The position numbers were made by a program, and so were the translations under genes. The notes beneath the pieces were generated by a model, which had not been told where the DNA came from, made no database searches, and saw only the letters and a list, made by a program, of their open reading frames with translations. Positions 1 to 63,968 of a stretch of DNA of 63,968 bases are shown piece after piece. This DNA comes from Alphaproteobacteria bacterium (GTDB lineage Bacteria; Pseudomonadota; Alphaproteobacteria; UBA2966). Numbering within the stretch: position 1 is the stretch's first letter; every line of letters starts with the position of its first letter. The stretch is from NCBI GenBank assembly GCA_021296255.1, contig JAGWAU010000051.1:1-63968 (forward strand). The letters run 5' to 3'.

Positions 1-1
1 G

Positions 2-1453
2 GTACGCGGCTACCCGGCAACATCGGATCGCTCGAGAGGCTGGCTCCGCTACCTCTATCGCAAGGCGACGACGCCGGATAATTGGGACAAGGACGGCCAG
101 CCGCACGCCCATTGGGACGACGTCACCGGCGAGCCTATGACCTCGTGGACCCGCTTCGATCTGATGAGAAGCAGTTATGCGATACCGCTGTTGGCTGACC
201 GCACCCCGGCGTGGCGCGAAGTCTACGGTCGTATCCTGGACGAGTTGATCATCCGCTTTACCGGCTACTGGGCGGCCAAGGACTGGCTCGATCAGATCGG
301 CGACGACCCGCGCCGTGAGCAATATCCGGAAGCGTGGTACCAGGTGCTGATCCCGCCGTTCCTGCGCGGGAAATACGACGTGCCGGGTTGGACCGCCAAC
401 GGTGTCGAGCCGTGGGGCCTGGCCGCCGCCGGCAACCTGTTCTTCAAAGGAGACTTCCTGCTGGTACTGGGTTTCCACCTCTATGTCACTGGCGACGAGA
501 AGTGGAACCGGCCTTTCGACATGGTGCGTAACGGCGCCGACACGTTCTCCTGGACCCACACGGGGATCGCCGAGTACCTGTTCTCGCAGTTGGCCAAACG
601 GCCGGAGGGGGTCCACTGCGAGAACACCAAGATCTGGCCCTTGTGAATGGCTCGTGCGGGGCTCGGTCTGAGCCTCCATGATGTGCTCTACGGCAGCGAT
701 TTCCGTCCTGCCTTCGACGCTTTCTGGGACCATGCAAAACGAAACTATCTGTCGATCCAGGACGGCAGGGTCGCCGGCTCGGTGACGATGTATTACGACC
801 CGCTGGTTCCCTGTCACCATCCGGTCGACCGCTCGCCTTTCTTTCGGTTTGGCACAGTACACGGCGTGTTGCCCTTGTACCCCGACGATGCCCGCGTGCT
901 GTACGACGACGCCATCGACCAGTTGAGCCGGTACGGGGAGGCGCCCATCGGACCCAATGACGCAAGCCCGGACAATGCCGGAGATCCGATGGCGGCAATG
1001 GGTCGGCTTTTGATCCAGTTCCTGGCGCGTGAATTCGGAGACGAGACGGTCTACGCCAAGCTCAAAATCCATTCAGAGACCAACGATGAGCCGAGCTGGG
1101 ACACCGAGACCGGCGAATTCACATGGCGGTTCGGCCTTGACGAACCGCACCCAAGGGGTCAGTTGAACGCCTCCGCCGCATTTGCGGAGGCGGTGGAGCC
1201 TGGCGCCTGGGCTGATCTGATCGGTCGGCCCAATCTGCGCAAATTCCTGGAGCCGACGGTCTATGGCGTCGATTTTCCCAAGGTCTGTCTGTCGCAGGCG
1301 ATCTATGACGCCGAGCGCCGTTTGCTGGCGGTCACGACGGACGCCGGCGCGCCCAAAGCGGGGGGAGAACAGACGACATTCCGCATCACCAATGTCGATC
1401 CGGATCGCTGTACCATCGAGGCCGACGGCGTGATGTCGGACAAGGAGACATAG
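2..1453 (+). CDS. Linalool dehydratase/isomerase-like protein, 5' partial, candidate selenoprotein
   Basis: The N-terminus lies outside the window; the frame is open from base 2 and gives 483 codons, with one TGA at 644-646 (fragment residue 215) and a TAG end. The sequence resembles the linalool dehydratase/isomerase domain, an (alpha/alpha)6-barrel enzyme that hydrates or dehydrates terpene alcohols. The segment FFKGDFLLVLGFHLYVTGD matches the YKGHLNLMYGLYQLVTG stretch of that enzyme, recalled from memory. Cys206 in HCEN aligns with catalytic Cys171, and nine residues later, at the place of catalytic Cys180, stands the TGA. Downstream, the LHDVLYGSDF segment aligns without gaps to the known enzyme. 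The His of the KGH motif is Asp here, so the substrate probably differs. No ribosome binding site precedes the ATG at 647, so a separate second gene is unlikely. The alternative is a nonsense-mutated pseudogene. Confidence 0.7.
644..676 (+). promoter_or_regulatory. In-frame UGA followed by a bacterial SECIS-like hairpin
   Basis: The TGA at 644-646 is followed by a 7-bp stem, GGGGCTC (658-664) with GAGCCTC (670-676, one G-T pair), closing a five-base loop GGTCT at 665-669. Counted from the base after TGA, the loop occupies positions 19-23. In E. coli fdhF, recalled from memory, the SelB-binding loop GGUCU sits at the same positions. There is no bulged U in the stem as in fdhF. The hairpin lies in coding sequence that reads through normally. 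No selA, selB, selC or selD gene is in the window, so the decoding machinery cannot be checked here. Confidence 0.6.
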
Positions 1454-1706
1454 AAGTCTCGACCACGGTCGGTGAGCACGCTTTCATCGTCCGCATGAAC
1501 TGAGTCAGGGGTTCGACGCCCAAGGCGGCACTCCACTTCCGTCCCTGGCCGAATGCCGAAGCAGCGCCACCCGGTAAGCGTACGATGACGACCCATCCGG
1601 CATGTACTGCCTGCGCGGCAATATCATAAGGTGGCGCGGGCACACGGCACGCAATGTGTACACCAGACGACAACCCGGCCAACTATCGAACCAAAGGAGC
1701 CGATCG

Positions 1707-2681
1707 ATGCAGATCATCAAACGCGGCGAAGTGACCAAGTACGCATTCGATGCCCGAGACGAGCCGGTGCTGCACGTCAAGCAGGAGGAGTCGTTTCAGA
1801 TCGAGACCGACGATGCGTTGTCGGGCCTCATCGAGGACGACAGCGACAATCCGAAGGTGCACCAGTTCGTCGGTGATGCCCACGTCGATGCGCTGAACGC
1901 GGCGTGGCCTCCGAAATACAACCCCGTCGTCGGTCCGATCTACGTTGAAGGTTGCGAGGCCGGAGACGTCCTGGCCGTGAACCTCGAGTTCATCGACCCG
2001 TGGCGTTACGGCTTCTCGGGCATCCTCCCGGGTATCGGGCCCTACGGAGAGTCGACGCGTTGGGGCGGACAGTGCGCGGAGCCGAGGGTTCAGGTCATCG
2101 AGCACCTTCCCGGACCGAGCGGCAAGACCCGGGACGGCAAGGGCAAGTATTCGGACAAGCTCACCTGGGATCTGGAGCCGTTCTGCGGAACCCTGGCGAC
2201 CGCTCCGGAACGCGAGGTCTTCACGTCGCTGCTGGGCCAGGGCCCCTTCGGCGGCAACATCGACTGCCGGGACGTCGCCCCCGGACACACGATCCTGCTG
2301 AACTCCTACCACGAGGGCGGACTGCTATACATCGGTGACATCCATGGTGGACAAGGCGACACCGAGTTCACTGGAATCGCGGACGAGACGCGCGCCACCG
2401 TGCAGTTGAACTGTACCGTCATCAAGAACAAGCGCACGCCGACGGTGCGCATCGTCAAGCCCGGGAGCATCGTGGCGGTCGGAATCAACCTGCCGATGGA
2501 GCACGCCGTCTACGACGCCTGCGCCAACATGATCGACTGGCTGAGCGAGGACTACGACATCAAGCCGCAGGACACCTACATTCGCATGTCCTGCGATCCC
2601 GCCTTCCGCATCCGGACCTACCAGATGGTGCGCGCCATCACCATTCAATATCCCAAGCACCGGCTGAACCCGGCATTCTAG
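1707..2681 (+). CDS. Acetamidase/formamidase family protein
   Basis: The 324-residue product belongs to the FmdA/AmdA amidohydrolase family, cytosolic enzymes that release ammonia from short amides. The ATG at 1707 is chosen because AAGGAG lies at 1693-1698; longer upstream readings lack such a site. Family traits visible are the PIYVEGCEAGDVLAV segment near residues 78-92, the GFSGILPG turn, a GPFGGNIDCRDV motif with the family's conserved Asp and Cys, and GGLLYIGDIHGGQGD. Length is slightly above that of small bacterial members. It lies between the dehydratase-like gene and an SDR on the same strand, about 250 bases after the former, so a shared catabolic role is plausible. The substrate is unknown, and annotated members often act on amides other than acetamide. 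Confidence 0.85.
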   Translation: MQIIKRGEVTKYAFDARDEPVLHVKQEESFQIETDDALSGLIEDDSDNPKVHQFVGDAHVDALNAAWPPKYNPVVGPIYVEGCEAGDVLAVNLEFIDPWRYGFSGILPGIGPYGESTRWGGQCAEPRVQVIEHLPGPSGKTRDGKGKYSDKLTWDLEPFCGTLATAPEREVFTSLLGQGPFGGNIDCRDVAPGHTILLNSYHEGGLLYIGDIHGGQGDTEFTGIADETRATVQLNCTVIKNKRTPTVRIVKPGSIVAVGINLPMEHAVYDACANMIDWLSEDYDIKPQDTYIRMSCDPAFRIRTYQMVRAITIQYPKHRLNPAF

Positions 2682-2763
2682 AGGGGGCGACCTGTATCGA
2701 GGCGCCTCAGGTGCGTGCGCCGATGCACCACCCACGGATATCTAATCAGAAAGGATAAAGACA

Positions 2764-3558
2764 ATGGACCTCGGATTGAATGACAAGGTTGCCGCAGTGA
2801 CGGCTTCGAGCCTCGGCCTCGGCCAGGCGATCGCGATGGAGTTGGCCCAGGAGGGTGCCAAGGTTTCGATCTGCGCGCGGCGGCAGGGGCCGCTCGACGA
2901 GACCAAGGCGGCGATCGAGGCGGCCGGCGGCGAGGTGCTTTCATGCGTCGCCGACATGAACAAGCGAGAGGACATCGAACGCTTCGTCAACGACACCGCG
3001 GCGCACTTCGGGCGTCTGGACATTCTCGTAAACAATGCCGGCGATGCCGCGGTGGGCCGGACCATCGAGGATTCCGACGAGGTCTGGGAGCAGACTTACG
3101 ATATCAATCTCTGGAGCGCGGTACGGGCGACGAGAGCTGCGATACCGTTGATTCGCGAGCAGGGCGGCGGCTCCGTCGTCAATGTCGCCTCGGTGAGCGG
3201 ACACAGCGGGCTCGGCGGCATGGCGGACTACAACTCCGCCAAGGCAGCGATGCTCGCGATGACCAAGACCCTGGCCCAGGACTTGGCCGGCGACGGCATT
3301 CGGGTCAACGCGGTCAACCCGGCCCTCATCCACACCCCGCTGTGGGAACGCCTGGCGGAGGACAGCTTCGTCGGCACGGTCGGCGAGAACGTCGACGAGG
3401 TCTTCGACAACCTTGCCGGTCAGCTCCTCCTGATCAAGCGCTACGGGCGGCCGGACGAGGTCGCGGGCGTCGTCGCATTCCTCGCCTCGAAGCGGGCGAG
3501 CTTCGTGACCGGAGCCTGCTGGAACGTCGACGGCGGCTTCACCAAATTCCTGACCTGA
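2764..3558 (+). CDS. SDR family oxidoreductase
   Basis: A 264-residue classical short-chain dehydrogenase, predicted to oxidise or reduce a hydroxyl or keto group with NAD(P). The cofactor loop is TASSLGLG at residues 13-20, a departure from the usual TGxxxGIG because the first Gly is Ala. NNAG is at 90-93, and the catalytic triad is Ser145, Tyr156 and Lys160 (YNSAK). Asn114 of the tetrad is present in DINLW. The C-terminus ends with the usual [11 protein letters not shown] segment. The start follows an AT-rich leader with AGAAAGGATAAAG as ribosome binding site. It lies 82 bases after the amidase-family gene. The loop sequence resembles SDRs annotated as 3-oxoacyl-ACP reductase-like proteins in catabolic clusters, but the substrate cannot be read from sequence. 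Confidence 0.9.
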
Positions 3559-3713
3559 ACGGTCTCGTGCGGCGCCGGGTGGCGGTGCGGCAGACGCCAC
3601 CCGGCCCATGGGCGGCTTGTTTCGCTCTCGTAAATCTCTTCGATCAATGATTGTTCCCGCGCCGAATTGGGGGTAGCAATTCAATCAATGCAACCCCACG
3701 GCAAGGACGGACC

Positions 3714-4601
3714 ATGAACTACGAGCTGGGCGGCATCGGCGTTGTCAATCCGACGCCCCGGAACTCCGACGACACGGTCAACGAGGAGGAATACCGCCGC
3801 CACATCTCCTGGATGGCGGACAACGGCATCCGCTTCCTCCAGCCGTGCGCCGGCATGGGCCAGTACATGGAAATCACGCGAGAGGAATACCGGCGCCTGC
3901 TCGAGATCTCCGCCGAGGAGATCGGCGATCGCGTCTTCATCACCGCCTACGTCGCGCACCCGAACCCGCGCCAAGCCATCGAGATGATCAACATCGCCGA
4001 AGATGTGGGTGCTCATGCGGCCTTCCTGATGCAGCCCTTCTTCACGAAGCCGGATGAGGAGGGGGTCTACCTTTACTTCAGGGCTGTCGCCAAGGAGACC
4101 AAGCTGCCGCTGGTGCTCTACAACTGCCCCTCGCGAGCGGGCATCAACATGAGCGTCGACCTCATGGACCGGATCACCGACGAGGCGCCCAACTTCGTCG
4201 GCCTCAAGCAGACCACCTTCGACGAGTTCCCGGATGCGGTGCGCCGCCTCTCGGGGAAGTTCAAGGTCATTCCGGGGGCCGAAGACCAGATGCTGTTTGG
4301 CTTCGCCTTGGGCTCGCCCGGTGTGCTCACCTTCGCGGCCAACGTCATCCCCGACCGCCTCGTTGCTGTCCAGGCGGCCTGGGAGGCCGGGGACCACGAG
4401 GAGGCAAAAGCCATCTGGCTGGAATGCCTGCCAATGTTCAGGATCATCCACATCGAGCCGGTCCCGAATGCCGTGGTCTACATGCTGAACCGCATGGGTT
4501 GGAAATTCGGTACGCAGCGCATTCCGGCGCATGAGCCGTCTGAGGAGCACAAGCAGAAGATCGACGACGTCCTCCGTTCGCTGAAACTCATCGGCCAGTA
4601 G
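3714..4601 (+). CDS. Dihydrodipicolinate synthase/N-acetylneuraminate lyase family aldolase
   Basis: The 295-residue product is a class I aldolase of the DapA family, a (beta/alpha)8 barrel acting in the cytosol through a lysine Schiff base. The Schiff-base lysine is Lys165 in FVGLKQTT and the conserved tyrosine is Tyr136 in VLYNCPSRAG. The substrate-loop sequence at about 42-50 (LQPCAGMGQYMEIT) differs from the GTTGE of true DapA, so lysine synthesis is unlikely and a sugar-acid or other catabolic 2-keto acid is more likely. The ATG at 3714 with GGACGG upstream was chosen over a start at 3651 because family homology begins here. The preceding SDR is on the same strand 155 bases away. Confidence 0.85.
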   Translation: MNYELGGIGVVNPTPRNSDDTVNEEEYRRHISWMADNGIRFLQPCAGMGQYMEITREEYRRLLEISAEEIGDRVFITAYVAHPNPRQAIEMINIAEDVGAHAAFLMQPFFTKPDEEGVYLYFRAVAKETKLPLVLYNCPSRAGINMSVDLMDRITDEAPNFVGLKQTTFDEFPDAVRRLSGKFKVIPGAEDQMLFGFALGSPGVLTFAANVIPDRLVAVQAAWEAGDHEEAKAIWLECLPMFRIIHIEPVPNAVVYMLNRMGWKFGTQRIPAHEPSEEHKQKIDDVLRSLKLIGQ

Positions 4602-4713
4602 AGCGCCCGGCCGACCCCGGGCCGGCGCCTGTGCCCTGTGCCCACCTAACGGAATGGACGGCTCTCCCTCCACCGCCTCAGCCTCAGGGCCTGAACACAT
4701 CGAGGAGGAGACA

Positions 4714-5015
4714 ATGACCATCGAGACGCTCGGCATCGACATTGCCAAGACCGTGTTCCAGCTCCACGGTGTCAACCGTAACGACCGGGTGGCGCTGAAG
4801 CGTCGCGTGATGCCGGAAGGCTCATGAATGGCACGCGTGCTTGCGCGCAACCCGGAAAGCTGGTGGCCGTGGCGCTAGCCAACACGATGGCGCGCATCGC
4901 CTGGATGCTTATGACGAAGAAGGAAACCTACCGGAATCTCGAGACGGCTGCCGCCCGAGTGGCTGCAGCCTATCGGGATGACGTCGGGGGTGTGAGCAGG
5001 ACGGGGGACAGGTAA
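4714..5015 (+). pseudogene. IS110-family transposase remnant
   Basis: Two ends of an IS110-type transposase survive with most of the middle lost. The first 37 codons from ATG 4714, preceded by GAGGAGGAG, read TIETLGIDIAKTVFQLHGV, the usual start of the DEDD catalytic domain, and stop at 4825. The C-terminal end reads PGKLVAVALANTMARIAW, typical of the final helices, but in a second frame (from 4824). The internal deletion removes most of the catalytic domain and the Ser-containing domain, so the protein is dead. No terminal repeats are expected for IS110 and none were found. The remnant marks past insertion at the end of the catabolic cluster. Confidence 0.75.
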
Positions 5016-5392
5016 GGGCAAACGGTCAATGAGACGGGATCGGGAAATCAGTTCTATGGACCGAGCGTACAAGCTCACGGAGGCGATATCGGATCCGATC
5101 TCCGCAGCTCCATACTGACCCGCGGCATATCAATGCCGCATCAGGAGGCCGGACATAAGTCAGCGCCCGGCCGCAAGCCAAACTTACCTGACCGAAAACC
5201 GCTTGCATCCCAAGGGGGCGTCCACACCGTCCACGGATGTACCATGGGCATCCGGCGGCAGCTTGTTCCCGTAGTCCACGGCTGCGGGCCTCGCGTGCGG
5301 GGCGATGCGCTCTCCGCGCGGCTGGCGGCGGCGCGATTTGTTCGACTTGTTCCAAACTGTGCCCGTCGCTATTGTAATGGAAGTGAAATGAC
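5016..5392. other. Non-coding stretch between IS110 remnant and irr
   Basis: No convincing gene is seen on either strand. A small inverted repeat, GCGGCAT (5122-5128) and ATGCCGC (5133-5139) with a four-base loop, is present without a T run. The irr promoter should lie near the right end but no clear -35/-10 pair was identified. Confidence 0.5.
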
Positions 5393-5833
5393 ATGTCCGG
5401 CAGGCGGGACTCGGCGATGCAACGATCCTACACGCCGTTGATCGAGATGCTCAGGCGCCACGACCTGCGCCCGACGCGCCAACGTCTGGCGCTGGCGCGG
5501 CTGTTGTTCGCCGGCGGCAACCGCCATGTTAGTGCCGAGAGCCTGCACGAGGAGGCGTTGCGCGACGGGGCGAGCGTTTCGCTGGCGACCGTCTACAACA
5601 CCTTGCATCAGTTCACCGACGCGGGCCTGTTGCAGGAGGTGATGGTGGATCCGAACCTGTCCTATTTCGACACCAACACGACCGATCACCATCACCTCTA
5701 TTTCCAGGACACCGGTCGCCTCGAAGACCTTGAGCCCGGCGCCGTGCATATCGGAGAGCTTCCCGATCCACCCGCCGGAACGACCATCAGCCGGGTCGAT
5801 CTGGTCATCCGGGTCACCGGCAGCCCGGACTGA
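5393..5833 (+). CDS. irr: Fur-family transcriptional regulator, Irr type
   Basis: A 146-residue Fur superfamily DNA-binding regulator. The winged-helix part spans about residues 10-85, with LRPTRQRLALARLLF and the recognition segment SLATVYNTLHQFTDAGLL. The dimer and metal or heme domain carries HHH at 99-101 in DHHHLYF, the triple-His signature of Irr, which reports iron or heme status in Alphaproteobacteria. The Cys pairs of zinc-structured Fur are absent, as expected for Irr. The start at 5393 leaves a few extra residues; ATG 5417 (MQRSYTP) is the alternative. The next gene is katG on the same strand, with an Irr-type box between them, so Irr probably controls katG. A PerR-like peroxide role is the other possibility. 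Confidence 0.85.
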   Translation: MSGRRDSAMQRSYTPLIEMLRRHDLRPTRQRLALARLLFAGGNRHVSAESLHEEALRDGASVSLATVYNTLHQFTDAGLLQEVMVDPNLSYFDTNTTDHHHLYFQDTGRLEDLEPGAVHIGELPDPPAGTTISRVDLVIRVTGSPD

Positions 5834-5863
5834 CGGGTCTTCGGCCGGCGGCGGACGGCCGCC

Positions 5864-8194
<2,331 letters not shown>

Positions 8195-8535
8195 TTCCGG
8201 TGGAAGGTGAGTTTCCGGAGCGCAGCCGCGACCGGTGAGTATCTTCACGGTGCGGAGCGACGGATCGCACGCTGTTTTCCGCGGCGTGTGTCGGCGGCTC
8301 GGACGCCCCCTTGGGCATGCCCGTGCTGGTCCTCAGGCGCCCGTCCAATTGGGCCACGACGGGGCGGCGATCCACCTCAGCGTCTTCGTGCTTCCGTATC
8401 TCGTCGCTCAGGTCCTCGGCCGTAGCTCTCCACCCTTCAATGCAGGCGAATCCGGGCCCGCGAGCATTGCCAGAAGCGAGCGGGCGGTCGGGCCGCACGC
8501 CCCGATGCCCCCTCAGCTAGGCAAGACCCATCTCA
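8195..8535. other. Non-coding stretch after katG
   Basis: About 340 bases without a gene I can support. Short frames exist on both strands, but they have no recognisable domain, no clear ribosome binding site and an arginine/proline-rich composition typical of shadow frames in high-GC DNA. Confidence 0.4.
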
Positions 8536-8565
8536 AATAAAGCCCTGCTGGAGCAGGGCTTTATT
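8536..8565. terminator. Bidirectional terminator between katG and tRNA-Asn
   Basis: A perfect 13-bp stem, 8536-8548 with 8553-8565, closes a TGGA tetraloop. GC-rich pairs surround the loop and the outer arms are A/T rich, giving U-rich tails on both strands. It can end katG transcripts from the left and the tRNA-Asn transcript from the right. Confidence 0.8.
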
Positions 8566-8609
8566 AGTTGAGTTCCTGAGAACAGAATGGACCTTGTCGA
8601 TCCTGAAAC

Positions 8610-8685
8610 TGGCTCCCCGGGCCGGACTCGAACCAGCGACCTAGTGGTTAACAGCCACCCGCTCTACCAACTGAGCTACCGGGGA
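8610..8685 (-). tRNA. tRNA-Asn (anticodon GTT)
   Basis: On the minus strand a 76-nt cloverleaf runs from TCCCCGG (8685-8679) to the matching CCGGGGA, discriminator G and encoded CCA (8610-8612). The D arm has TAGCTCAGTTGGTAGAGC, the anticodon loop reads CTGTTAA, and the T arm has GGTTCGAGTCC. All stems pair. A terminator follows at 8565-8536. Confidence 0.97.
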
Positions 8686-8804
8686 TCACGCCGGCAAGCG
8701 CGTCCGCTGCCGTGCCGGTGAATCCGTATGTCTTGCCCGGCCGCGAGGCCGTGAGCTCTTACTTAATCGGTGTCGCCGCCGCCTTCAACCCCACCCGGCG
8801 GTAC

Positions 8805-10037
8805 TCAGGCTCGAGTCCCCGCCGCCGGGTCGTCATCCGTTGCGGTCACGGCACCTTCGTCCAGGAATGCATCGATCTCGGCATCGGAAAAGCCATGTCG
8901 ACTCAGAACCTCGCGGGTATGCTGGCCGTAAAGTGGCGCCGACAATCGGACGGTGGCAGGGGTCCGCGAGAACTTCACCGGCGGTCCGAGCGTCTTCATC
9001 GTACCGGCTGCCGGGTGGGTGACCTCCGGAGTCATGTTGCGGGCCGCTGTCTGGGGATCGGCGTGCATGTCCGTGATGGTGTTGATCGGCCCGGCGGGGA
9101 TGCCGGCCTCCTCGAAGCGGGCGAGCCATTCGTCCGTCGTCGCCGTGCGGAAGACGGCGCTGAGTTTCTCATCCAGCGCGTCGGTGTTGGCCATGCGGGC
9201 GGCGTTGTCGGCGAAGCGGGGATCTTCGGCGATGTTCGGCTTGTCCAGCAAAGTCATCAGCCGTCCCCAGTTGCGCTGCGAAGCGGCTCCGATGCACATC
9301 CAGGAGTCGGCCGTCCGGAAGGCCTGATAAGGCGCGTTCAACGGGTGTCGTGTTCCCATGGCGAGCGGCGCCACGCCGGTCGCAAAGGCGATGGCCGACT
9401 GCCAGAAGGTGTGCGTGATGCCGGCCTCGAACAGGGAGGTGTCCACGATCTGGCCTTCGCCCGTCCGCTCACGTTCGTGGAGGGCCGCCAGCACACCCAT
9501 CGTCAACAGCAGCCCCGCCGAGATGTCCGTGACCGGCGGCGCGGTGCCCGAGGCGTCGCCCGTGATGCTCATCAGGCCGCTCATGCCCTGGGCGACGAGG
9601 TCGAAGCCGCCACGGCCCCTGTAGGGACCGGTGGTGCCGAAGCCCGAGATCACCCCGTAGATCAGCTTGGGATTGTTCTCCCTCAGCGTTTCGTAACCGA
9701 TTCCCAGACGGTCGAGCGTGCCCGGTCGGAAATTCTCGATTAGGACGTCGGCGTCCGCCGCGAGGCGCCGCAGTATCCGTTTGCCGCCCTCCGTCTTGAG
9801 GTCGACGGCGACCCCGCGCTTGTTGCGGTTCATCATCATGAAGGCGGCGGACTCGCCGCCGATCCTGGGCGGCACGGAGCGGCGCGAATCGTCACCGCCC
9901 GGGATTTTCTCGATCTTGATCACCTCGGCACCGAGATCGGCGAGCATGAGCCCGCACGTCGGTCCCGCCAGATGGTGCGTGAGGTCGACGACTTTGAGGC
10001 CCGTGAGGGGCCCGTGCGAGTTCCCGGCTATCGTCAA
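8805..10037 (-). CDS. CaiB/BaiF (family III) CoA-transferase
   Basis: A 410-residue family III CoA-transferase, which moves CoA between carboxylic acids through an aspartyl-CoA anhydride. The catalytic Asp is Asp146 in GGFDLVAQGMSGL. The N-terminal LKVVDLTHHLAGPTCGLMLADLGAEVIKIE block and the NKRGVAVDLK motif are typical. Length fits the family. It overlaps the end of the enoyl-CoA hydratase gene by four bases and is last in a minus-strand operon with SDR, FAD oxidoreductase and exporter genes, which suggests activation of an organic acid as a CoA ester before hydration and oxidation. The acid is not identifiable from the sequence. Confidence 0.9.
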   Translation of the reverse strand: MTIAGNSHGPLTGLKVVDLTHHLAGPTCGLMLADLGAEVIKIEKIPGGDDSRRSVPPRIGGESAAFMMMNRNKRGVAVDLKTEGGKRILRRLAADADVLIENFRPGTLDRLGIGYETLRENNPKLIYGVISGFGTTGPYRGRGGFDLVAQGMSGLMSITGDASGTAPPVTDISAGLLLTMGVLAALHERERTGEGQIVDTSLFEAGITHTFWQSAIAFATGVAPLAMGTRHPLNAPYQAFRTADSWMCIGAASQRNWGRLMTLLDKPNIAEDPRFADNAARMANTDALDEKLSAVFRTATTDEWLARFEEAGIPAGPINTITDMHADPQTAARNMTPEVTHPAAGTMKTLGPPVKFSRTPATVRLSAPLYGQHTREVLSRHGFSDAEIDAFLDEGAVTATDDDPAAGTRA

Positions 10038-10810
10038 CGCCCCTTGAATTCCGGCGGCCGCTTTTCCATGAACGCGCGGACACCTTCCCGGTAGTCCTCC
10101 GAGTCGAACAGGTCGAAGCCGGGGTCGGCTTCGTTCTCCGACATGGGCGTGGAATCGTCGAGACGGAGGATCGCCGCCTTGTGCCAGCGGTTGGCGAGGG
10201 GGGCGCGGCCGGCGATATGCCGTGCGCGCTCATAGGCTTCTTTGGCCACTTGGCCATCCGGACAGATCTTGTGGATGAATCCCTTGGCGGCCGCTTCCTC
10301 CGCGCCGAAGATCCGTCCCTCAAGCATGATCTCGAGGGCGAACGCTCTGCCGCACACGGCGATCAAAGCGTTCAGTTCGTCGTGTCCCACGCCGAGGCCC
10401 AGGCGGTTGCTGGTGATGCCAAAGCGGCTCGATTCGCCACAGACGCGGATATCACACACGCAGGCGATCTCCATGCCGCCGCCGACACAGACGCCCTCGA
10501 TCAGTGCGATGGTGGGATGCCGACAATCGCGGACGGAGGCCATGGCACCGTGCGTATGCGCGCTGTACTTGCGGGCCTGTGCGCCGTTCGTGCGCTCCTT
10601 GTCGAACACGGAGATGTCGGCGCCGGAGACGAAGTTCATGCCGTCCCCTTTCAGCACCACGACGCGGATGTCGTCAGCGGCGGACGCCTCGTCCATGCAG
10701 GCTTTGAGCTCACGCCACATTTTCGGCGTCATCGCGTTGAGGCGCTTGGGATTTGACAGGATGACCGTCGCGACCGCGCCATCTCTCCCCAAGGTTACTC
10801 TATCGCCCAT
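10034..10810 (-). CDS. Enoyl-CoA hydratase/isomerase family protein
   Basis: The 258-residue crotonase-fold protein likely adds water to, or isomerises, an enoyl-CoA thioester in the cytosol. The oxyanion-hole regions are SGADISVFDKE (about residues 61-71) and IEGVCVGGGMEIACVCDIR (about 106-124). The second catalytic Glu region reads SSRFGITSNRLGLGVGHDELN, where the usual glutamates are only partly kept, so the reaction may not be plain hydration. Its TGA overlaps the start of the CoA-transferase, so the two are co-translated. The upstream SDR is 47 bases away. Confidence 0.88.
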   Translation of the reverse strand: MGDRVTLGRDGAVATVILSNPKRLNAMTPKMWRELKACMDEASAADDIRVVVLKGDGMNFVSGADISVFDKERTNGAQARKYSAHTHGAMASVRDCRHPTIALIEGVCVGGGMEIACVCDIRVCGESSRFGITSNRLGLGVGHDELNALIAVCGRAFALEIMLEGRIFGAEEAAAKGFIHKICPDGQVAKEAYERARHIAGRAPLANRWHKAAILRLDDSTPMSENEADPGFDLFDSEDYREGVRAFMEKRPPEFKGR

Positions 10811-10857
10811 ATGTCCTCCCGCGCCCGGTGCGATGTGTGAATGCAGAAGACCGACCG

Positions 10858-11634
10858 TCAGTCGACCATGATGCCGCCGTTGATGTCGAGGGTTTCGCCC
10901 GTGATGAAGCCGCTCGACTCGCTGGCCAGAAACAGGATGGCGTCTGCCACCTCGTCCGTCGTCCCCATGCGGCCCACCGGAATGATCTCGTCAAGCTGCA
11001 GACTGATATTCGCCGTCATCTTCGTGGCGATGGGTCCCGGCGAAACCGAATTGACGGTGATCCCGTCGGCCGCGAGTTCCTTCGCCAAGAAATGGGTCAC
11101 AGCGTGGACGCCGGCCTTTGAGGCGCCATAGGCGACGTTGGATGATCCCGCTTGTTCCTCCGGGTTGATCCACGGGCGGGGATTGCCTCCGTTCTTTCCG
11201 ATCAGAGAGCCGACCGTGACGATACGGCCGTACTGCTGCCGGCGCATCTGGGCAATGATCGCTTGACAGCATAGCCATGTGCCCTTGAGGTTGATGTCGA
11301 TAACGCGGTCCCACTCCGCCTCGCCGAGCGACTCGGCATCACCGAGCGACGTCACCCCGGCCACGGTCACGAGAACGTCGATACGGCCGAAGGCTTCGAC
11401 CGCCTTGTCGACCATGTTCCGGATTTCGGCGCGGCTGGTCACGTCCGTCCGGGTTTCGATCGCTCGCCGTCCGAGTGCCTTGACCTCGGATGTGACGGTA
11501 GCGGTGTCCCAGATGTCAGAAAGGCAGAGGTCTGCCCCTTCGCGGGCGAACGCCCGGGCCGTCGCGCTGCCGATTCCGCCGGCAGCGCCGGTGATCAGGG
11601 CGGTTCGGCCTTCGAGTCTCATGCGGGGCTCCAT
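10858..11634 (-). CDS. SDR family oxidoreductase
   Basis: A 258-residue short-chain dehydrogenase with the cofactor loop TGAAGGIG at residues 15-22, acidic Asp40 favouring NAD over NADP, and catalytic Ser143, Tyr169 and Lys173 (YGASK). The usual NNAG is VAG here (91-93), and an insertion of about 15 residues (KNGGNPRPWINPEEQAG) sits between Ser and Tyr. The C-terminus ends GFITGETLDINGGIMVD. It lies eight bases after the FAD oxidoreductase and before enoyl-CoA hydratase, suggesting it oxidises the hydroxyacyl product of that step. ATG 11622 (MRLEGR) is an alternative start. Confidence 0.9.
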   Translation of the reverse strand: MEPRMRLEGRTALITGAAGGIGSATARAFAREGADLCLSDIWDTATVTSEVKALGRRAIETRTDVTSRAEIRNMVDKAVEAFGRIDVLVTVAGVTSLGDAESLGEAEWDRVIDINLKGTWLCCQAIIAQMRRQQYGRIVTVGSLIGKNGGNPRPWINPEEQAGSSNVAYGASKAGVHAVTHFLAKELAADGITVNSVSPGPIATKMTANISLQLDEIIPVGRMGTTDEVADAILFLASESSGFITGETLDINGGIMVD

Positions 11635-11642
11635 AGAGCCGG

Positions 11643-13106
11643 TCAGGGTGCTTGCAGTTGGGCGGCGTCGCGCCCGGCAATGCGGCCGAAGGTGGCACCC
11701 CGCATCACGGAGGTCGCGCCCGTGTAATAGCGGTAGTAGATGCCCACGACCTCGCCCGCCGCGTAGAGCCCCGGGATCACCTCGCCGTCGCTATTCAGGA
11801 CCTGGGCCTTGGTGTTCACCTTGAGCCCCCCGAAGGTGAAGACGTTGGAGACGGTCATCGGCCAGGCGCGGAAAGGGGGCCTATCCAGTGCCCGCGCCCA
11901 GTTCGATTTGCGGGGCTGCAGCCCCCGGGTCGCGAGGCCATCGACCTCTTCGGGCTTGAACTCGCCGTCGGCGGGACAGGCGGCATTGTAGAGCGTCACT
12001 GTCTCCTGCAAGGCGTCGCCGGGTATGCCGAGTTCGTTCGCCAGCGCCCCGATGCTGTCCGCGGTTATCGGCGGGACTTCGCTGCGGATGGCGCGCTGGT
12101 AGTTGGGTACGTCCTTGAGCTTGTTGTCGCAGATGATGTAGGCGATGCCATCGTCTTCGTTGAGGAGGCGGTAGCAGATCGGCTCGTAGGTCCGGTCGAC
12201 CGGGCCCGGTGATTCGTCGATGAACCGTTGGCCATGTTTGTTCACCAGAATGCCGTAGGGAAAGACCATGACGGCGGGTTCCGGATCGCTAGCGCGGGGA
12301 TCGATGGGCTCGGCGTGGAAGTTGCCGTACTCGCCGGCGGGTGCCGCTCCGATGTCGAGCGCCATGCGGATGCCCTCGCCCTTGTTGTAATAGCCCCCAC
12401 GCGCCACCGGACGCACGTTGACGGCGTTGCGGCCGATGTAGTGCGTCATCATCTCCGGATTTCCTTCGTACCCGCCGCACGCCAGAATGACGGCGCGGCC
12501 GCGGAATTGCATCGGTTTGTTGCGCCGTTCCACGGCGTCGACCCCGATGACCGCCCCGTCCCCGTCCTGGATCAGACCGCGGGCGGTCGTCCGGTAATAG
12601 ATGGGCACGTCGTCGGCCTCGAGCTTTTCAACGAGGGATTCAACGATCTGCAATCCGCCGCCGACGGGGGCGAGCTTGGGAAAGGATTGCACGATCTGGT
12701 GGATGGGCAGGAAATCGAAGCGCAATCCCTGGTCCTCGAGCCACGCCAGGGTAGGCGGGGCCTGTTCTGCGAACATGGAGATCAATTCGGGATCGGGAAA
12801 GCTCATGGCGCGCAGGTACCCGGGCCACGTTTCGGAACTCCGATTCATCGAGTGGACGAGTTCGGGCTCGAGGTAGCCACCCGTGCGTTCCGCGAGTTGA
12901 TCTTCAAGGTCGTCCGCGACCTCCTCATGGGATTTCATGCGCCAGAACGCCTCGGTCCAACGGGTGTTGCCCCCGCGATCCTCCTTTGGGGCTCGCTCCA
13001 GGACGCACACGGACGCGCCTTGTTGGTGTGCGGTCAACGCCGCGCACATCCCGGCAACGCCGTGCCCTACGACGACGACATCGAATCGATGGCTTTCGAC
13101 GGCCAT
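11643..13106 (-). CDS. FAD-dependent oxidoreductase (TcuA/fumarate reductase-like)
   Basis: The 487-residue flavoprotein has the Rossmann motif GHGVAGMCAALTAHQQGASVCVLE at the N-terminus (a GxGxxG variant, GHGVAG), followed by GGNTRWTEAF, which resembles tricarballylate dehydrogenase TcuA and the soluble fumarate reductase flavoprotein family. The C-terminal FGGLKVNTKAQVL and GLYAAGEVVG segments complete FAD binding. ATG 13106 with GGAGGG upstream was chosen over an upstream ATG. No signal peptide is seen. It probably desaturates a carboxylate in the operon's pathway. A broken relative of its N-terminus occurs at 33365-33667. Confidence 0.87.
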   Translation of the reverse strand: MAVESHRFDVVVVGHGVAGMCAALTAHQQGASVCVLERAPKEDRGGNTRWTEAFWRMKSHEEVADDLEDQLAERTGGYLEPELVHSMNRSSETWPGYLRAMSFPDPELISMFAEQAPPTLAWLEDQGLRFDFLPIHQIVQSFPKLAPVGGGLQIVESLVEKLEADDVPIYYRTTARGLIQDGDGAVIGVDAVERRNKPMQFRGRAVILACGGYEGNPEMMTHYIGRNAVNVRPVARGGYYNKGEGIRMALDIGAAPAGEYGNFHAEPIDPRASDPEPAVMVFPYGILVNKHGQRFIDESPGPVDRTYEPICYRLLNEDDGIAYIICDNKLKDVPNYQRAIRSEVPPITADSIGALANELGIPGDALQETVTLYNAACPADGEFKPEEVDGLATRGLQPRKSNWARALDRPPFRAWPMTVSNVFTFGGLKVNTKAQVLNSDGEVIPGLYAAGEVVGIYYRYYTGATSVMRGATFGRIAGRDAAQLQAP

Positions 13107-13215
13107 GAAGCCCTCCCTGCGAACGTTCGACCCAGCGGCGAACGTGGTACGACCGACCGCCGGCAAAGTCTATAGGCCGTTCCCCGTTCCCATCAACGAC
13201 GTGCGGGTTTGTGCG

Positions 13216-14022
13216 TCATGCGAAAAGGATCACGACACCCATGCCCGCCAGCACGATCAACACTGTACGGCGAAAGATTTGTTCGTCGGCACGTCGGAAG
13301 AGGTGACTTCCGACCCAGATGAACGATGCGAACACCGGGAAGATGACGGCAGCCTGCCACAGCGTGAGCACGGCAACTGCGTCGTTAAGGATCAGCAACA
13401 GCAGTACGGCGGCCGCGGTCAGCGAAATGAGGCTGTTGAAGGCGGCCCGGTGGGCGTGGTGATCGCCAGGGGAATTGAGGATGTATAGGTTGTAGATCGG
13501 CCCGCCCATCGCAGTGGCGCCCACGGACACCCCGGTGACGGCTCCGACCGCAAGGGTGACCGGCGTGCTAACGCTCCCCCGGTAACGCCAGCCGGTCAGC
13601 AGAACGAGTGAAAAGACCAGTACGGCGAAGGCCATGACCTTCTTCATGATGTCGGGGTCGAGGTGAATGAGCAGCCACGTGCCGATGGGCATGGTGATCC
13701 AGGACGCGACGGCCAGCGGCAGGACGATACGCCAGCGCGTAAGACGAAACGCGTGCCGCATGAGCGGGATTGCCACGGCGACGTCGAACAGGACGATGAG
13801 CGCCACCGTCGGCACGGGTCCGAAGATGAGAGCGTACAGCGGGGTCATCAGCATCGAATTCCCGGTACCGGTGAACCCCCGCAAGACACCTCCCACCGCC
13901 GCGATCGCGGCAGCGAGCAGGAGCCCGGTGGTGAACAGGTCGTCTGGAGCCACGGAACCTCGGAGGAGGCGGGAATCGAGACCGCCTTTGGGCAGCTTCG
14001 GAGCAGGGGTGTCCGGCGTCAA
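13216..14022 (-). CDS. TauE/SafE family membrane transporter
   Basis: A 268-residue integral membrane protein with about seven to eight hydrophobic segments. The two TauE/SafE half-repeats are visible: AAAIAAVGGVLRGFTGTGNSML near residue 38 and TLAVGAVTGVSVGATAMGGP near residue 155. The family exports or imports sulfonates, sulfite or small organic anions in the inner membrane. It is the first gene of the minus-strand operon ending in the CoA-transferase, about 110 bases before the FAD oxidoreductase, so it may move the operon's substrate. Substrate assignment is inference only. Confidence 0.85.
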   Translation of the reverse strand: MTPDTPAPKLPKGGLDSRLLRGSVAPDDLFTTGLLLAAAIAAVGGVLRGFTGTGNSMLMTPLYALIFGPVPTVALIVLFDVAVAIPLMRHAFRLTRWRIVLPLAVASWITMPIGTWLLIHLDPDIMKKVMAFAVLVFSLVLLTGWRYRGSVSTPVTLAVGAVTGVSVGATAMGGPIYNLYILNSPGDHHAHRAAFNSLISLTAAAVLLLLILNDAVAVLTLWQAAVIFPVFASFIWVGSHLFRRADEQIFRRTVLIVLAGMGVVILFA

Positions 14023-14208
14023 CCCCGTGTCCCGGCTTAGGGCATACGAGACGGCGGGGTTTCCCCGGCTGCATATCGAGCAAGATACTCTTTGTGGCCC
14101 GGCCCGACTAAGCGGTCCGACATTTTAGGAGACAGGCCATCTCGGTGCCGACATTGTCTTGCTCCACATGACCAGGTCCACCACGACCATAGGCGACGAA
14201 CAATGCCA

Positions 14209-14239
14209 GGGGCGGTTCAAGCCAAACTTGAACCGCCCC
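14209..14239. repeat. REP-like palindrome, copy 1
   Basis: A perfect 13-bp inverted repeat, GGGGCGGTTCAAG (14209-14221) and CTTGAACCGCCCC (14227-14239), with loop CCAAA, lies in the gap between the TauE-like gene and the M48 protease gene. Related palindromes occur at 59308-59336 and 59391-59415. The lack of a T run argues against a terminator. Confidence 0.75.
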
Positions 14240-14275
14240 AAGCTCAGTCGGCCTCCGAAGCATCGACTCTTCACA

Positions 14276-15310
14276 CTATCGCCCCGTGTTGCCGCTGGGT
14301 TCCCTGGCGAACTCTCTGAGGGCCTTGATGCGTGTTTCGATATTCGGGTGGGTGGAGAACCAGCTCTCTTCCCCACACTGCGGTTTGCATTCCGCCGCCA
14401 GGGATTCCAGGGCCGCGATGAAGGCCTCGGGTGAGTGGCCGGCGTCGCCTAGCAACCGAACGGCATAGTCGTCCGCGGCGCTTTCGAATTCTCTTGAATA
14501 GCCGGATGTCCCCAAGGACAGGGCGAACGCCGATAGTTCCTCGACGACGACCTCGTCGGCGCCGAGGATTGTGCTGAACAGGATCAGCAATCCGGCCGCC
14601 CTGAGGATTTGTCGCACGGCATGCCGTTCTTCGACATGACCCAACTCGTGTGCCATCACCGCCAGGATCCGGTCATCCGAACCTACGACATCCACGAGCC
14701 GGTCGGTCACGACGATCGGTCCGCCGGGAAACGCGAAGGCATTCGCGCCGATCTTCGGTGCGTTTCTGAATACAACCGCCGGCGGTTCGGGCATCCCTCG
14801 CAGATCGGCCAGCGCTTCCGCCGCGCTCCTCAGAGCGGCTCTTCGCGCCGGACTCAGGTCGCTCGGCTCCAACAGCCAGCGCTCGAAGTATTCAAACGTG
14901 CTCTGGCCGACGGCGGCTTCAAGAGAAGCCGGAACAAGGTTTGCGGCCGCGTCAGCCAGCGTGGGAAGCGCGGCCCGCGTGGAAAGGACAACCCCCGCCA
15001 GAAGCGCGATGCAGATAATGACATTCCGTGGCGAGAACCGCTCCGCTTTGGAGAGCGCGCGCCAGAATCGGGTTGGTTTCGCTTTGAGGAATCCCTCCGG
15101 GAGTTCGTCGAAAGGTACAAAGGTCTGGCCGGTCGAAATAACCAATCGTTGAGGGATGCCATTGATGAAGGGGGACGCCGAGACGATATCGATGGTCGTT
15201 TCAAAGCTGTCGCCGTCCGTCGTCAGAACATATCCGTTCTGGCGACTGGACAGGTGGGCTGTGACGCGGTTCGAGGAGGCTCGATCGTAGAGGTATCCAT
15301 CAACGATCAT
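14276..15310 (-). CDS. M48 family metalloprotease, membrane-anchored
   Basis: The 344-residue zinc protease carries HELGH at 221-225 and a third zinc ligand in FESAADDYAV (Glu near 277). A hydrophobic segment at about 97-113 (VIICIALLAGVVLS) anchors it in the inner membrane after a roughly 90-residue N-terminal domain, and a second hydrophobic stretch follows the active site at about 234-245. The STHPNIETRIKAL ending is typical of M48 proteases (HtpX/Oma1/YcaL group). Its start overlaps the stop of the DUF898 gene by four bases. The pair M48 plus DUF898 recurs in Proteobacteria as I recall, suggesting membrane quality control. Confidence 0.9.
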   Translation of the reverse strand: MIVDGYLYDRASSNRVTAHLSSRQNGYVLTTDGDSFETTIDIVSASPFINGIPQRLVISTGQTFVPFDELPEGFLKAKPTRFWRALSKAERFSPRNVIICIALLAGVVLSTRAALPTLADAAANLVPASLEAAVGQSTFEYFERWLLEPSDLSPARRAALRSAAEALADLRGMPEPPAVVFRNAPKIGANAFAFPGGPIVVTDRLVDVVGSDDRILAVMAHELGHVEERHAVRQILRAAGLLILFSTILGADEVVVEELSAFALSLGTSGYSREFESAADDYAVRLLGDAGHSPEAFIAALESLAAECKPQCGEESWFSTHPNIETRIKALREFAREPSGNTGR

Positions 15311-16378
15311 ATCGTCACGTCAAGACCTTCCAATTCGGCAAACTCCTCTCCAAAGGCCGCGATTTGCTGTGTTTCTCGGTCAACGAAGGTCGAAACGGGT
15401 ACCTTCGGCGCCACCGTCACGTGTTCGGCCTGATATCGAAATGCCCGGACCTGCGCCCAAGGCAGCAAAAGGAAGAAGGTGGCCACCGAGATGATGAGAT
15501 TGGAGAACGCAATCCAAACAAATCGCAGGGGTTTGAGGTCGGATTCGAATGTCGCGGCACCTCCGAGACGAAGGGCGCTGATGATGATGTTCCGCGTGAG
15601 GGCGGTGAATACCAAGCCAGACAACATGAGCAAGATGACGGACAGTATGCCCAGCAGAACTCCGGCCCCTTGAACGATCCCGATGATAAAGCCCGTTTCG
15701 TCCATCGAGGAATTGGCACCACTCGCGATCGAGAAGAGCAAGAGCAATCCCGCTGCGCCAACCGCGACGGAGAGGAAGAACAGCAGACTCCAGCCAAAGG
15801 CGACGTAATAGGGCCCGATGGGTGTACGGGCGGAGAACCGCGTGGTCCCAAACAGATAGTTGTTGGCCACATAGTGGCGCAGGGCTCGGGCCGCCAAGGG
15901 GAAGCAGGCACCCAACGTCAAGAGTCCGAGCAATGGCCAAACGAAATAAATTTTGGTCACGCCCCAATAGGTCCCCTGCCAATTGAACCTCACGTTTCGC
16001 CAGGAAGTCATGCGGGCGGAGAATCTCAACGACCGATTGATTACCCAAGGGTAAAGGGCGAACAGAGTCAGGGTAGGGATTGCTGGGGCGGCAGGGTGAC
16101 CGGTCCCGAGGACATTGGACAGGATGGAAAATGCGATGAGCTCGAGGAACGCAAGAAAGCGCCCCTAGAAAATCGAGCGGATCGCCCAGAACAAGAGTGC
16201 GACCGTTAAAGTACTGCACGCGCCTGACCTTGGCCCAGGCCGTCCAAATGCCGAACGTGACGACAGACAGGAGCACGTTGACGATCCAGATGCCGAAATA
16301 TTCGGACCCGCGCCCAGCGAACTGAATTCTTTGCGGTTCGGGTACGCCGCCCTCGGCGGCACCGCTCACGACGTCCAT
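15307..16378 (-). pseudogene. DUF898 (YjgN-like) membrane protein with one frameshift
   Basis: Two frames together give one DUF898 protein of about 356 residues, a multi-pass inner membrane protein of unknown function. The N-terminal part (from 16378) reads IQFAGRGSEYFGIWIVNVLLS and runs to GDPLDFLG. The rest, GRFLAFLELIAFSILSNVLG through the long C-terminal membrane region ending at 15307, is in the next frame. The break falls in the run CCCC at 16162-16165 (GGGG on the coding strand); removing one G restores an uninterrupted frame. This may be a sequencing error or a recent mutation. It overlaps the M48 protease start by four bases. Confidence 0.8.
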
Positions 16379-16670
16379 GCCGCCTCGGTTGGCGACGCGG
16401 GAATCGACGTGCTCCCCGGAATCCCAGGCACTGCCGTGTTGGTTTTCTGAAATCGGCCTCGCCCCCGGTGGAAACTACTGTGTGAGCGACATCACGGTCC
16501 GCATACAAAGGGCGGAGGATATCGAGAAAGCTTCCAGCGTCTCAAACTTCAACCGATTCTCAAACAGACCAGCGTCAAATCGGCTTGGTTCGATAATTTG
16601 TCATTTGCCAGCGGAGAGGAAGTTCGTGCGGAGTGCGATACTGCTGAATTCGCCGGGGCGGATCGGAAGA

Positions 16671-16686
16671 GTGGAGGCCAGGACCG
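16671..16686. repeat. Left attachment site (attL)
   Basis: GTGGAGGCCAGGACCG is identical to 26316-26331, where it covers the 3' end of tRNA-Cys. This copy is only the tRNA tail, as expected for the element's distal junction after integration into a tRNA 3' end. Confidence 0.85.
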
Positions 16687-16833
16687 AAGGCAAATAATTC
16701 CCGAATTCCAGCAACTTACCCCGTGGGTGCGGGGAATCAAGCACCCATTGAAACCATAGAGCTTTTGGAAACCCGTCCCGCACCGGGGAGGGGAGCAAGA
16801 GCGAGGCCGCTGACACATAGGAGCGGTGGCCTT

Positions 16834-16864
16834 AAACCCCTCCCATCGTGTGAGGGGTTTTTTT
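16834..16864 (+). terminator. Rho-independent terminator at satellite left end
   Basis: AAACCCCTC (16834-16842) pairs with GAGGGGTTT (16852-16860) around a nine-base loop, followed by more Ts to 16864. It would stop transcription entering the element from the left flank, just before the replication gene leader. Confidence 0.75.
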
Positions 16865-16936
16865 CCGGCCATCCGGCTCGAAAGCGTCGCCCGGTACGAC
16901 GCTTGGCGCCCGATCCGCACAGAGGAGAACCGAATC

Positions 16937-17719
16937 ATGGCGAACTACCTCACAGTCTTTGACCGCCTACGACGCATTCGAGATTGTCGACGCTTTACCG
17001 CGAAAGAGCTGGGTCTGCTGTATACGATGGCCCTGTACGGGAACGCCGACGGAGAGAACATATTTCCCGGACAGAAACGATTGGCCGCAGACTGCGGGAT
17101 GGCAATACGGAGCCTTCGGCGGACCCAGAAACAGCTTGAGGATGACGGTATCATTTCATGCGTGGGCGGCGGACGCGGGAAGGGGAACGCTAAAGAATGG
17201 AGGATCAACTGGCCAGATCCAAAAGGGGACACTGGTGACCCCTTTTCAGATTCAAAAGAGGACACTGGTGACGGCAAAAGGGGTCATTTGACGTCGTCAA
17301 AAGGGGTCACCAGTGTCCCCCCAACAGGAGTAATACCAGCTCAAGAACGGTTTTCGCGCGCGCACGCGCACGAGGCCGAGCAAGCCCTACCATCCGAGTT
17401 TGAGAAACCCATCGAGAATGTGGGTACCGACGCATCGCGAGAGCGATCCTTACCACGATGCCGATGGTCGGGCTGTGAGGACCGCGGGTTTGACCACGGT
17501 TATTGCGACCGGCACGAGAAGGAACTGACCCGGCAAGAAATTCTGGCTGCCGTGAGAGAGGGCAGGCCGTTACGCCGGCGAGACCTTCGAGATCGTCTCA
17601 CCTGCCCGACCCGGCTTGGCGTTGAGCTAGAATATCTCGAAAAGCAGTCGTACATCGCCCGCGTGCCCGACACCGTTCCGATCCAATGGACGGTTGCCAA
17701 GACGGAGGCGGCCGCATGA
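16937..17719 (+). CDS. Winged-helix replication initiator-like protein (lambda O type)
   Basis: A 260-residue protein with an N-terminal winged helix, about residues 15-80 (LLYTMALYGNADGENIFPGQKRLAADCGMAIRSLRRTQKQLEDDGII), as in the HTH domain of phage replication proteins. The middle, about 95-130, is a low-complexity stretch encoded by iteron-like repeats, and the C-terminus contains a Cys/His cluster (CRWSGCEDRGFDHGYCDRH, about 175-193) that could bind zinc. ATG 16937 is preceded by AGAGGAGAA. The TGA overlaps the ATG of the terminase gene. The initiator role is inferred from the HTH, the internal repeats and first position in the satellite; a transcription regulator is the alternative. 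Confidence 0.6.
   Translation: MANYLTVFDRLRRIRDCRRFTAKELGLLYTMALYGNADGENIFPGQKRLAADCGMAIRSLRRTQKQLEDDGIISCVGGGRGKGNAKEWRINWPDPKGDTGDPFSDSKEDTGDGKRGHLTSSKGVTSVPPTGVIPAQERFSRAHAHEAEQALPSEFEKPIENVGTDASRERSLPRCRWSGCEDRGFDHGYCDRHEKELTRQEILAAVREGRPLRRRDLRDRLTCPTRLGVELEYLEKQSYIARVPDTVPIQWTVAKTEAAA
17221..17320. other. Iteron-like repeats, possible replication origin
   Basis: Four related units beginning AAAAGGGG or AAAAGAGG start at 17221, 17254, 17276 and 17299, about one or one and a half 22-base steps apart. The first (17221-17246) is itself near-palindromic with perfect 8-bp arms AAAAGGGG/CCCCTTTT. The central 22 bases of unit 1 are the exact reverse complement of unit 4 (17299-17320). The units lie inside the HTH gene, as lambda's O iterons lie inside gene O. 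A moderately A/T-rich stretch follows. Confidence 0.6.
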
Positions 17720-19330
17720 GGATCGGCACGAGAAACAACGCCGTGGGGACCCCTGCGTCGGTGAAAGTTCCGGTGGGGGAAAACCGGCTGGGGAGTCACG
17801 ATTCCACACAAATCACTGCCGGCCCGGCTGATTTCGTACCTTGAAGGGCTCACGCTCGCCGGCGGAGACCACGACGGCGAGGCGTTCGAGGTCCTGGCGT
17901 GGGAGCGCCGATTCGTGCGCGGGGCCTTCGGGCGGCCGGGCCACGCGGCCTTGAGCGTCGCCAGGGGCAACGGCAAGTCGGCGCTGGTGGCCGGGATTGC
18001 GGCGGCGGTTGCCGATCCGGACGGGCCGCTGCACGGAAACCGGCGTGAGGCGGTATGCGTGGCGTCAAGCTTCGATCAAGGCCGGACGATCTTCGAGGAC
18101 GTGCTGGCGTTCCTTCGAGGCCGGCACGACCTGGGACACCGGGGCCGCTGGCGTATCCAGGACTCCGCAAACCGCGCCACGGTTGAATACCGGCCGACGG
18201 GTGCGCGCGTGCGGTGCGTTGGCTCCGATCCGGCGCGGGCGCATGGCCTACGGCCCGCCCTGGCGCTGCTCGATGAGCCGGCGCAATGGGACGTTGCGAA
18301 GCAAGACCGGATGCTTGCCGCGATCCGCACGAGCATGGGGAAGGTTCCCGGATCGAAGCTGATCGCGCTCGGGACGCGGCCGGCCGACGATCAACACTGG
18401 TTCGCCCGGATGCTTGCCGGGGCCGGTACCGCCTACGCGCAAAGCCACGCGGCGACGCCAACCGATCCGCCGTTCCGGGCCCGGACCTGGCGCAAGGCGA
18501 ATCCGTCGCTCGATCATTTGCCGTCGCTGCTCGCGGAGCTCCGCCAGGAAGCGGCCGACGCGAAGGCGGACCCGACCATGCTTGCGGCCTTCCGGGCGCT
18601 CCGGTTGAACCTTGGCACGTCGGACGTAGAGGTTGGAGTCCTGCTCGACGCCGTGACCTGGGAGCGCATCGAGGGCGACGCGGAGCTCGCCGGGCAATGC
18701 GTCTGGGGCGTCGATCTGGGGCAGAACGCGGCACAAAGCGCCGTGGCGGCCTACTGGCCTAAAACGGGCCGCCTGGAGGCGGTAGCGGCCTTCCCGGCCG
18801 ATCCGCCTTTGCCGGAGCGCGGCCTGCGGGACGGTGTGGGGCGGCTATACGTGGAATGCGAGCGCCGGGGCGAGCTCGTGACGCTCGGACAACGCACGGT
18901 CCCCGTCGAGGCACTGTTTGCGCTCGCAATGGCGCGCTTCGGGCGACCGTCGCGCGTGGTCGCGGATCGGTGGCGCGAGGCAGAGCTACGCGACGCGCTC
19001 GACGCGGCCCGCGTGCCTACGGCGGCCGTCGAGGTCCGGGGCCAGGGGTTCAAGGACGGTGGAGAGGACGTGCGCGATTTCCGGCGCGCGTGCCTGGAGG
19101 GCCGCGTGACTCCGGTGCCGTCGCTGCTGCTGCGCTCCGCCCTGGCCGAAGCGCGAACGGTCTCCGATCCGGCGGGGAACGCGAAGCTGGCGAAGTCGAC
19201 TCAAGGCGGGCGACGGCTCCGCGCCCGCGACGATGCGGCGGCCGCCGCGATCCTGGCGGTTGCGGCCGGCTCCAGGGTGGCCGGTCTACAGCCGCCGCGC
19301 CCGCCACGGTTCTTCGTGGCGGGCGGGTGA
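17716..19330 (+). CDS. Phage terminase large subunit
   Basis: The ATPase-nuclease motor packages DNA into the satellite capsid. The Walker A is RGNGKSALVAG, followed by ASSFDQGRTIFEDVLAFL; the Walker B region is LRPALALLDEPAQWD, and the nuclease domain begins near CVWGVDLGQNAAQSAVAAYW with its metal-binding Asp. The main frame opens only after a stop at 17762-17764 and has no ATG before the homology. The ATG at 17716, overlapping the upstream stop, reads into it if one base is removed from the GGGGGAAAA run near 17775-17783, giving 537 residues. The 3' end is followed by a second diverged copy of the C-terminal tail (19480-19567). Confidence 0.85.
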
Positions 19331-19334
19331 TCGA
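19247..19334 (+). repeat. Terminase tail repeat, copy 1
   Basis: This is the end of the terminase gene plus its stop and four bases. It aligns without gaps to 19480-19567 at an offset of 233 bases. The copies encode VAAGSRVAGLQPPRPPRFF and VAAGSRVAGMPPPRPPRYF; many differences are at third codon positions. Confidence 0.8.
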
Positions 19335-19479
19335 ATGGGAAGCGTCGTATGGCTCGACGCTTCTCGGGGCTTCCAAGACTTCCCGCCACGATGACGGAAA
19401 GTCGTTTCCGCGTCGCGCGCGACGCCGTGAGGGGACTTAACGCTCCGGATGATCCTTGGTATCGGAAAGGTCCGTTGCG

Positions 19480-19567
19480 GCGCTCCTGGCGGTTGCGGCC
19501 GGTTCCAGGGTTGCCGGCATGCCGCCGCCCCGGCCACCCCGCTATTTCGTGGCAGGCGGGTGATCGA
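19480..19567 (+). repeat. Terminase tail repeat, copy 2 (orphan 3' end)
   Basis: A diverged second copy of the terminase 3' end, open back only to a stop at 19450-19452, so not a gene on its own. The mostly synonymous pattern shows it evolved as coding sequence elsewhere before arriving here. The 145 bases between the copies hold no gene I can support. Confidence 0.8.
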
Positions 19568-19805
19568 GATTCCGTGCACCTCGACTGCGAATGTCGGCAA
19601 TTTGCTCCCTGATTTCCTGTGCTTTCACTCGCGCAATCTGTGCTTTCCGACGCAGCTCTGGTGGAGCCGGTATCCCCTCTACTCCAGCCGCCTCATCGTT
19701 ACGAGCTTGTTGTGCGAAGACGTCAGCCCTCTCTTGAAGTTTGTCGACTTCTTTTTGGAGAGCTTCAATTAGTCCGGCGTCAGCGGAATTTTTCTCAACA
19801 TTCAT
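19542..19805 (-). CDS. Small coiled-coil protein, unknown function
   Basis: An 87-residue frame on the strand opposite to the satellite's structural genes. It is Glu/Gln/Lys/Ala-rich with heptad-like spacing (LIEALQKEVDKLQERADVFAQQA, then RKAQIARVKAQEIREQIADI), predicting two helices that form a coiled coil. Local GC content is lower than in flanking genes, which is common for accessory cargo genes. Its 3' end overlaps the orphan terminase tail. The ribosome binding site is weak (GGGAG about 15 bases upstream). I do not recognise it; a non-coding stretch is possible. Confidence 0.4.
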   Translation of the reverse strand: MNVEKNSADAGLIEALQKEVDKLQERADVFAQQARNDEAAGVEGIPAPPELRRKAQIARVKAQEIREQIADIRSRGARNLDHPPATK

Positions 19806-19901
19806 TGGTTAGTACGGGCTCCCGAATTCGAACTACTGCAACCAATAATGGGGTGAAGTGACGTTCGTTCAAGTCCCGGTTGCCCGGTTGGAGAAAGGAC
19901 A

Positions 19902-20198
19902 ATGAGTCGCCTCCACAAGTCATTGACACCACGCCAATGGGTACGCACACGCCAGGCCATCCTGGAGCGCGACGACTGGCGCTGCAGGGCGTGCGGGGCC
20001 TACGGGAACGAAGTCGATCACGTCCGGCCGCTCCACAAGGGCGGCGACCCCTGGGAGCCGGCCAATCTTCAGACGCTCTGCCGGTCCTGCCATATCGCAA
20101 AAACCGCCCGTGAGAACCGCCGGCCCATGACGCCTGCCGAATCTCGGTGGCGGATGCTGGTTGCGAAGTCGCTTGCCGAAGAAGAGGCATTTGAATAG
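19902..20198 (+). CDS. HNH endonuclease (packaging-associated)
   Basis: A 98-residue HNH nuclease. Zinc knuckle cysteines are Cys28, Cys31, Cys60 and Cys63. The catalytic motif has Asp39-His40 in NEVDHVRPLHKGG, Asn55 and His64 in CRSCHIAKTARENR. Such small HNH proteins next to terminase and HK97-type capsid genes assist cos-end cleavage during packaging. GGAGAAAGGA lies just before the ATG. Its place between terminase and capsid genes fits that role. Confidence 0.9.
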   Translation: MSRLHKSLTPRQWVRTRQAILERDDWRCRACGAYGNEVDHVRPLHKGGDPWEPANLQTLCRSCHIAKTARENRRPMTPAESRWRMLVAKSLAEEEAFE

Positions 20199-20234
20199 CG
20201 TTATATTCAGAGAAACATAACGATTGGTCGGACG

Positions 20235-21503
20235 ATGACACCGAGACAGAAGCTTCAACTTGAGCAATCCGAAAAGCGTCAGAAGATCAATGATCTTCTC
20301 GGCAAGGACGAGCTGACCGACGATGAGCGCAACGAGCTCGACACGCTCACCAAGCGTATGCAGCAAATCGAGGTCGAGATGCGCGCCGCCATCGTCGCGG
20401 AGGGTGACGACGAAACCCGCGCCCGTGGCATGTTCGATGACGCGGACGCGGAGGCCGGCGAGCGCGGCCGGCTGCTCCGGGAAATCACGCTTGCCGATTA
20501 TCTGTCGCCGGCGGCGGCGGGCGGTGCGCTCCAGGGGCGGGCGGCGGAGCTTAACGCGGCCTTGGGCGTTCCGGCCGTAGGCACGCGCGGCGGCGTGGCC
20601 GTGCCCTGGGCCGTCCTGGAAACCCGCGCTTTCACGACCACGGCCGCGAACGACGGCCCGGAGGCGCAACGGCCGATCCTTCAACGGCTTTTCGGGCCCG
20701 GAATCCTGGACACGCTCGGCGTGAGGATGGACTCCGTTCCGGCCGGCCGCTCCGAGTGGCCGCTACTGACGGCCGGCGTTGCGCCCGCGCAAGCGAAGGA
20801 AGGCGACGCGGCGGCGGCGGCCGTGGCGGCGACGTTCGAGTACGCCAATCTGAAACCGAAGCGGCTCACGGGCACCTACGAGTTCACGCACGAGGAAGCG
20901 GCGAGCGTGGGCGAAATCGAGGCGGCGTTGCGCCGCGACTTGGCCGACGCGGTGAAGTCGAAAATGTCAGACGTGATCCTGAACGGGGCGAAAGCGACGG
21001 ACGCGGCACCGGAGAATATCGCGGGGTTCCTGAACGCTATCGCCGCGCCGGACGACGCGGCGGCGACGGCCACCTTTGCCGACTATGCCGGCGCGCACGC
21101 GGCGGGCGTTGACGGGATTCATGCCGAAATCGAAACCGAAGTGTCGAGCGTGATCGGGACCGATGTCTACCAGCACGCGGCGACGGTCTATCAAGCGGGT
21201 TCGGGGGAGTCCGGTAGTGAAGCCTTAAGGCGCCGCTCCATGTCTTGCCGGGCTTCCTCGTACATTCCCGCTGCCGCGAACGCCGGGCAGTCAAAGGGGA
21301 ATGTCTTTCACCTTGCCGGCCCGAACGGCGGCGGCGTCATGCGGGGCGATTCCGTCGCGGCAATGTGGCCGACCCTGGAAGTGATCCGGGACATTTACAC
21401 CAAAGCGTCGCAAGGCGTGGTGCTGACCTGGGTGGCCTTGTGGGACGCCAAGGTTGCGTTCCGGGCGGCGGCTTATCAGAGGGTCGCCTTCAAGATCACG
21501 TGA
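20235..21503 (+). CDS. HK97-type phage major capsid protein
   Basis: The 422-residue capsid subunit has a charged N-terminal coiled coil of about 90 residues (QLEQSEKRQKINDLLGKDELTDDERNELDTL), matching the HK97 delta/scaffold domain that the protease removes. The mature HK97 fold follows, with FTTTAANDG, the E-loop/N-arm region and a C-terminal beta-rich domain (GVMRGDSVAAMWPTLEVIRD to the end). Ala/Gly-rich composition is typical. A 6-bp inverted repeat (CGTTAT 20199-20204, ATAACG 20217-20222) lies just before the gene. The protease and portal genes follow, confirming a head module. Confidence 0.9.
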   Translation: MTPRQKLQLEQSEKRQKINDLLGKDELTDDERNELDTLTKRMQQIEVEMRAAIVAEGDDETRARGMFDDADAEAGERGRLLREITLADYLSPAAAGGALQGRAAELNAALGVPAVGTRGGVAVPWAVLETRAFTTTAANDGPEAQRPILQRLFGPGILDTLGVRMDSVPAGRSEWPLLTAGVAPAQAKEGDAAAAAVAATFEYANLKPKRLTGTYEFTHEEAASVGEIEAALRRDLADAVKSKMSDVILNGAKATDAAPENIAGFLNAIAAPDDAAATATFADYAGAHAAGVDGIHAEIETEVSSVIGTDVYQHAATVYQAGSGESGSEALRRRSMSCRASSYIPAAANAGQSKGNVFHLAGPNGGGVMRGDSVAAMWPTLEVIRDIYTKASQGVVLTWVALWDAKVAFRAAAYQRVAFKIT

Positions 21504-21515
21504 CCGGGGCGCGTC

Positions 21516-21950
21516 ATGGACGCCTACCACCTGACGATTGACAAAGCGCCGGCGGACATAGGCTTGGCCTTAAGCGCGCAAGTGCTCGCGGCGACTACGG
21601 CCTCCAGGCTCGCCGCGAACGCGGCCTCGCATCCTGACGCCACGCCGGACGATCCGGCTCCGCCGGCGGTGCCAGGGACCGGGCGGGCCGTGATGCGGCT
21701 TTGCAACGTGGACGATAACGCCACGATCTACCTTGCTTTCCAGGAAGCCGCGCCCGACGGCTCCGATCCCATGTTTCCCGCTGTTACCGGGATCCCCGTT
21801 CGCCTGGGCGAATGGTTCCCGCACGACCTGGACATTTGGGAGGAAGGCGGGATTTGGGCGTGGGCGTCGCGGGACGGAACAAAGGCCGTCGCGCTGTTGG
21901 TCCAATTGCTGGCTCGCAAACCGCTGCCGACGCCAGCGCCGGCGACATAG
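21516..21950 (+). CDS. Unknown protein in capsid module
   Basis: A 144-residue protein, 12 bases after the capsid gene and 4 bases before the protease gene. The middle is a Pro/Ala-rich linker (about 40-52), followed by a compact domain with AVMRLCNVDDNATIYLAFQEAAPDGSDP and a Trp-rich stretch (LDIWEEGGIWAWASRDGTKAVALL). The latter half looks beta-rich, like small head-decoration or head-completion proteins, but I recognise no family. No signal peptide or membrane segment. Coding is supported by tight spacing in the head operon. Confidence 0.7.
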   Translation: MDAYHLTIDKAPADIGLALSAQVLAATTASRLAANAASHPDATPDDPAPPAVPGTGRAVMRLCNVDDNATIYLAFQEAAPDGSDPMFPAVTGIPVRLGEWFPHDLDIWEEGGIWAWASRDGTKAVALLVQLLARKPLPTPAPAT

Positions 21951-21954
21951 CACG

Positions 21955-22884
21955 ATGAGAATCGAGACACGGCGCGCGGAGCTTCGGGCCGAAGGCGGGC
22001 GGCGGCTGTCGGGCGTCGTGATCCGGTACGGCGACGTAGCCGAATTTCCTTGGGGCCGGGAACGCTTCACGCCTGGGGCCTTCGCGCCGATCGGCGACGT
22101 CTTGCTGAACGCGCAACACGATCGACGGACGCCACTAGCACGGACTGGGGCCGGCCTCGAGCTCCGGGACGGGCCGGACTCGCTCGAGCTCGAGGCGACG
22201 TTGCCGAATACGAGGACGGCAGACGACGTGCTCGAGCTTGTGCGGGCCGGCGTGCTCCGGGGCCTTTCCATCGAGTTCGAGGCGAAGGCCGAGCGCATGG
22301 AGTCCGGAGTGCGCGTGGTCGACAAGGCGCGGCTCGCGGCCGTGGGCGTGGTCGACACGCCGGCCTATCCACAATCCGAAGTCGAGGCGCGGCGGCGCGG
22401 CGAGCGGCGGACGTGGGTGCGCGGCGGTATCAAGTACGGCGTCAAGGCGCATTGCGCCTGCCTGGACGGCGAGTGCGATGAAGTCTTTTTCCGGCCCGAA
22501 GTGTTGGAGGTCCTGGACTCCGCGATTGCGACCGTGGGCCGGGCAACTGAGGCCGTGGGGAGCGTCCGGGGCGGGTCGCTGCGAGTCCGGAATACACCGG
22601 AGCGTTTCGAGTTTGAGATAGACGACGCGGGCCGGGATACCGTCGCCGGTCGCCAGTTGGCGGACCTGGACGCGACGGGGACACCGGTCTACGCGCGGCC
22701 GATTATCGACCAGGACGGCGCGGCCTTCGAGGATATCGAGGGCGTACGGCATTACGACAAAGCACCAGTCCGCGCGTTGCTGCTAAAGCCGATCATGGGG
22801 CCGGACGAACGGGCGGAGAATTGGGAAACGCTCGACTTCGAGGGCGGGCGGGCACGGCCCGCAAGGCGGCGCATATGGCTCTAG
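21955..22884 (+). CDS. HK97 family prohead protease
   Basis: A 309-residue protein whose first 160 residues form the HK97-type serine protease: GRRLSGVVIRYGDVAEFPWGRERFTPGAF, LNAQHDRRTPLARTG with the catalytic His, and VLRGLSIEFEAKAERME with the catalytic Ser of GLSIEF. It trims the capsid delta domain before DNA entry. The second half (about 165-309) is an extra domain with CACLDGECDEVFF and a predicted beta-rich tail, longer than in simple proteases. ATG 21955 was chosen; a frame open further upstream overlaps the previous gene and lacks homology. Confidence 0.85.
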   Translation: MRIETRRAELRAEGGRRLSGVVIRYGDVAEFPWGRERFTPGAFAPIGDVLLNAQHDRRTPLARTGAGLELRDGPDSLELEATLPNTRTADDVLELVRAGVLRGLSIEFEAKAERMESGVRVVDKARLAAVGVVDTPAYPQSEVEARRRGERRTWVRGGIKYGVKAHCACLDGECDEVFFRPEVLEVLDSAIATVGRATEAVGSVRGGSLRVRNTPERFEFEIDDAGRDTVAGRQLADLDATGTPVYARPIIDQDGAAFEDIEGVRHYDKAPVRALLLKPIMGPDERAENWETLDFEGGRARPARRRIWL

Positions 22885-23217
22885 TCCCGTGGCCGTCCGC
22901 AACGGCAACCGTGGCGCTCGGGAAAGCGCGCGATTGTCTCCGCGCGGCTATCAACGCCGAACGGGAAAGTCGCCGCGGCGAGCGTCGCGCGCTATGCCGC
23001 GGGAGCGCCCGACGAAATCAAGGACGAGGCGGCGATACGCCTTGCCGGCTGGCTTCACGGGAGTCCCAAAGCGGACTTGGTTCCGACCGGCGTTGGGTCT
23101 TTGGATTTCACTTGGCGGCCGACCGCTTCCCGCAACGCGCTTCGCGCCTCGGGCGCTATGGGACTCCTTGCGCCGTGGCATCGACCGCGCGCGATGGTCC
23201 TGGAGGGCGAGTCGTGA
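22875..23217 (+). pseudogene. Head-tail connector-like protein with one frameshift
   Basis: Two frames together make a connector of about 113 residues. ATG 22875 gives ALVPWPSATATVALGKARDC, and the conserved remainder (VARYAAGAPDEIKDEAAIRLAGWLHG ... NALRASGAMGLLAPW) is in another frame from about 22969. Removing one A from AAA at 22966-22968 joins them as AEREVAAASVARY. The motif NEAVIRLAGWL...ALRHSGAMALLSPW is typical of gp6-like connectors as I recall. The stop overlaps the portal GTG. Sequencing error or decay. Confidence 0.7.
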
Positions 23218-24278
23218 TCCGGTGGCCGTGGTCCAAACCGGAGCGGCGGGCGAGCTATACCGACTCCGTCGTCTCGGCCTTGCTGTCGGCCGCGTCGGGC
23301 AAGGCCGCGTCCGCGACCGCGACGGCGGCGGTTGAAGCGGCGGCCGGGGCCGTGGCGCGGGGCTTCGCGGCGGCGAGTATCGAGGGCGCGCCGGGGCCGG
23401 TCGCGGATGCGCTCGGGCCTCACGTCCTGGCGCGGATCGGCCGCGACCTGATTCGCCACGGCGACTCCATTCACGTCATCCAGACGGCCGGCGGGGCGTT
23501 GCGCCTGGCGCAAGCCGGAGCGTGGGACATTCGAGGCGGGCCTGACCCCGCGCAATGGTGGGTGCGGGCGGACCTGTTCGGGCCGTCCGGGAACGTGACG
23601 CGCCTGGTACAGCACGCGGGAGTCGTCCATTGCCGCTATGCCGTGGACCCGGCGCGGCCGTGGATCGGCGTCGGGCCGCTCCAGTGGGCGAGCATGGCCG
23701 GCGACCTTCACGCCGGCGTAGTGGCGTCCCTGGCGGCCGATATGAGGGCGGCGAGCGCCTACGCGGTGCCTATGCCGCCGGGCGAAAACGCGGGCGAAGA
23801 ATCCGACGATCCGCTCGACGGCCTCCGGGCCGCGTTGCTCAAGGCGAAGGGAAAATCCGTGTTCGTCGAATCGACACGGGGAGGCTTTGGCGGAGATCAC
23901 CGGGACGCGCCGGCGCGCGATTGGAAACAGGAACGCCTCGGGGCCGATCCGCCCGAGTCCCTGGCGATGTTGCATGATGCAACCGCGAATGTCGTCCTGG
24001 CTGCGTGCGGCGTGGACCCGGTGATCGTCGGCTTCGGCAAGTTCGATGGGAGCTTTGCCCGGGAGGGCTTTCGGCGTTTCGAGCGCCTGACGCTTCGGCC
24101 GCTGGCGCGGATCGTCGAGGCGGAGCTCCGCGCGAAACTCGACGCGCCCGGCCTTACACTCGACTTCGGGACGCTCCGGGCGTCTGACTTCGCCGGGATC
24201 GCCCGCGCTTACAAGGCGTTGGTGGAGTCCGGACTGTCGCCGGCGGAAGCGGCCGGGCAGTTGGATATGGAAACCTAA
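23214..24278 (+). CDS. Phage portal protein (HK97 type)
   Basis: A 354-residue portal, shorter than the roughly 400-residue HK97 family norm, forming the DNA entry ring. GTG 23214 is the likely start because it overlaps the connector stop and homology begins with WPWSKPERRASYTDSVV. Recognisable parts are GDSIHVIQTAGGALRLAQAGAWDIRGG, WIGVGPLQWASMAGDLHA and the C-terminal LMLHDATANVVLAACGVDPVIVG (LAMLHD here) with FDGSFAREGFRRFERLTLRPLARIVEAEL. The end carries an Ala/Gly-rich helix. It closes the head module; no adaptor or tail genes follow. Confidence 0.85.
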   Translation: MIRWPWSKPERRASYTDSVVSALLSAASGKAASATATAAVEAAAGAVARGFAAASIEGAPGPVADALGPHVLARIGRDLIRHGDSIHVIQTAGGALRLAQAGAWDIRGGPDPAQWWVRADLFGPSGNVTRLVQHAGVVHCRYAVDPARPWIGVGPLQWASMAGDLHAGVVASLAADMRAASAYAVPMPPGENAGEESDDPLDGLRAALLKAKGKSVFVESTRGGFGGDHRDAPARDWKQERLGADPPESLAMLHDATANVVLAACGVDPVIVGFGKFDGSFAREGFRRFERLTLRPLARIVEAELRAKLDAPGLTLDFGTLRASDFAGIARAYKALVESGLSPAEAAGQLDMET

Positions 24279-24295
24279 AGACGGGGAGGGAGGCG

Positions 24296-24520
24296 ATGGA
24301 CAAGGAATTCACGCTCGATGAAAACGCGTCGCGCTGCCTGGACGAGCTTATGAAGTCGGCCCGCGCCCGTGGATTGCAGACACCGGCAAGCGTCATGGTT
24401 AGCAACGCCGTGCGGTGCTGGTACGCGCTTGCGACCGGCCGGGCCACGCTCAATCTGAGTCCGGAGCTTGTCGAGGAAATCCACTCGCTCGATGACGTGC
24501 AAAGCACGGCCCGTCACTGA
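24296..24520 (+). CDS. Small unknown protein in satellite
   Basis: A 74-residue protein with a good ribosome binding site (GGGAGGGAGG before ATG 24296), 17 bases after the portal stop. It is largely helical, with LDENASRCLDELMKSARARGLQ and PASVMVSNAVRCWYALAT, a layout reminiscent of ribbon-helix-helix or antitoxin-like regulators, but no motif is decisive. It could regulate satellite expression; function unknown. Confidence 0.65.
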   Translation: MDKEFTLDENASRCLDELMKSARARGLQTPASVMVSNAVRCWYALATGRATLNLSPELVEEIHSLDDVQSTARH

Positions 24521-24708
24521 CGGCCCATAGAGCGCCGCTGACGAGTTTTAGGTTCTGACGGACTGGGGTCGGAATTTCCGCTAGAGGCCGCTCTCCGTAT
24601 CGCAGCGACGGATTGACGGCGGTTCAAAGCATACCGTAACGTGCGCCTCCCCGCCGGATGCCCGTCCGACGGGGAGACTTGACACTCGAACCTGCGATGG
24701 AGGATCGA

Positions 24709-24942
24709 ATGCCCGATGATTTTGTACTCTCTTCCCTGTCCAATTTCGACCGCAATCAGCCGACGGTCCCGGTTAGCGACATTGCCGTGATCGAGCGGAT
24801 GCTGGCGATCTCCGAGCATCGTATCGATCTTGATCCTGGCACCAGGGTTAAAGATCGGATCGACGACCGTACGTGCGCCTTTGAGCTGCTCGATTTGTTG
24901 GCGGTTCTGACAGCGCGGACCAGTTACCAACTTGGGCGGTGA
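24709..24942 (+). CDS. Small unknown protein in satellite
   Basis: A 77-residue protein from ATG 24709, chosen because GGAGG lies at 24699-24703. It is acidic and Asp/Ile/Leu-rich (DDFVLSSLSNFDRN, VSDIAVIERMLAISEHRIDLD). No domain is recognised. A strong terminator follows at 24971-24999, so it ends the satellite's structural transcription unit. Confidence 0.6.
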   Translation: MPDDFVLSSLSNFDRNQPTVPVSDIAVIERMLAISEHRIDLDPGTRVKDRIDDRTCAFELLDLLAVLTARTSYQLGR

Positions 24943-24970
24943 CCGCCACGGGTAGTAGCGGGGAACACGA

Positions 24971-24999
24971 AAGGGCGGCCTTCGGGTCGCCCTTTTTTC
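24971..24999 (+). terminator. Strong Rho-independent terminator
   Basis: AAGGGCGGCC and GGTCGCCCTT pair around a TTCG tetraloop, followed by a run of six Ts (24993-24998). It ends the satellite late transcript before the integrase. Confidence 0.9.
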
Positions 25000-25012
25000 T
25001 TTGCCCCAAAGT

Positions 25013-25043
25013 GAAACCCCCGGCCGCAGAGACCGGGGGTTTC
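25013..25043. repeat. Perfect 11-bp inverted repeat before the integrase
   Basis: GAAACCCCCGG (25013-25023) and CCGGGGGTTTC (25033-25043) flank a nine-base loop. It lies 14 bases after the terminator. No T run follows on the plus strand, so it may be a regulatory or integrase-binding structure. Confidence 0.5.
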
Positions 25044-25213
25044 GGGAACATATTGCGATCAGCACTGGCGCATGTGACAATATGTGCCGCTACGCGGTGT
25101 GAGACCACCCGTAGCTTGGTTCACTACCAGTTGGGATGCGCAGTGAACGCTACCATCATATCACCTCCCCTCCGCCCAACAATCCCACCCGGTGATTGGC
25201 TGAGACTAGAGCC

Positions 25214-26302
25214 GTGAGAAATCGGCTTCCTCCCTACGTCTACCGCGAGCGCACGCGGCATGGGCGTTGGGTGTTCTACTTCCGGCGCGGGAAGGGCCGC
25301 CGTGTCCGGCTTCCCGATGATCCCACGTCACCAGATTTCGAGTCGGCCTATCACGCCGCGCTGATCGGGAACGCGCCACCCGTGGCAAGAGACCAAGCGC
25401 CGTCGCAAGGCTCTTTGCGTTGGCTGGTGGACCGATACCGCGAAAGCGCCGCGTGGCGGCAACTGGCTCCAGCGACGCGCAGGCAGCGGGAGCGGATTTT
25501 CCTTAGAGCCATCCAGAAGGCGGACAATGCGCCGTTCGCCGCGATCACCCAGGCTCACATTCAGGAAGTGATGGACAGGCGAGCGGACACGCCGGCGCAG
25601 GCAAACCACTTCCTTAAGTCCATGCGGGGGCTGTTCGCGTGGGCCGTGCGTAATGAGCATGTCCGCCAGGACCCGACCATCGGCGTTCAGTGGGCGCGGT
25701 ATCGCAGTGAAGGCTTCCCCGCATGGACGCCGGACGATGCGCAGGCGTTCCGGGATCGCCACCCGGTAGGCAGCAAGCCGCGTCTCGCTATGGAATTGCT
25801 TCTGCTCACGGGGCTGCGCCGATCCGATCTTGTCCGCGTCGGCCGCCAGCACTTGCGGGGCGATGTGCTCACGGTTCCCACGGTGAAGACGGGAACGACA
25901 GTCACGATCCGACTCCCGGCAACGCTGCTCCAGTTGATCGAATTGACACCCACGGGAGACATGCACTTCGTGGTCAACGAGCATGGGCGCCCGTTTGCGG
26001 TCGACTCCTTCGGCAACTGGTTTCACGACCGATGCCGGGAGGCCGGCATCAAAAAGAGCGCGCACGGTCTCCGCAAGCTATCCGCGACGCTGGCGGCCGA
26101 AGGCGGCGCGGCGGCTCATCAACTCATGGCTCAATACGGTTGGAGCAAGATCGTGCAAGCCGAAGTCTATACCAAAGCTGCCGACAGGGTGCGGCTCGGG
26201 AAGCAGTCTTCGGAGATCGTCGCGGGGCAAATCGAGAACAACATTCCCCGCACCTTGGTTTCGGACGCCCCGCACCCTTCAAAAAAGGTCTCTAAATCAT
26301 GA
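25214..26302 (+). CDS. Tyrosine recombinase/integrase
   Basis: A 362-residue phage-type integrase. The N-terminal arm-binding part begins RNRLPPYVYRERTRHGRWVFYFRRGKG, followed by a SAM-like core-binding domain (about 75-170) and the catalytic domain. The active-site residues visible are the Arg in LLLTGLRRSDLV, Lys in PTVKTGTTVT, His-x-x-Arg in AHGLRKLSATLA, Trp of AQYGWSK in place of the second His, and the nucleophile Tyr in AEVYTKAADR. GTG 25214 was chosen over TTG 25196 because homology starts there. The gene ends 14 bases before attR, typical for elements integrated in tRNA 3' ends. Confidence 0.92.
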   Translation: MRNRLPPYVYRERTRHGRWVFYFRRGKGRRVRLPDDPTSPDFESAYHAALIGNAPPVARDQAPSQGSLRWLVDRYRESAAWRQLAPATRRQRERIFLRAIQKADNAPFAAITQAHIQEVMDRRADTPAQANHFLKSMRGLFAWAVRNEHVRQDPTIGVQWARYRSEGFPAWTPDDAQAFRDRHPVGSKPRLAMELLLLTGLRRSDLVRVGRQHLRGDVLTVPTVKTGTTVTIRLPATLLQLIELTPTGDMHFVVNEHGRPFAVDSFGNWFHDRCREAGIKKSAHGLRKLSATLAAEGGAAAHQLMAQYGWSKIVQAEVYTKAADRVRLGKQSSEIVAGQIENNIPRTLVSDAPHPSKKVSKS

Positions 26303-26315
26303 GCTTAGAAAAGCG

Positions 26316-26331
26316 GTGGAGGCCAGGACCG
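26316..26331. repeat. Right attachment site (attR) inside tRNA-Cys
   Basis: Identical to 16671-16686. It covers the CCA end, discriminator base and most of the 3' acceptor strand of tRNA-Cys, so the tRNA stays intact at this junction. Confidence 0.85.
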
Positions 26332-26390
26332 GAATCGAACCGGTGTACACGGCTTTGCAGGCCGGTGCGTAGCCACTCCGCCACCTGGCC
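26317..26390 (-). tRNA. tRNA-Cys (anticodon GCA), satellite integration target
   Basis: A 74-nt minus-strand cloverleaf with acceptor GGCCAGG (26390-26384) pairing with CCTGGCC (26327-26321), discriminator T and encoded CCA. The anticodon loop reads CTGCAAA, and the T arm has GGTTCGATTCC. The satellite is joined to its 3' end, leaving the gene complete. Confidence 0.97.
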
Positions 26391-26519
26391 TCATATGGCA
26401 TTGCAGATGCGTGTGTAGCAGACCGCGCGTTCCGGAGCGAGAACGAAGTCGTGTCGCTCCATGAATGCGCTACCTGCGCTGCCCGAGCGGTTTGCGTGCG
26501 CTTGAGTTCAATCGACGTG

Positions 26520-26549
26520 TTGCCAACGTTGAAGAGCGGCTTGTATATA
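26520..26549 (+). promoter_or_regulatory. Predicted promoter for pcm-tolC
   Basis: TTGCCA at 26520-26525 and TATATA at 26544-26549 are separated by 18 bases, about 30 bases upstream of the pcm start codon. It is the best sigma-70-like pair in the gap after tRNA-Cys. Confidence 0.4.
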
Positions 26550-26580
26550 CGGCGGACCGGATGCCTTGGAGCCAGATTCC

Positions 26581-27234
26581 ATGAGCGACTTCGCCGCTGC
26601 TCGCGAAAGCATGATCCTCAGCCAGCTGCAACCGGACCGTGTTTCCGACGGGCGTATTCGAGAGGCGATGGGGGACGTTCCCCGCGAGCAATTCGTGCCC
26701 GAACAGCTCAAGGCCGTGGCCTATGTCGACGAAGACCTGGAAATCGCGTCCGGCCGCTACCTGATGGAACCACGCGTATTCGCGCGTCTGTTGCAGGCGG
26801 CGGACATCGATGCGAGTGACATGGTCCTCGACGTCGGCTGTGGCAGCGGGTACTCCGCCGCAGTGATCGCACGCCTCGCGGGCACGGTCGTGGCTTTGGA
26901 ATCGGATCAGAAATTGCGCGACTGGGCTTCCGGAAATCTCGAACGACTCTCGGTCGACAACGTGGCGGTAGTCGCCGGCGACTTGACCCAGGGATACGCG
27001 ACGGAAGCGCCTTATGACGTGGTTGTCATCAACGGTGCCGTCGCCGAAATTCCCGCCACGTTGGTCGATCAGTTAGCGGAGGGGGGGCGCCTCGTTACTG
27101 TGGTAGGAGCCAGTGCAGTCGGCAAAGGGACGTTGGTAATGCGGCACGATGGACAAGTCGATTCAATCGCCTTGTTCGACGGGCAGGTTCCCTATCTCAC
27201 CGGATTCGAGCGCCTGGGCAGGTTCATATTTTGA
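26581..27234 (+). CDS. Protein-L-isoaspartate O-methyltransferase-like protein
   Basis: The 217-residue SAM-dependent methyltransferase repairs isoaspartyl residues or serves as a relative of that enzyme. The N-terminal RIREAMGDVPREQFVPEQLKAVAY and LMEPRVFARLLQAADI are typical of Pcm, and SAM binding is at VLDVGCGSGYSAAVIARLAG (about 79-98). The usual Ser of the TISQP motif region is replaced by ASGRYLMEP, as in the alphaproteobacterial branch located upstream of tolC. ATG 26581 was chosen over TTG 26566. It precedes tolC by about 180 bases on the same strand. Confidence 0.88.
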   Translation: MSDFAAARESMILSQLQPDRVSDGRIREAMGDVPREQFVPEQLKAVAYVDEDLEIASGRYLMEPRVFARLLQAADIDASDMVLDVGCGSGYSAAVIARLAGTVVALESDQKLRDWASGNLERLSVDNVAVVAGDLTQGYATEAPYDVVVINGAVAEIPATLVDQLAEGGRLVTVVGASAVGKGTLVMRHDGQVDSIALFDGQVPYLTGFERLGRFIF

Positions 27235-27415
27235 ATCGTCTGAGCCGCGGAGAGTACCCCCGCCCACGTTCTATATCTAGTGCGAAACGGCGCTTGCATG
27301 GGCCAGACGATGTGCCAATATGGGGGTATCGGGGCTTTCCGCCGTGCCGGTTTCAGGTCATTCACGGCACGGTGAATTTGGAATTCTTCCACGTCTCGCT
27401 TGACAGGATTTGGCA

Positions 27416-28768
27416 ATGTTGAGGCATTCGTTTGCCACGGGAATTGGGTTGTTGGCGGCCGTGTTGGCGGTACCCGTCTCGGCCGAGACGCTTGTTGATG
27501 CATTGGTGGCTGCTTACTTGAACAATCCCACCTTGGAAGCCGGTCGCGCGCAGCTTCGCACGGTTGACGAAAATGTGCCTCAGGCACTCTCGGGGTGGCG
27601 GCCTACGGTCGAGATCCACAGCAGTGTCGGCGTTGACCGTAGCGAAAGTGGCAAGCTCGGCGCCGAGACCCTTACGCCATGGTCGGGGGAGCTGTCGGTG
27701 ATTCAGCCGCTCTATCGCGGCGGCCGTACCATGGCCGGAACGCAGCAGGCGGAGAGCGAGGTATTGGCGGAACGGGCGCGTTTGCTGACGGTCGAACAGA
27801 ACGTGCTCCTGTCGACGTCCATCGCGTACATCAATGTGCTCCGCGACGAAGCAGTGGTAGGGCTCAACCGGAGCAACATTCAGGTCCTGGAGCGTCAGCT
27901 GGAAGCGACGCGAGATCGCTTCCAAGTAGGCGAGATTACCCGCACGGATGTCGCGCAAGCCGAAGCCCGGCTCTCTCGTTCAGTGTCAGACCACGTGCAG
28001 GCCGAGGGCAATCTCGTGTCGTCGCGTGCCGCCTACGCTCGGCTTGTGGGCAATGCGCCCGGAACACTGGAGCCGGCACCGCGATTGCTGGATTTGCCGG
28101 AGAACGAGGCGATCGCGATTGACATCGCGATGGAGAACAATCCTTTGCTTCATGCCGCGCGGGCCGGTGAAGAAGCGTCGCGCCATGCGATCGATGTTTC
28201 CCGGGGCCGTCTGCTCCCGGAGGTTCGGTTGAAAGGAGACATCAGTCACCGGGAAGACGTGTCGATCACGGTGGACGAGACGGACGACTACGGAATTTCC
28301 GCGCAGGTCACGATTCCCCTCTATCAAGCTGGTTCCGCGTATTCGGAGATCCGCCAAAGCCGAGAAGTCAATTCACGGCGTCGTATCGAAGTTGAGGAAA
28401 CGCGTCGTGAGGTAGTTGAAGGAGTGACCCAGGCCTGGGAGGCCTTGAATACCGCGCGCGCAGAAATTCAATCGCGGCGGGATGAAGTGCGCGCAGCGGA
28501 GATCGCTCTGGAAGGCGTGCGCCAGGAGTCGATCGTCGGTGCGCGGACAACGCTCGACGTGCTCGACGCCGAGCAAGAACTCCTCGACGCGCGTGTCGCG
28601 TTGGTTGTCGCCGAGCGGGACGAATTTGTCGCTTCGTTCGAGTTGGCCGCAGCGGTCGGAGGTTTGACCGCTGCCAATTTGGAGCTTCCCGTGGAACTGT
28701 ACGACGCCGAAGCGCATTACCGTAATGCGCGGAGTCTGCGATGGGGTCCGGACCGTCCATGGCAATGA
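27416..28768 (+). CDS. tolC: TolC-family outer membrane channel
   Basis: The 450-residue outer membrane factor forms a trimeric exit duct for type I secretion and efflux pumps. A signal peptide covers residues 1-23 (FATGIGLLAAVLAVPVSA then ETLVDAL). Two OEP repeats follow, with coiled-coil stretches (RARLLTVEQNVLLSTSIAYINVLRDEA and its counterpart VTQAWEALNTARAEIQSR) and the ANLELPVELYD ending typical of the TolC group. The ATG at 27416 follows AGGA. Pcm upstream and popZ downstream form the conserved alphaproteobacterial order. Confidence 0.93.
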   Translation: MLRHSFATGIGLLAAVLAVPVSAETLVDALVAAYLNNPTLEAGRAQLRTVDENVPQALSGWRPTVEIHSSVGVDRSESGKLGAETLTPWSGELSVIQPLYRGGRTMAGTQQAESEVLAERARLLTVEQNVLLSTSIAYINVLRDEAVVGLNRSNIQVLERQLEATRDRFQVGEITRTDVAQAEARLSRSVSDHVQAEGNLVSSRAAYARLVGNAPGTLEPAPRLLDLPENEAIAIDIAMENNPLLHAARAGEEASRHAIDVSRGRLLPEVRLKGDISHREDVSITVDETDDYGISAQVTIPLYQAGSAYSEIRQSREVNSRRRIEVEETRREVVEGVTQAWEALNTARAEIQSRRDEVRAAEIALEGVRQESIVGARTTLDVLDAEQELLDARVALVVAERDEFVASFELAAAVGGLTAANLELPVELYDAEAHYRNARSLRWGPDRPWQ

Positions 28769-28786
28769 ACATCGGACTTCCGATGT

Positions 28787-29479
28787 ATGGGGCCTGCGTC
28801 TGTAGAGGGCCGTGCGCTCCCAGCCGATTTCGCCGGGGTCGGCGATAGACCGGGAGATTCAACGCTGAGTGACGCGGAAGACCAGCCAGAACCGACAATG
28901 GAGGAAATCCTCGCGTCGATCCGCCGTATCATTTCGGAGGACGGCGAGGTGGCAGAAGAGGCCGGGGACGAGGTTGACGACGAGGACGTCCTGGTTTTGC
29001 AGGAGCCCGCACCTGAAGCGGAACTCGAGCCGATTCTCGAGCTTTCCCGAGAAGAACACGAAGAGGAGGTCTTCGAGCTCACCGAGGTCCTCGAAGAAGA
29101 GGACGAACCGGAGTTCCTGATTCTCGATGATGTGATCGAGGAAGAGCCCGGGCCCGTATTTGAAACGGAATTCGAATACGAGCCGGAGCCTGAATCTTTC
29201 GCTTCGAGTGCTCCAGCCACGACGGATGCGGAGAGCGAAGGTTTGATCTCGCGTGAAGTCGAGGAGCAAACCACGGCGGACTTTGCGAATTTCACAAGTG
29301 CGGTGTCGAGCGCTCAAGGACTCCAGCTTGGAGCGGCGCACCGGACACTGGAGGACTTGGTTAAAGAACTCCTCCGTCCGATGTTGAAGGATTGGCTCGA
29401 CAACAACCTGCAACCCATCGTTTCGCGGACGGTGGAACGTGAAATCGCGAAACTTGCCGGGCCTGTCGACGAAGATTAG
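28787..29479 (+). CDS. popZ: PopZ-like polar organizing protein (DUF2497)
   Basis: A 230-residue acidic protein. The conserved N-terminal helix reads PTMEEILASIRRIISEDG (about 37-54). A long disordered Glu/Asp/Pro-rich middle follows, and the C-terminal assembly helices read LEDLVKELLRPMLKDWLDNNLQPIVSRTVEREI (about 185-217). PopZ forms a polar condensate that anchors the chromosome origin and cell-cycle factors in Alphaproteobacteria. ATG 28787 gives extra N-terminal residues; a CTG near 28865 may be the true start because homology begins after it. It lies between tolC and valS, its conserved place. Confidence 0.9.
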   Translation: MGPASVEGRALPADFAGVGDRPGDSTLSDAEDQPEPTMEEILASIRRIISEDGEVAEEAGDEVDDEDVLVLQEPAPEAELEPILELSREEHEEEVFELTEVLEEEDEPEFLILDDVIEEEPGPVFETEFEYEPEPESFASSAPATTDAESEGLISREVEEQTTADFANFTSAVSSAQGLQLGAAHRTLEDLVKELLRPMLKDWLDNNLQPIVSRTVEREIAKLAGPVDED

Positions 29480-29591
29480 ATTTCCGCCTGCCGGGGCCTT
29501 AAGGCCTCAATCATACTTGTGATCTGACGCTTGTTCGTCCGGGCCGAAGGGGTTCCGCCGCAAGCGTCGTGTGCGCGAAAGGTGGTAGGCG

Positions 29592-32231
29592 GTGCTGGAG
29601 AAATCATACAGACCGCAGGAGATCGAAGAGAAGCAATACCGGCTTTGGGAAGAGTCGGGTGCCTTCGCGGCGGGCAAGCGGCACAACGCCACCCCTTATA
29701 CGATCGTCATCCCGCCCCCCAACGTCACGGGCAGCCTCCACATGGGGCATGCTCTGAACAACACGTTGCAGGACGTTCTGATCCGTTATGAACGTATGCG
29801 GGGACGGGACGCGTTGTGGCAACCGGGCATGGACCATGCCGGTATCGCGACTCAGATGGTGGTCGAGCGGCAATTGGACGCCGAGGGTGCGAGCCGACAC
29901 GATCTTGGGCGCGAGGCCTTCATCGACCGTGTCTGGGCGTGGAAAGCCGAATCAGGCGGCACGATTGCCAATCAACTGCGCCGGCTGGGTGCCTCGTGCG
30001 ATTGGGAACGCGAGCGCTTCACGATGGACGAGGGCCTGTCGCGGGCGGTGCTGGAGGTGTTCGTCACCCTTTACAAACAGGGGCTAATCTATAAGGACAA
30101 GCGTCTGGTCAACTGGGACCCGAAGCTGCACACGGCGATTTCCGACCTCGAAGTCGAGCAGCGGGAAATTCAAGGGCACCTCTGGCACATACGTTATCCC
30201 ATCGAGGGAGAAGAGGGGCGCGCCATCGTCGTGGCCACAACCCGGCCCGAGACGATGCTCGGCGATACGGCCGTCGCGGTACATCCAGATGATGACCGAT
30301 ACAGGGATCTGATCGGCAGGTACGCCGTGCTGCCTTTGGTGGGACGACTGCTGCGGATCGTCGCGGATGGGCACGCCGACCCGGAACAGGGCTCGGGCGC
30401 GGTCAAGATCACGCCGGCGCACGACTTCAACGACTTCGAAGTGGGCCGAAGGCACGATCTCGAGCTGGTGAACGTCCTCGACGAGGACGCGGTGATCAAC
30501 CACGCTGCGCCGGAGGCTTATCGCGGTCTCGACCGCTATGACGCGCGGGACAAGGTCGTTGCGGATCTGGAAGCGCGGGGTCTTGTCGAGAAGGTGGAGG
30601 AGCATACGCACGTCGTGCCCTATGGGGACCGGTCGGGCGTGGTCATCGAGCCCTGGCTGACCGACCAGTGGTACGTCGATGCGGCGACGCTCGCCAAACC
30701 CGCGATCGAGGCGGTGAGGTCGGGGCGCACCGTCTTCGTCCCGAGACACTGGGAGCGCACCTATTTCGAGTGGATGGAGAACATCCAGCCGTGGTGTGTT
30801 TCACGGCAGCTGTGGTGGGGACACCAGATCCCTGCGTGGTATGGCCCCGATGGTGAGATCTTCGTCGAGCGCACGGAAGAGGAGGCGAGGTCTGCCGCCG
30901 AGGCTCATTACGGCAAGTCCGTCGAGCTGACACGGGACGAAGACGTGCTCGACACGTGGTTCTCGTCCGCGTTGTGGCCCTTCTCCACGCTGGGCTGGCC
31001 CGACGAGACGCCCGAGCTTGAGCGCCATTACCCGACCGACGTTCTGGTCACGGGTTTCGACATCATCTTCTTCTGGGTCGCCCGGATGATGATGATGGGC
31101 CTGCACTTCATGGACGAGGTTCCCTTCCACACGGTTTACATCCACGCGCTCGTGCGCGACGAAAAAGGCCAGAAGATGTCGAAGAGCAAGGGGAACATCA
31201 TGGATCCCTTGGCGGTAGCGGATGGTCCGGGCGCCGATGCCCTGCGCTTCACCCTGGCAGCCATGGCGGCGCAAGGCCGGGACGTCAAGCTGTCACGCAG
31301 CCGCATCGAGGGTTACCGTAATTTCGCCACCAAGCTCTGGAATGCGGCGCGCTTCTGCGAGATGAACGAATGCCGTGACGTGAACGGGTTCGACCCCACG
31401 ACATGCCGCTTGACCGTCAACAAATGGATAGTCGGTGAAGTCGGCCGCCTCAGCCGAAGAGTTGCCGAGGAGATCGAGGCATACCGTTTCAACGAAGCGG
31501 CGGGCGCCGCCTATCGCGGAACGTGGGGAACCTTTTGCGACTGGTATCTCGAACTCATCAAGTCCGAGCTGCAAAACGGGACCGCAGAAGCGAAGGCGGA
31601 GACGCGCGTCGTGGCGGGGTGGGCCCTGGACCGTATCCTGCAGTTGCTCCATCCGTTCATGCCCTTCGTGACCGAGGAGCTGTGGCAGCAAACGGGTAAG
31701 CGTGAGGCCATGCTCATCGAATCCGCGTGGCCGGAACTTTCGGAAGACCTCGTCGATCTCTCGGCGGATGCCGAGATGGATTGGGTCATTCGTCTGATCA
31801 GCGAGGTTCGTGCCGTACGTGCGGAAATGAACGTGCCGGCGAAGGCGCAAATCGGGCTGTGGCTGAACGGGGCTGGGGAAGAGAACCTGCGGCGCCTTAA
31901 AGACCACGCGGAAGCGATCATTCGTCTCGCGAGACTCGAAGGGATCCTGGAGGGTGGTCGGGAAGTTCCGACCGGCGCGGTGCAGATCGTTTTGGACGAT
32001 GCCACCATCGTGCTGCCGCTCTCGGAAATCATCGATATCGCTCGGGAAAGGGAACGCTTGTCCCGGGAGCTCGACAAAGCGCGTGGGGAGATCGCCAAAC
32101 TCGACATGAAACTCAGCAACAGGGGATTTCTGGCGAAGGCACCCGAACACGTGGTCGAGGAACAGCACGAGCGCAAGCGCGATGCGGAATCCGCCGAGTT
32201 GCGGCTCGCCGCCGCGTTGGCGCGCCTGTAG
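29592..32231 (+). CDS. valS: Valyl-tRNA synthetase
   Basis: The 879-residue class I synthetase charges tRNA-Val in the cytosol. The HIGH motif is HMGH at 50-53 in [14 protein letters not shown] and the KMSKS motif is at 528-532 in QKMSKSKGN. The editing domain lies between ([19 protein letters not shown]), and the C-terminal coiled coil ([28 protein letters not shown] region) is present, as in true ValS. GTG 29592 is the start. It follows popZ by about 110 bases. Confidence 0.97.
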
Positions 32232-32384
32232 ACGGGGTTCCGATCCACGTCCCGACCATTCTTCCCCCGTTCGGCTCGGGGCGGCACCTCTCCCCGCCCT
32301 CTCCCGATGGAAGGGGGTCCACGAAGCGAACGTGATCCGAAGGTTATCTCTTGCTTTGGGAAAGGGACAGGGCGCGGGCCACCG

Positions 32385-33308
32385 ATGAGATTCCGCCACC
32401 TCCTGCTCGCGGTCCTGGTCGCGTTTTCTGCCGGCATCACCTATGCCATCGTGAAGATCGGTGTCGCTCACTTCCCTCCGGTTCTCTTTGGGGCAGTTCG
32501 CTATATGCTGGTCGGAGTGTGCCTCGCCGCCTGGTGGTGGGTGCCCGAGGGTCGCCGCCGGCCTGTGATCGGCATCGCCGTCAGCATGACCGCGCAATAC
32601 ATCTTGATGTTCTCGTCACTGTCCAAATCCGGGGACGCTTCATCCATGGCTTTGGTGCATCAGCTTTACGTCGCCTTCGCCACCATCATCGCAGCGGTGG
32701 TCTACCGGGAAGCGGTGGGTGCGCGACGCTGGATCGGCATGGCCGTGTCGTTCTCCGGCGTCATCGTGATCGGCTTCGAGCCCAACGTGTTTCATCACCT
32801 CGATGCGTTTTTTCTGGCCATCGCGGCGGCGTTCGCCGGCGGTTTGTGCGTGGTGCAGGCGCGGCGCACCGCAGGGATCTCGGTGCTGTCGCGACAATTC
32901 TGGGTGTGCCTCTATGGCGTCTTGCCGATGTTCCTCCTCACCATGGCGACGGAGGAGGGTCAGATCGACGCGCTTCTCAACCCGACTTGGCCGGCGGTGC
33001 TGTCGGTAGTATTCGCCGGTTTGTTCGGGGCCGTTCTGGCCCAGGCGGGACGCTATTACCTCGTGCAGCGTTATCCCGTCAGCATGGTTGCGCCGCTCAT
33101 GCTGTTGACACCCGTCTTCGCCGTGCTGGGCGGAGTGGTCCTGCTGGGCGACGTCATCACGTGGCGGCTCTTGCTGGGGGGAATCCTGGTCATATCCGGT
33201 TTGGGCGTGATCGTACTGGTACCGGCGGGCCGCGTCGCAGCCTCCACGACGGTTGGGGAATCGGTGCCGGGCGGACAAACGACGACAAACGACAAACGTG
33301 AGATCTGA
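32385..33308 (+). CDS. EamA/DMT superfamily transporter
   Basis: A 307-residue inner membrane protein with about ten hydrophobic segments in two EamA repeats; the first opens LLLAVLVAFSAGITYAIVKIGVAHFPP, the second AFFLAIAAAFAGGLCVVQAR. Such drug/metabolite transporters usually export amino acids or other small metabolites. ATG 32385 was chosen from the start of the first helix; longer upstream frames lack homology. No paired regulator lies nearby. Confidence 0.88.
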   Translation: MRFRHLLLAVLVAFSAGITYAIVKIGVAHFPPVLFGAVRYMLVGVCLAAWWWVPEGRRRPVIGIAVSMTAQYILMFSSLSKSGDASSMALVHQLYVAFATIIAAVVYREAVGARRWIGMAVSFSGVIVIGFEPNVFHHLDAFFLAIAAAFAGGLCVVQARRTAGISVLSRQFWVCLYGVLPMFLLTMATEEGQIDALLNPTWPAVLSVVFAGLFGAVLAQAGRYYLVQRYPVSMVAPLMLLTPVFAVLGGVVLLGDVITWRLLLGGILVISGLGVIVLVPAGRVAASTTVGESVPGGQTTTNDKREI

Positions 33309-33364
33309 CACTGATTCCGAAACCGCCATAGACTGAGCCCAGGTACATCAACTCTCCATTCTGG

Positions 33365-33667
33365 ATGGCGGCGATGGCGAACCACGGGAACGGATTTGAT
33401 GTCGTTGTGGTCGGCTGTGGGGTCGCGGGACTGTCGGCGGCGGTATCGGCCCGCGAACAGGGGGCCTCGGTGGCGCTTTCGGAACGGGCAACCCATGAGG
33501 AGCAAGGTGGCGGCACGCGTTATACCGAGGGTTTCCTGCGCCTGAAGCGAACTTCGGCTATCTTGCCGAGTTACGTTTGTCCGCGCCCTGCCCAGTTGTC
33601 GGGCCATGGCTTCGGAGAGGTGGAATTGGGAGGGAGTCATGAAGGAATCGGTCGCGTTCTACAGTGA
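33365..33667 (+). pseudogene. Truncated FAD-binding oxidoreductase N-terminus
   Basis: About 65 residues keep the start of a flavoprotein, FDVVVVGCGVAGLSAAVSA with GGGTRYTEGFLRLK, closely resembling the complete FAD oxidoreductase at 13106-11643 (FDVVVVGHGVAGMCAAL, GGNTRWTEAFWRMK). After about base 33560 the similarity ends and a short unrelated tail runs to a stop, overlapping the next gene's start. The catalytic and C-terminal parts are missing, so it cannot work. It is the leftover of a deletion. Confidence 0.75.
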
Positions 33668-34514
33668 GGGGATGAAACTCGCCGGCGACATCTATGTACC
33701 CGATGATCCGTATGACGGCCTGCGTCCCGGTGTCGTCCTGTGTGGAGGGTACACCGGCGTGAAAGAAGTCTACGCGCCGGACTTCGCGGCCCGACTGGCC
33801 GATGCGGGATATGTCTGCATGGCGTTCGACTACAAGGGGTGGGGTGGAAGCGACGGCCCCGCAAACCGCCTGGATCCTTACGGACGCGTGTGGGACTCGT
33901 TTGCGGCGGCAACCGTGCTCAGTGAGCGCGACGACGTCGATGCGGAGCGGGTTGGCGTGCTCGGCTGGAGCTACGGGGGCGCCACGGCGATCTGGCTTGC
34001 GGCGACTGATCCGCGCATTCGCTGCGTCGCCGTCGTCGTGACGATCGGCAATGGACGGCGTTGGATGGAGGGCGTGCGGTCCGAGGAGGAAGTCGCCGCG
34101 CTACGCGAGCGCGCCGCCAAAGATCGCCTCGCCCGCGTGCAAACGGGTGAATCCGAAGCGGCGCCGCCTCCGACGGTTCTTTACATGAGCGCGCGTGAGA
34201 AAGAGCTCTGGGCCGCTGCCCGCGCGGGCAGTGCCGTCGTGCCGGCACCGGTGCCCCTTGAATTCATCGACGAGACCATGGTGTTCCACCCTGAGTGGGT
34301 TGTCGACAAGATCGCACCACGGCCGCTGTTGCTGATCGCAACGGAGAAAGACGGCGTGACGCCGCCCGAAGAGAGCCGGTCGCTCTACGAACTCGCCGGA
34401 GATCCTAAGAAGCTCGTGATGATTCCGGAATGCGGACACTTCGAGATTTACTTTGGGGAACCGTTCGATCAGGCGTGTACTGAAACGGTTGCTTGGTTCG
34501 ACTCGCATCTCTGA
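33639..34514 (+). CDS. Alpha/beta hydrolase (X-Pro peptidase/dienelactone hydrolase-like)
   Basis: A 291-residue alpha/beta hydrolase. The oxyanion region is LCGGYTGVKEVYAPDFAARLADAGYVCMAFDYKGWGGSDG, the nucleophile elbow is GWSYGG (Ser near 119), an acid candidate is the Asp in ATEKDGVTPPEE, and the catalytic His is in PECGHFEIYF. ATG 33639 follows GGGAGGGAG. The layout matches hydrolases annotated as S15-like or YcjY-like, acting on ester or amide bonds of small molecules. Substrate unknown; nearby genes for CoA-transferase and reductase suggest a catabolic role. Confidence 0.85.
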   Translation: MKESVAFYSEGMKLAGDIYVPDDPYDGLRPGVVLCGGYTGVKEVYAPDFAARLADAGYVCMAFDYKGWGGSDGPANRLDPYGRVWDSFAAATVLSERDDVDAERVGVLGWSYGGATAIWLAATDPRIRCVAVVVTIGNGRRWMEGVRSEEEVAALRERAAKDRLARVQTGESEAAPPPTVLYMSAREKELWAAARAGSAVVPAPVPLEFIDETMVFHPEWVVDKIAPRPLLLIATEKDGVTPPEESRSLYELAGDPKKLVMIPECGHFEIYFGEPFDQACTETVAWFDSHL

Positions 34515-34583
34515 CGTGGAGTCGACCTTCACCTCGTTTGTGACACTCGTCACGATTTTTTGCGGAACCGTAATAAAAAGTTC

Positions 34584-34612
34584 TTGTTACAGTTTTGATA
34601 ACCATTTATTAA
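34584..34612 (+). promoter_or_regulatory. Promoter overlapped by a CtrA-like box
   Basis: TTGTTA (34584-34589) and TATTAA (34607-34612) are 17 bases apart in a markedly A/T-rich stretch. Overlapping the -10, ATAA-N7-TTAAC (34598-34613) differs by one base from the CtrA consensus TTAA-N7-TTAA(C). It lies about 70 bases before the 66-residue gene at 34679. Confidence 0.5.
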
Positions 34613-34678
34613 CACCGCCCGTAAGACGTTGATCGTATTTGGGAAACTGAACACTTGGTTTTATAGGGAACTGCTTCC

Positions 34679-34879
34679 ATGACTCAGTTACAGAAGGTCA
34701 CGCCTCCCCCGGTGTCGACGGTGAATAACAAGGTTCACGAAGACGGTTATCACTGGCCTATCAATGAAATCGTCATGGAATCTCATGTGATGGGCGGCGA
34801 GAGTGATGCCGATATCGCGCGCACGTACCATGTCATGCGGGAGGAGGTAACCGCGCTTCGTCGGATCTACGGCCTCTAG
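34679..34879 (+). CDS. Small conserved-looking protein, possible HTH
   Basis: A 66-residue protein starting MTQLQKVTPPPVSTVNN, with ATG 34679 after TAGGGA and the clear promoter above. The C-terminal half, ESHVMGGESDADIARTYHVMREEVTALRRIYGL, could form a helix-turn-helix: DADIARTYHV resembles a first helix and turn. No family recognised. Its promoter with a CtrA-like box and its low-GC leader support real expression, possibly cell-cycle linked. Confidence 0.6.
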   Translation: MTQLQKVTPPPVSTVNNKVHEDGYHWPINEIVMESHVMGGESDADIARTYHVMREEVTALRRIYGL

Positions 34880-35190
34880 GACGGCGCGGAGGGCCGCGGA
34901 TGCGAGGCTGCCGGACAATCTCCTAGCCATCAGCGGGTCTGTTTCCGAAACGGGGTTGGTCGCCGTCGTGGTTACTTGGTGGGTCCGCGCGCGGCGTTTT
35001 CGGCTCACAGTTACTTCGATGCGCAGTGGACACTTGTTCCCGCGAAGTCGAAGGTGAAGAGAGTGTGGCGAAACGTGCTGCGCGGGTCCTGTTGTGGGAA
35101 CCGGGACCGCCGGACGTACTTCAAAAATCACCGCGCTTCCCCTACGCTCTGTTTGGGAAACGAACCAGCCCATCATGGGGAGGATGAAGG
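34880..35190. other. Non-coding stretch before the NTF2-like gene
   Basis: About 310 bases in which no gene is supported. Short frames on both strands have no recognisable domain. The right end has GGGGAGGATGAAGG before the next start codon region. Confidence 0.4.
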
Positions 35191-35592
35191 ATGAGTTCAG
35201 CCTATGCGGAAATCGCCGAAGCCTTGGAGAATTACTTCTCTGGCTTCTACGAAGGTGATGTCGAGACGTTGGAGAAGATATTTCATCCGAGCGCTCATCT
35301 TTATGCTGCGACGGAAGGTCCGCTCACCGATCGCGATATGGAACAGGTCTATGAAGGTGTCCGAAGCCGGCAATCGTCGGCGTCCCGCGGTTTCGAGCGG
35401 TTCGACAGGATATTGTCGATCGACCAGTCCGGCCCCGAGGCTGCCATTGCCAAGGTGCAGATTGCACTCGGTGATCAGCTCTATACCGATTTCTTGAACC
35501 TGCTGAAGCTAAACGGGCGCTGGCAGATCATTTCCAAGGTCTATACGGGCGAACCGAGACCCGCTGCTGCCCGGCAAGAAGCCGCGGAGTAG
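35191..35592 (+). CDS. NTF2-like (SnoaL/lumazine-binding type) protein
   Basis: A 133-residue cone-shaped alpha+beta protein of the NTF2-like superfamily. The first helix AEIAEALENYFSGFYEGDVETLEKIFHPSAHLYA, the mid-region helix DMEQVYEGVRSRQ and the final strands ALGDQLYTDFLNLLKLNGRWQIISKVYTGEP are typical of the putative lumazine-binding subfamily. Members act as small-molecule enzymes or binding proteins; no catalytic residues can be assigned. It precedes an alpha/beta hydrolase by 90 bases. Confidence 0.85.
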   Translation: MSSAYAEIAEALENYFSGFYEGDVETLEKIFHPSAHLYAATEGPLTDRDMEQVYEGVRSRQSSASRGFERFDRILSIDQSGPEAAIAKVQIALGDQLYTDFLNLLKLNGRWQIISKVYTGEPRPAAARQEAAE

Positions 35593-35681
35593 GTTCGGAA
35601 TCAGGCGCCTCCGGGGCGCCCCTCATCGCTTCATGGCATGACTGGGGCGGTTGCTGGTTTTACGATCTGATGGGGAGAGGC

Positions 35682-36437
35682 ATGTCCATGCTGCATTACC
35701 GGCGATTCGGCTCGGGCAAGACTGTCGTTCTGCAACACGGTTTTGTCGGAAGTGGGGAGATCTTCGCGCCTCTCAGTGCGCAACTCGCTCCGAATTTCGA
35801 CGTGATCGCCCCCGATCTTCCCGGTTTGGGTGGGAGCGCCGACATTCCGGCCCCCGACGACGTCGGCGAACTCGCGAAGATGCTGGTGGAAACCCTCACC
35901 GAACTGGACGTAGACCGGTTCTCCATCCTTGGTCATTCCTTGGGCTCGGAGACCGCGCTTCATCTCGCCATGGATTTTCCCGAACGTGTCGAAAAGCTGA
36001 TTCTCTACGGCGGTTGTCCGGCGGATCTTCCAGAACGCTACGAGTCCTACGAGGAGTCGATCCGACGGATCGACAAAGACGGTATCGTGCCCACGGCAGC
36101 TCGCATCGCCACGACGTGGACCAATGCGGGCGCCCGGCACCCGCTCTATGAGTTCATGAGGAGTTGCGGCGTGAACTCCGATCAGGAGGGCGCGAAGCGA
36201 CTGGTGCGTGCGATGGCAAGCTTCGACGTCCGCGAGCGTTTGGGCGAGGTACAGGCCAAGACGTTGATCATCTGCGGTGACATGGATCGGACGACCCACC
36301 CGCGCCACTCCATCGAGATGTGGGAGAACATCCGGAATGCTCAGCTCTGCATCCTGCCGAACAGTGCCCATGCAGCGCACGCGGAGGTACCTGGGATCTT
36401 CAATCAGATCGTGTTGCGCTTCCTCATGGAGGACTGA
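35682..36437 (+). CDS. Alpha/beta hydrolase
   Basis: A 251-residue hydrolase of the epoxide hydrolase/lactonase-like type. HGFVGSGEIF is the oxyanion loop, the nucleophile is Ser in GHSLGSETAL (near residue 87), the acid candidate is Asp in ICGDMDRTTHP, and the catalytic His lies in NSAHAAHAEVP. ATG 35682 with GGGAGAGG upstream was preferred to GTG/ATG forms a few codons earlier. It is followed by a CoA-transferase gene 89 bases on, consistent with release of an acid that is then activated. Substrate unknown. Confidence 0.87.
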   Translation: MSMLHYRRFGSGKTVVLQHGFVGSGEIFAPLSAQLAPNFDVIAPDLPGLGGSADIPAPDDVGELAKMLVETLTELDVDRFSILGHSLGSETALHLAMDFPERVEKLILYGGCPADLPERYESYEESIRRIDKDGIVPTAARIATTWTNAGARHPLYEFMRSCGVNSDQEGAKRLVRAMASFDVRERLGEVQAKTLIICGDMDRTTHPRHSIEMWENIRNAQLCILPNSAHAAHAEVPGIFNQIVLRFLMED

Positions 36438-36526
36438 GCAGATCGGCAATAATGCCCACGCGCGGATACCGCGTTATTTGTCAAAGATGGAAGCGTCCAC
36501 CTTGCAAGCCATTGGATTTGGAGACG

Positions 36527-37768
36527 ATGCCTGAAGAAACTGCTCAAGGTCCTCTCGTCGGCTATCGCGTTTTGGAGCTCGGGAGCATGGCGGCGGGTCC
36601 CTTCGTCGGGCGACTGCTCGCCGATTTCGGCGCGGAGGTTCTCAAGGTGGAGCAGGCCGAGGGCGATCCAGTTCGTGATTACGGCCGCCGCTTCGAGGGG
36701 AAATCGCTCTACAGCGCCAGCATCATGCGCAACAAGCGCAACATCTCCTTGAATCTGAGAGAAGTTGCCGGTCAGGACTTGGTCAGGCGCATGATCCCCA
36801 AATGCGACTTCGTGATCGAGAACTTCCGTCCGGAGACATTGGAGCGTTGGGGACTCGGCTATGAAGATCTCCGTGACATCAATCCCGGAATCATCATGAT
36901 CCGCGTTAGCGGGTTCGGTCAGACCGGTCCGTACAGCGGGCGCGCTGGCTACGGCATCGTCGCCGAAGCGGTCAGCGGCTTGCGTCACATTACCGGCGAT
37001 CCTGACAGGCCTCCGTCCCGGGTCGCCATCCCACTCACCGATTACATCGGCGGCCTGTTCGGCGCCTACGGAGCTCTGGCCGCATTGGCACATCGTGAAA
37101 AGACCGGCGAAGGACAATGCGTCGATACCGCGCTTTACGAAAGCGCGTTCAGCGTCACGGAACCGTTCGTGCCGCAGTACGAAAAGACGGGGGAAGCCGG
37201 AATGCGTGCTGGCCCGCGCCTTCCGGGCAATGCCCCAAACAATCTCTACCGCGGTAAGGACGGGTTGTACGTCCAGGTCACGGCGGGCAATGATCGAATC
37301 TTCAAGAGAATGGCCGAGGTCATGGGCCAGCCCGAACTCGCGAAGGACGAACGATTTGCCACGCATGCTGTCCGCTGGCAGCACGTGGACGAGCTTGACG
37401 GGATCATCAGCACGTGGGCTGCCGCTATCGATTCGAAAGAGATAGAGGACCGTCTCAACGAAGCCGGGGTGCCCTCGGCACGCATTTACACGATGGCCGA
37501 GGTGTACGAGGACCCGCACTTCGCGGCCCGCGACATGTTGGTCCATGTTCCGAGCGCCGAACTTGGCGATGTCACGCTCGCAGGTGTCGTGCCCAAGCTT
37601 TCCGCCACGCCGGGCGACGTGCGCTGGGCGGGACGCAGGCCGGGACAGGACACGCGGGCAGTGCTCCGAGAGTTGTGCGATCTCGATGACGTTGAACTCT
37701 CCCGACTCGAGGCGGACGGGATCATCTATTGTGCGGACCAACTCCCGGCCGCCGCAGCGGCCGAATAG
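36527..37768 (+). CDS. CaiB/BaiF (family III) CoA-transferase
   Basis: The 413-residue product has the family's YRVLELGSMAAGPFVGRLLADFGAEVLKVE opening and the NKRNISLNL motif. In place of the catalytic Asp (Asp146 in the paralogue at 8805-10037) it has Gly143 (AGYGIVAEAVSGL). A GYG variant occurs in a recognised branch of the family as I recall, so activity is not excluded, but the standard aspartyl-CoA mechanism would need another residue. ATG 36527 was chosen; a longer frame upstream overlaps the previous gene. An AcuI-like reductase follows 26 bases later. Confidence 0.88.
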   Translation: MPEETAQGPLVGYRVLELGSMAAGPFVGRLLADFGAEVLKVEQAEGDPVRDYGRRFEGKSLYSASIMRNKRNISLNLREVAGQDLVRRMIPKCDFVIENFRPETLERWGLGYEDLRDINPGIIMIRVSGFGQTGPYSGRAGYGIVAEAVSGLRHITGDPDRPPSRVAIPLTDYIGGLFGAYGALAALAHREKTGEGQCVDTALYESAFSVTEPFVPQYEKTGEAGMRAGPRLPGNAPNNLYRGKDGLYVQVTAGNDRIFKRMAEVMGQPELAKDERFATHAVRWQHVDELDGIISTWAAAIDSKEIEDRLNEAGVPSARIYTMAEVYEDPHFAARDMLVHVPSAELGDVTLAGVVPKLSATPGDVRWAGRRPGQDTRAVLRELCDLDDVELSRLEADGIIYCADQLPAAAAAE

Positions 37769-37794
37769 AACCGCTGCTGAAAACGGCATCCGAC

Positions 37795-38790
37795 GTGGAT
37801 TCCTTCAAGGCACTACGTACATATACGGAAGGGTCTGCCGTTACCCAGCGCTTCGAGCAACTGAGCCTTGAGGACATCGACGAGGGCGATGTTGTAATTC
37901 GCACCGCATACTCGAGCGTCAACTACAAGGACGCGATGGCCGCCCACGGTTTGGGCCGCAATATCAGGCCCCATCCGCCGTGCGTGGGTGGGGTCGATAT
38001 GTCGGGCGTCGTGGAGAGTTCGGAGGATGAACGCTTCGGTCCCGGCGATCCCGTTATTGTGACCAATTACGCACTCGGTGTGGATCACGACGGCGGATAT
38101 TCGGAGATCGTTCGGGTGCCGGCTGATTGGATCGTTCCGTTGCCGGACGGTCTCGGCTTGCGTGAAGCCATGATCCTCGGCAGCGCCGGCCTCTGCGCCG
38201 CGCTCGCGGTCGAACGTCTGGAGCAGAATGGAATGGCCCCCGGCAACGGTCCGGTCGCCGTGACTGGAGCTACCGGCGGGGTGGGAAGCTTCGCTATCGA
38301 TATCCTGGCTGGGCTCGGCTATCAGGTTACGGCGATCACCGGCAAGGCCGACCAGTCGGCATATCTCAAAGGCCTTGGTGCCTCCGACATCCTGTTGCGC
38401 TCGGAGTTGCCCAGACAGCGACGCTTTCTCGGTGACACGCTTTGGGCGGGCGCGGTCGATAATCTTGGCGGCGCGACCCTCTCGTGGCTGACCAAGGCCA
38501 TGCAGCCGCATTCTGCCGTTGCGTTGTGCGGACTGGCCGAAAGCACTCATGTTCCCGTAACCGTGATGCCGTTCATCCTGCGGGCGGTGGATTATCTCGG
38601 CATCAATATTTCAAGCGCCATGGACATGCCCTTGCGTCGCCACATCTGGGATCGCCTCGCGACGGATCTGAAACCCGCGCAGTTGCAGAGCGTCGCCCGG
38701 ATGACACCTTTTGACGATCTCCCCACCGTGTTCGACAGTGTCATCGAATCGAAGATGACGGGCCGCATCGTGGTAGAGGTCGACGGCTGA
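37795..38790 (+). CDS. YhdH/AcuI-type quinone/acrylyl-CoA reductase
   Basis: The 331-residue zinc-free medium-chain reductase uses NADPH, with the cofactor fold at VAVTGATGGVGSFAIDILAGLG (about 151-172). SSVNYKDAMAAHGLG, PCVGGVDMSGVVESS and WIVPLPDGLGLREAMILGSAG are strong AcuI/YhdH marks. AcuI reduces acryloyl-CoA to propionyl-CoA. The start is probably GTG 37795. It directly follows a CoA-transferase, supporting reduction of an enoyl-CoA made by that pathway. Confidence 0.9.
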   Translation: MDSFKALRTYTEGSAVTQRFEQLSLEDIDEGDVVIRTAYSSVNYKDAMAAHGLGRNIRPHPPCVGGVDMSGVVESSEDERFGPGDPVIVTNYALGVDHDGGYSEIVRVPADWIVPLPDGLGLREAMILGSAGLCAALAVERLEQNGMAPGNGPVAVTGATGGVGSFAIDILAGLGYQVTAITGKADQSAYLKGLGASDILLRSELPRQRRFLGDTLWAGAVDNLGGATLSWLTKAMQPHSAVALCGLAESTHVPVTVMPFILRAVDYLGINISSAMDMPLRRHIWDRLATDLKPAQLQSVARMTPFDDLPTVFDSVIESKMTGRIVVEVDG

Positions 38791-38798
38791 TCGGAGAG

Positions 38799-39974
38799 TT
38801 GGCGAAGCCTTCTCCACACGTTTTTGTTCTCGCCGGAGAAGCGTCGGGAGACAATCTCGGCGCCCGGTTGATGGCGGCCCTCAAGCGGCAAACCGGCGAT
38901 AATATTTGCTTTTCCGGGGTCGGCGGCCCCGCCATGATCGAGCAGGGGCTCGACAGCTTGTTTCCGATGCGTGATCTCGCGCTTATGGGACTCGCGGAGA
39001 TCGTTCCCCATCTGCCGCGGTTGATCGGTCGGCTGCGGGAGACTGTCACCGCCGTTGCGCGTCTTCGGCCGACCGTCGTCGTCACCATTGATTCGCCGGG
39101 CTTCTCTCTCCGCGTGGCAGAGCGGGTCCGCCGTCTCGGCATCCCGACGATCCAATATGTGGCACCTCAACTCTGGGCTTGGCATCCCCAACGGGGCGGA
39201 AAACTCGCATCGCAAGTGGACCATGTGTTGGCTCTCTTGCCATTCGAGCCCGAGTTCTTCGCGCAGTTTAATGTCGGTTGCACTTTCGTCGGACATCCGA
39301 TTGTGGAGTCCGGATTGGATGGGGGTGACGGGGCGGCGTTTCGCAGGCGCCATGGTATCGGCGACCAAAGTCCCGTCGTCGTGACCATGCCGGGCAGCCG
39401 GGCGACGGAGGTACGGAGATTGCTGCCGACGTTTGGGGCGGCCATGAAGCGGCTACAGGACTCTTATTCCGATCTGACGGCGGTCGTTCCGACCGTTGTC
39501 ACAACGGCCGATGTCGTCAGAGATGTGATACGGAACTGGGGTTTGCCTACGATCGTGATTGGTGACGCCGAAGAGAAAGCGGATGCATTCGCGGGAAGCG
39601 ATGCCGCGATCGCGAAGTCCGGAACGTCCACCCTTGAACTGGCGCTCGCGGGCGTGCCGATGGTGGTTGCCTACAAGGTCAGCGCGATCACGGCCTTTCT
39701 GGCGCGGCGGTTGATCACGGTAGACAACGTCGCGATGGTCAACCTCCTTGTGGACCGGGAGTTCGTGCCCGAATGCCTGCAGGAGGATTGCCGTCCCGAC
39801 CGGCTGGCCGAGGAACTCGACCGTCTCATCGGCGACGAGGCCGCTCGTTCACGGCAGCAGATGGGGCTTGCCGAGGCCGTCGCGGCGCTCGGTTCCGGAA
39901 CACCGGCTCCCAGTGAGCGCGCGGCGAAAGCTGTGCTCGATGCGGCTACCGGTGCTCGTTCGTCGAATGAGTGA
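38799..39974 (+). CDS. lpxB: Lipid-A-disaccharide synthase
   Basis: The 391-residue GT-B glycosyltransferase joins UDP-2,3-diacylglucosamine and lipid X at the inner membrane. FVLAGEASGDNLGARLMAALK, GVGGPAMIEQGLDSLFP, LMGLAEIVPHLPRL and YVAPQLWAWHPQRGGKL are LpxB hallmarks, and the UDP-sugar site is in GSRATEVRRLLPTF and AKSGTSTLELALAGVPMVV. The start is TTG 38799. It is not beside lpxD-fabZ-lpxA, its common place, though a Gfo/Idh gene of the kind found near alphaproteobacterial lipid A genes lies 1.5 kb on. Confidence 0.93.
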   Translation: MAKPSPHVFVLAGEASGDNLGARLMAALKRQTGDNICFSGVGGPAMIEQGLDSLFPMRDLALMGLAEIVPHLPRLIGRLRETVTAVARLRPTVVVTIDSPGFSLRVAERVRRLGIPTIQYVAPQLWAWHPQRGGKLASQVDHVLALLPFEPEFFAQFNVGCTFVGHPIVESGLDGGDGAAFRRRHGIGDQSPVVVTMPGSRATEVRRLLPTFGAAMKRLQDSYSDLTAVVPTVVTTADVVRDVIRNWGLPTIVIGDAEEKADAFAGSDAAIAKSGTSTLELALAGVPMVVAYKVSAITAFLARRLITVDNVAMVNLLVDREFVPECLQEDCRPDRLAEELDRLIGDEAARSRQQMGLAEAVAALGSGTPAPSERAAKAVLDAATGARSSNE

Positions 39975-40671
39975 GGCTGGGCCCCGGCGATCGGTCGGGT
40001 CCCTGGGAACGATTGCCACGGCAGGGGCACACGTTCGGTTCGACGGGCCGTTCGAACCGCTAGCAGACGAGGTTCGAGATGCTTCGCTGGACGAGTCCAT
40101 GGACAGCATGCCGTCCGGTGACCCCTGGCTCTTCACGTATGGGTCGCTCATGTGGGACCGTGGCGTCTTCCCATATCAGGAATTCGCATCGGCGCTGCTG
40201 TACGGCTATCGCCGGCGTTTCTGCATTTGGACGGTATTGGCCAGGGGATCACCGGAGATGCCGGGACTGTCCCTCGGCCTGGAGCCCGGGGGGTCATGTC
40301 GGGGTATCGCGTTTCGAATCGCGCGCCGGGAAGCCAAGACGGCGTTCGACCTGGTCTGGCGACGCGAGATGTACACCGCGTGCTATGAGCCGCGCTGGAC
40401 CACCGCCCGGTTGTGTGATCGAACGGTCAATGCCTTGGCGTTCGTGGCGCGCCAGGGCCACCTTCAACACGCGACGGGCCTTGCACCCGAGATGATTGCC
40501 TTGCACATTGCCAAGGCACACGGGCGACGGGGCTCGTGCCGCGACTATCTTGCCGACACGCTGTCCAATCTCGATGCGTTGGGCGTGAGGGATCGGCGAT
40601 TGGAGCGGCTGCTCGAGCAAGTCGACAGTCGGATCGGCGCCCATGCGGGGTCGGATCGCGCGAGATCATGA
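39967..40671 (+). CDS. ChaC-like gamma-glutamylcyclotransferase
   Basis: A 234-residue protein of the gamma-glutamylcyclotransferase fold. The substrate loop is WLFTYGSLMWDRGVFP (YGSLMW, about residues 57-62), followed by LYGYRRRFCIWTVLARGSPEMPGLSLGLEPGGSCRGIAFRI, diagnostic of ChaC, which cleaves glutathione to 5-oxoproline and Cys-Gly. The catalytic Glu region is less clear (VWRREMYTACYEPRW). It overlaps the end of lpxB by eight bases and the start of the next methyltransferase by four, forming a tight operon. Confidence 0.87.
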   Translation: MSEAGPRRSVGSLGTIATAGAHVRFDGPFEPLADEVRDASLDESMDSMPSGDPWLFTYGSLMWDRGVFPYQEFASALLYGYRRRFCIWTVLARGSPEMPGLSLGLEPGGSCRGIAFRIARREAKTAFDLVWRREMYTACYEPRWTTARLCDRTVNALAFVARQGHLQHATGLAPEMIALHIAKAHGRRGSCRDYLADTLSNLDALGVRDRRLERLLEQVDSRIGAHAGSDRARS

Positions 40672-41336
40672 ATACGAGCGAGCCCAAAGAATCACTGGAA
40701 CAGAAGTCGGCGGGCGGGGATGTCCGCGAATGGCAGTACTACACGCGATTAACGATCGAAGACTATGGTCGGCTGTCCCGCCAATTCTGGGAAGGGACGC
40801 GCGATCACGACGTCAGTCAGAACTATGCAGCCCTTTTCGACGCCATCGAGGCAGTGCCTCCATACTCAATTCTCGATCTCGGCTGCGGCCCGGGCCGTGA
40901 TCTGGCCTACTTCCACTCACAAGGACATGAAGCGGTCGGGCTCGAGGGAGCGAAGGAATTCGTCGAAATGGCCCGCGACCACTCGGGCTGTGAAGTTCTG
41001 CACCAGGACTTCCTGGCGATGGACCTGCCTCCTGAAGAGTTCGATGGCATATTCGCGAACGCTGCCCTGTTCCACGTACCGAGCCAGGAATTACCGCGCG
41101 TCCTGAGTGAGCTTCACGCCACTTTGAAGACCATGGGTGTCCTCTTTTGTTCCAATCCGCGAGGGAACAATGAAGAGGGCCTGTATGGAAACCGTTACAA
41201 CTGTTTCCATGATCTCGAGACGTGGCGTGACCATCTGACAGCTGCGAAATTTGCCGAACTGAATCATTATTACCGGCCGCCCGGGGTGCCTCGCCACAAA
41301 CAGCCCTGGCTGGCCACTGTCTGGCGGAAGACCTGA
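40668..41336 (+). CDS. SAM-dependent methyltransferase
   Basis: A 222-residue class I methyltransferase. The SAM motif is ILDLGCGPGRDLAYFHSQGHEAVGLEGAKEFVEMAR (about 73-108), followed by the post-motif FDGIFANAALFHVPSQELPRVLSELHATLK. The N-terminus, YYTRLTIEDYGRLSRQFWEGTRDHDVSQNYAALFDAI, resembles small-molecule methyltransferases near thiol or tellurite detoxification genes. It overlaps the ChaC-like gene. Substrate unknown. Confidence 0.87.
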   Translation: MNTSEPKESLEQKSAGGDVREWQYYTRLTIEDYGRLSRQFWEGTRDHDVSQNYAALFDAIEAVPPYSILDLGCGPGRDLAYFHSQGHEAVGLEGAKEFVEMARDHSGCEVLHQDFLAMDLPPEEFDGIFANAALFHVPSQELPRVLSELHATLKTMGVLFCSNPRGNNEEGLYGNRYNCFHDLETWRDHLTAAKFAELNHYYRPPGVPRHKQPWLATVWRKT

Positions 41337-41346
41337 GACCCCGCAG

Positions 41347-41376
41347 GGGCTAATGGAGTCCTTACCGGGTTAGCCC
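41347..41376. terminator. Possible hairpin between convergent genes
   Basis: GGGCTAA (41347-41353) pairs with TTAGCCC (41370-41376) around a 16-base loop, between the end of the methyltransferase gene and the end of the Gfo/Idh gene. There is no clear T run. Confidence 0.3.
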
Positions 41377-41432
41377 TCCCTGGTCTCGTAGTACGGCAAA
41401 GCACCTGCCGAATGATCCGTAGTGCCGATCTC

Positions 41433-42434
41433 TCACTCCGTCGCGGGTGAGGTGTCACTCTGCATGTGCGAGTCGGCTTGGCGCACGAACTCCAGGTGCG
41501 CGCGAAGGCTTTCGTTGATCTGAAGGGCCGCCATCAGTGCCTTTACGCCGTCCCTACCCGACACGACCGGCGTGCAGTTGCTCAGGATGGCGTTCACAAA
41601 CGACCGGATTTCCCGCTCGAGCGCGTCGCCCTCGTCGTATTGCCGTTCGTCGCTGTCGATCTCGGGGATGCCCGGAAGCATCGACTTCTTGCCCTTGCGG
41701 AGTGTCCGGATGCGCTGGGCATCGAAATCGATGGTGATGTAGGTATCGGGCTCGAAAATGCGCATCTTTCGTTCGGTCTTGAGGCTGATGCGGCTCGCGG
41801 TGATGTTGGCGATGCAGCCATTCGCGAACTTGAGCCGGGCGCTCGCAATATCCTCGGACGGCGAGATCACGGGAGTTCCCGCGGCATCGAGGCCGATCAG
41901 CGGTGCATCCACGAGCGACAGAATCAGGTCAAGATCATGCACCATGAGGTCGAGGATTACGTTCACGTCCGTGCCACGCGGTTTGTACGGCGCGATACGC
42001 ACCGAGTCGATGTAGAGCGGACGTCTCACTTGGCGGCGCAATGCCTCGACGATGCCGGAGAACCGTATGAGGTGGCCGACCTGGAGCACCCGTTCGTATC
42101 GATCGCTCAGATCCACGAGGCTCTTCGCCGTCTCTAAATCATCGGTGATCGGCTTTTCCACCAGAACGTGAATGCCGTTCTCCAAGCAAGCGCTGGCCAC
42201 GTCAAAGTGGTGTTTCGTCGGCACGACGACGCAGGCGGCGTCCACCCGTCCGAAAAGGTCTCGGAAATCCGATACTGCCTCGGCATCGAACTTCTTGCCG
42301 ATCCTGTGCGCCCGTTTGGTGTCGGTGTCCGCGACGGCGACGAGATTCGCGCTTTGAAGAGCCGCGATCTTTTCGGCATGGAATTGGCCGAAGTGACCAA
42401 CCCCGATCACCGCCATGTCGAGCGGTGTGTTCAT
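41433..42434 (-). CDS. Gfo/Idh/MocA family oxidoreductase
   Basis: A 333-residue NAD(P)-dependent sugar oxidoreductase. The Rossmann motif is MAVIGVGHFGQFHAEKIAAL at the N-terminus, VEKPITDDLETAKSLVDLS carries the signature EKP, and the substrate domain includes RGTDVNVILDLMVHDLDLIL with the catalytic His/Asp region. In some bacteria relatives (GnnA) oxidise UDP-GlcNAc for 2,3-diamino lipid A and lie near lpxA/lpxB. That role is a guess, since no GnnB-like transaminase is seen here. The frame open beyond ATG 42434 lacks homology. Confidence 0.87.
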   Translation of the reverse strand: MNTPLDMAVIGVGHFGQFHAEKIAALQSANLVAVADTDTKRAHRIGKKFDAEAVSDFRDLFGRVDAACVVVPTKHHFDVASACLENGIHVLVEKPITDDLETAKSLVDLSDRYERVLQVGHLIRFSGIVEALRRQVRRPLYIDSVRIAPYKPRGTDVNVILDLMVHDLDLILSLVDAPLIGLDAAGTPVISPSEDIASARLKFANGCIANITASRISLKTERKMRIFEPDTYITIDFDAQRIRTLRKGKKSMLPGIPEIDSDERQYDEGDALEREIRSFVNAILSNCTPVVSGRDGVKALMAALQINESLRAHLEFVRQADSHMQSDTSPATE

Positions 42435-42450
42435 CGGCCGGGATATGTCT

Positions 42451-43158
42451 TCAAGAAGCGAGTCCCTGTTCCGCGGCCCACACATCCTGTGGCGGCAGTG
42501 TTGCCGGATCCAGCGAACGCCACAGATAGTGGGCCACGTACGGCTTGTAGGCGTCGAACGCTCGCCGCAATTCCTCCACGGCTGTGTTGTGAACGTCGAC
42601 CCGAAGGTCGATGATCTCCGCCATGTCGGGCTGCGCCACATAAAGGGCTGCCGAGCGTTCGGCCATGTGTTCGCCGTCGGCGGTTGCCTGACCGCCGGCG
42701 TCGCGTCCCGCTTCGAGCGCCTTCATCAGACGCTCATCGAGGTCATCGTCCACGCTGTCCCGGAAAGTCGCACCGATGGCTTCGACGACGTGACGTCCCG
42801 CCAGCGCGTTGCCCATGGCGACGTATCGGTCCCCGATCTCGTGTCCGACGTAGGGTCGGCAGTTGTCCCCCGACCAGCACGCCGTCGCGCCGAAGCGACT
42901 CACGATGCCAATCTGGCGGTAGTCGAGCAGCGGGTCGCGAGCCTTGAGGTCCTCGAGGACATCTTCCGGCGCCATGCCCTCTTCCAGAAGATCCATGGCA
43001 ATTGGGCCCAGCGGCGGATTGACGAACGCCTGATTGGAGAGCGCGGCCACGTCGTGCTTGACGTGCGGACAATAGGACCCGACCGCAAGCGAATAGGTTG
43101 CAATCCCGATCCCCAACCGGCCGGTCCGTTGGCAGCGCCCGATGATGGTGAATGTCAT
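42451..43158 (-). CDS. DUF1028 family protein (Ntn-hydrolase-like)
   Basis: A 235-residue DUF1028 protein: MTFTIIGRCQRTGRLGIGIATYSLAVGSYCPHV, the conserved first block, then ALSNQAFVNPPLGPIAMDLL and RQIGIVSRFGATACWSGDNCRPYVGHEIGDRYVAMGN. DUF1028 proteins have an Ntn-hydrolase-like fold and often sit with peptidases, RidA or amino-acid catabolism. The start overlaps the stop of the putative molybdenum carrier gene by four bases. It lies 16 bases before the Gfo/Idh start. Confidence 0.88.
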   Translation of the reverse strand: MTFTIIGRCQRTGRLGIGIATYSLAVGSYCPHVKHDVAALSNQAFVNPPLGPIAMDLLEEGMAPEDVLEDLKARDPLLDYRQIGIVSRFGATACWSGDNCRPYVGHEIGDRYVAMGNALAGRHVVEAIGATFRDSVDDDLDERLMKALEAGRDAGGQATADGEHMAERSAALYVAQPDMAEIIDLRVDVHNTAVEELRRAFDAYKPYVAHYLWRSLDPATLPPQDVWAAEQGLAS

Positions 43159-43745
43159 GATCGACCTGTTCCCGTTCTGTGTTTGGCGGTGGCCTTCGCC
43201 GGATTCCAGCATGGGGAGAAAAGCCGTAGGAGAAAAGCCCTCGCGGCGAGATAGATTCCTGGGTCTTCACTTTCCCGAGGACCACCGATGTTCAGCACTC
43301 GTAGTCCGTTTGCCATCACGAAGCGGATCGCGCGGCTCGGCGCGCGTGGGTCTTCAGGACTCACCACGATGCGTGGATGGTTTACGCCGGCCAGCCTCGG
43401 TAAGACGGCGCTCCCGCCGCGTGGCCTGTTCCGCGCCAGGATGAGCGTTCCGTCTGAGTCGCGCATGTTCCAGCGTGTACGCTGGATGGCGCGGCGGAGC
43501 GGCGTCTCGCGAAGTGGATAGCAGGTATCGATGGGGCCATCCTCCGCCCAGCGCCCGCGGGGACACCATCCCCCGCAAGGCAAACCCAGTTCGGCCGCGA
43601 CATCCAGCACTGCCCGGTCGACGCCCGATTGACCACCCGTGATGACTCTTGCGAGTCCCCGTCTGCGCCAGATTGCCTTGGCCGAACCAGAGGTGTAACC
43701 AGGTTCGGATGTCCATGTGAGGTAACGCGAACGAAATTCGCTCAC
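43155..43745 (-). CDS. Putative molybdenum carrier protein
   Basis: A 196-residue Rossmann-type protein of the putative molybdenum carrier family (like cyanobacterial or algal MoCo carriers). RVITGGQSGVDRAVLDVAAELGLPCGGWCPRGRWAEDGPI and RTRWNMRDSDGTLIL are the signature blocks. The start is probably GTG 43745, but the long open frame upstream is antisense to other genes. It overlaps the DUF1028 gene and is divergent to ridA. No molybdenum cofactor genes are in the window, so the function is only by family. Confidence 0.82.
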   Translation of the reverse strand: MSEFRSRYLTWTSEPGYTSGSAKAIWRRRGLARVITGGQSGVDRAVLDVAAELGLPCGGWCPRGRWAEDGPIDTCYPLRETPLRRAIQRTRWNMRDSDGTLILARNRPRGGSAVLPRLAGVNHPRIVVSPEDPRAPSRAIRFVMANGLRVLNIGGPRESEDPGIYLAARAFLLRLFSPCWNPAKATAKHRTGTGRS

Positions 43746-43790
43746 GCGCGGACAAACGAATGGCAGCTGCCGGAAGCAAGGAGGAAAAAC

Positions 43791-44180
43791 ATGGGTCAGA
43801 ATACCGTATTCACGGGCAAGCCATGGGAGCAAGACGTCTCGCACGCGCCGGGTAATATCTCGACGGGAAAGTTGCTGCACATCTCGGGCATCACGGCGCG
43901 GTTGCCCGACGGCTCCATCAACGGTCCCGCCGACATGCGCAAGCAGGCGGAGCAGATCGTCCAGAACATCAAAGATGTCTGCGACGCCGCTGGCGCCAGC
44001 ATCGGGAGCATCGTCCGCTTGACGATATACACCACCGACCTGGACGCCTTTCAGGAAGCGAGGGATGCCATCCAGGAGCTTTACGTCAGCCGCCCCGCGG
44101 CGACCCTGGTCGAGATTTCGCGGCTTGCGTCGCCGGACATGGTCCTCGAGATCGAACCCACGGTGGAGATGGACGGCTGA
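43791..44180 (+). CDS. RidA family protein
   Basis: A 129-residue YjgF/YER057c/RidA protein, a trimeric deaminase of reactive enamines and imines from amino-acid metabolism. VSHAPGNISTGKLLHISGITARLPDG, the QAEQIVQNIKDVCDAAGASIGSIVRLTIYTTDLDAF helix-strand unit and the C-terminal SRPAATLVEISRLASPDMVLEIEPTVEM with the substrate-binding Arg are present. AAGGAGG lies just before ATG 43791. The next gene is IlvD-family dehydratase, a source of enamine-type intermediates, in keeping with the role. Confidence 0.88.
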   Translation: MGQNTVFTGKPWEQDVSHAPGNISTGKLLHISGITARLPDGSINGPADMRKQAEQIVQNIKDVCDAAGASIGSIVRLTIYTTDLDAFQEARDAIQELYVSRPAATLVEISRLASPDMVLEIEPTVEMDG

Positions 44181-44435
44181 TGCCGGAGGCGGTTTCGCGG
44201 ATGGGGGCAGGTGAGAACGCCTCGTCTCGGTGTCGAGAGTTGTCGGCGGGCGGGCCATCCTGCATCGTTGATTGCAGGAATTGATTTTCGGGCATACCCG
44301 TGAAACGTTAGGCATCCCATTCGTGGGGTGGGACCGTCGAAAATTTGCCGCCGGGGCATGGCCGAAAAGGCGGTCCACACGCGGGTGGACCAACGGCTGC
44401 CGGCTTGCACCGAGAGCGACCAAGGAGATCGCGAG

Positions 44436-46145
44436 ATGGACGTCAAGACCTTCGACAAATCGAAACTGCCCAGCCGTCATTCGACGGTCGGGCCGGAGCG
44501 GGCACCGCACCGCTCCTACCTCTACGCGATGGGTCTCAGTGAAGAGGAGATCTATCAGCCTTTGGTCGGCGTGGTGACGACATGGAACGAAGCCGCCCCG
44601 TGCAATATCGCTTTGTCCCGCCAGGCTCAGGCGGCAAAGAAGGGCGTCGCCGCAAATGGCGGCACTCCCCGAGAATTTACCACCATCACGGTGACGGATG
44701 GCATCGCGATGGGGCACGAGGGGATGAAGTCTTCCCTGGTGAGTCGCGAAGTCATTGCCGATTCGACCGAGCTCACCATGCGCGGACATGCCTACGACGC
44801 CCTTGTGGGGCTGGCGGGATGTGACAAGTCTTTGCCGGGTTTGATGATGGTGATGGTGCGTCTCAACGTGCCTGCCGTGTTCATGTATGGCGGCTCGATC
44901 CTGCCGGGGCGCTTCCAGAACCGGGATGTCACCGTGGTCGACGTGTTCGAGGCCGTCGGTATGCACAGCGCTGGCCATATGGACGACGAAACGCTGCACA
45001 AGCTCGAATGCGTGGCATGTCCGTCTGCCGGTTCGTGCGGCGGGCAATTCACCGCCAACACGATGGCCTGCGTGTCGGAAGCGATCGGCTTGGCGCTGCC
45101 GCTGTCGGCCGGGGCGCCGGCGCCGTACGAATCCCGGGATGCTTTCGCCGAAGCGTCGGGCGAAGCCGTGATGAATCTTCTGGCGAACAACGTTCGTCCG
45201 CGCGATATCGTGACACGGCCGGCGACCGTGGTCGCCGCGTCGGGTGGGTCGACCAATGCCGGTCTCCACTTGCCCGCGATCGCCAACGAGGCGGGAATCG
45301 ATTTCGATCTGCACGATGTTTGTGAGATCTTCCGGCGAACGCCTTACATCGCGGACCTCAAACCTGGCGGCAGGTACATCGCCAAGGACATGTACGAGGC
45401 GGGAGGCGTACCGGTGTTGATGAAGACTCTCATGGACGGCGGGTTCCTGCACGGCGACTGTCTGACGGTGACGGGGAGGACCGTTGCCGAGAATCTCAAG
45501 GAGTTCTCGTTCCGTGATGACCAGGACGTGATCCGCCCGGTCTCAAACCCCCTCAGCCCGACCGGTGGCGTGGTCGGCCTCAAGGGCAATCTCGCGCAAG
45601 AGGGCGGAATCGTGAAGATCGCGGGCCTAGCGCGTCTCCAGTTCTCGGGTCCCGCACGGGTATTCGACTGCGAGGAGGAAGCCTTCGACGCGGTGCGGAA
45701 CAAGGAGTATGAGGAGGGCGACGTCATCGTCATTCGCTATGAAGGACCTCGTGGCGGTCCCGGAATGCGCGAAATGCTGTCGACGACGGCTGCGATCTAC
45801 GGCCAAGGCATGGGCGAAAAACTCGCGCTTATCACGGACGGCCGGTTTTCCGGCGCGACGCGCGGCTTCTGCGTCGGTCACATCGGTCCCGAGGCGGCGG
45901 TGGGTGGGCCGATCGGTCTGCTCGAAAACGGTGACGTCATCCATATCGATGCGGAGAAGGGAACGCTCGACGTCGAGTTGTCGGAAGATGAGCTCGACAA
46001 ACGTCGGGAGTCGTGGACTGCCAGAACCACTGACTTCCAGTCGGGCACGCTGTGGAAGTATGCCCAGACGGTCGGCTCGGCGGAGAAGGGCGCCGTGACC
46101 CATCCCGGCGGTCACGCGGAGGTTCGTCAGTACGCCGACATCTGA
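44436..46145 (+). CDS. IlvD/Edd family dehydratase (dihydroxy-acid dehydratase-like)
   Basis: A 569-residue iron-sulfur dehydratase. Cluster cysteines Cys56 (APCNIAL), Cys129 (GLAGCDKS) and Cys201 ([15 protein letters not shown]) are all present, with [22 protein letters not shown] between. AAGGAG at 44422-44427 supports ATG 44436; a 36-codon extension upstream lacks homology. Length fits IlvD (dihydroxy-acid to 2-keto acid in branched-chain amino acid synthesis), but sugar-acid dehydratases have the same fold, and no other ilv gene is nearby. Confidence 0.88.
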
Positions 46146-46386
46146 AGTGATTCCAGTTCGACGACCGCTCCCGCATCCCTTGTCACCCGCTCGCCACGTG
46201 TTGGCGGAGCAGTGGTGAGGTAGCCGCCGCCATCAAACGCTGCTTGCGTCCGCCCGGGCGCTCATTCATACGACCCCAGTTCCGACAGCCCGAGATCAAC
46301 GGGCTATTCAGGCGCGAAAAGCGGTCACCTGAGGAAGGGGACAGATCAAATCGCTCCGCTCCTATGGTAGAGCGGATGAACACGCC

Positions 46387-47934
46387 ATGACAGTTCAGGA
46401 ATCCTCGCCCGCGACCCCGGAGTCCATCCCTCAAGATGCGCCCGTACGTTACCGTCTGCTGATCTTTGCCGGGGTCGTGCTGGGAGCGAATCTTCAGGTA
46501 CTCGACACCACCATGGCCACGGTGGCCATGCCCCGCATCCAGGGATCGCTCTCGGCGACCCAGGACGAGATCGCTTGGGTGCTGGCCGCCTATCTCATCG
46601 CGGTCGCGATCTTCATGCCGCTTACGGGAGCGCTGACCGGTCAATTGGGTCGCCGGCGCCTGTTCCTGATCACCACCGTCGGCTTTTGCGTCACCTCGGT
46701 GTTCACCGGTTCGGCGGAAAGCCTGCGGGAAATCGTCATGTATCGGTTTCTGCAGGGCGTGTTCGCATCGCCCCTGGTCCCCATCTCCCAATCCTTCGTG
46801 TTCGACGCGTTCCCGCCCGAGGAGCGGGGCAAGGCCATGGGTTGGTGGTCGCTTGGGGTCATGGTGGGCATCGTCCTGGGACCCGCGCTGGGGGGCTATC
46901 TCTCGGAATTCCACAGCTGGCGCTGGGCCTTCTACATCAACGTACCGTTCGGCGTCGTCGCCTTCGCCATCATCTATATCTTCGCACCGACCCGGGCACG
47001 GCGACCCAGCGTTCAACCCTTCGGTCTGGTCGGCTTTTTGATCCTGTCGGTGGGACTGGTGTCTTTGCAGATCGTACTGAGCCGCGGCGAGCGGATGGAC
47101 TGGTTCTCGGCGCCCCAGATCGTGATGGCCTCGGTGCTCGCCGCCGTCGCCCTGTACTTCTTCGTCGTCCACAGCATTTACTCCTCCCGACCCTTCATTC
47201 CCCGGACCGTCTTCGCCGATCGCAATTTCATGGTTGGCCTGCTGCTGATGTTCATGCTGGGCATCCATTGGCTGGCGTTCTTGGCGTTAATTTCGCCATA
47301 CCTGCAGTCGCTGGCGGGCTATCCGGTGTTCCTGACGGGCCTCGTCATGGTGCCGCAGGCCGTCGGTAATGCGGTGGGCTCGATGTCGGGCGGACGGTTG
47401 GTCGGGCGCATCCATCCGGTGCCCCTGATGGCCATCGGCATCGCCGCCCTCGTCTGGGCCAACTGGCAGATGTCCTTATTCACGCCCGAACTCGAGCGCT
47501 GGCTGTTCTACGCCGCGGTGTTTGCCCACGGGTTCGGCGTCGGGTTCTATTTCGTGCCGCTCAGCGTGGTGACATTCTCGACATTGCCCAGGCAGTATCG
47601 GGACGTAGGGACAGGACTGTTTTCCCTCAGCCGGAATTTTGGCAGCAGCGTCGGAGTTTCCCTGGCCGTGGCCTACGTGGTGAGGGAGACCCAGGCCAAC
47701 CGGAGCGTGCTCCGAGACTATGCCTCACCGTTCAACGAAACCCTGCGTCACCTGCCGCTTCCCGACTTCTGGAGCTTGGTCGAATCCGCCGGTGCCGCGG
47801 CGCTTAACCTCGAGGCGACCCGACAGGCCGCGGCCGTCGCTTACAACGACGACTTTCTGTGGCTGGCGGTGGCCAGTCTCCTGTGCCTGCCCGTTCTCGC
47901 CCTGATCCGCATGCCGGCACGCGGCCAAGCCTAG
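46387..47934 (+). CDS. MFS efflux transporter, DHA2 (EmrB/QacA) family
   Basis: A 515-residue inner membrane protein with about 14 hydrophobic segments. ANLQVLDTTMATVAMPRIQGSLSATQDEIAWVLAAYLIAVAIFMPLTGAL and GRRRLFL between helices 2 and 3 are EmrB marks. Typically a drug or metabolite antiporter partnered with an EmrA-type fusion protein, which is absent here. The end overlaps the GcvT-SHMT gene on the other strand by four bases. It begins 240 bases after ilvD. Confidence 0.92.
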   Translation: MTVQESSPATPESIPQDAPVRYRLLIFAGVVLGANLQVLDTTMATVAMPRIQGSLSATQDEIAWVLAAYLIAVAIFMPLTGALTGQLGRRRLFLITTVGFCVTSVFTGSAESLREIVMYRFLQGVFASPLVPISQSFVFDAFPPEERGKAMGWWSLGVMVGIVLGPALGGYLSEFHSWRWAFYINVPFGVVAFAIIYIFAPTRARRPSVQPFGLVGFLILSVGLVSLQIVLSRGERMDWFSAPQIVMASVLAAVALYFFVVHSIYSSRPFIPRTVFADRNFMVGLLLMFMLGIHWLAFLALISPYLQSLAGYPVFLTGLVMVPQAVGNAVGSMSGGRLVGRIHPVPLMAIGIAALVWANWQMSLFTPELERWLFYAAVFAHGFGVGFYFVPLSVVTFSTLPRQYRDVGTGLFSLSRNFGSSVGVSLAVAYVVRETQANRSVLRDYASPFNETLRHLPLPDFWSLVESAGAAALNLEATRQAAAVAYNDDFLWLAVASLLCLPVLALIRMPARGQA

Positions 47935-50600
47935 CACCCCAGGCAATAGGTCATCTCGCTGAAGCGGGCGCGGAACGCTTTCACCTGCTCCCTCCAGTGA
48001 CCGTCGGGCCGGGTCTCGCCGTTGCGGGCGATGTCGGCGACGAGCACGGCCAATTCGACGAAGTCCGACTCCTTCATGCCGTAGCGCGTCATTTCCTGGG
48101 TGCCGGTGCGTACGCCGCTGGCGACGGCGAAACTTGCGTCGTCCCAATAGGCCTGTGGATTGGTGATGACGTTGTTGGCCTCGAACAGGCTGGCGATGAA
48201 CTCCCCGCGGCTGCGGGCGGTACGGATCAGCACCTGATGGGTCTCCGTATAGTCGCATTCTGGATTACCCTCGAGCGCCATGCCGTTCTCCACCAACCCG
48301 TGTGCGAAGGCCTTCGAGTTGGCGATCACCTGCTTCGGATAGTCGTCCTTGAAGGCGAGCATTTCGTATGTGGCGCCGAGGAGGCCCAGCATCGTGCCGA
48401 GATGATGATTGCTGACGTGGCCGGGAAAGGTTCGCGAGCTGATGTAGTCCCACAGAGGTTCGAATACCGATCCCGGCGGAATGTTGCCTAGCACGATTCC
48501 CCGTTGTGGTCCGAAGAATGTCTTGTGGGTGGAGCCGGTGACGAGGTCAGCCCCCTCCGCGAACGGATCCTGGAAATATGGGCCGAGCAGGCCGAGCACG
48601 TGGGCCGCGTCGTAATGAATGATCGGCCGTGTGGGGTTGTCGGCTCCGAAATGCGCGTGAACGAATTCCGCGATCTCGCGGATCGGCTCCGTGTGGATGA
48701 TGACGCTACGTCCGAAAACGATGAGCTCCGGCCGGGTTCGGGCGATCAATTCTTTGGTCGCGCCGACATCGATGCGGTGGGGGTTCTCCTTCTGAAACGG
48801 AAAATGTTCGACCGCGGGCCGGCGGGTGCGGGGGTCGAGATCGATGTAGTTCTTGAGGGCGCCCGCCACTTGGGCGCTGAGGTGGCCGCCCTTGTTGAGG
48901 TCGTGCACGAGGATCCGGCCGATGGGCTTCGGGTCGCCACCGCGCAAACGGTTGCGGTACTGCTTGAGCGCATCGTACACGGTGTCATTGGCCATCTGGC
49001 CGCTAACCACCCGCGGCTCCACGTTATGACAGCCGAAGAACGTCCGCAGGGCGGCGCAGAGTTCCTCCTCCTTGTCCATGATGAACGACGTGCCCTTGTA
49101 GTAGCGCACGTCGGGAGCAACGGGTCCGAGCGCCTTGACCCGGTTGTGCTCGTTGTATCGGCCCGCGGGGTCGGAGGTCATCAGTGAGTCGACAAAGCTC
49201 GAGGTCGGTTGCTCGGATGGGATCAGATTGATGCATTCCGCCCGCCGCCAGCGATTGTTCGCGGCTGACTCCCTCCTTAAGTCCCAGGCGAGTTCGGTCA
49301 GGCCGGAGAGGTCCGTCCGTGGTGGCTCGGGAACGTGCCGAAAGCCGGTATAGGGACGGCTGTAAGGAGTGACGGGCCAGAGGTTGCGCTCTACCAGTTC
49401 GGCCGTCGTCCGGTTGCCGCGGGCGTCCTCGACCTCTAGGGTTACCGGGCGATCGGCCACGTAGAGGATGTCGGAGCGCAGCAGGGCGAGACCGATGGGC
49501 CGCAACTCATGGGAATCCGACGGTGCCGCCGTGATTCCCTGACCGCGGAAGCCGCTGAACGGAACGCTGGTCCCCGATGTCACGTATCCGGCGTGCGCCC
49601 CGTCGAAATACACCTTGAATCCGGAGCGCAGCGGCTTGCGGTCCCCGAAGACGGCGATCGGCTGAATGATATGGGTGAGCAGGCGCCTCTCCACCGGCGC
49701 GTCGAGTTCCCGGCGCATGATGTGAACGTATTCATCCTGCTGTTTTTCTAGTTCGGCCCGTCCGATGTAATCCTGATTGCCAAGGGGCCGGACGCCGAAA
49801 CGGGCTAGGCCGTTGGCAAATATCGGGATCTCGCGTCCCTCCGGATCCAAACCGAGCTCGTGTCCGTAAAGCGGTAAACCTGCTTCCAGACGTAACGAGT
49901 CGCGGGCACCGAGCCCGACGGGAACGGCGCCCGCATCGACCAGCTTCTGCCACAGCTCGACCGTGAAATCGCGTTCGGGAAAGATCTCGAAACAGATGGC
50001 CTCGCCGGTGTAACCCGTGCGCGCGACGATCACCTCGTGGCCATCGATTCGGGCCGCGCGAAGCCGATTGCGCTTGTTTTCCGGGAGTTCGCTGCCGTCA
50101 ACGATTCGCTCCAGGACATGTGAGGCTTCCGGACCTTGGAGCGCGATCATGCCGAGGCGTTCACTCTCATCGGCGAACGTGACCTCCCCGGATTTGAGAC
50201 CCTCCAGCCAATTCCAGTCCTTGTCTCGGTTTTCCGCATTCACGACGAGCAGAAAGTCGTTCTTTTCGAGCCGGTAGAGATAGGCGTCGTCTACCGCACC
50301 GCCGGTCTCGTTGGCGATGAGGGTGTACTGCGCCAAACCCGGATCGAGCGCCTGCGCGTTGTTGGTCAGGGCGTACATAAGAAAAGCTTCGGCACCGGCG
50401 CCGCTGATCCGGAAGCGGCCCATGTGCGAGACGTCGAACAATCCAGCGGCCCGGCGGGTCGAGAGATGCTCCTGCACGATCCCGGTGGGGTACTGGACCG
50501 GCATGTCCCATCCGCCGAACTCGACCATCCGGGCGCGGGCTTCCACGTGCCAGTCATGCAAGACGGTGTGCCGAAGTTGGATTGCCTCTGCTTGGGCCAT
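47931..50600 (-). CDS. Fusion of aminomethyltransferase (GcvT) and serine hydroxymethyltransferase-like domains
   Basis: The 889-residue product joins two one-carbon enzymes. Residues about 1-415 are GcvT-like: VEFGGWDMPVQYPTGIVQEHLSTRRAAGLFDVSHMG, the folate Asp in GGAVDDAYLY (104-105), and the C-terminal barrel with LRPIGLALLRSDILYVADRPVTLEV. Residues about 440-889 are SHMT-like: CINLIPSEQPTSSF, RYYKGTSFI, VSGQMANDTVYDALK, and the PLP lysine Lys693 in VTGSTHKTFFGPQRGIVL. The start is ATG 50600, with GAGGAG upstream. It probably lets THF-methylene pass between glycine or methyl-donor breakdown and serine/glycine interconversion. It is downstream of xthA by five bases. Confidence 0.9.
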   Translation of the reverse strand: MAQAEAIQLRHTVLHDWHVEARARMVEFGGWDMPVQYPTGIVQEHLSTRRAAGLFDVSHMGRFRISGAGAEAFLMYALTNNAQALDPGLAQYTLIANETGGAVDDAYLYRLEKNDFLLVVNAENRDKDWNWLEGLKSGEVTFADESERLGMIALQGPEASHVLERIVDGSELPENKRNRLRAARIDGHEVIVARTGYTGEAICFEIFPERDFTVELWQKLVDAGAVPVGLGARDSLRLEAGLPLYGHELGLDPEGREIPIFANGLARFGVRPLGNQDYIGRAELEKQQDEYVHIMRRELDAPVERRLLTHIIQPIAVFGDRKPLRSGFKVYFDGAHAGYVTSGTSVPFSGFRGQGITAAPSDSHELRPIGLALLRSDILYVADRPVTLEVEDARGNRTTAELVERNLWPVTPYSRPYTGFRHVPEPPRTDLSGLTELAWDLRRESAANNRWRRAECINLIPSEQPTSSFVDSLMTSDPAGRYNEHNRVKALGPVAPDVRYYKGTSFIMDKEEELCAALRTFFGCHNVEPRVVSGQMANDTVYDALKQYRNRLRGGDPKPIGRILVHDLNKGGHLSAQVAGALKNYIDLDPRTRRPAVEHFPFQKENPHRIDVGATKELIARTRPELIVFGRSVIIHTEPIREIAEFVHAHFGADNPTRPIIHYDAAHVLGLLGPYFQDPFAEGADLVTGSTHKTFFGPQRGIVLGNIPPGSVFEPLWDYISSRTFPGHVSNHHLGTMLGLLGATYEMLAFKDDYPKQVIANSKAFAHGLVENGMALEGNPECDYTETHQVLIRTARSRGEFIASLFEANNVITNPQAYWDDASFAVASGVRTGTQEMTRYGMKESDFVELAVLVADIARNGETRPDGHWREQVKAFRARFSEMTYCLGC

Positions 50601-50605
50601 GCAGT

Positions 50606-51376
50606 TCACTCCTCGAGTTCACACCATACCGGCGTATGGTCGGACGCTTTTTCCTTGCCGCGCGGACGGCGATCGACATCAGCAGCCTCGAGACGGTCTG
50701 CTGCCTGCGGAGTCAGTAACAGGTGATCGATACGCAGTCCGTGATCCTTGGGCCAGGCGCCCCGCTGGTAATCCCAATAGGAATAGACGCCCGGTTCGGG
50801 ATGGAACACGCGCAAGGCGTCGGTCAGGCCCAGATAGATCATGGATCGGAAAAGGTTCCTGGACTCAGACTGGCAAAGCGCATCTCCGGCGAATTCCGAA
50901 GGGTCGTAGACGTCGATGTCGGAGGGGCACACATTATAGTCGCCCCCGAACACACAGACTTCTTCTGTCTCCAACAGCTCCTTCATGCGGTCTCTGAGGC
51001 GGGCCATCCACGACAGCTTGTATGTGAACTTCTCGGTTCCGACGGGGTTTCCATTGGGAAGATAAATCGACGCCACGCGGACTGTTCCGACCGTTCCTTC
51101 GATGTAGCGTGCCTGCTCATCCAACTTGTCGCCTTCGAGACCCCGCACCACGTCGTCAATCGGCCGTTTGCTGAGGATGGCGACCCCGTTGTAGGTCTTC
51201 TGGCCGTGGACGGCGACGTTGTAACCCAACGCCTCGATCTCAAGGGCGGGAAAGGCTTCATCGACGACCTTGGTTTCCTGCAACAGAATCACGTCGGGCG
51301 ACTTCTCGCGCAGATAGTCGATGACGTGAGGCAGCCGTGCCTTCACCGAGTTAACGTTCCAGGTCGCGATCTTCAT
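50606..51376 (-). CDS. xthA: Exodeoxyribonuclease III
   Basis: A 256-residue AP endonuclease/3'-5' exonuclease. KIATWNVNSVKARLPHVIDYLREKSPDVILLQETK, the metal Glu in LLQETK, the catalytic GDYNVCPSDIDVYDP, and the final LRIDHLLLTP and SDHTPVWCEL with the essential His are present. A close match to XthA rather than eukaryotic-like APE1. It is followed after five bases by the GcvT-SHMT gene. A terminator sits upstream, after erpA, so it starts its own unit. Confidence 0.95.
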   Translation of the reverse strand: MKIATWNVNSVKARLPHVIDYLREKSPDVILLQETKVVDEAFPALEIEALGYNVAVHGQKTYNGVAILSKRPIDDVVRGLEGDKLDEQARYIEGTVGTVRVASIYLPNGNPVGTEKFTYKLSWMARLRDRMKELLETEEVCVFGGDYNVCPSDIDVYDPSEFAGDALCQSESRNLFRSMIYLGLTDALRVFHPEPGVYSYWDYQRGAWPKDHGLRIDHLLLTPQAADRLEAADVDRRPRGKEKASDHTPVWCELEE

Positions 51377-51391
51377 AGGGTTCCTTGCGAA

Positions 51392-51418
51392 TCAAGAAAG
51401 GCCCGGAAGCCCGGGCCT
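51392..51418 (-). terminator. Terminator after erpA
   Basis: An 8-bp stem AGGCCCGG (51399-51406) with CCGGGCCT (51411-51418), loop AAGC, gives TTTCTT on the minus strand. It ends erpA and separates it from xthA. Confidence 0.65.
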
Positions 51419-51460
51419 GTTCTTAGCATAGTGTAGATGTGCCGACAGCCCGCCTGTACC

Positions 51461-51799
51461 TCACATCGCGAATGACGTTCCGCAACTGCAGGAGGAGGAG
51501 GCCTTGGGAATCGTGATCTGGAACGACGCGCCGATCAGTTCTTCGACGTAGTCGACTTCGGAGCCCTGAAGAAAGCTCAACGACAGGGGATCCACGACGA
51601 TGCAAGCCCCGTCCCGCTCGAACACGAAGTCGTCCTCGGCCACTGTCACGTCGAAGTCGAAACCGTATTGGAAGCCGGCGCAACCGCCGCCGCTCACAGT
51701 GACCCGGACGGCCGCGGCGAGCTGGTTTTCCTGTTCCATGAGGAAACGGATGCGCCGGGCCGCATTCTCGCTCAATGTCATGGGTGTCAGTTCGCTCAT
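51461..51799 (-). CDS. erpA: Iron-sulfur cluster insertion protein (HesB/IscA/ErpA type)
   Basis: A 112-residue A-type Fe-S carrier. The three conserved cysteines are Cys40 in GGGCAGFQYGF, and Cys104 and Cys106 in SSCSCGTSF. Such proteins hold and deliver [2Fe-2S] or [4Fe-4S] clusters. The N-terminal MSELTPMTLSENAARRIRFL matches ErpA. ATG 51799 is used (ATG 51802 is possible). It is divergent from dgt, monocistronic with its own terminator, and its leader carries an Irr-type box at 51820-51832, suggesting iron control. Confidence 0.92.
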   Translation of the reverse strand: MSELTPMTLSENAARRIRFLMEQENQLAAAVRVTVSGGGCAGFQYGFDFDVTVAEDDFVFERDGACIVVDPLSLSFLQGSEVDYVEELIGASFQITIPKASSSCSCGTSFAM

Positions 51800-51819
51800 C
51801 ATGCGTCGCTTAACCTGCC

Positions 51820-51875
51820 GAGAAAGATTCTCATCATATGCTACATGTATATAAGAAACCTGGAGCAATTACCAA
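51820..51875 (-). promoter_or_regulatory. erpA promoter and Irr-like box
   Basis: On the minus strand TTGGTA (51875-51870) and TATATA (51853-51848) are 16 bases apart. Between the -10 and the start codon lies the palindrome GAGAAAGATTCTC (51820-51832), sharing the core AGAA-N3-TTCT with the iron control element and with the katG box at 5864. Its position in the transcribed leader would suit repression. Confidence 0.45.
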
Positions 51876-51934
51876 CTTGCCGTAAGCGTTAGTGGCGGTG
51901 CAAACAGCATTGCAGGTGACCGGAGCCCGGAGTA

Positions 51935-53146
51935 GTGTCCCGGCTCATGAACGGCGTTTCGCGTATCGGCGCGCCGTCGCCGGCAGCATACGCATGCGAT
52001 CCGGCAGCGAGCCGGGGGCGTCTTCACGCGGAACCGGAGAGCGAAACCCGGACACCGTTTCAGCGCGACCGCGACCGGATACTCCATTCGACGGCGTTCC
52101 GAAGGCTCAAGCACAAGACCCAAGTGTTCGTCTATCACGAAGGCGATCACTATCGCACGCGTTTGACACATTCCTTGGAAGTCGCACAAATCGCGCGAAC
52201 CATTGCCCGCACACTTCATTTGAACGAAGACCTTGCGGAAACACTGGCGCTGGCGCACGATCTCGGGCACCCACCCTTCGGGCACGCGGGGGAGGAGGCG
52301 CTCGACGGTGTCATGGCTCCCTACGGCGGCTTCGACCATAACGCCCAGACTCTGCGGGTCCTGACCAAGCTGGAGCGGCGCTACGCCGCGTTCGATGGTC
52401 TCAACTTGACGTGGGAAACTTTGGAAGGCGTGGTTAAGCACAACGGACCGTTGACGGGCCCCCGTGCAGCCGAGCCCGGTGACGATGATCCACTGCATGA
52501 AACTCTCGCGGAATACGTCGCGGTTCACGATCTCGAGCTCTCCACGTTCGCCAGCGCCGAAGCCCAGGTTGCCGCGATTGCCGACGATATCGCCTACAAC
52601 AATCATGATGTGGATGACGGTCTCCGTGCGGACCTCTTTGATCTTGCCGATCTACGGGACGTTCCCCTCGTTGGGCCGGTGCTTGCCGAGGTCCAAACCT
52701 TGTATCCGGAGACTGAGCGGTCGCGAACCGTTCACGAGACCATCCGACGCCTGATATCGCTGATGATCGCGGACGTGGTAGCGGAGTCGCGGTTCCGCCT
52801 TGATGCGGCTGCTCCGCGGAACGTCGACGCAATTCGGCAGAGCGATCGGGCGATGATCGGGATGAGTGCTGAAACTATCAAAGGAGATCGCGCCTTGAAG
52901 GATTTCCTGTTCGGCAATATGTACCGGCACGTGAGGGTCAACGAGATGTCGGACTATGGGCAGCGAGTCGTCGCCGAGATATTCCGGGAATACCTTGAGA
53001 AACCGGAGGCATTGCCGGAGGAATGGCGGGAAAGTGCACGCGAGTCCCGACCCTCGGGACTCCCTCGCCTCGTCTGTGATTTCATTGCCGGAATGACGGA
53101 CCGTTACGCACTTTCGGAGCATCGTCGTCTATTGCATTGCGAATAA
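51935..53146 (+). CDS. dgt: dGTPase-like triphosphohydrolase
   Basis: The 403-residue HD-domain protein hydrolyses dNTPs to deoxynucleoside and tripolyphosphate. Metal residues are in [20 protein letters not shown] (His) and [20 protein letters not shown] (HD), with [40 protein letters not shown] typical of the deoxyguanosinetriphosphate triphosphohydrolase-like group. It is about 135 bases from the divergent erpA and directly precedes argS, the classic alphaproteobacterial order. Confidence 0.93.
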
Positions 53147-53148
53147 AA

Positions 53149-54900
53149 ATGGATTATTTCAAACATTTAAGATATATTGTTCTTAATTCAGTTGAGAGTT
53201 TGATTTCTTCCGGCGCGTTGCCGACGGGGCTCGATCTCGAGTCGATAAATGTGGAGCCGCCACGGGATCCGTCGCATGGCGACGTGGCCACCAACGCGGC
53301 CCTCGTGTTGGCCGGGAAGACAGGGCTCAAACCCCGCGAGGTCGCGGAGTTCTTGGCCGCAGCCTTGGACCGCGCTTCGGAGTTGTCGGAGGTCAGCGTG
53401 GCTGGCCCCGGGTTCGTCAACATTCGACTTAGTGATGCCTTCCTGCACGACCGCCTCCGCGATGTACTGGATGCGGGGACGTCCTATGGCGACTCTGATC
53501 TCGGACAGGGCCAGGCGGTCAACGTGGAGTATGTGTCGGCGAATCCGACGGGCCCACTGCACGTGGGGAATGCCCGCGGCGCGGTGTTTGGAGACGCGCT
53601 CGCCAACCTCTTGCAGAAGACGGGTTTTCGCGTGACCCGCGAGTACTACATCAACGATGCCGGAACCCAGGTGGATATCCTGGCCCGATCGGCGCATCTC
53701 CGTTACCGCGAGGCGCTTGACGAAGACATCGAAGAGATACCTGAAGGCCTCTATCCCGGCGAATACCTGCTTCCCGTAGGTGAACGGCTGGCAGCAGAGT
53801 ACGGAGACAGATGGCTGAAGGAAGACGAAGATAAATGGTTGCCGAACCTTCGCAAGGCCGCCACGGACGCGATGATGGATTTGATCCGGACCGATCTCGA
53901 TGCCGTGGGTGCGAACATCGATGTGTTTTCGTCGGAAAGCGAACTTGTAGAGGCCGGCAGGGTGGATGAGGCAGAGAGCCTGTTGGCTGACGAAGGCTTG
54001 ATTTACGAAGGAGTCCTCGAAGCGCCCAAAGGAAAATTGCCCGAACATTGGGAGCCGCGCGAACAGACATTGTTCAGATCCACGGCTTTTGGTGACGACG
54101 TCGACCGGCCTCTCAAGAAGTCAGACGGCAATTGGACCTACTTCGCGAGCGATGTCGCCTATCACCGCGACAAGATCGCGCGTGGCTTCAACACCATGAT
54201 CGACGTCTGGGGAGCGGACCATGCGGGCCACGTGAAGCGCATGAAAGCGGCCGTGGCGGCTTTGTCCGGAAATGCTGCCGAGTTGGATGTCAAACTATAT
54301 CAGTTGGTGAAGCTCAGCCGTGGCGGTGAGCCGGTTCATATGTCGAAGCGAGCCGGAAGCTTCGTGACGATCAGCGACATCGTCGACGAGGTTGGAAAGG
54401 ACGTGGTGCGTTTCATCATGTTGACGCGGAAGAACGACGCTCCGCTCGATTTCGACTTCGCGGCCGTGACCGAGCAATCCCGTGACAACCCGGTGTTCTA
54501 CGTGCAGTACGCGCACGCCCGGGCCTGCTCTGTCCTACGCAATGCGGCCGGGATCCTGCAGTGTGAAACCGACGGTAAGGCCTTGAGTCGGGCCAATCTT
54601 GATCGCTTGACCCATGGAGATGAGCTTGCTTTGATCAAATTGCTCGGCGGTTGGCCCCGCCTGATCGAGACTGCGGCGGAGGCCCATGAGCCTCATCGCA
54701 TCGCGTTCTATATCCACGACGTCGCGTCGGCGTTTCATCAGTTCTGGAACAGGGGCAAGGAGGACCCGGCTTTGCGCTTCATTGTCGATGAAGACGCGGA
54801 ACTCACCCTTGCGCGGGCGGCGCTGGTGAGAGGCGTGGCGACGGTGATTGCCAGCGGGCTCCAGGTGATGGGCGTGGAACCGGTGGAAGAGATGCGCTAG
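53149..54900 (+). CDS. argS: Arginyl-tRNA synthetase
   Basis: A 583-residue class Ia synthetase. The HIGH motif is HVGN at 138-141 in [17 protein letters not shown], and the KMSKS-equivalent is [12 protein letters not shown]. The N-terminal Add-1 domain precedes it, and the final anticodon-binding helices include [19 protein letters not shown] 53149 lies two bases past the dgt stop; TTG 53137 is less likely. Start-region composition is unusually A/T-rich (first about 15 codons) for this GC-rich genome. Confidence 0.96.
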
Positions 54901-55857
54901 ATGGCCTCCGATTCCACCCAGCCTCCGCATGGTCCGCCCCCCGCCTACCTACGCGAGGGCCGGACCGAGTCGCCGGAACAGGAAGAGCGTTCCGCACCGG
55001 AAGATACGGTAGGCCGCCGGTGGGGCGTCCCCGCTTTGATCGCTTGGGTCACGCTGTCCGCCATTGCCGGCGCGCTTTGGTTCGCCTACGAACAGGGTGT
55101 CCGCAAGGGTGTGGAAACGGCACCTCCGTTGGTCAAGGCGGACTCTGGTCCGGTCAAGGTTCCTCCTGACGATCCGGGTGGGCTCGAGGTTCCGCATCAG
55201 GACAAGCAAATCTACGAGCGCATGGCGGGCGGCGAGGCGACCGAGGAAGAAGAGGTCCGCCTGCGGCCGGAACCCGAGCAGCCCGTACCAAGGGAGAAGT
55301 TGCTGGGGTCGTCCGTTGCCGATGAGAATTCGGTGGGGAAGGCAATCGTGCCGTTCCCGCCACCGCCAAAATCGACTGACGCCAGGTTAGGGAGTTCATC
55401 TGCTGGACCGGCGGCGGCGAAGACGGAGGAAACAGCTGCCCGAGAACCGCCGGCCGGTCGGGCCGTGCGCTCACCTCCGCCGGTTCCCCGGGTCTCCGAT
55501 GAAACGGCGCAAGAACCCGCGCGGCAACCGTCGGCCGCACCACGGCGGCCGCAACGGACAGAGGCGGTCCAGACCAGCGCCTCTGATCCCGCGATCTTGT
55601 CGAGCTTTCGCGTCCAGCTCGGCGCCTACCGAAGCGCCGACGCCGCCGAAGGTGGGTGGAACCGGTTGATCGCAAGCGAGGAGTCGCTCCTCGGATCCCT
55701 CGATCACGTCGTGGTGCGCGTCGATCTCGGGGACCGGGGAATCTACTACCGGTTGCAAGCGGGTCCGCTCGATGGTCCAGGAGCCGCCCGCGCCATGTGC
55801 GACAGGCTCCAGCAACGTAAGCTCGGCTGTCTGGTTGTCCGTCCCGCCGCCAGGTGA
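54901..55857 (+). CDS. SPOR domain protein, single-pass inner membrane
   Basis: A 318-residue protein starting on the base after argS. A short cytosolic part is followed by one membrane helix at about 41-62 (WGVPALIAWVTLSAIAGALWFAY). A long Pro/Ala/Glu-rich periplasmic linker (about 75-235) leads to a C-terminal SPOR domain (about 240-318) with SFRVQLGAYRSADAAEGGWNRLI and YYRLQAGPLDGPGAARAMCDRLQQRKLGCLVV. SPOR binds denuded peptidoglycan at the division site. Its place before nagZ agrees with cell-wall work. Alternative start codons are few. Confidence 0.92.
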   Translation: MASDSTQPPHGPPPAYLREGRTESPEQEERSAPEDTVGRRWGVPALIAWVTLSAIAGALWFAYEQGVRKGVETAPPLVKADSGPVKVPPDDPGGLEVPHQDKQIYERMAGGEATEEEEVRLRPEPEQPVPREKLLGSSVADENSVGKAIVPFPPPPKSTDARLGSSSAGPAAAKTEETAAREPPAGRAVRSPPPVPRVSDETAQEPARQPSAAPRRPQRTEAVQTSASDPAILSSFRVQLGAYRSADAAEGGWNRLIASEESLLGSLDHVVVRVDLGDRGIYYRLQAGPLDGPGAARAMCDRLQQRKLGCLVVRPAAR

Positions 55858-56885
55858 CCGAACGGCTCGCCGCCATACTGGGGTGCGCCGGTGAGGAACT
55901 TACCGAACCCGAGCAGGTCTTGTTTCGCGAGACGAGGCCGGTCGGCCTGATCCTGTTTTCACGCAACTGCCGCTCGCCCGAGCAGGTACGTCGTCTGACC
56001 GATTCGTGGCGCGAGGCCGTGGGAACGGACGATGGTCTGGTGCTGATCGACCAGGAAGGGGGGCGCGTGCGTCGGCTGGGGCCGCCCCATTGGCGCCCGC
56101 CGCCCGCCGCGGCCGAGTTTGGTCGTCTCGCAGCGGGAGACAGCGGTCTCGCTGCAGAGCTGGCCCGCCTCAACGCACAGCTCATCGCCGCGGACCTACG
56201 ACCCCTTGGAGTCAATGTCGATTGTATTCCCGTCCTGGACGTGCCGGCACCTGGTGCCCACGACGTGATCGGGGATCGGGCCTTTGCCGCCGACCCCGAC
56301 CTTGTCGCGGCGCTCGGCCATGCGACCTGCGACGGGCTCGAGGCGGGCGGCGTGCTGCCCGTCATCAAGCACATCCCGGGCCACGGCCGCGCCGAAATCG
56401 ACAGCCACGAGGCGCTCCCCATCGTCACCGCGGACCGAGAGGACCTCGATCGCCTCGATTTCGCGCCCTTCCGCTCGCTTTCGGACGCGCCGCTTGCCAT
56501 GACCGCGCACGTCGTGTTCACCACCCTTGACAGGAACCGCCCCGCTACAACCTCTCCTGACGTGATCGGGCTCATTCGTGATGACATCGGGTTCGGCGGC
56601 TTGTTGATGACCGATGATCTATCTATGAATGCTCTGCCGGGTGACATGAGAGACCGCACCCTGGCCGCCCGGGCGGCCGGTTGTGATGTGGCGTTGCATT
56701 GCAATGGGGACGCGGACGAGATGGCGTCGGTGGCCGAGCATGCCGGTCCGCTCGATAAGGCCGGACGGCAGCGGCTCGACGCAGCCCTAGGGCGACTGAG
56801 TGAGCCGGAATTCCTCCATGTCCCGGCTGCCGTTTCGCGCATCGATGAAGCATTGGACCGGGCGGAAAGAGGCGGACCATCGTGA
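55854..56885 (+). CDS. nagZ: Beta-N-acetylhexosaminidase
   Basis: A 343-residue family 3 glycosidase that releases GlcNAc from anhydro-muropeptides in cytosolic wall recycling. KHIPGHGRAEIDSHEALP (172-189) contains the mobile catalytic His, and GGLLMTDDLSMNAL carries the catalytic Asp nucleophile. GTG 55854 overlaps the SPOR gene by four bases, and its end overlaps the protease gene by four, so it is translationally coupled. Confidence 0.94.
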   Translation: MTERLAAILGCAGEELTEPEQVLFRETRPVGLILFSRNCRSPEQVRRLTDSWREAVGTDDGLVLIDQEGGRVRRLGPPHWRPPPAAAEFGRLAAGDSGLAAELARLNAQLIAADLRPLGVNVDCIPVLDVPAPGAHDVIGDRAFAADPDLVAALGHATCDGLEAGGVLPVIKHIPGHGRAEIDSHEALPIVTADREDLDRLDFAPFRSLSDAPLAMTAHVVFTTLDRNRPATTSPDVIGLIRDDIGFGGLLMTDDLSMNALPGDMRDRTLAARAAGCDVALHCNGDADEMASVAEHAGPLDKAGRQRLDAALGRLSEPEFLHVPAAVSRIDEALDRAERGGPS

Positions 56886-57568
56886 TCGCGGATCTCGCCT
56901 ACGAGGCATCGGTTTGGGTCGTACCCGTCCTGATCGCCATCACCTTCCATGAGGCCGCCCACGGCTATGTCGCCTGGAAGCTCGGTGACGACACGGCCTA
57001 TCGCATGCGCCGCGTGTCGTTCAATCCGTTCCGTCACATCGATTCCTTCGGTACGGTCCTGCTGCCGGCTCTCCTGCTGTTCCTGTCCGGCGGACGGATC
57101 ATGTTCGGCTACGCCAAACCCGTTCCCGTCAATTTCGGTCGGCTCAACAGCCCACGGCGGGACATGATCCTGGTAGCCCTGGCGGGACCAGCGGCGAATC
57201 TGGCGTTGGCAGTCATTTCGGCCGTTCTGTTCCATTTCCTCCAGCTGTTTCCGCATGACGTCAGCATGTGGCTGGCGGAGACCCTGCGCCGGTCGTTGCT
57301 CCTCAATCTCGTCCTCGCCGTCTTCAACATGCTGCCCTTGCCGCCACTCGACGGCGGTCGCATCGCGGTCGGCTTGCTTCCGCGCGCCCTGGCATTGCAG
57401 TTCGCCAGACTCGAGCGCTATGGCATGTTGATCCTGATCCTGCTGCTCTTCATTTTGCCCACGCTGAGCGGCCAGTTCGGTATGGGGGTCAACCTGTTCG
57501 ACGTCGTGATTTGGCCGCCTGTCGAGTTGCTGTATAGTCTGATCATCGTGTTGACTGGGCACGTATAG
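56882..57568 (+). CDS. Site-2 protease family zinc metalloprotease
   Basis: A 228-residue intramembrane protease of the M50B Rv2869c-like type. Zinc ligands are in FHEAAHGYVAWKLGD (HEXXH at 23-27) and the third in NMLPLPPLDGGR. About five hydrophobic segments. Such small S2P proteins of unknown substrate sit next to scpA in many Alphaproteobacteria. GTG 56882 overlaps the nagZ stop. scpA begins six bases on. Confidence 0.92.
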   Translation: MIADLAYEASVWVVPVLIAITFHEAAHGYVAWKLGDDTAYRMRRVSFNPFRHIDSFGTVLLPALLLFLSGGRIMFGYAKPVPVNFGRLNSPRRDMILVALAGPAANLALAVISAVLFHFLQLFPHDVSMWLAETLRRSLLLNLVLAVFNMLPLPPLDGGRIAVGLLPRALALQFARLERYGMLILILLLFILPTLSGQFGMGVNLFDVVIWPPVELLYSLIIVLTGHV

Positions 57569-57573
57569 GTACC

Positions 57574-58383
57574 TTGAACGCTGATCCTGGAGACGACGTT
57601 TGGTCTGACCCGGTTCGGGATGACCCGGACGATGTGGCGTTGGTCGTCGATATCGACGGCTACGAGGGTCCGCTGGACCTTCTACTGGTCCTCGCGCGGT
57701 CCCAAAAAGTTGATCTCACCCGGATCTCGATTCTACAGCTCGCCGAGCAGTATTTGGCGTTCATCGCCCAAGCGCGGCGTCTCAGTATCGAAGTTGCCGC
57801 CGACTACTTGGTTATGGCGGCTTGGTTGGCCTACCTCAAATCCCGCCTGCTGCTTCCCGAAGTAGAGGATGAAGACGTACCCACCGGGCCGGAGCTCGCC
57901 GCCCATCTGTCGTTCCAGTTGCAGCGCCTCAGGGCCATGCGGGAGGCCGGGGTACGGATCATGGATCGCGACCGGCTGGGCCGCGACGTTATCCAACGTG
58001 GACAGCCGGAGGGGGTTCGGATCATCCGGAATTCGATCTACGAGGTTTCGGTGTTCGAGTTTCTCCGCGCCTATGCGGGTCATCGGGCACGGGCCGCGAA
58101 CGAGCCACTCAGTATTGCGGCGCGCGAGCTTTATTCGGTGGAACAGGCGCACGAACGCCTGCGCCGGGTTCTCGGCGACCTTCCGGGCTGGGAGCGCCTC
58201 GAAACGTTCTTGCCGCCTGAGATCAAGGGAAGCGTGCTCTACCGTTCCGCGGTCTCCGCTATGCTCGGTGCCGGTCTCGAGATGGCCAAGGAGGGGCAGG
58301 TGGAGTTGCGTCAGGCTCAGACCTTCGGCCCGATCTACATGCGGCGCAAGCGACCGGGGCAGAGCACCCCGGATGAGGTGTGA
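57574..58383 (+). CDS. scpA: Segregation and condensation protein A
   Basis: A 269-residue kleisin that bridges SMC heads. YEGPLDLLLVLARSQKVDLTRISILQLAEQYLAFI near the N-terminus and ADYLVMAAWLAYLKSRLLLPEVE are diagnostic; the C-terminal winged helix ends near RRKRPGQSTPDEV. TTG 57574 is the likely start. It overlaps the GTG start context of scpB; homology of scpB begins 15 bases later. Confidence 0.93.
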   Translation: MNADPGDDVWSDPVRDDPDDVALVVDIDGYEGPLDLLLVLARSQKVDLTRISILQLAEQYLAFIAQARRLSIEVAADYLVMAAWLAYLKSRLLLPEVEDEDVPTGPELAAHLSFQLQRLRAMREAGVRIMDRDRLGRDVIQRGQPEGVRIIRNSIYEVSVFEFLRAYAGHRARAANEPLSIAARELYSVEQAHERLRRVLGDLPGWERLETFLPPEIKGSVLYRSAVSAMLGAGLEMAKEGQVELRQAQTFGPIYMRRKRPGQSTPDEV

Positions 58384-58397
58384 GGACTCGCGGCGGA

Positions 58398-59039
58398 ATG
58401 AGTATCGACCCGCAGCACCTCCGCATGATGGAAGCCCTTTTGTTCGCGGCGGCCGAGCCGCTGGACGAGGCGAGCCTCATCGCGCGCCTGCCTGAGGACA
58501 TCGATGTGCCGGCCACGCTCGAAGCGCTTCGGAAGGCGTACCGAGAGCGGGGCGTCAATCTCGTGCAGGTAGCGGGCAAGTGGACCTTGCGCACGGCGCC
58601 CGATCTCAAATTCCTGCTCCAGAAGGAGACTCAAGTCACCCGGCGCCTCAGCCGTGCCGCTGTCGAAACGCTGGCCATCACCGCCTATCACCAGCCCGTG
58701 ACGCGGGCCGAAATCGAGGAAATTCGGGGCGTGGGGCTGAGCCGCGGCACGTTGGACCTGCTGTTGGAGATCGGCTGGATCAGGCCCAAGGGACGCCGGC
58801 GTACCCCCGGCCGGCCGGTGACTTACGGGACCACGGACGAGTTCCTGGTGCATTTCGGATTCAACGCCATCGACGAATTGCCGGGACTGGACGAGCTCAA
58901 GGCATCGGGCCTGCTTCAGCCGCGTCCTCCGTCTTCGATGATCGAGGAGGCGCGGGTCCAGGCGGCGCGTGAGAGGGAGGACGGCGACGAGCCGGGAGGC
59001 GACGCCGAGATCACCGAGTTCCCGCGGCCGGTCGATTAG
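58398..59039 (+). CDS. scpB: Segregation and condensation protein B
   Basis: A 213-residue ScpB with two winged-helix domains: LRMMEALLFAAAEPLDEASLIARLP, then TRRLSRAAVETLAITAYHQPVTRAEIEEIRGVGLSRGTLDLLLEIGWIRPKGRRRTPGRPVTYGTT. The C-terminal acidic tail (about 180-213) is typical. ATG 58398 was chosen; a GTG at 58380 overlapping scpA is possible. It partners ScpA and SMC in chromosome segregation. Confidence 0.94.
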   Translation: MSIDPQHLRMMEALLFAAAEPLDEASLIARLPEDIDVPATLEALRKAYRERGVNLVQVAGKWTLRTAPDLKFLLQKETQVTRRLSRAAVETLAITAYHQPVTRAEIEEIRGVGLSRGTLDLLLEIGWIRPKGRRRTPGRPVTYGTTDEFLVHFGFNAIDELPGLDELKASGLLQPRPPSSMIEEARVQAAREREDGDEPGGDAEITEFPRPVD

Positions 59040-59307
59040 GGCGGTTTACATTTGCGTATCCGAAGCCTCGCCTCGGCGTAGCCTCCGGCGCAGTCGGGTG
59101 AGCGAGAGGGGTTGTGCCGCTTGGAGTTCGTCCATTCCTGACATTTCAATCTCTGCAAGTAATAGTAATTTGCAGGAACGAAGTAATTCTATATGTTCAT
59201 CGTCATAAAGTCCGTAGCGCGATAGCCGTGCGGCCTCTCTCGCGACAAGAATGCCGGGCTGGAAATGAACCGTGACCACGGTTGGTGAAACCGTTCGTAC
59301 GTCGCCG

Positions 59308-59336
59308 TGGCGGTTAAAGCCCAACTTGAACCGCCA
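59308..59336. repeat. REP-like palindrome, copy 2
   Basis: TGGCGGTTAAAG (59308-59319) and CTTGAACCGCCA (59325-59336), with one mismatch and loop CCCAA, share the GGCGGTT...AACCGCC core with the palindrome at 14209. Confidence 0.7.
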
Positions 59337-59390
59337 TAGAAGCCGCGATGCGGCTCGCCGGTCCGTTGCCGCGGGCGAAAAGGAATGCTG

Positions 59391-59415
59391 GAGCGGTTCC
59401 AGCCGAACTGGAACC
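59391..59415. repeat. REP-like palindrome, copy 3 (degenerate)
   Basis: GAGCGGTTCCAG and CTGGAACC pair over 8 bp (GGTTCCAG/CTGGAACC) with loop CCGAA, a more diverged member of the same family, 55 bases after copy 2. Confidence 0.5.
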
Positions 59416-59500
59416 TCTGCAGCGGCTGTCGGCCGGGAACTGTTCGTTCTACGGAGGGTCGCGGCGCAGGTATGGCCGGGGCAGTCACTGGCTTGAGTTC

Positions 59501-60559
59501 ATGGTCGGTCTTCGCCTTGAACACATCACCCACGCCTTCCACGGCAAGGTTGCCGTCGACGACGTCAGCCTCGAAGTCGACAAGGGAGAGGTGGTGTGCT
59601 TGGTGGGCCCCTCCGGTTGCGGCAAGACGACGACGTTGCGAATCGCCGCGGGTCTCGAGGAAGTGCAGAGCGGCCGGGTCACCGTCAACGACCGCTTGGT
59701 CGGCGACGACGGTCGTCATGTGCCCCCGGAGATGCGGGGTGTCGGTCTCGTCTTCCAGGACTATGCGCTGTTTCCCCACCTTCGGGTACTGGAGAACGTT
59801 GCTTTCGGTATGACCGATGGTCCGTCGGCCCGCGCGCGCCGCGTGGCGGCGAACAAAATGCTGGATCGGGTCGGACTGGCGCATCTCGCGAACGCTTTTC
59901 CACACACGCTGTCGGGAGGTGAGCAGCAGCGCGTCGCCTTGGCCCGCGCGCTCGCACCGAAACCTGCTCTCATGTTGATGGATGAGCCGTTTTCCGGTCT
60001 CGACATCGGACTGCGCGATCGCATTCGCGACGACACGCTGTCGTTGCTCAAGGAACTCGGCACGGCGACGCTTCTGGTTACTCACGATCCGGAGGAGGCC
60101 ATGCGCATGGCTGACCGTATCGCCCTGATGCGTGAAGGCCGACTCGTCCAGGAAGGTGCGCCGGACCGCGTCTACAGAGAACCCGACGGTCCGTTCTGCT
60201 GTACATTTTTCAGTAAAGTCAATAGCTTAAAGGGAATTGTTGAGAATGGATCCGTACGGACCCAGTTGGGGAGGCTTGAAGCCGATCATCTTTCCGAGGG
60301 AACCGCCACGCAGGTTCTCGTGCGACCCGAGGCGATACAGCTCGGCGATCTCGGCGGGCCAGAGTCGGATTCGGTCATCGCGACGGTGGTCGAAAGCCGT
60401 GTCCTCGGGCCATACAGTTTGGTCTATGTCAGGACCGAGGTCGGAGGACCGGTGTTCGAGGCGCGCGTGACGGGAACGCATCCTCCGAAACCGGACGCGA
60501 AGTGTCGGCTAACCTTGGATTCCTCGCAAACATTCGTATTTCCATTGTCATCCGGCTAG
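59501..60559 (+). CDS. ABC transporter ATP-binding protein (FbpC/PotA-like)
   Basis: A 352-residue importer ATPase. The Walker A is GPSGCGKTT at 36-44, the Q-loop is VFQDYALFPHLRVLENVAFG, the signature is LSGGEQQRVALARAL, the Walker B is ALMLMDEPFSGLD, and the switch His is in VTHDPEEAMRMADRIAL. The C-terminal 110 residues form a TOBE-like regulatory domain, as in iron (FbpC) or polyamine importers. ATG 59501 was chosen from the conserved start. No permease or binding-protein gene is adjacent, so its partner lies elsewhere. It sits between scpB and tatA, usually adjacent genes. Confidence 0.9.
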   Translation: MVGLRLEHITHAFHGKVAVDDVSLEVDKGEVVCLVGPSGCGKTTTLRIAAGLEEVQSGRVTVNDRLVGDDGRHVPPEMRGVGLVFQDYALFPHLRVLENVAFGMTDGPSARARRVAANKMLDRVGLAHLANAFPHTLSGGEQQRVALARALAPKPALMLMDEPFSGLDIGLRDRIRDDTLSLLKELGTATLLVTHDPEEAMRMADRIALMREGRLVQEGAPDRVYREPDGPFCCTFFSKVNSLKGIVENGSVRTQLGRLEADHLSEGTATQVLVRPEAIQLGDLGGPESDSVIATVVESRVLGPYSLVYVRTEVGGPVFEARVTGTHPPKPDAKCRLTLDSSQTFVFPLSSG

Positions 60560-60597
60560 TGTAAGAGCAATTCACCACCGGCAAGGCGGACGAGACA

Positions 60598-60834
60598 ATG
60601 GGAACATTCAGTATCTGGCATTGGCTGATCGTCCTCGCGGTCGTGCTCATCCTGTTTGGAGGCAGAGGCAAGATCCCGGCGCTCATGGGTGACATCGCCA
60701 AGGGGATCAAGAGTTTCAAGAAGGGCATGAAGGAGGAAGCCGTCGCCGACGGTGACGACGCCAAGGTCATCGACGCAGACACCTCCGGGGCTGTCCGTTC
60801 GGAGGTCGAAAAAGACAAGGCCGCCAGCGGCTAG
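60598..60834 (+). CDS. tatA: Sec-independent translocase protein TatA
   Basis: A 78-residue protein with one membrane helix ([15 protein letters not shown]) followed by the [28 protein letters not shown] amphipathic helix typical of TatA, and an acidic/Lys tail. TatA oligomers form the folded-protein pore. It starts a tatA-tatB-tatC run. Confidence 0.95.
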
Positions 60835-60882
60835 AACCGCGAGGTTGGGACTCGCCTGGCGCGGCGGTTCCCGTGCGGCGCG

Positions 60883-61422
60883 ATGTTGGATATCGGCTGG
60901 CCCGAGCTCTTCCTGATCGCTGTGGTCACGATCATTGTCGTCGGACCCAAGGAACTTCCGCGCGTGGTGCGCACGGTGAGCGGCATGATCCGCAAGATGC
61001 GTGGCTTGGCCGGGGAGTTCCAGTCGACCCTCGACGATATGGCGCGCGAAGCCGATCTCGAGGATATCAAGAACGAGATCGAGCAGGTGAGCGAGGTCGA
61101 CGTGGCGGACGAGTTCAAGGCCGCGGTCGACCCGTCCGGCACCATGGATGGGGCGTTCGATCTCGACGAGCCGTCTCCCGCGGGCTCCGGCGATGTCGAG
61201 AATTCGATCTTGGCGGACGACGATCGGGAGAGACCGCCCCCGGATGAGGCGGTTGCGGACATCGTAAGCGGAGCCGTGGAGGGCGGCGTGGATCCCGTGC
61301 CGGAGGTCGTCGACGAAGGAGACGAGAAACATACGGCGGCTCGGACCGACGCGGAGCCCGCGGTGTTGGACGACGCCGAACCGCCGGTTGAGGACGCGGC
61401 CGAGCATCGGTCGGGGACATGA
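60883..61422 (+). CDS. tatB: Sec-independent translocase protein TatB
   Basis: A 179-residue protein with an N-terminal membrane helix (DIGWPELFLIAVVTIIVVGPKELPRVVRTV), the Gly-Pro hinge and an amphipathic helix to about residue 70, then a long acidic tail. TatB binds the twin-arginine signal with TatC. It overlaps the tatC start by four bases. Confidence 0.95.
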   Translation: MLDIGWPELFLIAVVTIIVVGPKELPRVVRTVSGMIRKMRGLAGEFQSTLDDMAREADLEDIKNEIEQVSEVDVADEFKAAVDPSGTMDGAFDLDEPSPAGSGDVENSILADDDRERPPPDEAVADIVSGAVEGGVDPVPEVVDEGDEKHTAARTDAEPAVLDDAEPPVEDAAEHRSGT

Positions 61423-62222
61423 TGGCCGAATCGGACGCCGAGGAGGAACGGATCGAAGAACGGCGCATGCCGCTGATCGATCATCTGATCGAACTGCGCC
61501 GGCGTCTCTTTCACTCCCTGATCGCGCTGCTGATCACGTTTCTGATCTGCTTTTACTTCGCGAATCCGATTTTCGATTTCCTGGTGGAGCCGCTGGCAGC
61601 CCTGTGGGAGGGCGAAGAGGAGCGTCGTCTCATCTACACGGCCCTGCACGAGAAGTTTTTCACCAACATCAAGGTGGCCTTCTTCGCCGCCCTGTTCTTC
61701 TCGTTCCCGCTGGTGGCGAGTCAGGTCTGGCTGTTCGTCGCGCCGGGCCTCTACAGGAACGAAAAGATGGCCTTTCTGCCGTTTCTGGCGGCGACTCCCG
61801 TCCTTTTCCTTCTCGGCGCGGCAATGGTCTATTACATCGTCATGCCCGTGGCTTGGCAGTTTTTCGCGAGCTTCCAGCAATTCGGTGCCGAGGGGGCGCT
61901 TCCTATCGAGCTCCTGCCCAAGGTCGGCGAATACCTGAGCCTTGTGATGCGGCTCATCTTCGCCTTCGGGATCAGCTTCGAGCTCCCGGTGCTGATCACT
62001 CTTCTGGCGCGCGTCGGTCTCGCCACGTCGGATGGCCTCAAGAACAAGCGGCGCTACGCGATCGTCCTCGCCTTTGTTGCTGCTGCCATCCTCACTCCGC
62101 CCGATCCGCTGAGCCAAGTCAGCCTCGCCGTGCCCATCGTCCTGCTCTACGAGATCTCGATTCTATGTGCGCGCATGGTCGAGAAGAAATACGAGAAGAA
62201 GGCCGCCGAGGAGGCGGTTTAG
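61419..62222 (+). CDS. tatC: Sec-independent translocase protein TatC
   Basis: A 267-residue protein with six hydrophobic segments. MPLIDHLIELRRRLFHSLIALLITF and FFAALFFSFPLVASQVWLFVAPGLYRNEK are signature, with the conserved Glu of the first periplasmic region and FGISFELPVLITLLARVGL. TatC recognises twin-arginine signals. serS, the usual next gene in Alphaproteobacteria, does not follow; a Rieske oxygenase gene converges instead. Confidence 0.96.
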   Translation: MMAESDAEEERIEERRMPLIDHLIELRRRLFHSLIALLITFLICFYFANPIFDFLVEPLAALWEGEEERRLIYTALHEKFFTNIKVAFFAALFFSFPLVASQVWLFVAPGLYRNEKMAFLPFLAATPVLFLLGAAMVYYIVMPVAWQFFASFQQFGAEGALPIELLPKVGEYLSLVMRLIFAFGISFELPVLITLLARVGLATSDGLKNKRRYAIVLAFVAAAILTPPDPLSQVSLAVPIVLLYEISILCARMVEKKYEKKAAEEAV

Positions 62223-62272
62223 AGGCCCCTCCGGCATTTCGCCTTTGGGCGCACTGCGGCCGGTGTGGGTCC

Positions 62273-63466
62273 CTACGCGACGCGGTTGGCCCGTGACCCG
62301 CGAATCGCCATCCCTGCGGTCGTGGGCACGCAACTTGCCAGTTCGGGATCGCGGATTATGCCCCTGGGGTCACGGTCTTCGCGAACCGCCTGGATCTGCT
62401 CCTTCAGGATCTTGCGGAACATGACGACTCCTTGATCCGACGTGGCGAGATTCTCCAGGCCGTGGATGGCGATCGGCCCCTGACCTTCCTGGGCTTCCTT
62501 GTCGTCCGGGTTTCGCTGTGTGTACTCGTAGTCCACTTCCTCGCGCGAGAGCGCCGACAGCCTGATTCGCTCGGCATCGGCGATTTCGTGCTCGCCTTCC
62601 GGCATCCAGTAGATGCAGGCCTGCCACTGGTTGGTATCGTCGATGGGGATGCAGTAGTAGACGCACCGGGGCCTTGCCGACTCCGGCCCGTCGAGGTCCG
62701 GTTCGTCCGTCCACAGCACGAAGGCCATGGGCATCAGCATTTCCCAAGTCATCTCGAATTCGCGCCCGTCAGGCAGGGGGTAGGCCATGACGGCGCGCAT
62801 GCCGAGGTCGATCTCTTCGTAGTCGAGTCGTGTCGGCATGGCGGCATAAATTTCCGAGGGAAACTGCGGCTCGCCGTGACGCATGTGCAGCCAATAGACG
62901 TGCAAGATGTCCATGATGTTTTCCTGGCTCTGGAGCCAGTTGCACTCGGATGCGCCGCCGACCCGCGGGCCGATCCAGGCATTGAGCGTCCCACCGTCGT
63001 GCACCAGGACGTCGTACTTGGGAAACTCGGGGACCTTACCCGGCGGCCCCATGTAGGCGAAGAGGAGTCCGCCGAACTCCTGCACCGGATAGCCGGGCTG
63101 CTGGATGCGCTCCTTCTGCGTGCTGTCGGCCGGCTCAAGCGGCATCTCGAGGCAGTTGCCTTCGACGTCGTAGAGCCATCCGTGGTAGCAGCAGCGGATG
63201 CCCTCGGGCTCGATGCGGCCGTACTCGAGGGATACGCCCCGATGGCTGCAACGGAAGAACAGCAGACCTGGGCGTCCGTTTCCATCCCGGAATGCCACCA
63301 AGTCCTCGCCCAGGATGCGCACCCGCTTCGGCACGTCTTTCAGGTCCTCCGAGAGGCAGATGGGCTGCCAGAAACGCCGCATCAGCTCTCCGCAGGGCGT
63401 ACCCGATCCGACGTGCGTCAGTTCGGGGTCTTCTGCCGGAATTTCCAGACCGTATGCGCTCCGCAT
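62273..63466 (-). CDS. Rieske [2Fe-2S] aromatic-ring-hydroxylating oxygenase (phthalate-type)
   Basis: A 397-residue oxygenase alpha subunit. The Rieske cluster uses Cys73-x-His75 and Cys92-x2-His95 in CSHRGVSLEYGRIEPEGIRCCYHGW. The mononuclear iron region reads NWLQSQENIMDILHVYWLH with the conserved Asp/His set and a later Asp. The fold resembles phthalate 4,5-dioxygenase; such enzymes hydroxylate or demethylate aromatics with a separate reductase, which is not in view. It is followed by a partial substrate-binding protein that may take up the substrate. Confidence 0.9.
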   Translation of the reverse strand: MRSAYGLEIPAEDPELTHVGSGTPCGELMRRFWQPICLSEDLKDVPKRVRILGEDLVAFRDGNGRPGLLFFRCSHRGVSLEYGRIEPEGIRCCYHGWLYDVEGNCLEMPLEPADSTQKERIQQPGYPVQEFGGLLFAYMGPPGKVPEFPKYDVLVHDGGTLNAWIGPRVGGASECNWLQSQENIMDILHVYWLHMRHGEPQFPSEIYAAMPTRLDYEEIDLGMRAVMAYPLPDGREFEMTWEMLMPMAFVLWTDEPDLDGPESARPRCVYYCIPIDDTNQWQACIYWMPEGEHEIADAERIRLSALSREEVDYEYTQRNPDDKEAQEGQGPIAIHGLENLATSDQGVVMFRKILKEQIQAVREDRDPRGIIRDPELASCVPTTAGMAIRGSRANRVA

Positions 63467-63493
63467 CGATATCTCCCTGGAATCCGAACGGCC

Positions 63494-63968
63494 TCAGGCG
63501 ATCAAATCCGTGCACATGGTATCCGCACCCAGCGCGAAGTCGCTCGGAACCACGGACTGCTCCTTCAGTTCCGCTACGACCACCGACAGGAATGCCTCGT
63601 CGACGGTCGTGTCGGAGGTCCAATTGGGTGTATCCCGCCGGATCGCACGTTCGATGTCTTCTGCGAGAAATTCCGGGAATTTCCCGTCCAGAACCTCGGC
63701 GGCCTCGTCCATGTGGTCCATCGCGTACCGGACGCAGCGTGCGTAGTCCCGCACTAGGTGCGCGACCAGCTCGGGCTCGCTTTCCAGCAACCGTCGGCGT
63801 GCGTAGACGCAGATACCGAAGTTTGAGGGGTTGATCACCTCGCGGCCCTCGATCAACACTCGCCATCCGTGGGCGCGCTCCGCGTAGCTGACATGGGGTT
63901 CGCACAGTACCGCCGCCGCGAGGTCTCCAGCCCCGAGCTCGTCTGTGATGCGCGTGTAGTTTTCGAGG
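63494..63968 (-). CDS. ABC transporter substrate-binding protein (NMT1/SsuA-like), 5' partial
   Basis: The frame is open to the window edge, giving 157 codons of the C-terminal part. AVLCEPHVSYAERAHGWRVLIEGREVINPSNFGICVYARRRLLESEPELVAHLVRDY fits the second lobe of NMT1/THI5-like periplasmic binding proteins for organic ions such as taurine, nitrate or thiamine precursors. The signal peptide is outside the window. Its stop lies 27 bases upstream of the Rieske oxygenase start (63466), so they form an uptake-and-oxidation unit. The substrate is unknown. Confidence 0.75.
   Translation of the reverse strand, partial: LENYTRITDELGAGDLAAAVLCEPHVSYAERAHGWRVLIEGREVINPSNFGICVYARRRLLESEPELVAHLVRDYARCVRYAMDHMDEAAEVLDGKFPEFLAEDIERAIRRDTPNWTSDTTVDEAFLSVVVAELKEQSVVPSDFALGADTMCTDLIA

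Follow-up and report, generated by a model that had tools for sequence, protein, structure and literature searches.

A candidate selenoprotein family related to linalool dehydratase/isomerase, with selenocysteine predicted at the second catalytic cysteine

The linalool dehydratase/isomerase of Castellaniella defragrans (LDI or LinD; Pfam PF18566; structures 5g1u, 5hlr and 5i3t) depends on two cysteines, both of which are essential, as replacement by Ala or Ser leaves the enzyme inactive (mature numbering 170/179; PMC6600392). The enzyme is furthermore oxygen-sensitive and requires a mild reductant (PMC6600392). Selenoproteins of prokaryotes have been collected in an inventory of May 2026, Table 1 of which comprises 119 families or subfamilies, and no LDI or other dehydratase-named family is found among the 119 of that table (PMC13188914). 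The families of this inventory resemble the one described here in the exchange of Cys and Sec, the in-frame UGA, the downstream bSECIS and the presence of SelA/B/C/D (PMC13188914). The deep-Sep study adds nine new families, none of them LDI-named in the part of the article consulted, including three hypothetical proteins (PMC12013277); these three were compared through NCBIfam only, which gave no match for the Sec-LDI proteins. NCBIfam as such returned no match for four family members (the window protein, L113, L037 and L079), word searches of PMC9312934 and PMC9402790 gave no occurrence of 'linalool', 'LDI' or 'dehydratase', and in full-text literature exclusive of preprints and supplements linalool dehydratase nowhere occurs together with selenocysteine or selenoprotein. 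Sec-LDI is thus apparently a selenoprotein family absent from the published lists consulted.

The window analyzed here is the whole stretch of 63,968 nucleotides of contig JAGWAU010000051.1 (assembly GCA_021296255.1, an alphaproteobacterium of the UBA2966 lineage), and the gene in question lies at its left edge. A first-pass annotation, made from the sequence alone, had described an open frame of 214 codons, a TGA at 644-646 and 268 further codons, exactly as we find it; the frame lies on the plus strand and ends in a TAG. Its gene extent of 2-1453 holds as a continuous frame; it does not hold for the natural start and end of the gene. The 5' end is missing from the window (paralogues start 4 residues upstream), and the TAG at 1451-1453 is, judging from homologous sequences, probably not the natural end. 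The features of the gene are:

2..1453, plus strand: predicted selenoprotein of the LDI family, cut at its 5' end by the contig edge and frameshifted at its 3' end relative to homologues after about 1441
617..619, plus strand: TGC, Cys206, corresponding to LDI Cys171 by alignment to LDI
644..646, plus strand: TGA, codon and residue 215 (Sec215), corresponding to LDI Cys180 by alignment to LDI
1444..1503, plus strand: out-of-frame remainder of the natural C-terminus, GDIEVSTTVGEHAFIVRMN-stop, seen by homology in another frame, with TGA at 1501-1503

Past a common 'SD', the L113 homologue continues for 25 residues and the window protein for only 3; five residues present in relatives (QMDPV/I) are moreover deleted in-frame from the window copy. 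The break at about 1441 (window 1441-1503) looks like an assembly break or a recombination between paralogues, and the window copy may be non-functional, decayed, misassembled or mis-joined. It is the family as a whole, rather than this copy, that carries the selenoprotein finding. The departure point near 1441 coincides exactly with the mapped end of contig C115 (L020), which holds another LDI copy of about 85% identity.

Membership in the LDI family, which had been proposed in the first-pass annotation, was borne out both for the sequence family and for the predicted fold. The read-through product of the window gene matches Pfam Ldi with 42.1 bits (gathering score 26.1). All 56 members of alignment A2, drawn from a total of 85 family sequences, match Pfam Ldi at E 0.001. 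A phmmer comparison with the PDB places residues 206 and 215 without gaps on C170/C179 of 5hlr and C171/C180 of 5g1u, so that the proposed nine-residue spacing proved correct; a profile of the 56 members aligns the catalytic cysteines in the same way (E 3e-13), and eight of the 10 chains that it finds up to E 1 are LDI, the other two lying at E 0.014 and 0.41. The Cys-Glu motif of LDI at the first catalytic cysteine is kept in the window family, the only invariant Cys columns of A2 are 206 and 215, and Cys206 is the first cysteine of the window protein. An AlphaFold2 predicted model (pLDDT 90.2) has LDI as its best structural match (Z 31.1, 2.7 Å over 328 residues), with LDI entries at Z 30.5-31.1 over 324-331 residues and other families at no more than 19.2. 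There are also differences from LDI. Identity is about 16-20% over the structural match, and the family has an extra C-terminal region, past about residue 413, that falls outside this match. The LDI capping disulfide C48-C101 has no conserved counterpart among the A2 members, and His129, which has a catalytic role in LDI, aligns with a variable position of the Sec/Cys family. In LDI, a pentamer, Asp39 and Tyr45 are contributed by the neighboring subunit; for their mapping, an N-terminal family profile was compared with LDI chains and found none up to E 10. Whereas LDI is periplasmic (PMC6600392), the N-termini of the Sec forms display no signal peptide by eye.

A contig scan of genomes yielded 212 relatives, and the codon count was made on the best 80 of them. 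In these best 80 of 212 the codon aligned with residue 215 is TGA in 47, TGC or TGT in 33 and any other in none, which answers in favor of selenocysteine the proposed check for Cys or UGA in homologues; taken together, both catalytic positions, nine apart, are Cys or TGA in 80/80 loci. Six of the 47 TGA loci are identical to copies in two congeneric genomes. The window's own genome (4.25 Mb, 97% complete and 4% contaminated as listed) carries TGA in 4/4 copies holding the site, the three copies with an active-site region beyond the window having one TGA each at the same place, and the two congeners carry it in 7/7 copies; a search of 12 other genomes of the order gave no match. Records with a TGA locus extend to Alpha- and Gammaproteobacteria, Defluviicoccus, Acidimicrobiia including Microthrix, Entotheonella and Chloroflexota. 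A sequencing substitution as the source of the TGA is ruled out, as the codon is common to many independent genomes.

The same counts bear on the possibility that the TGA is a true stop, which leaves either two separate proteins or a decaying pseudogene. The 3' frameshift and the in-frame deletion of the window copy would suit a pseudogene, as would remnants in the same genome, where one copy is broken into three pieces at the C115 contig end (L006/L007/L009) and LDI fragments L008 and L010 occur, and an ATG directly 3' of the TGA in the window would suit a second protein. We nevertheless regard a true stop as very improbable. TGA occupies the same catalytic column in 47 of the 80 loci, across several phyla, and TAA or TAG never does; the ATG adjoins the TGA in only 9/50 sites, CTG being found there in 26. 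Third-position bias also continues past the TGA: codon-position differences between L004 and L107 amount to 22/10/108 before it and 31/20/126 after it. Between the window and L113 the third-position bias is weaker, with 18/11/32 before the TGA and 35/39/59 after it. As for the two fragments, L008 (on C116) measures 93 bp and is 95% identical to the window, and L010 (on C94) is a 46-residue piece with a TAG; they suggest gene turnover.

In an 83-protein tree, all 51 Sec rows group with a single Cys row, L051 (Microthrix), and two Sec/Cys changes are enough to explain the pattern; the tree is a quick one, midpoint-rooted and without bootstrap, in which the long branches of L051 and L044 are of unsure placement. 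The genome of L051 showed no selA, as would be expected if that lineage had gone back from Sec to Cys, with the reserve that this genome is a MAG and its branch long.

Selenocysteine insertion in bacteria involves a hairpin downstream of the UGA, for which the bSECIS model places the apical loop 16-37 nt past the UGA, with G at one of the first two loop positions and often G or U next (PMC13188914). The window offers the following candidate:

652..681, plus strand: predicted bacterial SECIS hairpin, with apical loop GGUCU at 665-669 and a family-wide stem of 659-664 with 670-675

The loop starts 18 nt past the UGA and reads GGUCU, in agreement with this model, and in the window the fold has a 12-pair stem with one bulge. 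A five-pair stem closing the GGUCU loop is present in 50/50 TGA sites and 0/31 Cys sites, which again argues against a true stop, whereas synonymous shuffling leads one to expect 6.5/50 and 0.14/31. The GGTCT loop itself occurs in 50/50 TGA versus 2/31 Cys sites, and codons 6-8 past the UGA are CTC-GGT-CTG in all 50 distinct TGA sites. This set excludes sites that had an N in the 60 bases following the start of the codon or that lay close to a locus end (L078), and identical sequences were entered once (L097 and L099 among others); as one site was taken per locus, the second C115 copy stands outside the 50, and it has the same hairpin. Free energy alone is unremarkable, with a mean z versus synonymous shuffles of -0.64 at the 50 TGA sites (0.04 at Cys sites) and z of -1.28, -0.69 and 0.00 in three stretches of the window. 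All cells of the covariation set, 31 distinct sequences, are paired, and one stem pair appears as C-G, U-A or G-C, with both sides changed in 11 of the 31. In double-changed cells, paired percentage and covariation score, 0/500 shuffles came up to the real sequences; the other two of the five measures, pairs with a double change and pair types, were not above shuffles. Altogether, one of the six stem pairs covaries and three are invariant. In the formate dehydrogenase H gene of Escherichia coli (fdhF), GGTCT lies equally far from the UGA, at offset 21 counted from the codon's first base; the stem sequence differs from that of Sec-LDI and the protein is unrelated. The exact pattern has 14 matches in three genomes of the genus, 11 of which are LDI genes; the remaining 3 were rejected as further selenoproteins, because a reversed-pattern control also gave 3. 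An Rfam match to a snoRNA at 582-769, obtained in a search of window 1-3000, reaches 21.3 bits against a gathering score of 71 and was taken as chance.

Two Chloroflexota members, L035 (SAR202) and L037 (Dehalococcoidia), carry TGA at both catalytic Cys positions:

1961-2005 of L035: double-TGA region, both catalytic codons TGA
3631-3675 of L037: double-TGA region, both catalytic codons TGA

Both contain an extra 8-bp hairpin 13 nt past the first UGA, with the second UGA inside its loop, and its stem is found in 2/2 double-Sec, 1/54 single-Sec and 0/33 Cys genes, duplicates included. This weakly suggests, from two related sequences, that each UGA of the double-Sec genes may have a SECIS of its own. 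When 400 Chloroflexota genomes were searched for further double-Sec members (E 1e-60), 3 of them gave a match, among them the known one with 2 TGA and another with two copies without TGA; the L035 genome is absent from these matches. Ktedonospora (L139), listed with 1 TGA, was rejected as a Sec form, since translation shows this TGA to be the end codon of the gene. Within the family of the known double-Sec genome, 1 of 2 genomes matched, namely the query's own.

Decoding of UGA as selenocysteine also requires dedicated machinery, and the search for it recommended in the first-pass annotation was successful: SelA, SelB, SelD and tRNA-Sec are all encoded in the window's own genome. The NCBIfam scores of selA (574 bits), selB (435) and selD (310) are all past cut-off, and the tRNA-Sec has the anticodon TCA (ARAGORN) and 71.7 bits in Rfam against a gathering score of 47; selA, selB and selC adjoin on one contig and selD lies on another. 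Across the family, selA is past cut-off in 39/42 TGA-locus genomes (the exceptions being L047, L048 and L070, and L054 being left out of the count) and present in 22/33 Cys-locus genomes. With the genome that has both TGA and Cys loci taken out of the Cys set, 39/42 versus 21/32 gives a Fisher p of 0.006, uncorrected for relatedness; since Cys-form genomes often carry selA too, its presence discriminates weakly and lends modest support. A search for formate dehydrogenases in the genus returned no row with internal TGA, which makes LDI a plausible main Sec user.

These results weigh likewise on the idea that the UGA is read as some other amino acid, through a reassigned code or leaky read-through. 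Read-through alone would also yield a full-length protein; no tool result favors this idea, however, and we judge it even less probable than a true stop. The partner residue in homologues is Cys only, the Sec machinery is complete and includes a tRNA-Sec with anticodon TCA, and the SECIS stem is confined to TGA sites; a reassigned code is further opposed by the genome's selA, selB and formate dehydrogenase genes, none of which has an internal TGA. Selenocysteine at the second catalytic cysteine, as first proposed, is hence strongly supported at the level of sequence by the Cys/TGA exchange, the Sec machinery and the SECIS. We hold it as very probable that the window gene represents a genuine LDI-family selenoprotein with Sec at the position of LDI Cys180, decoded via SelB and a SECIS. 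SelB and Sec-tRNA-Sec would decode UGA 644-646 through the predicted hairpin at 652-681, and a selenolate would thereby stand in place of the second catalytic thiol, beside Cys206.

The presumed enzyme, an (alpha/alpha)6-barrel, might act catabolically on an alcohol, an alkene or a similar small organic compound, and the more acidic and more nucleophilic selenol could there serve acid-base or covalent catalysis. A further clue lies at the C-terminus. Cys forms are mostly longer than Sec forms, and 25/31 of them have a Cys-rich tail (23/31 with CxCC) as opposed to 0/50 Sec forms. The contrast (Fisher 1.4e-15, uncorrected for relatedness) may reflect one or few events, as the Sec forms and the Cys forms fall almost into two separate clades. 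The count excludes the incomplete L099 and L088, the second C115 copy, which is truncated, and six loci duplicating G013/G014 genes. Tail-less Cys forms are L044, L051, L095, L097, L098 and L101; tails were seen at the gene 3' ends of L040, L064, L068, L073, L075, L077, L079, L081, L084, L085 and others. Cys-rich tails of this kind are reminiscent of C-terminal thiol relays. We hypothesize that the tail helps to maintain the active-site pair in the reduced state, or acts as a relay for thiols or metal, and that it becomes dispensable with selenium: owing to the selenol, the Cys206/Sec215 pair could stay reducible in proteins that lack the C-terminal thiol tail seen in most of the Cys relatives examined.

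The tail contrast can equally be called upon for a different function, in which the protein is a selenoprotein and the Cys206/Sec215 pair performs redox or metal/organometal chemistry rather than LDI-like dehydration or isomerization. The variable position opposite LDI His129 and the capping disulfide without conserved counterpart agree with such a role, and most uncharacterized selenoproteins have been considered likely redox proteins in a review (PMC13188914). The family and predicted fold are nevertheless those of LDI, the Cys-Glu motif is retained and the gene neighbors are largely catabolic, so that we see redox or metal chemistry as possible but rather unlikely. In the window, three neighbors follow the LDI gene:

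1707..2681, plus strand: acetamidase/formamidase family gene, link to the LDI gene not proven
2764..3558, plus strand: short-chain dehydrogenase, link to the LDI gene not proven
3714..4601, plus strand: DHDPS-family gene, link to the LDI gene not proven

Further along, a peroxidase-family gene of KatG-like length (window 5912-8194) lies close to CoA-transferase and enoyl-CoA hydratase genes. Neighbors vary by lineage and elsewhere include CoA transferase, zinc alcohol dehydrogenase, acyl-CoA dehydrogenase, phosphotriesterase-family, amidohydrolase and acyl-CoA-ligase-type (AMP-binding) genes; 30 neighbors of 16 chosen loci comprised solute-binding proteins, hydrolases and others, several without Pfam match. 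In Entotheonella, genes for solute-binding proteins are found close to the Sec-LDI genes (L034, 977-2689 and 5047-6399; L036, 5417-6901), accompanied in L034 by a GH88-family gene. Clustering of the neighborhoods showed no operon partner common to lineages. After LDI itself (82 loci), the largest clusters cover 64, 31 and 16 loci and the next 11; the former three were discarded as partners, their representatives being ORFs that overlap the LDI gene in antisense or in another frame. Overall, the neighbors suggest catabolism of small organic molecules.

Sequence analysis supports the Cys/Sec exchange, the Sec machinery, the SECIS, the family and the predicted fold. Beyond these, we tentatively propose, with somewhat less than even confidence, a widespread family of non-redox, lyase- or isomerase-type selenoenzymes in uncultured Alpha- and Gammaproteobacteria, Acidimicrobiia, Entotheonella and SAR202-type Chloroflexota. 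One of the catalytic thiols would have given way to selenium, and both of them in a single lineage (a di-Sec site with two tandem SECIS), thus permitting loss of the thiol tail. The family may also partly explain the SelA/SelB of many sponge symbionts, as it offers a candidate selenoprotein in at least the two Entotheonella genomes found here. SelA and SelB co-occur in the majority of sponge symbiont bins and are missing from the majority of closely related references, as reported in 2017 (PMC5649159). The Entotheonella machinery may have other uses too, given that SelA/SelB homologues have been placed in a RiPP cluster there (PMC12858407).

Annotation of the UGA as a stop would split Sec-LDI genes in two. 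What makes the family unusual is that its best-known relative carries out dehydration and isomerization, not redox chemistry. Naturally occurring Cys and Sec enzymes, some carrying the Cys tail and others lacking it, form a ready comparison set, and the finding bears on the debate over the LDI mechanism, acid-base versus covalent (PMC6600392). If true, selenocysteine in a dehydratase/isomerase fold would widen the known uses of selenium.

Follow-up and report, generated by a model that had tools for sequence, protein, structure and literature searches.

Phage lambda and some plasmids already provide examples of a replication origin placed inside the gene of its own initiator. In lambda, the origin lies in the middle of the O gene and contains four iterons that are bound by the initiator (PMC7466680). 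The Rep protein of plasmid pSK41 has a winged-helix N-terminal domain (NTD), four Rep boxes lie centrally in rep, the linker is encoded by the origin, and a separate C-terminal domain (CTD) binds the host DnaG (PMC5703833). In pPR9, whose initiator has pfam13730 (HTH_36) as its NTD, the rep region can sustain autonomous replication (PMC5703833). The repC gene of p42d contains an AT-rich region, and iterons are absent (PMC3155836). In the described PICIs, the origin is located 3' of pri-rep, with two sets of iterons flanking an AT-rich region (PMC6092414).

Here, we analyzed a 63,968-bp stretch of alphaproteobacterial DNA (the window). It is very probable that the product of the gene at 16937-17719 is a winged-helix replication initiator and that the segment 17221-17320 is the in-gene iteron origin of the element that carries it. 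This reading is based on the repeats, their constraint at the DNA level, the match of the protein to initiator families, the boundaries of the element, and the same layout in relatives.

The initial annotation had described four repeat units with spacings of 33, 22 and 23 bases, and both direct reading and a repeat search bore this out, with unit starts at 17221, 17254, 17276 and 17299. The motif AAAAGGGG is present at 17221, 17276 and 17299, and AAAAGAGG, with one mismatch, at 17254. Iteron 1 (17221-17246) is a near-perfect 26-bp palindrome, AAAAGGGGACACTGGTGACCCCTTTT, composed of AAAAGGGGACAC-TG-GTGACCCCTTTT. Iteron 2 (17254-17272) reads AAAAGAGGACACTGGTGAC, iteron 3 (17276-17286) is the half site AAAAGGGGTCA, and iteron 4 (17299-17320) is AAAAGGGGTCACCAGTGTCCCC, the exact inverse of 17225-17246. 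Iteron 4 represents approximately the same palindrome as iteron 1, and iterons 2 and 3 retain mainly its left half. As had also been claimed, the outer units are inverted 22-nt copies of each other (17225-17246 and 17299-17320, 100% complementary), and the repeats are indeed located within a winged-helix coding region: the reading frame 16937-17719 is uninterrupted across them, and its product matches HTH_36. The array corresponds to codons 95-128 of 260, at the transition from the winged helix to the linker, where the disordered linker starts.

The 22-nt arm is the longest of all inverted repeats within 200 bp across the whole window, the runner-up being 14 nt. When the gene was shuffled with its dinucleotides preserved (200 copies), the longest inverted repeat was 16 nt, and 186 copies had none of at least 12 nt. 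We also counted nearby 9-mer repeat pairs in the initiator gene and found 33, compared to 2.3 ± 2.1 (maximum 11) in 300 synonymous-codon shuffles with the protein fixed. Its excess over the codon shuffles is far above that of the genes for the terminase large subunit (TerL), capsid, protease, portal and integrase. Because the repeats are lost in synonymous-codon shuffles that keep the protein, they are not a by-consequence of the protein sequence. The motif AAAAGGGGNCACNNGTG has no other copy in the 4.25-Mb genome, and the exact iteron motif had no match in viral contigs or in the other 189 genomes of the class.

The initiator consists of 260 amino acids, with an N-terminal HTH_36 winged helix, a disordered linker and a C-terminal part; its gene is on the forward strand. 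The HTH_36 domain (16997-17155, residues 21-73) matches PF13730 with an E-value of 2.9e-7 and a score of 30.6 bits, above the curated cut-off of 25. The protein also matches phage "replication initiation" families, the best being phrog_270 (E 1.6e-8), followed by phrog_1032 (1.5e-4), the 'O-like' phrog_678 (4.6e-4) and several further 'O-like' families. Judged by these profile matches, it belongs with the phage replication initiators of the HTH_36/phrog_270 type. An AF2 model, built on a six-row alignment of the protein and five distant relatives and reliable for the N-terminal winged helix alone, places this fold at approximately residues 20-75 (pLDDT about 70-92) and leaves the linker, approximately residues 96-190, unstructured (pLDDT below 50). 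Among the better PDB matches in Foldseek were the initiator N-terminal domains 4pql, 4pt7 and 5kbj as well as DnaD (2v79), alongside many MarR-type regulators, none of all the matches having an E-value below 0.001. Close homologues of the initiator were found neither in viral contigs, genome contigs and 385 genomes of the class nor among phages and plasmids. At its C-terminus (17485-17719), a C-x4-C...C-x2-H cluster precedes a possible second helix-turn-helix (weak Pfam match, below cut-off); cysteine-rich, zinc-ribbon-like segments also occur in the initiators of two related loci, L008 and L020.

The initial annotation had compared the locus to the plan of lambda gene O. This comparison holds for the position of the iterons: in lambda O and in the Stx phages P27 and 933W, too, they sit midway along the initiator gene, and in lambda O, as here, in the linker that follows the winged helix. 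It does not hold for the two other parts of the lambda plan: lambda has an AT-rich tract beside its iterons and a separate P loader, and neither was found here, the search for a P-like loader covering the ORFs scanned. The 60 bp downstream of the array contain 38% AT compared to 42% in the gene, and the best 40-mer reaches 50%. The array itself is a mild local stability minimum, and in the relatives the flank downstream of the arrays is slightly richer in AT than the gene (Wilcoxon p 0.03). No DnaA box was detected near the array. Phage_rep_O is absent among the Pfam matches of the initiator at E-values up to 1, and sequence similarity to lambda O is limited to the 'O-like' PHROGs with weak E-values.

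With pSK41 Rep and the RepA_N plasmids, the initiator shares the winged-helix NTD and an array that follows it in the linker, but the RepA_N profile (PF06970) gave no match, and no relationship between the C-terminal parts was detected. Thus, although it would resemble lambda O and RepA_N in its working, the protein is by Pfam a member of neither family. The hybrid initiators of pPR9 and pUSA03 have an NTD of the same Pfam family (HTH_36), whereas they come from Gram-positive plasmids and carry a pSK41-type CTD. pPR9 provides the nearest experimental support for an in-gene iteron origin. RepC of the alphaproteobacterial repABC plasmids likewise has its origin inside the initiator gene, as we propose here, and the L008 homologue gave a weak match to the RepC N-domain; p42d repC, however, lacks iterons, whereas the initiator gene of the window carries an array of them.

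The initiator gene is the first gene of a 9.66-kb element. The attL core (16671-16686, GTGGAGGCCAGGACCG) repeats 16 nt of the 3' end of tRNA-Cys exactly and in direct orientation, and the attR core (26316-26331) lies within the 3' end of this tRNA gene (26317-26390, minus strand). In a sister genome of the same genus (G388), the left flank adjoins an uninterrupted tRNA-Cys whose core has one mismatch, which represents an empty site. The empty site and the 16-nt repeats together identify the element as a 9.66-kb insertion. Approximately 200 bp to the left of attL (16468-16670) have no counterpart in the empty site of the sister genome; an older insertion may have left them behind, or the region may have diverged locally.

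Downstream of the initiator, all on the plus strand, are genes for the terminase large subunit (17858-19330; phrog_9, E 1.7e-54; relatives L008-L043), an HNH endonuclease (19902-20198; PF01844, E 3.8e-10), an HK97-type major capsid protein (20235-21503; PF05065, E 2.8e-5, just below the cut-off), a prohead protease (21955-22884, start approximate; PF04586, E 3.5e-19), a portal protein (23295-24278, start approximate; PF04860, E 2.5e-6, below the cut-off; phrog_12) and a tyrosine integrase (25196-26302; PF00589, E 5.5e-11). The first canonical in-frame start of the terminase is a GTG at 17915, and homology begins further upstream: between 17765 and 17915 the frame is open and homologous ahead of the first ATG, GTG or TTG. 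Translation may start at ATT (17801) or CTG (17816), or a frameshift may lie between the terminase frame and a short ORF starting at 17716 and overlapping the stop codon of the initiator gene. The scan covered the main ORFs, a few small ORFs being left without a match, and recognized no tail, lysis, primase or helicase-loader genes among the ORFs scanned. By its gene content, the element is a small, integrated, virus-like satellite that is tail-less and codes for its own capsid. It is comparable to the cf-PICIs, which are integrated satellites that encode a capsid and a packaging module of their own and lack a tail: capsid, terminase, portal and HNH genes are present, and tail genes are absent. 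Unlike a cf-PICI, it gave no match to an AlpA-type regulator or a primase among the ORFs scanned, and its presumed origin lies inside the initiator gene, whereas that of described PICIs lies 3' of rep.

The neighborhoods of terminase relatives include initiators of broadly the same type, with 20-30% identity to that of the window. At the same position in the gene, the L008 initiator has two palindromes, GATGCCCATATTGGGC(A/T)TC, 21 bp apart, that of L029 has four copies of CAGTCCCACCAGCGGGAC with spacings of 21, 52 and 44 bp, and that of L032 has a 23-bp tandem. Each of these three arrays exceeds all 300 of 300 codon shuffles. A similar gene is found in two further terminase relatives, with a weak array in L020 and none in L012. 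In viral contigs, the initiators of L029 and L032 had no relatives other than themselves. Across L008, L029, L032 and the window, the arrangement is kept, and the repeat sequence is not. The related locus L009 has the same tail-less layout as the element of the window, and the metagenome-assembled genome Rhodospirillaceae bacterium bin65 carries two different elements (L008 and L010) with related terminases. In remoter terminase relatives from Rhodobacteraceae (L015-L019 and L023-L027), inspection of the ORF translations by eye revealed primase- or AAA-type replication genes upstream and no winged-helix initiator. Since these genes stand in the place of the initiator, elements that share one packaging module seem to swap their replication modules.

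A search with phrog_270 gave matches in 59 of 289 genomes of the class. Strong in-gene arrays, by thresholds of our own choosing, were present at 15 of 30 alphaproteobacterial phrog_270 loci, which are not phylogenetically independent, compared to none of 55 other long ORFs of the same loci; several of the array-negative cases are short or partial frames. A repeat array in the linker segment is thus a trait of about half the sample, and the gene of the window has one. With the latter left out, 34 of 82 direct repeat pairs were 21-24 bp apart, compared to 6.7 expected for a uniform distribution, and 20 pairs were spaced by 22 or 23 bp, compared to 0.24 in codon shuffles. Spacings of 22 and 23 bp are out of frame, and therefore the constraint acts on the DNA. 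Conspicuous in-gene arrays with private motifs were seen in the phrog_270 genes of L046, L048, L055, L063, L066 and L073; that of L046 consists of CCGGCACA in steps of 11-12 bp, and that of L063 of TGAGCAGG-type units spaced by 22 or 23 bp. As far as these comparisons go, the in-gene layout is common among distant relatives, each with its own repeat sequence. In the open-licence full text, we found no paper that describes in-gene arrays systematically in this initiator class.

Other explanations of the array have to be considered. Palindromes bound by a winged-helix protein resemble repressor sites, and SlyA, RovA and MarR regulators are among the sequence and fold neighbors of the domain. The protein might therefore repress its own gene by a roadblock or regulate the downstream capsid operon, while replication starts elsewhere or depends on a helper. 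Yet the array sits in the middle of the gene, no promoter-like site was found near it when scored against the σ70 consensus only, a series of phased copies within the linker segment is characteristic of initiators, and the families that the protein matches best are replication proteins. We regard such an operator as improbable.

Even less probable, in our view, is that the array functions in the message as a 22-bp stem that attenuates transcription or controls translation. The predicted fold is strong (-55.5 kcal/mol, z -6.6), and one terminator-like site lies on the minus strand. The fold, however, is the automatic outcome of the inverted repeat itself, and terminator-like sites are no more common than in shuffles. 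Moreover, the arrays of the relatives at the same place are mostly direct repeats, which would not form one stem. Slippage or duplication in the disordered linker, with constraint at the protein level only, is just as improbable an explanation. Repetitive linkers do evolve rapidly, the spacing of 33 bp is in frame, and the peptides encoded by units 1 and 2 resemble each other (KGDTGD and KEDTGD). However, the other spacings, 22 and 23 bp, are out of frame, the gene reads through the 22-nt sequence once in each orientation, shuffling the codons with the protein preserved removes the repeats, and the out-of-frame phasing of 22 and 23 bp recurs in unrelated arrays.

For the in-gene iteron origin, we infer the following course of events. 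Contact with the units would probably be made by the N-terminal winged helix of the initiator, which would sit as a dimer on the outer, palindromic units and have a lower affinity for the inner, degenerate ones. With centers 33, 22 and 23 bp apart, all units would lie on roughly one face of the helix, and approximately two helical turns per unit would suit proteins bound side by side on that face. The resulting complex, similar to the O-some, might strain the DNA nearby and open it, after which host helicase or primase might be recruited by the C-terminal part of the initiator. With the host machinery in place, the excised circle would begin to replicate in theta mode, so that the initiator would provide for autonomous replication. 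This course follows the way in which lambda O functions, and the layout that it presupposes is that of pSK41 Rep.

What may be new is not the in-gene layout but its frequency in the HTH_36/phrog_270 initiator class. A broader proposal, plausible but more tentative, is that the HTH_36/phrog_270 initiators of satellites and prophages may form a large, unsystematized class with private iterons for each protein, helically phased at about 22.5 bp, in their linker codons, and that minimal capsid satellites may replicate from one self-contained gene without a primase or loader of their own. The array provides a candidate origin, open to testing, for an alphaproteobacterial satellite that lacks a tail and codes for its capsid. 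The simple rule of looking for phased repeats where a winged-helix gene encodes its linker would locate origins and pair initiators with their iterons, and it would apply to many uncharacterized prophages and satellites. Since the protein and its target are contained in one gene, a cassette exchange would change the replication specificity in one step. Such a change could help elements to avoid incompatibility, as has been proposed for pPR9.
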